This document shows, piece after piece, positions 1 through 12,454 of a stretch of DNA of 12,454 bases. The stretch's first letter is position 1, and every line of letters begins with the position of its first letter. The stretch is taken from contig JADHWW010000062.1 in NCBI GenBank assembly GCA_016783285.1, forward strand, positions 1-12,454. The letters run 5' to 3'. This DNA is from Anaerolineae bacterium (GTDB lineage: Bacteria; Chloroflexota; Anaerolineae; B4-G1). The notes under the pieces are model-generated. The model searched no databases. It was not told the DNA's origin and saw only the letters and a list, made by a program, of their open reading frames with translations. A program made the position numbers and the translations under genes.

Positions 1-147
1 AGCCTGCGCCTGTACGAGGCCGCGCGGGAACCGAAAGAGTTGTACTTGATCCCCAACGCCGGACACGGGGGTCTGCTGGCTGCGGACCCGGCGGAGTTTG
101 AGCGGCGGGTGGTGGGTTTCTTAGATGCGCATTTGAGGGGACGCTGA
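1..147 (+). CDS. C-terminal end of an alpha/beta-hydrolase (partial)
   Basis: The window opens inside a reading frame that ends at TGA 145-147, leaving 48 residues. The segment Ile-Pro-Asn-Ala-Gly-His-Gly-Gly (His codon at 64-66) resembles the catalytic-histidine region of alpha/beta-hydrolases and prolyl-oligopeptidase-like esterases. It is followed by the usual amphipathic C-terminal helix (Pro-Ala-Glu-Phe-Glu-Arg-Arg-Val-Val-Gly-Phe-Leu). The nucleophile and acid residues lie outside the window, so substrate and exact family cannot be told. It reads in the same direction as the macroglobulin gene, but a 159-bp gap with hairpins separates them, so they are probably not one operon. Confidence 0.72.
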   Translation, partial: SLRLYEAAREPKELYLIPNAGHGGLLAADPAEFERRVVGFLDAHLRGR

Positions 148-157
148 CATCGCTGAG

Positions 158-173
158 CCCGAACAAGTTCGGG
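158..173 (+). terminator. Hairpin after the hydrolase gene, possible terminator
   Basis: The sequence CCCGAAC-AA-GTTCGGG is a perfect 7-bp inverted repeat 10 bp after the hydrolase stop. In RNA it would fold as a 6-bp stem with a CAAG tetraloop. No T-run follows directly (the nearest is TTTT about 25 bases on), so it is a weak intrinsic terminator at best. Its position between two genes is the main support. Confidence 0.4.
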
Positions 174-254
174 ACTCCAGTGTGTTATCTGGGGAACTTT
201 TGCCCGGCGTGTACCGTCTTTAGAGCAGAGTAAGCCGCATCCTGTCGTAGGTTC

Positions 255-280
255 GTAGTAGCGACTTCAGTCGCTTCTAC
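255..280. repeat. Imperfect palindrome in front of the macroglobulin gene
   Basis: Two arms, 255-265 (GTAGTAGCGAC) and 270-280 (GTCGCTTCTAC), pair over 10 of 11 positions with one T-T mismatch around a TTCA loop. It ends 14 bases before the Shine-Dalgarno sequence of the macroglobulin gene. The form resembles short dispersed palindromic repeats seen in intergenic DNA of many GC-rich environmental bacteria. There is only one copy here, so the repeat status is inference. It could instead be a leader hairpin or operator for the downstream gene. The rest of 148-306 shows no gene and no convincing promoter. Confidence 0.4.
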
Positions 281-306
281 CAATCACTATGTTAGGGAGG
301 AATGTT

Positions 307-3300
307 ATGAACACTCATCTTGCCCGCGTCAGTACAGGCAAACACTGGCTCGCCACTGCGCTGTACCTGTTGATTATCCTGGCCGTCGTCGTCGGATTAG
401 TGGCACTGCGGTGGGTCACCATCCTGCCAGAGCGCGTGGACGAGCAGCAGACGATTGTGTTGGGACAGACCCGCTTCGCCCCCGATAGCGACGCTTCGGT
501 GCGCGTGGTGGTGCAGGACTTCGGCGCCGGGCAACCCATCGCCGGCGCTCACGTGAAAGTGAGCCTGAAGCCCGCCAGCGGTCGGGCTGTCCCCCTCTTC
601 GAGGGGCAGACCGACGAGACCGGCAGCCTGCCGGTCCGCTTCCACGTGCCGGCCGACGCGCCCGCCGAGGCGTTACTCATCGTGGAGACCGAGTCGGCGG
701 TGGGGCGGGACCGGGTGGAACAGCCGGTAGCCATCCAGCGCGAGTACCGGATGCTCCTGACCAGCGACAAGCCCCTCTACCAACCTGGCCAGACCATCCA
801 CATGCGCGCGCTGGCCCTCAGTACCTTTGACCTGACCCCCGCCCGGGGCGCGACGGTTGATTTCCTGGTGGAAGACCCCAAAGGCAACAAGGTCTTCCGC
901 CAGAGTGCCACCGCCTCCGACTTCGGCGTCGCTGCCTCCGACTTCACCCTGGCCGATCTGGTCAACCAGGGGAACCATAAACTCAGCGTCTCCATCGGCG
1001 ACACTCGCTCCGAGAAGACGGTGGAGGTGCGCCCCTACGTCCTGCCCAAGTTCGGCGTGGATGTGTCCACCGATCGCTCCTTCTACCTCCCCGGTGAGCG
1101 GGTGGAGGGCGTGGTGCAGGCCGACTACTTCTTCGGCAAGCCCGTGGCGCAGGGAGAGGTGCGGGTCGTCGGCAGCGTGTGGGACGTGGAGCGCACGGCG
1201 GTGGTGGACATCAGCGGCCAGACCGACGAGAACGGCACTTACGAGTTCGGCTTCGACCTGCCCGAATACTTCGCCGGGCCGGGGTTGGAGTCGGGGCAAG
1301 CCCAGTTTGTCCTGGAAGTAACCGTCGTAGACCAGACCGACCACCCCGAGCAAACCAGCCAGGTGTTGCCCATCGCCGCCCAGCCGCTGGTCATCGAGGC
1401 GGTCGCCGAGAGCGGGATGCTCAAGCCGGGCGTCGAGAACATCGTCTACGTCCTCACCTCCTACCCCGACGGTCGTCCCGCGCCGGCTCGGTTGCAAATC
1501 AGCGTGGACGGCGGGGGAGCGGTGGAACTCACCAGTGGCGAGTTCGGCCTGACCGAGTTCACCTTCACACCGCAGCCGGGAGGCTATCACGTCCTCGATA
1601 TCGTTGCTCAGGATGAGACGGGGCTATCGGCCAGACGGCAGGTGGATTTCGAGACCGAGTACGGGAGCGACAGCGTCCTACTACGCGCCGACCGGGCCGC
1701 CTACGTCGTTGGCGAGACGATGAATCTGGTCGCCTTCACGCCGGTTGCATCCGGCGACGTCTACCTGGACATCGTGAAGGCCGGGCAGACCCTCTCCACC
1801 CGCTCGGCCCGTGTGCGGGACGGCAAGGCGGAATTCGCCGTTGACGTGAGTCCCGACCTGTATGGCACGCTGGAACTGCACGCCTACAAGGTACTGCTGG
1901 ATGGCACTGTCGTGCGCGACACGCGGCTGGTGGTGGTGGACGCGCCCAACGATCTGGCGATCACCGTCGCTGCGGACAAAGATACCTACCTGCCGGGCGA
2001 GATGGCGACTGTTGACTTCCAGACAAGCGAGGCAACAGAGGAGAGAGAGGGAGAGGAGAGAGGAGAGGGAGTACAGACGGCGCTGGGGGTGGCGATTGTG
2101 GATGAATCGGTCTTCGCCCTGCAGCGCCAGGACCCTGGCTTTGCCAAACTGTACTTCCTGCTGGAGCAGGAGTTGCTGGAGCCCTTCTACCAGATCAAAG
2201 GCTTCGAGTTGCCTGCCGCTATCTCCCCCAGCGAAGATGTGGAGCAAATCCGGCTGGCGCAGGACGACGCGGCTAAGGCCACCTGGGCTGGAGCGCCGGT
2301 TTTGGCGGCCCCCCGCCCCATCAACTCGCGCCAGGATAAGATGAGCGGAGTCATCTTGGCGCAGCAAAAGGGTTTTGAGCGCATCGGCCAGGCGTCCACC
2401 GCCGGTCTGATCCTCGTTCCGTTGCTGCTGTGGGTGGTGGTGCTGGTTGCCCTGCGGCGGACAGGGGTCGTGAAGCGTTCGCTCGTGCGGCTGGCCGTCG
2501 CCTCTGTAGTCATCCTGCTGCTCGGAGGATGCCTGGCTGGCTGGTTCATAGCGACGGGTGAGATGTTTTACTACTTCGATCCGGAATATACACTCATCCC
2601 GCTGGCCGTCGTCTTTGGCCTGGGGATGCTGGTCTTCGCCGGCTATGCCTGGGTGAAGCGTGACCCGGCAGCCAGGTTCCTCACGCTGTTGACGCTGGCC
2701 TGGCCCGCACTCCTCTTCCTGCTGATTCAGGCTTCGGACCGGGGACCCGCGCCGGCCGACGCATTGATTGTCGTAGGACTCCTGGCCTACCTGCTCATCC
2801 CCGGTGCGTATCTTCTCTTTGGACAGGCCCGCTGGGTGCAGGAGCGTCGCTTTGCCGGGGCGCTGGTCACTGGATTAGGCGCACTGTCGGCGCTGCCCGC
2901 GATGGTGATCCTGCCGGCTGTCCTCATGTTCACTGTAGGGGGTGGAATAGGTGCGATGGCCCCGCAGGCACTGAGGGGGAATGGAGTAGTGGAGGAGATG
3001 GAGTTCGCGGCGGGGCTGCCGGTTCAAATAGAGGCGACAGCGGTGGTGGAGAAAGCGGTAGAAGTTCCGCTGCCAGCCGCCGAGAGCGAACAGGCGGCCA
3101 GAGCCGAGGCCCCGCGCCTGCGCCAGTACTTCCCCGAGACCCTCTACTGGGCGCCGGAGATCGTCACCGACGAGAGCGGCTTCGTCTCCCTCGAAATCCC
3201 CATGGCCGACAGCATTACCACCTGGCGGCTGACGGCGCTGGCCTCGTCCCAGGACGGGCGGCTGGGTTTCACCACGCGTGGCATCCGTGTCTTCCAGGAT

Positions 3301-5238
3301 TTCTTCGTGGACATAGACCTGCCCGTTGCACTGACGCAGGGGGACGAGATCAGCATCCCCGTCGGCGTCTTCAACTACCTGTCTGAAGCCCAGGAGGTGC
3401 GGCTAGTGGTGGAACGGGAGCCCTGGTTTGAGTTGTTGGGTGAGGGCGAGCAGACGTTGACCATCGCTTCCAATGACATTGATGTGGTCTACTTCCCCAT
3501 CCGCGTCGTCAAATTTGGGCGGCAGGGCTTCCAGGTGACCGCCTGGGGCGAGCAGATGAGCGATGCCATCCGGCGCGAGGTGAACGTCGTGCCGGACGGC
3601 ATGGAGATTCGCCTGACGGAGAGCGACTGGCTGCGCGAGAGCAAGGAAATCGAACTCACTGTTCCGGCGGAGGCTGTACCGGAGACGCCCTACGTCGAGG
3701 TCAAGATCTACCCGGGGGTGATGTCTCAGGCGGTCGAGGGGTTAGAGAAAATACTCAGATTGCCCCACGGCTGATTTGAACAAAGTACGTCGGCGACGTA
3801 CCCGAATGTTCTGATCCTGGACTATATGCAGACCACTGGCAACGCTAACCCTGAGGTACAGATGCAGGCCGAAAAGTATGTCGGCACTGGCTACCAGCGC
3901 CTGCTGACCTTCGAGGTGCAGGGCGGCGGATTCTCCCTCTTCGGCCAGCCACCGGCGGATCCCTTCCTCACTGCCTACGGGCTGATGGAATTTTCCGACA
4001 TGGCCAAGGTCTACCCGGTGGACGAGGCCCTCATCGAGCGGACGGCGCAATGGCTACTGGCGCAGCAAGCGTCGGACGGCACGTGGACCGACCAGGGTTA
4101 TTCGGAGCACTGGCGCATAGACTCCAAGGTGCCCACCACCGCCTACATCGCCTGGGCGTTGATCGAGGCCGGTTACCAGGACACGCCGCAGATGGGGCAG
4201 GCCATCACCTACATCCGTGAGTTGGGCCTGCAACAGGAGCCTGTCCTGAGCGGAGCCGAAGGAGACGCCTACAGTCTGGCGCTAGTCGCCAACGCGCTGG
4301 CCGCCTACGATCCCGACGACTCGATGACGCGGGCTGTGCTCGACCGGTTGTACGACATGCGTATAGAGGAAGGGGACACCATCTACTGGCAGACCGGGAC
4401 TGCCTCGTTCATGGGTGCGACCGGCGAAAGCGGCAGCCTGGAGACGACGGCGCTGGCGGCCATCGCCCTGATGCGCGGCAACGCCCACTCCGACGCGGTG
4501 AGTGGCGCGCTGGCCTACCTCATCCAGGGCAAGGATTCCTGGGGCACGTGGTCCACCACCCAGGCCACCATCCTCTCCCTCAAGGCGTTGCTGCTATCTA
4601 CCGAGCAGGCAGGAGAGATCGAAGGCCCGGTGCGCTTGCGCGTGGGCCTGAACAAGGAGCAGACGCAGGAGATCACGATTGACGAGACCAATGCCGACGT
4701 GGTGCATTTGGTCACCTTCGACCGTGGTTTCTCACCCAGCGGCGCTAACCGAGTGCAGATCGAACTGGAAGGCGGCGGAAATCTGATGTACCAGGTCGCC
4801 ACCCGTTACTATCTGCCCTGGGACCAGGTGCCTATGGTGGAGATGATGGACGAACTCATCACCATTGACCTGGCCTACGACCGCACCCGACTGGCCGTCA
4901 ACGACGAGGTGACGGTGGACGTGGGGGTTAAACTGAACAGAGAAGGCGTGGTCAAGATGGCGCTGATTGACCTGGGGGTGCCACCTGGTTTCACTGTGTT
5001 GGCCGAGGACCTGAGCCGGCTGGTGGAGCAGAAGGTCATCGCCCGCTACGAACTAACGGGGCGACAGATCATCATCTACCTGGAGGACTTCTCGTCCGAG
5101 TCGCCGCTGGCCTTCAGTTACCGGCTGCGGGCGCGCTTCCCGATGCGGGCGCAGACACCTCCCTCCAGCGCCTACGACTACTACAACCCCGGCGATACAA
5201 CCATGCGCGCACCGCTGGAGGTGACGGTGAGCGAGTAG
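307..5238 (+). CDS. Membrane-anchored alpha-2-macroglobulin family protein, putative selenoprotein with UGA at the thioester position
   Basis: Read through UGA 3772-3774, this gives 1643 residues. ATG 307 is chosen because AGGGAGG (294-300) lies 6 bases upstream; ATG 289 has no such site. Order of parts: signal-anchor helix (about 14-34); macroglobulin domains including the MG2 signature DKPLYQPG (154-161) and a VLPKF-type MG3; MG6 end DESVFALQ (599-606); a six-helix membrane block (about 699-886) in the bait-region position; YFPET (941-945); then PHG-U-FEQ (1153-1159), where U is the UGA codon. After it come the helical thioester domain, with His1268 at the position of the C3 catalytic His, and a receptor-binding-like domain (GVPPGF near 1557, YYNPG near the end). 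Macroglobulins trap proteases or attach covalently to surfaces through a Cys-Gln thioester; here Sec would replace Cys. The protein should be anchored in the membrane and face outward. The alternative is a nonsense mutation, with the 1155-residue N-terminal part as the only product. Confidence 0.82.
2037..2071 (+). repeat. Homopurine low-complexity tract inside the macroglobulin gene
   Basis: Thirty-five consecutive purines, mostly GAG/GGA/AGA units, encode a Glu/Arg/Gly-rich stretch (residues 578-588) just before the MG6 strand that ends in DESVFALQ. It uses AGA and GGA codons that are rare in the surrounding GC-rich gene. It looks like a slippage-expanded surface loop and keeps the reading frame. 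Confidence 0.6.
3772..3816 (+). promoter_or_regulatory. Putative bacterial SECIS element with its selenocysteine UGA codon
   Basis: The UGA at 3772-3774 is followed by a 10-base spacer and then a perfect hairpin, GTACGTC-GGC-GACGTAC (3785-3801). That places 17 bases between UGA and the apical loop, and the loop begins with GG. Known bacterial SECIS elements lie directly downstream of UGA inside the coding frame, with a short upper stem about 11 bases from UGA in E. coli fdhF and a G early in the loop, so this fits. A lower stem can also form: bases 3773-3781 pair with 3808-3816 at 8 of 9 positions (one G-U, one U-U mismatch), leaving an internal loop of AAA opposite CCGAAT. The element would bind SelB carrying Sec-tRNA. 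Folding was done by eye. Confidence 0.78.
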
Positions 5239-5263
5239 ACAAGCAGACATCACGGCCACCGAT

Positions 5264-5290
5264 GTGCCCGCGAGACACTCTCGCGGGCAC
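5264..5290 (+). terminator. Strong hairpin terminator after the macroglobulin gene
   Basis: A perfect 12-bp stem (5264-5275 with 5279-5290, arms GTGCCCGCGAGA and TCTCGCGGGCAC) with a CAC loop begins 25 bases after the macroglobulin stop. The 3' side continues GTTCTCTT, a pyrimidine-rich but imperfect U-tract. It is the most stable hairpin visible in the window and separates this transcript from the VanZ-like gene, whose promoter begins seven bases later. Confidence 0.75.
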
Positions 5291-5296
5291 GTTCTC

Positions 5297-5325
5297 TTGA
5301 CAGTCCCGTCAAATGATGTTATTCT
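5297..5325 (+). promoter_or_regulatory. Consensus sigma-70 promoter of the VanZ-like gene
   Basis: TTGACA (5297-5302), a 17-base spacer, and TATTCT (5320-5325) give a perfect -35 box and a 5-of-6 -10 box at ideal spacing. The start point should fall near 5331-5334, directly on the ATG at 5334, which implies a leaderless or nearly leaderless message. The ATGs at 5313 and 5316 lie inside the promoter and would not be transcribed. Confidence 0.72.
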
Positions 5326-5333
5326 CTGGAGCG

Positions 5334-5732
5334 ATGAAACGATTCCTCTGGCACTGGTTCCCGCCGCTGGCGTGGATGGCATTGATTTTTGTGCTGTCTG
5401 CCCAGACAGACCTGCCGCACGCCAAAGGGCGCTGGCTTGACCTGTTGCTCAAGAAGGCGGGCCACGCGGCGGCCTATGGCGTGTTGGCCTGGCTCTACCG
5501 GCGGGCGCTGCACCCTCACATTCCCACCGGCACTGTCCTTCGCGCAGTCAGCATTGGGTTAGCCGTGGCCTACGCCGCGAGTGACGAGTACCACCAGACC
5601 TTCGTGCCAGGGCGCAACGGTAACCTGGTGGACGTGGCGGTGGATGGGATGGGGGCGTGTGGGGCTATGCTGCTGGCCCGGTGGCGGGAAGGTCGGCGGG
5701 AGTTGCCTCGGCCGGAGTCTGTTGTTCGATAA
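5334..5732 (+). CDS. VanZ-like family membrane protein
   Basis: This is a 132-residue hydrophobic protein with the layout of the VanZ-like family: a first helix ending in Phe-Val-Leu-Ser-Ala-Gln, a helix with Gly-His-Ala-Ala-Ala-Tyr-Gly-Val-Leu-Ala, the signature DEYHQ (84-88) followed by Phe-Val-Pro-Gly-Arg, and a last helix starting Leu-Val-Asp-Val-Ala-Val-Asp-Gly-Met-Gly. VanZ of enterococci gives low-level teicoplanin resistance; most relatives have no proven role, and resistance should not be assumed here. ATG 5334 is preferred over 5313 because the strong promoter upstream would start transcription at about 5332. The last 68 bases overlap the end of scpA on the opposite strand. Confidence 0.85.
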   Translation: MKRFLWHWFPPLAWMALIFVLSAQTDLPHAKGRWLDLLLKKAGHAAAYGVLAWLYRRALHPHIPTGTVLRAVSIGLAVAYAASDEYHQTFVPGRNGNLVDVAVDGMGACGAMLLARWREGRRELPRPESVVR

Positions 5733-6423
5733 CGATTTCGCCGAACAGCCGTTCCTGCCGCACTTTCACTTGATCCTGTTTGATCAGTTCCAGCAGTGCC
5801 AGCAGGGTCACGATGATCTCGACACGGGTGGTGGCTGCTGAAAGAATCTCGCGGAAGCGGACCCGACGTCGCCGGGTTAGTTGATTCTCGATGCAGGCGA
5901 TTTGCTCGGCCACGGTCACCGTGATGGGCGCGACGACCTCCCCGACCGGCGGGGCGGGTATGGCGTCCAATGCCTCCTGTACGGCGGCCAACAGGTCGTG
6001 GAGCGCCACGTCGCCCAGGTCAAGTTGTGGTTCGAGGTGGGGGAGGGGGGCGATGCGCACGTAGCCGTGCAGCCCCTGCCTCTCCCGTTCGTGCAGTAGC
6101 GTCGCGATTTTTTTGAAGCGCCTGTAGACCTGCAACTGGCGCACCAGTTCGTCGCCCACGTCTTCGGCTTCAGGGGTCAGCGCTGGTGGACGCGGGAGCA
6201 GTGACTGGGACTTGATAAGCAGGAGTTTCGCCGCCACGACGAGAAAGTCTGCCAGTTCCTTTACTTGCCGTCGTTCCAGTTCCGCCAGGTAAGTCAGGTA
6301 CTGGTCGGTTACCTGGGCCAGCGCGACCGTGGTGATATCCAGTTCCTCCCGCTCAATGAGGTGGAGGAGCAAGTCCAGGGGGCCCTCGAAGACGGGCAAT
6401 CTAATCTGATAGTGTGGAGACAT
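5665..6423 (-). CDS. scpA: Segregation and condensation protein A
   Basis: This 252-residue protein begins Tyr-Gln-Ile-Arg-Leu-Pro-Val-Phe-Glu-Gly-Pro-Leu-Asp-Leu-Leu-Leu-His-Leu-Ile, the hallmark N-terminus of ScpA kleisins. It continues with the conserved Lys-Glu-Leu-Ala-Asp-Phe-Leu-Val-Val-Ala-Ala-Lys-Leu-Leu-Leu-Ile-Lys-Ser helix that binds the SMC neck. The C-terminal winged-helix part (about 175-232) should contact the SMC head. ScpA bridges the two SMC heads and, with ScpB, forms the condensin-like complex that compacts and separates chromosomes. The final 20 or so residues are Ala/Pro/Thr-rich and probably flexible. It is transcribed divergently from mreB. No scpB follows it: the gene runs convergently into the VanZ-like gene. 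Confidence 0.95.
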   Translation of the reverse strand: MSPHYQIRLPVFEGPLDLLLHLIEREELDITTVALAQVTDQYLTYLAELERRQVKELADFLVVAAKLLLIKSQSLLPRPPALTPEAEDVGDELVRQLQVYRRFKKIATLLHERERQGLHGYVRIAPLPHLEPQLDLGDVALHDLLAAVQEALDAIPAPPVGEVVAPITVTVAEQIACIENQLTRRRRVRFREILSAATTRVEIIVTLLALLELIKQDQVKVRQERLFGEIVIEQQTPAEATPADLPATGPAA

Positions 6424-6436
6424 AGCCGTAGGTCAG

Positions 6437-6464
6437 ATTATAGCACAAACAGGCTGTTTTCCAA
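6437..6464 (-). promoter_or_regulatory. Promoter for scpA
   Basis: On the minus strand, TATAAT (6442 down to 6437) is preceded after 16 bases by TTGGAA (6464-6459), a 4-of-6 match to the -35 box. Transcription would start near 6430, leaving only about seven bases before the ATG at 6423. No Shine-Dalgarno sequence is visible there, so scpA may be translated from a nearly leaderless message. Confidence 0.55.
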
Positions 6465-6487
6465 GATTTCCCCCGGTCTATGATTTG

Positions 6488-6496
6488 TGGTATAAT
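6488..6496 (+). promoter_or_regulatory. Extended -10 promoter for the mreB cluster
   Basis: TGG-TATAAT (TG at 6488-6489, perfect -10 box at 6491-6496) matches the extended -10 class, and the -35 region is poor (TTTCCC at 6467-6472). The start point would be near 6503, giving a leader of about 60 bases that contains a 7-bp hairpin (6508-6514 with 6534-6540) before the AGGAGA ribosome site. It is the only obvious promoter for mreBCD and the PBP2 gene, which follow closely. Confidence 0.55.
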
Positions 6497-6507
6497 TTGG
6501 CGTGGTA

Positions 6508-6540
6508 GCCCCGGTGTTGAAAGATCGAGTGGCCCGGGGC
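6508..6540 (+). other. Leader hairpin upstream of mreB
   Basis: GCCCCGG (6508-6514) pairs perfectly with CCGGGGC (6534-6540) around a 19-base loop, within the predicted 5' leader of the mreB transcript. It ends 14 bases before the AGGAGA ribosome site. It may stabilise the transcript end or modulate translation, but the sequence gives no direct sign of a regulator. Confidence 0.35.
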
Positions 6541-6565
6541 GGTAGTTTGTGTCTAGGAGACGCTT

Positions 6566-7636
6566 GTGTTCAATCCCATTGATGCCTTTCTTGGACTGTT
6601 CTCTCTTGATGTCGGCATTGACCTCGGCACGGCCAACACACTGGTCTACGTGAGAGGGAAGGGCATTGTCATCAACGAACCGTCCTGGGTAGCCATTGAG
6701 CGAAACAGCAGAAGAGTCCTTGCTATTGGCGCAGAGGCGAAGGAGATGGTCGGTCGTACGCCTGCCAATATCGTCGCTATTCGTCCCTTGCGCGATGGTG
6801 TTATCTCGGAATTCGACGTGACCGAGGCGATGTTGGACTACTTTATCAAGAAGGCGCATAGCCATCTCTTGCTGCCTTTCCCCCGTCCTCGTGTCGTCGT
6901 GGGCATTCCCAGTGGCGTGACCGAGGTCGAAAAACGTGCGGTGTACGATGCCTCTATCTCCGCTGGCGCACGAGAGGCTTTCCTGATTGAGGAGCCAATG
7001 GCGGCGGCTATCGGGGCCGGGATGCCGGTGACGGAGGCGCGCGGCAGCATGGTCGTGGACATCGGCGGCGGCACGACCGAGGTGGGCGTCTTCTGCCTGG
7101 GTGGCATTGTCGTCAGCCGTTCTCTCCGCATCGCTGGCGACGAGATGGACGAGGACATTATGCAGTACGCTCGCCAGAAGTACAACCTCTACATTGGGGA
7201 GCGTATGGCCGAGCGAGCCAAGATCAGCGTCGGGTCGGCATACCCGTTGCCTGAGGAGATGACGATGACGCTGCGTGGGCGCAATCTGGTCACCGGGTTG
7301 CCCGAGGCGATCGAGGTTAGCAGCATCGAGATCCGAGAGGCGTTGAGCGGGTCAGTCAGTATCATCGTGGATCTCGTCAGGGACGCGCTGGATGAGACTC
7401 CGCCAGAGTTGATCGCCGACCTGATGGAGACTGGCATCTGTCTGGCAGGTGGGGGCTCTCTGTTGAAGGGGTTGGCTGAGCGGATCAGTGAAGAGACGAA
7501 CATGCGGGCCTGGGTCGCTCAGGACCCGATGACCTGCGTGGCCCGTGGCGCTGGCAAGGTACTGGAGGAACTGGATGTGCTGCGCGAGGTGTTGGTCAGC
7601 ACCGACGACCGGCGACCCAGGACCCATGCCTTCTAA
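6566..7636 (+). CDS. mreB: Rod shape-determining actin homologue MreB
   Basis: This 356-residue actin-like ATPase has all the expected nucleotide-site motifs: phosphate-1 Asp-Val-Gly-Ile-Asp-Leu-Gly-Thr-Ala-Asn-Thr (15-25), phosphate-2 Asp-Ile-Gly-Gly-Gly-Thr (165-170), and the adenosine motif Gly-Gly-Gly-Ser (295-298). The segment Arg-Ile-Ala-Gly-Asp-Glu-Met-Asp-Glu and Tyr-Asn-Leu-Tyr-Ile-Gly-Glu-Arg are MreB-specific. MreB filaments lie under the membrane and guide the elongasome (MreC, MreD, RodA, PBP2). Start is GTG 6566 with AGGAGA five bases upstream. The N-terminus (Phe-Asn-Pro-Ile-Asp-Ala-Phe-Leu-Gly-Leu-Phe) could form a short membrane-binding helix. The C-terminal 20 residues after the adenosine domain are slightly longer and more charged than usual. 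Confidence 0.97.
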   Translation: MFNPIDAFLGLFSLDVGIDLGTANTLVYVRGKGIVINEPSWVAIERNSRRVLAIGAEAKEMVGRTPANIVAIRPLRDGVISEFDVTEAMLDYFIKKAHSHLLLPFPRPRVVVGIPSGVTEVEKRAVYDASISAGAREAFLIEEPMAAAIGAGMPVTEARGSMVVDIGGGTTEVGVFCLGGIVVSRSLRIAGDEMDEDIMQYARQKYNLYIGERMAERAKISVGSAYPLPEEMTMTLRGRNLVTGLPEAIEVSSIEIREALSGSVSIIVDLVRDALDETPPELIADLMETGICLAGGGSLLKGLAERISEETNMRAWVAQDPMTCVARGAGKVLEELDVLREVLVSTDDRRPRTHAF

Positions 7637-7695
7637 CTGGCCTCCATGTTGATTGAGGGGGGGAACCAGCGTCTGCTCATCGGTTGGGTGGGATT

Positions 7696-8586
7696 ATGAA
7701 TGAGTCTTCCCGCCGTCCATGGCTTCCCCTGCTGTTGCTTGTTCTCGGGCTGTTGCTTCTGGTATTCCACGAGTCCGGCTATCTGACCCCGGTGGAGAAT
7801 GTACTCCACTACGTGCTCGATCCGTTGCAGCGCGTGTTTTCGAGCGTGGTAGAGGCTACTGGTGGTCTGTTCAAGACGGTGCGCGAAGTGCGTGAACTGC
7901 GCGCTGAGGTCGAAGAACTGCAAGCGCAGGTGGACGCTCTGACGGTCGAGAATGTCCGCTTGAGAGAGTACGAGGCTGGGGTCGAACAATATCGTGCTTT
8001 GTTGAACTTCGCGAGCGAGTATCCGATCTCGGCTTACCTGGGTGCCGATGCGATCGGCGGGGAGGGCTGTGACACTTTCCCGTGTGGGGAGGTGGTGGGC
8101 ACAGAGCCGAATCCCTACCTGCGTTATGTTACCATCAACGTGGGAACACGGCAGGAGGTAGAGGTAGGGATGCCGGTCGTCAGTAGCGGGGCCGGGTTGG
8201 TGGGGCGGGTTGCGCAGGTTGGCCCGCGTACGGCCAAAGTCCAACTCCTTACCGACCCCGATAGTGCTGTCGCTGCTCTCCTTCAGACCTCCCGTGTCAC
8301 TGGCCTGGTTGTGGGGCAGCCCGACGGCGTCTTGCGTATGGAGTATATCCCGCAAGAGGAGAGCATCAACGTCGGCGAAATTGTACTGACCTCTGGGCTG
8401 GGCGGCTTTGTGCCTAAAGGCTTGGTCGTCGGCCAGGTTACCGAAGTGCAGCAGGTGGACTACGCGCTGTTCCAGACTGCTATCGTGCGGCCGGTGGTGG
8501 ACTTCTCGCGACTGGAACTGGTATTGGTGATCACCACGTTTGAACAGATCCCTCTAGACGAAGAGCCCCCGCCCGAAGAGCCGTAG
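7696..8586 (+). CDS. mreC: Rod shape-determining protein MreC
   Basis: This 296-residue protein has a short cytoplasmic tail, one membrane helix (about 9-24), a coiled coil (about 62-105, heptad-like Arg-Glu-Leu-Arg-Ala-Glu-Val-Glu-Glu-Leu) and a beta-rich outer domain with the MreC signatures Gly-Met-Pro-Val-Val-Ser-Ser-Gly-Ala-Gly-Leu-Val-Gly-Arg-Val and Leu-Leu-Thr-Asp-Pro-Asp-Ser. MreC connects MreB inside to PBP2 outside and activates the transpeptidase. ATG 7696 is chosen (GGGTGGGA just upstream); an in-frame TTG at 7684 would add four residues. Two cysteines close together (Gly-Cys-Asp-Thr-Phe-Pro-Cys-Gly, about 120-125) sit early in the outer domain and could form a disulfide. The C-terminus is acidic and proline-rich. 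Confidence 0.95.
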   Translation: MNESSRRPWLPLLLLVLGLLLLVFHESGYLTPVENVLHYVLDPLQRVFSSVVEATGGLFKTVREVRELRAEVEELQAQVDALTVENVRLREYEAGVEQYRALLNFASEYPISAYLGADAIGGEGCDTFPCGEVVGTEPNPYLRYVTINVGTRQEVEVGMPVVSSGAGLVGRVAQVGPRTAKVQLLTDPDSAVAALLQTSRVTGLVVGQPDGVLRMEYIPQEESINVGEIVLTSGLGGFVPKGLVVGQVTEVQQVDYALFQTAIVRPVVDFSRLELVLVITTFEQIPLDEEPPPEEP

Positions 8587-8621
8587 TCTCACGTTTCGCG
8601 TTTCACGCCAGGAGGTGTGAG

Positions 8622-9122
8622 ATTAATCCCTACCTGACCATTCCTCTTCTGACCGGCATAGCCTTGATCCAGAGCGTTCTGCTATCGCGAGTGAATCTGT
8701 GGGGAGCGCGACCTGATCTGATGTTGCTGGTCGTGCTGGCGTGGGCCGTAGTGCGCGGAGTAGACGAGGGACTGATGTGGGGTTTTATCGGTGGGCTGAT
8801 CGTTGATCTACTCTCCGGGGGGCCACTGGGCGCGACCCCACTGGCTCTGTTGGCCGTGGTCTTCCTGGCCGGGCGGCCGTGGGGACGGGGCTTCGGTCCG
8901 CCGGTAGTACGTCTTCTGCTCCTGGCGCTTCTCGGCGTCGTGGTCTACCATCTGGTCTTGCTGTTTGTTCTGACCTGGACGGGGCATGCGGTGGATTGGA
9001 GGTTTGCGCTGATGCGGGTGGTCGGTCCATCGGCGCTGCTTAACGTAGTGCTGGCTCCGTTCGTCCGGCAGCCGCTGGCCTGGTTGGAGCGAAAAATGCG
9101 ACAGGAGAGATTCGCACTGTGA
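8622..9122 (+). CDS. mreD: Rod shape-determining protein MreD, probable ATT start
   Basis: This 166-residue, very hydrophobic protein has several membrane helices and an MreD-type beginning: Asn-Pro-Tyr-Leu, a first helix through Leu-Ile-Gln-Ser-Val-Leu-Leu, then Leu-Trp-Gly-Ala-Arg-Pro-Asp-Leu-Met-Leu-Leu. Later segments Gly-Phe-Ile-Gly-Gly-Leu-Ile-Val-Asp-Leu-Leu and Pro-Leu-Gly-Ala also fit the family. No ATG, GTG or TTG is available at the right place. The only one in frame near the front, TTG 8664, would cut the first helix in half and has no ribosome site. ATT 8622 lies six bases after a perfect AGGAGG (8610-8615). The gene ends with a four-base overlap (GTGA) with the PBP2 gene, indicating coupled translation. 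MreD is a membrane partner of MreC in the elongasome. Confidence 0.88.
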   Translation: MNPYLTIPLLTGIALIQSVLLSRVNLWGARPDLMLLVVLAWAVVRGVDEGLMWGFIGGLIVDLLSGGPLGATPLALLAVVFLAGRPWGRGFGPPVVRLLLLALLGVVVYHLVLLFVLTWTGHAVDWRFALMRVVGPSALLNVVLAPFVRQPLAWLERKMRQERFAL

Positions 9123-11119
9123 CACTGCACAAAGCGCCGCAGCGGGTTGCCCTTCGACGGACTCAGGACATCGCTCAGAGCCGATGGCAGGCACGCTGGG
9201 CGGCAATCATAGGAGCACCCCGGGTTGTCGCGTTGGGTTTGCTGGTTCTGTGCGTCCTTGGGGTTTTTGGCCTTCGATTGTGGGATCTGCAATTTGTGCA
9301 GGGCGAAGACTACCGCGCCTGGGCGGAACGGCAGCGGTTGAGGCCAGTCGTTATCCCTGCTGCTCGGGGCATCATCTACGACCGCGCTGGCACGCCGCTG
9401 GTGCGCAACGTCCCCAGTTTCAACGTCGCTGTCGTCACCGCCTATCTGCCCGATGACGAGGCTGAGGCTGAGTCTGTGCTCATTCGCCTGGCCATGCTGC
9501 TCGATATGCCCTACAGCGCGGACAGCGTGCGTGGGAGTGAAGATAACAGAGGCTTGCGCGAGATTGTGCCTTATACCTATACGGCCAGTTATAGCCCGTT
9601 GGTGATCAAACCAGGGATAGAGCGGGATACGGCATTGTTGTTGAAACAGGAGGCGATGACGCTGCCCGGCGTGTCGGTCGAGGTGGCATCGGTGCGCGAT
9701 TATCCCTACAGCCCACTGGTGTCGCAGATGCTGGGATATATGCTGCCCATTCCTGAGGAAAGTGAAGAGGAGTACGTTGCGCTAGGCTACGATTCGGCCA
9801 CGGATCGCGTCGGCAATGCTGGCGTCGAGGCCACTTACGAGGAGGTGTTGCGGGGGGAGAAGGGCCGGATGCTCATCGAGGAGGACGTGATGGGCCGGGT
9901 GATCCGCGTGGTTGAGCAGCAGGCCGCGTCTGTGCCAGGTGATAATGTCCATCTGACGCTTGATCTCGACCTGCAACGGTTTGTCGAAGAAGCATTGCGG
10001 TATGCAATGGCCGAGCCGAACGTGAACTCGCCGCGTGGGGTGGCGATCGTGATGAACCCGCAGACGGGCGAGATCCTGGCGCTGGTCAGCCTGCCGACTT
10101 ACGATAACAACCTTTTCACCCAGGGTATCTCGGCACGTGATTTGCAACGCCTGCAGGACCCCCACCGGCCGCTGTTCAACCACGCCATCTCAGATCGCCT
10201 GCAACCTGGGTCAACGTTTAAGATCGTGATGGCGGCTGCTGCCCTCCAGGAGGGGGTACTGACGCCGCGCACACGCCTCTCCTGCCCTGGCACTATCGTT
10301 GTACCCAACAAGTATTATCCCAACGATCCCGGCATGGCGCAGTCGTTTTACTGCTGGAACCGGGCTGGTCACGGCTCGCTGGATGTGGTGGGTGGCATTG
10401 CCAATTCGTGCAATATCTTCTTCTACAAAGTTGGGGGGGGATTCGAGCAGACCGACTTCGAGGGACTGGGTGTGGAGCGCATCGCCCAGTATGCCCGGTT
10501 GTTCGGCTTTGGGGAGCCGACCGGCGTGGAGTTGCTGGGCGAGACCGGCGGTTTGGTGCCCACGGCGACCTGGAAGCGGCTCACGTATGGCGAGTCCTGG
10601 TCCACCGGCGATACCTATAACCTATCCATTGGAGAGGGGTATCTCTCCGTCACACCGCTGCAAATGCTCAACGCCGTGAACGTCGTCGCCAACGGCGGCA
10701 CACTCTACCGCCCGTGTATCGTCCACCACGTCACCGATGCCCAGGGGGTCGTGACTCAGCCTTTCGAGCCGGAGATCATCCGCACGCTGCACATCAGCCC
10801 GGAGAACTGGTCGCTGGTGCAGCAGGGGATGGAGGGGGCGGTGGCCTATGGCACAGCGCCAAGGGCGCGGATCGAAGGGCTGCGCGTGGCCGGCAAGACC
10901 GGCACGGCCCAGTACTGTGACGATATTGCGGCGGCGGCCGGTCTTTGCGAAGGGACCTGGCCAGAGCACGCCTGGTTTGCTGCCTTTGCGCCCGTGGAGA
11001 AGCCAGAGGTCTCCGTCGTCGTCTTCCTGTACAACGGAGGTGAGGGATCGGTGGTGGCGGTGCCGGTGGCCCACGACATTCTGGAGTATTATTTCAGCCG
11101 CGATGAGACCACGCCCTGA
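9119..11119 (+). CDS. mrdA: Penicillin-binding protein 2, elongasome transpeptidase
   Basis: This 666-residue class B penicillin-binding protein has a cytoplasmic tail, one membrane helix (about 35-54), a dimerisation domain beginning with Arg-Gly-Ile-Ile-Tyr-Asp-Arg, and a transpeptidase domain with all three active-site motifs: Ser365-Thr-Phe-Lys368, Ser430-Cys-Asn432, and Lys593-Thr-Gly595. It cross-links peptidoglycan stems during side-wall growth with RodA, MreC and MreD. Start is GTG 9119, overlapping the mreD stop by four bases, with AGGAGA 10 bases upstream. Four Cys residues in the catalytic domain, one inside the SCN motif, are a mild peculiarity. The neighbours (mreBCD directly upstream) favour PBP2 over the septal PBP3. 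The symbol follows common use; pbpA would be equally valid. Confidence 0.94.
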   Translation: MTLHKAPQRVALRRTQDIAQSRWQARWAAIIGAPRVVALGLLVLCVLGVFGLRLWDLQFVQGEDYRAWAERQRLRPVVIPAARGIIYDRAGTPLVRNVPSFNVAVVTAYLPDDEAEAESVLIRLAMLLDMPYSADSVRGSEDNRGLREIVPYTYTASYSPLVIKPGIERDTALLLKQEAMTLPGVSVEVASVRDYPYSPLVSQMLGYMLPIPEESEEEYVALGYDSATDRVGNAGVEATYEEVLRGEKGRMLIEEDVMGRVIRVVEQQAASVPGDNVHLTLDLDLQRFVEEALRYAMAEPNVNSPRGVAIVMNPQTGEILALVSLPTYDNNLFTQGISARDLQRLQDPHRPLFNHAISDRLQPGSTFKIVMAAAALQEGVLTPRTRLSCPGTIVVPNKYYPNDPGMAQSFYCWNRAGHGSLDVVGGIANSCNIFFYKVGGGFEQTDFEGLGVERIAQYARLFGFGEPTGVELLGETGGLVPTATWKRLTYGESWSTGDTYNLSIGEGYLSVTPLQMLNAVNVVANGGTLYRPCIVHHVTDAQGVVTQPFEPEIIRTLHISPENWSLVQQGMEGAVAYGTAPRARIEGLRVAGKTGTAQYCDDIAAAAGLCEGTWPEHAWFAAFAPVEKPEVSVVVFLYNGGEGSVVAVPVAHDILEYYFSRDETTP

Positions 11120-11130
11120 CGACCGGTTGA

Positions 11131-11313
11131 GTGCGGCCGGAGTCGGCGGGGCAGGCGCGATCTGGGGACTACGTCCCCGATATCTCTGTCTTCTTGCTCC
11201 CTGCCCACCTGATCCCTGCAATCTGGATCGTCGCCGGTATTGCATACTTCATTGGTCTTCTCTCAACCCTGGCGAAGATTATTCTCTATACTGGGTTAGG
11301 TGGCGACCTTTAG
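11131..11313 (+). CDS. Possible small membrane protein, unrecognised
   Basis: A GTG-started frame of 60 residues begins 12 bases after the PBP2 stop. From residue 13 on, its third codon positions are rich in C and G like those of real genes nearby. The product has one long hydrophobic helix (Ile-Pro-Ala-Ile-Trp-Ile-Val-Ala-Gly-Ile-Ala-Tyr-Phe-Ile-Gly-Leu-Leu). No clear ribosome site precedes it; translation could be coupled to PBP2. I do not recognise it. It does not look like the start of RodA, the expected next gene. It may be the first half of a frameshifted gene continued at 11358-11513. Confidence 0.33.
   Translation: MRPESAGQARSGDYVPDISVFLLPAHLIPAIWIVAGIAYFIGLLSTLAKIILYTGLGGDL
11164..11178 (+). 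other. Small hairpin near the start of the unassigned stretch
   Basis: GGGGAC-TAC-GTCCCC is a perfect 6-bp stem with a three-base loop, 45 bases after the PBP2 stop. The following bases are pyrimidine-rich (CTCTGTCTTCTTG) but do not form a T-run. It could be a weak terminator for the mre/PBP2 transcript or simply lie within the small ORF that covers it. Confidence 0.3.
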
Positions 11314-11357
11314 GCCAAAAGCGTCTTTGTCCACCGGGGATCGCTTCTTTGCCAGGG

Positions 11358-11513
11358 ATGTTCGCGACCTTCGCCAGGGTGGCCGAATGTCTGTTGTTGT
11401 TCATCGGCTGTTATCTGCTGGCGACGATGCAGCGCTTGCCTGTCGTAGACGAGATGGGACGGGCGGTGAGTGACCGCGTCGTCGTGGGAAGGTTCGAGAC
11501 CCGTGGCCCTTGA
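11358..11513 (+). CDS. Possible short membrane ORF or second half of a frameshifted gene
   Basis: This 51-residue frame (ATG 11358, stop TGA 11511-11513) has strongly G/C-ending codons and a plausible protein composition. It has a hydrophobic segment (Cys-Leu-Leu-Leu-Phe-Ile-Gly-Cys-Tyr-Leu-Leu-Ala) followed by a short polar tail rich in Arg, Asp and Val. The same frame is open further upstream, but there it reads as Cys-, Pro-, Trp- and Arg-rich nonsense, suggesting that the true reading switches from the 11131 frame to this one around 11285-11340. No function can be assigned. An intact gene of about 125 residues broken by one shift is as likely as two small genes. Confidence 0.27.
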   Translation: MFATFARVAECLLLFIGCYLLATMQRLPVVDEMGRAVSDRVVVGRFETRGP

Positions 11514-11546
11514 TAATCTACTAATCTACCAATTTGCCAGTTCTTG

Positions 11547-11555
11547 TGCTATAAT
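11547..11555 (+). promoter_or_regulatory. Extended -10 promoter for minC-minD
   Basis: TGC-TATAAT (TG at 11547-11548, perfect -10 box at 11550-11555) follows the same extended -10 pattern as the mreB promoter. No good -35 box is found at 16-18 bases. The start point would be near 11562, leaving about 20 bases before the GTG of minC at 11583. This suggests that minCD is transcribed on its own, apart from the mre genes. Confidence 0.55.
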
Positions 11556-11582
11556 GCCGTTGATGTGCCAGAAAGGGAACGT

Positions 11583-12281
11583 GTGAGCCCAGATACAATC
11601 ACTATCAAGGGTATCCGCCAGGGGCTGCTCGTCACGCTGGGGGAGGGGGATTGGGACGCCGGACTGCTTGCGTTGGAGACACGTCTTGGTGCTAACCCCG
11701 CTTTCTTTCGCGGTGGCCACCTTGCTCTCGACGTCGGGGCGCGAGAATTGATTCACTCCGAGATTGATGAGGCACGTGCGCTGCTTGCCCGCCACCAGGT
11801 TGAGTTGTGGGCGCTGATTAGCACGAATCCCATTACAGAGGCGGCCGCGCAGGAGTTAGGGCTGGTGATTAGCCTTGGCCTGCCTCACTCACGCGCGCCG
11901 GAGGCCGTGACCGAAGGGGACGAGGATCCCGTTGCCGAAGGGATGGTTGTGCGGCGCACGCTTCGTTCTGGCCAGAGCCTGCGCTATCCGGGCCACGTCG
12001 TGGTCATCGGCGACGTCAACCCTGGGGCAGAAGTAGTGGCGGGTGGTGACATACTGGTGTGGGGCCGGGTGCGTGGGGTGGTGCACGCCGGGGCGTTGGG
12101 GGATGAGGGGGCTGTGATCTGTGCTCTCGACCTGGCTCCGACGCAACTCCGCATCGCCGGTCACATCGCCCGCTCCCCGGAGGAGCGACGGCGCGAGCCT
12201 GTGCCGGAGATGGCCTCCGTGCGCGAAGGAAAGATTGTGGCTGTTCCCTGGAATGACAGTGAGATGAGACGGGTGGAGTAA
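11583..12281 (+). CDS. minC: Septum-site determining protein MinC
   Basis: This 232-residue protein has the two MinC parts. The N-terminal domain (about 1-105) begins Ile-Thr-Ile-Lys-Gly-Ile-Arg-Gln-Gly-Leu-Leu-Val and should act on FtsZ filaments. After an acidic linker comes the C-terminal beta-helix with the characteristic Arg-Ser-Gly-Gln-Ser-Leu-Arg-Tyr-Pro-Gly-His-Val-Val-Val-Ile-Gly-Asp-Val-Asn-Pro-Gly-Ala-type repeats and Gly-Gly-Asp-Ile-Leu-Val-Trp-Gly-Arg-Val-Arg-Gly, which dimerises and binds MinD. MinC blocks Z-ring assembly away from mid-cell. Start GTG 11583 has AAAGGGA just upstream and follows the promoter; the longer frame from 11544 would begin before the start of transcription. 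minD follows after nine bases. Confidence 0.93.
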   Translation: MSPDTITIKGIRQGLLVTLGEGDWDAGLLALETRLGANPAFFRGGHLALDVGARELIHSEIDEARALLARHQVELWALISTNPITEAAAQELGLVISLGLPHSRAPEAVTEGDEDPVAEGMVVRRTLRSGQSLRYPGHVVVIGDVNPGAEVVAGGDILVWGRVRGVVHAGALGDEGAVICALDLAPTQLRIAGHIARSPEERRREPVPEMASVREGKIVAVPWNDSEMRRVE

Positions 12282-12290
12282 GGAGAGCCG

Positions 12291-12454
12291 ATGGGGGCAA
12301 GAGCGATTACGGTTACTTCGGGCAAGGGAGGAGTGGGCAAGACAACCCTCACCGCCAACCTGGGCGTCGCCCTGGCGATGCAAGGGCATCGCGTGGTGGT
12401 CATTGACGCCGAGGTCGGCCTGCGTAACCTCGATATGATGTTGGGCCTCGAAAA
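12291..12454 (+). CDS. minD: Septum-site determining ATPase MinD (5' part)
   Basis: The first 54 codons are present; the gene runs out of the window. It shows the deviant Walker A motif Gly-Lys-Gly-Gly-Val-Gly-Lys-Thr-Thr (about 11-19) and the MinD-specific [10 protein letters not shown] (about 39-48). MinD binds the membrane in its ATP form and recruits MinC. AAGGAG (12280-12285) lies five bases before ATG 12291 and overlaps the minC stop codon, so the two genes are translated together. The window ends before the C-terminal membrane-targeting helix. Confidence 0.95.

Follow-up and report, generated by a model that had tools for sequence, protein, structure and literature searches.

A predicted selenocysteine at the thioester position of bacterial alpha-2-macroglobulins

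An alpha-2-macroglobulin-like gene with an in-frame UGA

The window, i.e. the whole 12,454-nucleotide stretch of DNA that was analysed, carried an alpha-2-macroglobulin-like gene at positions 307–5238 on the plus strand, on which all features within the gene are also numbered. According to the frame, its translation and Pfam, this gene encoded 1643 residues when UGA was read as selenocysteine (Sec). It started with ATG at 307, preceded by AGGGAGG at 294–300, and ended with TAG at 5236–5238. The sole in-frame stop codon was a TGA at 3772–3774, in the translated context LPHG-TGA-FEQSTSATYPN. Based on translation, homologue codons and alignment, this UGA encodes the predicted Sec1156 and stands where GCxEQ has its thioester Cys. 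A preliminary description had equated it with the Cys of the Gly-Cys-x-Glu-Gln motif, and this was borne out by a phmmer alignment with human CD109, in which RLPHG-U-FEQ lay opposite RMPYGCGEQ with both the Cys position and the following Gln matched. The codon of Gln1159, the predicted acyl partner of Sec1156, was located at 3781–3783, and Gln was present there in 142 of 142 aligned rows. An ORF search with the standard code ended the protein at Gly1155 and made the thioester domain a separate ORF.

The Pfam domains of the read-through product followed the order MG2, MG3, A2M_BRD, A2M, TED_complement and A2M_recep. The MG2 domain (PF01835) was located at 751–1029, the A2M bait-region domain (PF07703) at 1681–2121, the A2M domain (PF00207) at 3139–3408, the thioester-containing domain (TED; PF07678, structure model and Foldseek) at 3718–4590, and an A2M receptor-binding-like domain (PF07677) at 4954–5205. 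An NCBIfam search yielded weak cyclase matches only, all below the cut-off. The preliminary description had also reported an intact thioester domain and C-terminus beyond the UGA, where TED_complement and A2M_recep were indeed found, and 488 open codons, a figure that includes the final TAG. A hydropathy scan predicted an N-terminal hydrophobic anchor (residues 10–42; 334–432) and six transmembrane segments (residues 693–886; 2383–2964), the latter as an insert that separates the bait-region domain from the A2M domain. The only other Cys of the window protein, Cys742, lay inside a predicted membrane helix. The N-terminal anchor and the six-helix insert probably anchor the protein in the membrane, and both A2M halves would be placed outside it.

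In structural comparison, the model of the C-terminal half (mean pLDDT 78.3, pTM 0.75) was closest to native human A2ML1 (7q1y) and CD109 (8s3o), both with a TM score of 0.82 in Foldseek, and was less similar to C3b (TM about 0.34). CD109 (8s3o) was also the nearest solved sequence (E = 7.7e-70), with its thioester Cys and Gln aligned. As modelled, the C-terminal half is of the A2M/C3 fold; the pLDDT was below 50 at the thioester motif (model residues 222–230). The codon of His1268 (4108–4110) was opposite the His of CD109 GRVIHSEL. This His was almost invariant in the alignment of 36 close relatives and fell in a column that was poorly aligned family-wide; a catalytic His common to the wide family could not be fixed from the wide alignment.

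Coding constraint continued past the UGA. Four pairwise comparisons with other Sec genes gave a dN/dS of 0.15–0.19 on the 3' side of the UGA (466 codons) and a higher one, 0.20–0.29, on the 5' side (573–579 codons). By this measure, the part downstream of the UGA is under purifying selection, and a pseudogene was rejected given the low dN/dS past the codon. The GC3 was nearly constant across the UGA (0.815 before and 0.823 after). Elsewhere in the window, UGA served as the stop of mreD, of the PBP2 gene and of a partial frame at 1–147 that lacked a Pfam match, in agreement with the three UGA-terminated genes described previously. Therefore, a general reassignment of UGA was rejected.

Downstream of the macroglobulin gene (5313–12281), the window encoded a VanZ-like protein, ScpA (minus strand), MreB, MreC, MreD, PBP2 and MinC, i.e. 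mostly cell-elongation genes. No PBP gene was found among 18 nearby ORFs tested at four related loci (L001, L002, L004 and L012). No conserved operon was detected: the tested neighbours differed among the window and these loci; the mre/PBP2 context is therefore probably incidental.

Sec and Cys codons among relatives

In a first scan, which covered species genomes of bacteria and archaea, 127 stretches were confirmed; the best 80 were kept and gave 79 loci. The search peptides lie outside the UGA site. Three phylum-wide scans gave matches in 9 of 400, 21 of 392 and 20 of 195 genomes at set thresholds, query genomes counted; two of these scans, including that of the phylum of genome G016, used Sec members as queries. 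After removal of identical 150-base copies, and with the window included, 132 distinct sites were available. The thioester-position codon was TGA at 36 sites and a Cys codon at 96 (TGC at 64, TGT at 32), whereas TAA, TAG and TGG were found at none. The genome search for UGA and Cys macroglobulins that had been proposed previously thus returned both forms. With TGA at 36 of 132 sites and TAA or TAG at 0 of 132, a chance nonsense mutation or sequencing error was rejected; an error at 3772–3774, raised earlier as a possible refutation, is very unlikely, the same codon being present in many other genomes. Judged by their record titles, TGA carriers in the first scan included Chloroflexi, Planctomycetota, Deltaproteobacteria and one Abditibacteriales metagenome-assembled genome (MAG). 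A Cys macroglobulin was also observed in a MAG titled Nanohalarchaeota (L045), whose contig is possibly a misbinned bacterial one.

All 36 aligned Sec rows retained P-x-G-U-x-E-Q. The closest protein to that of the window, P0002, was 93% identical over the C-terminal part and carried GCFEQ, which was also present in P0003 (85% identity over residues 1050–1645). In a maximum-likelihood tree built rapidly from 142 rows, of which 36 were Sec, no fewer than 12 switches between Sec and Cys were required, with 11 enforced by starred branches; L037 was left out here, as in the folding analysis, because it was too short. The tree carries a long-branch warning, with one long branch involving the Sec row L112. 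In this tree the window grouped with the Cys protein P0002. Furthermore, Sec and Cys macroglobulins were both present in each of four genomes (G016, G012, G015 and G491). The recurrent switches, the close Cys orthologues and the presence of both forms in some genomes therefore correspond to the Cys/Sec exchange pattern of selenoproteins. At locus L057, two Sec macroglobulins were arranged in tandem (3897 and 10579), with a gene for a PPIC-type prolyl isomerase between them.

Predicted SECIS hairpins and the Sec machinery

A predicted bacterial SECIS (bSECIS) was located at 3785–3801, with a stem of GTACGTC (3785–3791) and GACGTAC (3795–3801) closed by the loop GGC (3792–3794). Its last base, 3801, coincides with the end of the span given in the preliminary description. 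The stem started 10 bases and the apical loop 17 nt past the UGA. According to the part of PMC13188914 that sets out the bSECIS model, the loop comprises 3–9 nt with a G in its first two bases and lies 16–37 nt from the UGA, and the stem has 4–16 bp with an energy of at most −7.5 kcal/mol. The window hairpin fitted this model (7 bp, loop GGC, spacing 17, −11.5 kcal/mol). Taken alone it was modest: comparison with dinucleotide shuffles gave a z of −1.2, with 22 of the 200 shuffles equally good, and comparison with synonymous recoding a z of −1.54, with 12% of its own recodings satisfying the model.

Across the family, 19 of 36 UGA sites satisfied the model, against an expectation of 4.0 ± 1.8 under synonymous recoding; for the Cys sites, 10 of 95 were observed and 9.1 expected. 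The mean z of the folding energy against synonymous recoding was −1.31 for the 36 UGA sites and −0.23 for the 95 Cys sites (p = 1.8e-7; all hairpin statistics ignore relatedness among the sequences). The SECIS signal thus appears strong in the sequences of the family and modest in the window alone. Seventeen of the 36 UGA sites, including L069, did not satisfy the strict model; loops of 14 nt, which account for some of these misfits, were found in L060, L063, L103 and L112, and the L069 hairpin belonged to a class with loops of 14–16 nt.

Third bases of codons +4 to +8 were identical in 11 Sec genes of the Chloroflexota type, in which residue +7 varied (Ala, Leu, Ser, Val). The 7-bp stem was retained with six or seven pairs at 12 of 36 UGA sites versus 0 of 95 Cys sites; any of three stem positions, with at most one pair off, was found at 25 of 36 versus 4 of 95. 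The idea of one SECIS shape common to every UGA member was rejected, as there were at least three stem positions and 11 of the 36 fitted none within one pair. Covariation, which is descriptive here because the same sequences served to choose and to test the classes (the published-model test is the less biased one), was 0.667 in a hairpin class of seven sequences against 0.198 when shuffled, and 0.347 against 0.141 in a class of eight. In both classes, 0 of 500 shuffles were as high and slid versions were all lower. For the eight-sequence class, two of the five measures, pairs changed on both sides and pair types, were not above shuffles (163/500 and 306/500). A search of the window with Rfam gave no match at gathering scores.

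The Sec machinery was searched in relatives in two batches. The first covered 50 of the 79 loci in 49 genomes (17 UGA-bearing and 32 Cys-only) for SelA, SelB and tRNA-Sec, and the second covered 42 genomes (11 and 31, respectively) for SelA and SelB. Here, Cys-only means that only Cys loci are known from that genome, in which an undetected Sec copy is possible. SelA or SelB exceeded the cut-off in 28 of 28 UGA-bearing genomes and in 44 of 63 Cys-only genomes (Fisher p = 3.4e-4, kinship ignored). Because Cys-only genomes often had the machinery as well, the co-occurrence discriminates weakly. Among the UGA genomes, SelA was above the curated cut-off in 26 of 28 and SelB in 23 of 28. The five counted as SelB misses at the cut-off comprised G001, with a 100-N scaffold gap past the first 43 residues of SelB, G008, with an N-gap inside the gene, G576, with a SelB-like frame at a contig edge, and G749 and G591, where the genome search gave no clear SelB.

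In the first batch, tRNA-Sec scored at least 58 bits, a line chosen after the scores were known, in 14 of 17 UGA genomes and 18 of 32 Cys-only genomes; at the Rfam cut-off of 47, it was found in 15 of the 17 UGA genomes. SelD, considered for the UGA genomes only, was above the cut-off in 24 of 28, each with an in-frame TGA in a SelD match. This TGA was at the SelD Sec site in five of five copies examined, and the SelD match of G749 contained a TAG besides the TGA. A lack of Sec machinery, named earlier as a refutation, is contradicted in these relatives, and the host of the window probably has such machinery of its own. Several genomes had multiple copies of components: G013 had three SelB matches over the cut-off, G480 had two plus a third just below it, and G010 had two tRNA-Sec matches, both strong. 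Paralogous Sec systems tied to different hairpin classes might exist in these genomes.

The selenoester reading and its alternatives

The product of the window gene is almost certainly a bacterial alpha-2-macroglobulin of type I, the thioester class, with Sec1156 inserted at the UGA under the direction of the hairpin at 3785–3801. The selenocysteine reading, put forward in the preliminary description, was supported by the computation: the position of the codon, the recurrent UGA and close Cys orthologues, the SECIS-model hairpin with its family-wide excess and covariation, the machinery of relatives, purifying selection and the fold. SelB and Sec-tRNA(Sec) would read the UGA at 3772–3774 under guidance of the hairpin, and the N-terminal anchor and six-helix insert would hold the protein in the membrane, leaving the two A2M halves on the outer side. 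An internal selenoester, instead of a thioester, would be formed by Sec1156 and Gln1159. Once a foreign protease has cut the bait region, the activated acyl group of Gln would move onto the attacker and tether it. Such a Sec1156–Gln1159 bond with acyl transfer to the protease after the bait cut is probable, given the motif kept in all Sec rows, the lack of an obvious redox partner in the window protein and in L004, and the resemblance of the modelled C-terminal half to native CD109; the reading as a whole, a membrane-anchored protease trap with a Sec–Gln selenoester warhead, is one we hold with fair confidence. As acyl donors, selenoesters are more reactive than thioesters. In type I A2Ms, as described in portions of PMC3328433 and PMC5764988, the CxEQ thioester attacks the protease once the bait is cleaved.

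Alternatively, an inserted Sec could form no ester and instead serve redox chemistry (peroxide or thiol exchange, or sensing). For most prokaryotic selenoproteins redox functions are assumed (PMC13188914), and several Sec members contain other Cys residues (many or several, e.g. in L060, L063 and L069). We nevertheless consider this unlikely, as P-x-G-U-x-E-Q, including the Gln as ester partner, was kept in all 36 Sec rows, and neither a CxxU nor a UxxC motif was present at the site of the window. Furthermore, L004 had no Cys at all and the lone other Cys of the window protein is in a membrane helix, so an internal redox partner is not obvious in either; therefore, Gln1159 is the natural partner of Sec. 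A redox use of Sec is possible in Cys-rich members such as L060 and L069. If Sec does form the ester, its exchange with Cys could still be a near-neutral swap that follows selenium supply and brings no special chemical benefit. The switches, at least 12 in number, the Cys orthologue at 93% identity and the Sec and Cys paralogues within single genomes (G016, G012, G015 and G491) are in line with such a swap, but covarying hairpins were retained within divergent clades, and we judge it rather improbable.

Decoding of the UGA as something other than Sec appears highly improbable. A UGA-decoding tRNA-Cys is a possible route to Cys, which is the family residue at this position, and a changed code could place another residue there. 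Against this, three frames of the window itself (mreD, the PBP2 gene and one partial frame) use UGA as their stop, the excess of SECIS-model hairpins was confined to UGA sites, and SelA, SelB, tRNA-Sec and a Sec-type SelD were found in most relatives tested. The possibility that the locus is a pseudogene, a sequencing error or a true stop that yields a product of 1155 residues can practically be dismissed: nothing beyond the codon itself speaks for it, and it conflicts with 36 distinct sites that were all TGA and never TAA or TAG, with the dN/dS of 0.15–0.19 past the UGA and with the even GC3 (0.815 versus 0.823).

The Sec1156 macroglobulin was further compared with known systems. It shared MG domains, a bait-region domain, a TED with an xEQ motif and a C-terminal receptor-like domain with ECAM/YfhM of E. 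coli and Sa-A2M of Salmonella, and was of the same A2M/C3 fold class as type I bacterial A2Ms. Unlike ECAM/YfhM and Sa-A2M, the window gene has a Sec codon for the thioester Cys, with the rest of CxEQ kept, a predicted six-helix membrane insert and no adjoining PBP1c gene. Such adjacency is frequent and not universal for type I A2M genes, as reported in portions of PMC3328433 and PMC5764988. Because a Sec codon replaces the Cys of CxEQ, the protein is a variant rather than a plain member of the type I A2Ms. From human CD109, A2M, A2ML1 and complement C3 it differs in being bacterial and in its predicted Sec and transmembrane bundle.

With known prokaryotic selenoproteins, the family has in common an in-frame UGA, a bSECIS, Cys homologues and SelA, SelB and SelD in relatives. 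A 2026 catalogue of 119 selenoprotein families and subfamilies contains no macroglobulin or thioester-domain family in its Table 1, and for most of its families a role linked to redox or metals is assumed (PMC13188914). The word "macroglobulin" was absent from the main texts of PMC13188914, PMC12013277 and PMC4807772, and no title on a Sec macroglobulin was found among the matches listed in a search of the open-licence literature. This agrees with the earlier statement that such a selenoprotein had not been described. As far as these searches show, the proteins form an undescribed selenoprotein family and represent the Sec version of a kind of protein already known. Table 1 of PMC13188914 does list a CTP synthase C-terminal region-related selenoprotein, which is glutamine amidotransferase-like and contains GxUxG. 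Of the families listed, this one comes closest to a precedent for acyl chemistry with Sec, and it may be a true one. From enzyme chemistry, we take its Sec to be probably located at a nucleophile that passes through an acyl intermediate. Its ester would be an enzyme–substrate intermediate, whereas a stable internal ester that traps another protein is predicted here, and the domains are unrelated. Selenoprotein K has also been linked to protein acylation, according to part of PMC5789314.

It seems reasonably likely, if less so than the trap itself, that the intramolecular selenoester occurs in nature and that bacteria of several phyla repeatedly armed their macroglobulin traps, as cell-surface proteins of defence, with Sec in a non-redox, acyl-transfer role. 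If true, this would be a selenoprotein family with Sec at the bond-forming residue of a covalent trap and not at a redox centre. The data also suggest an extracytoplasmic use of Sec in Chloroflexota and Planctomycetota. For annotation, the consequence is that standard-code ORF calling splits the window protein at Gly1155 and orphans its thioester domain. With naturally occurring orthologues of the Sec and Cys type that share 93% identity over the C-terminal part, the benefit of selenium in acyl transfer becomes testable. Candidatus Uabimicrobium amorphum SRT547 (G016) may be open to experiment: this named strain has a complete genome that encodes SelA, SelB, tRNA-Sec and a SelD with an in-frame TGA in addition to the Sec macroglobulin L069. 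The same genome also harbours a Cys macroglobulin (L116). In the scan of the phylum of G016, with a Sec member as query, one in-frame TGA was present in 21 of the 29 matches listed and in 15 of 21 matching genomes, and the phylum of G016 may be rich in Sec macroglobulins.
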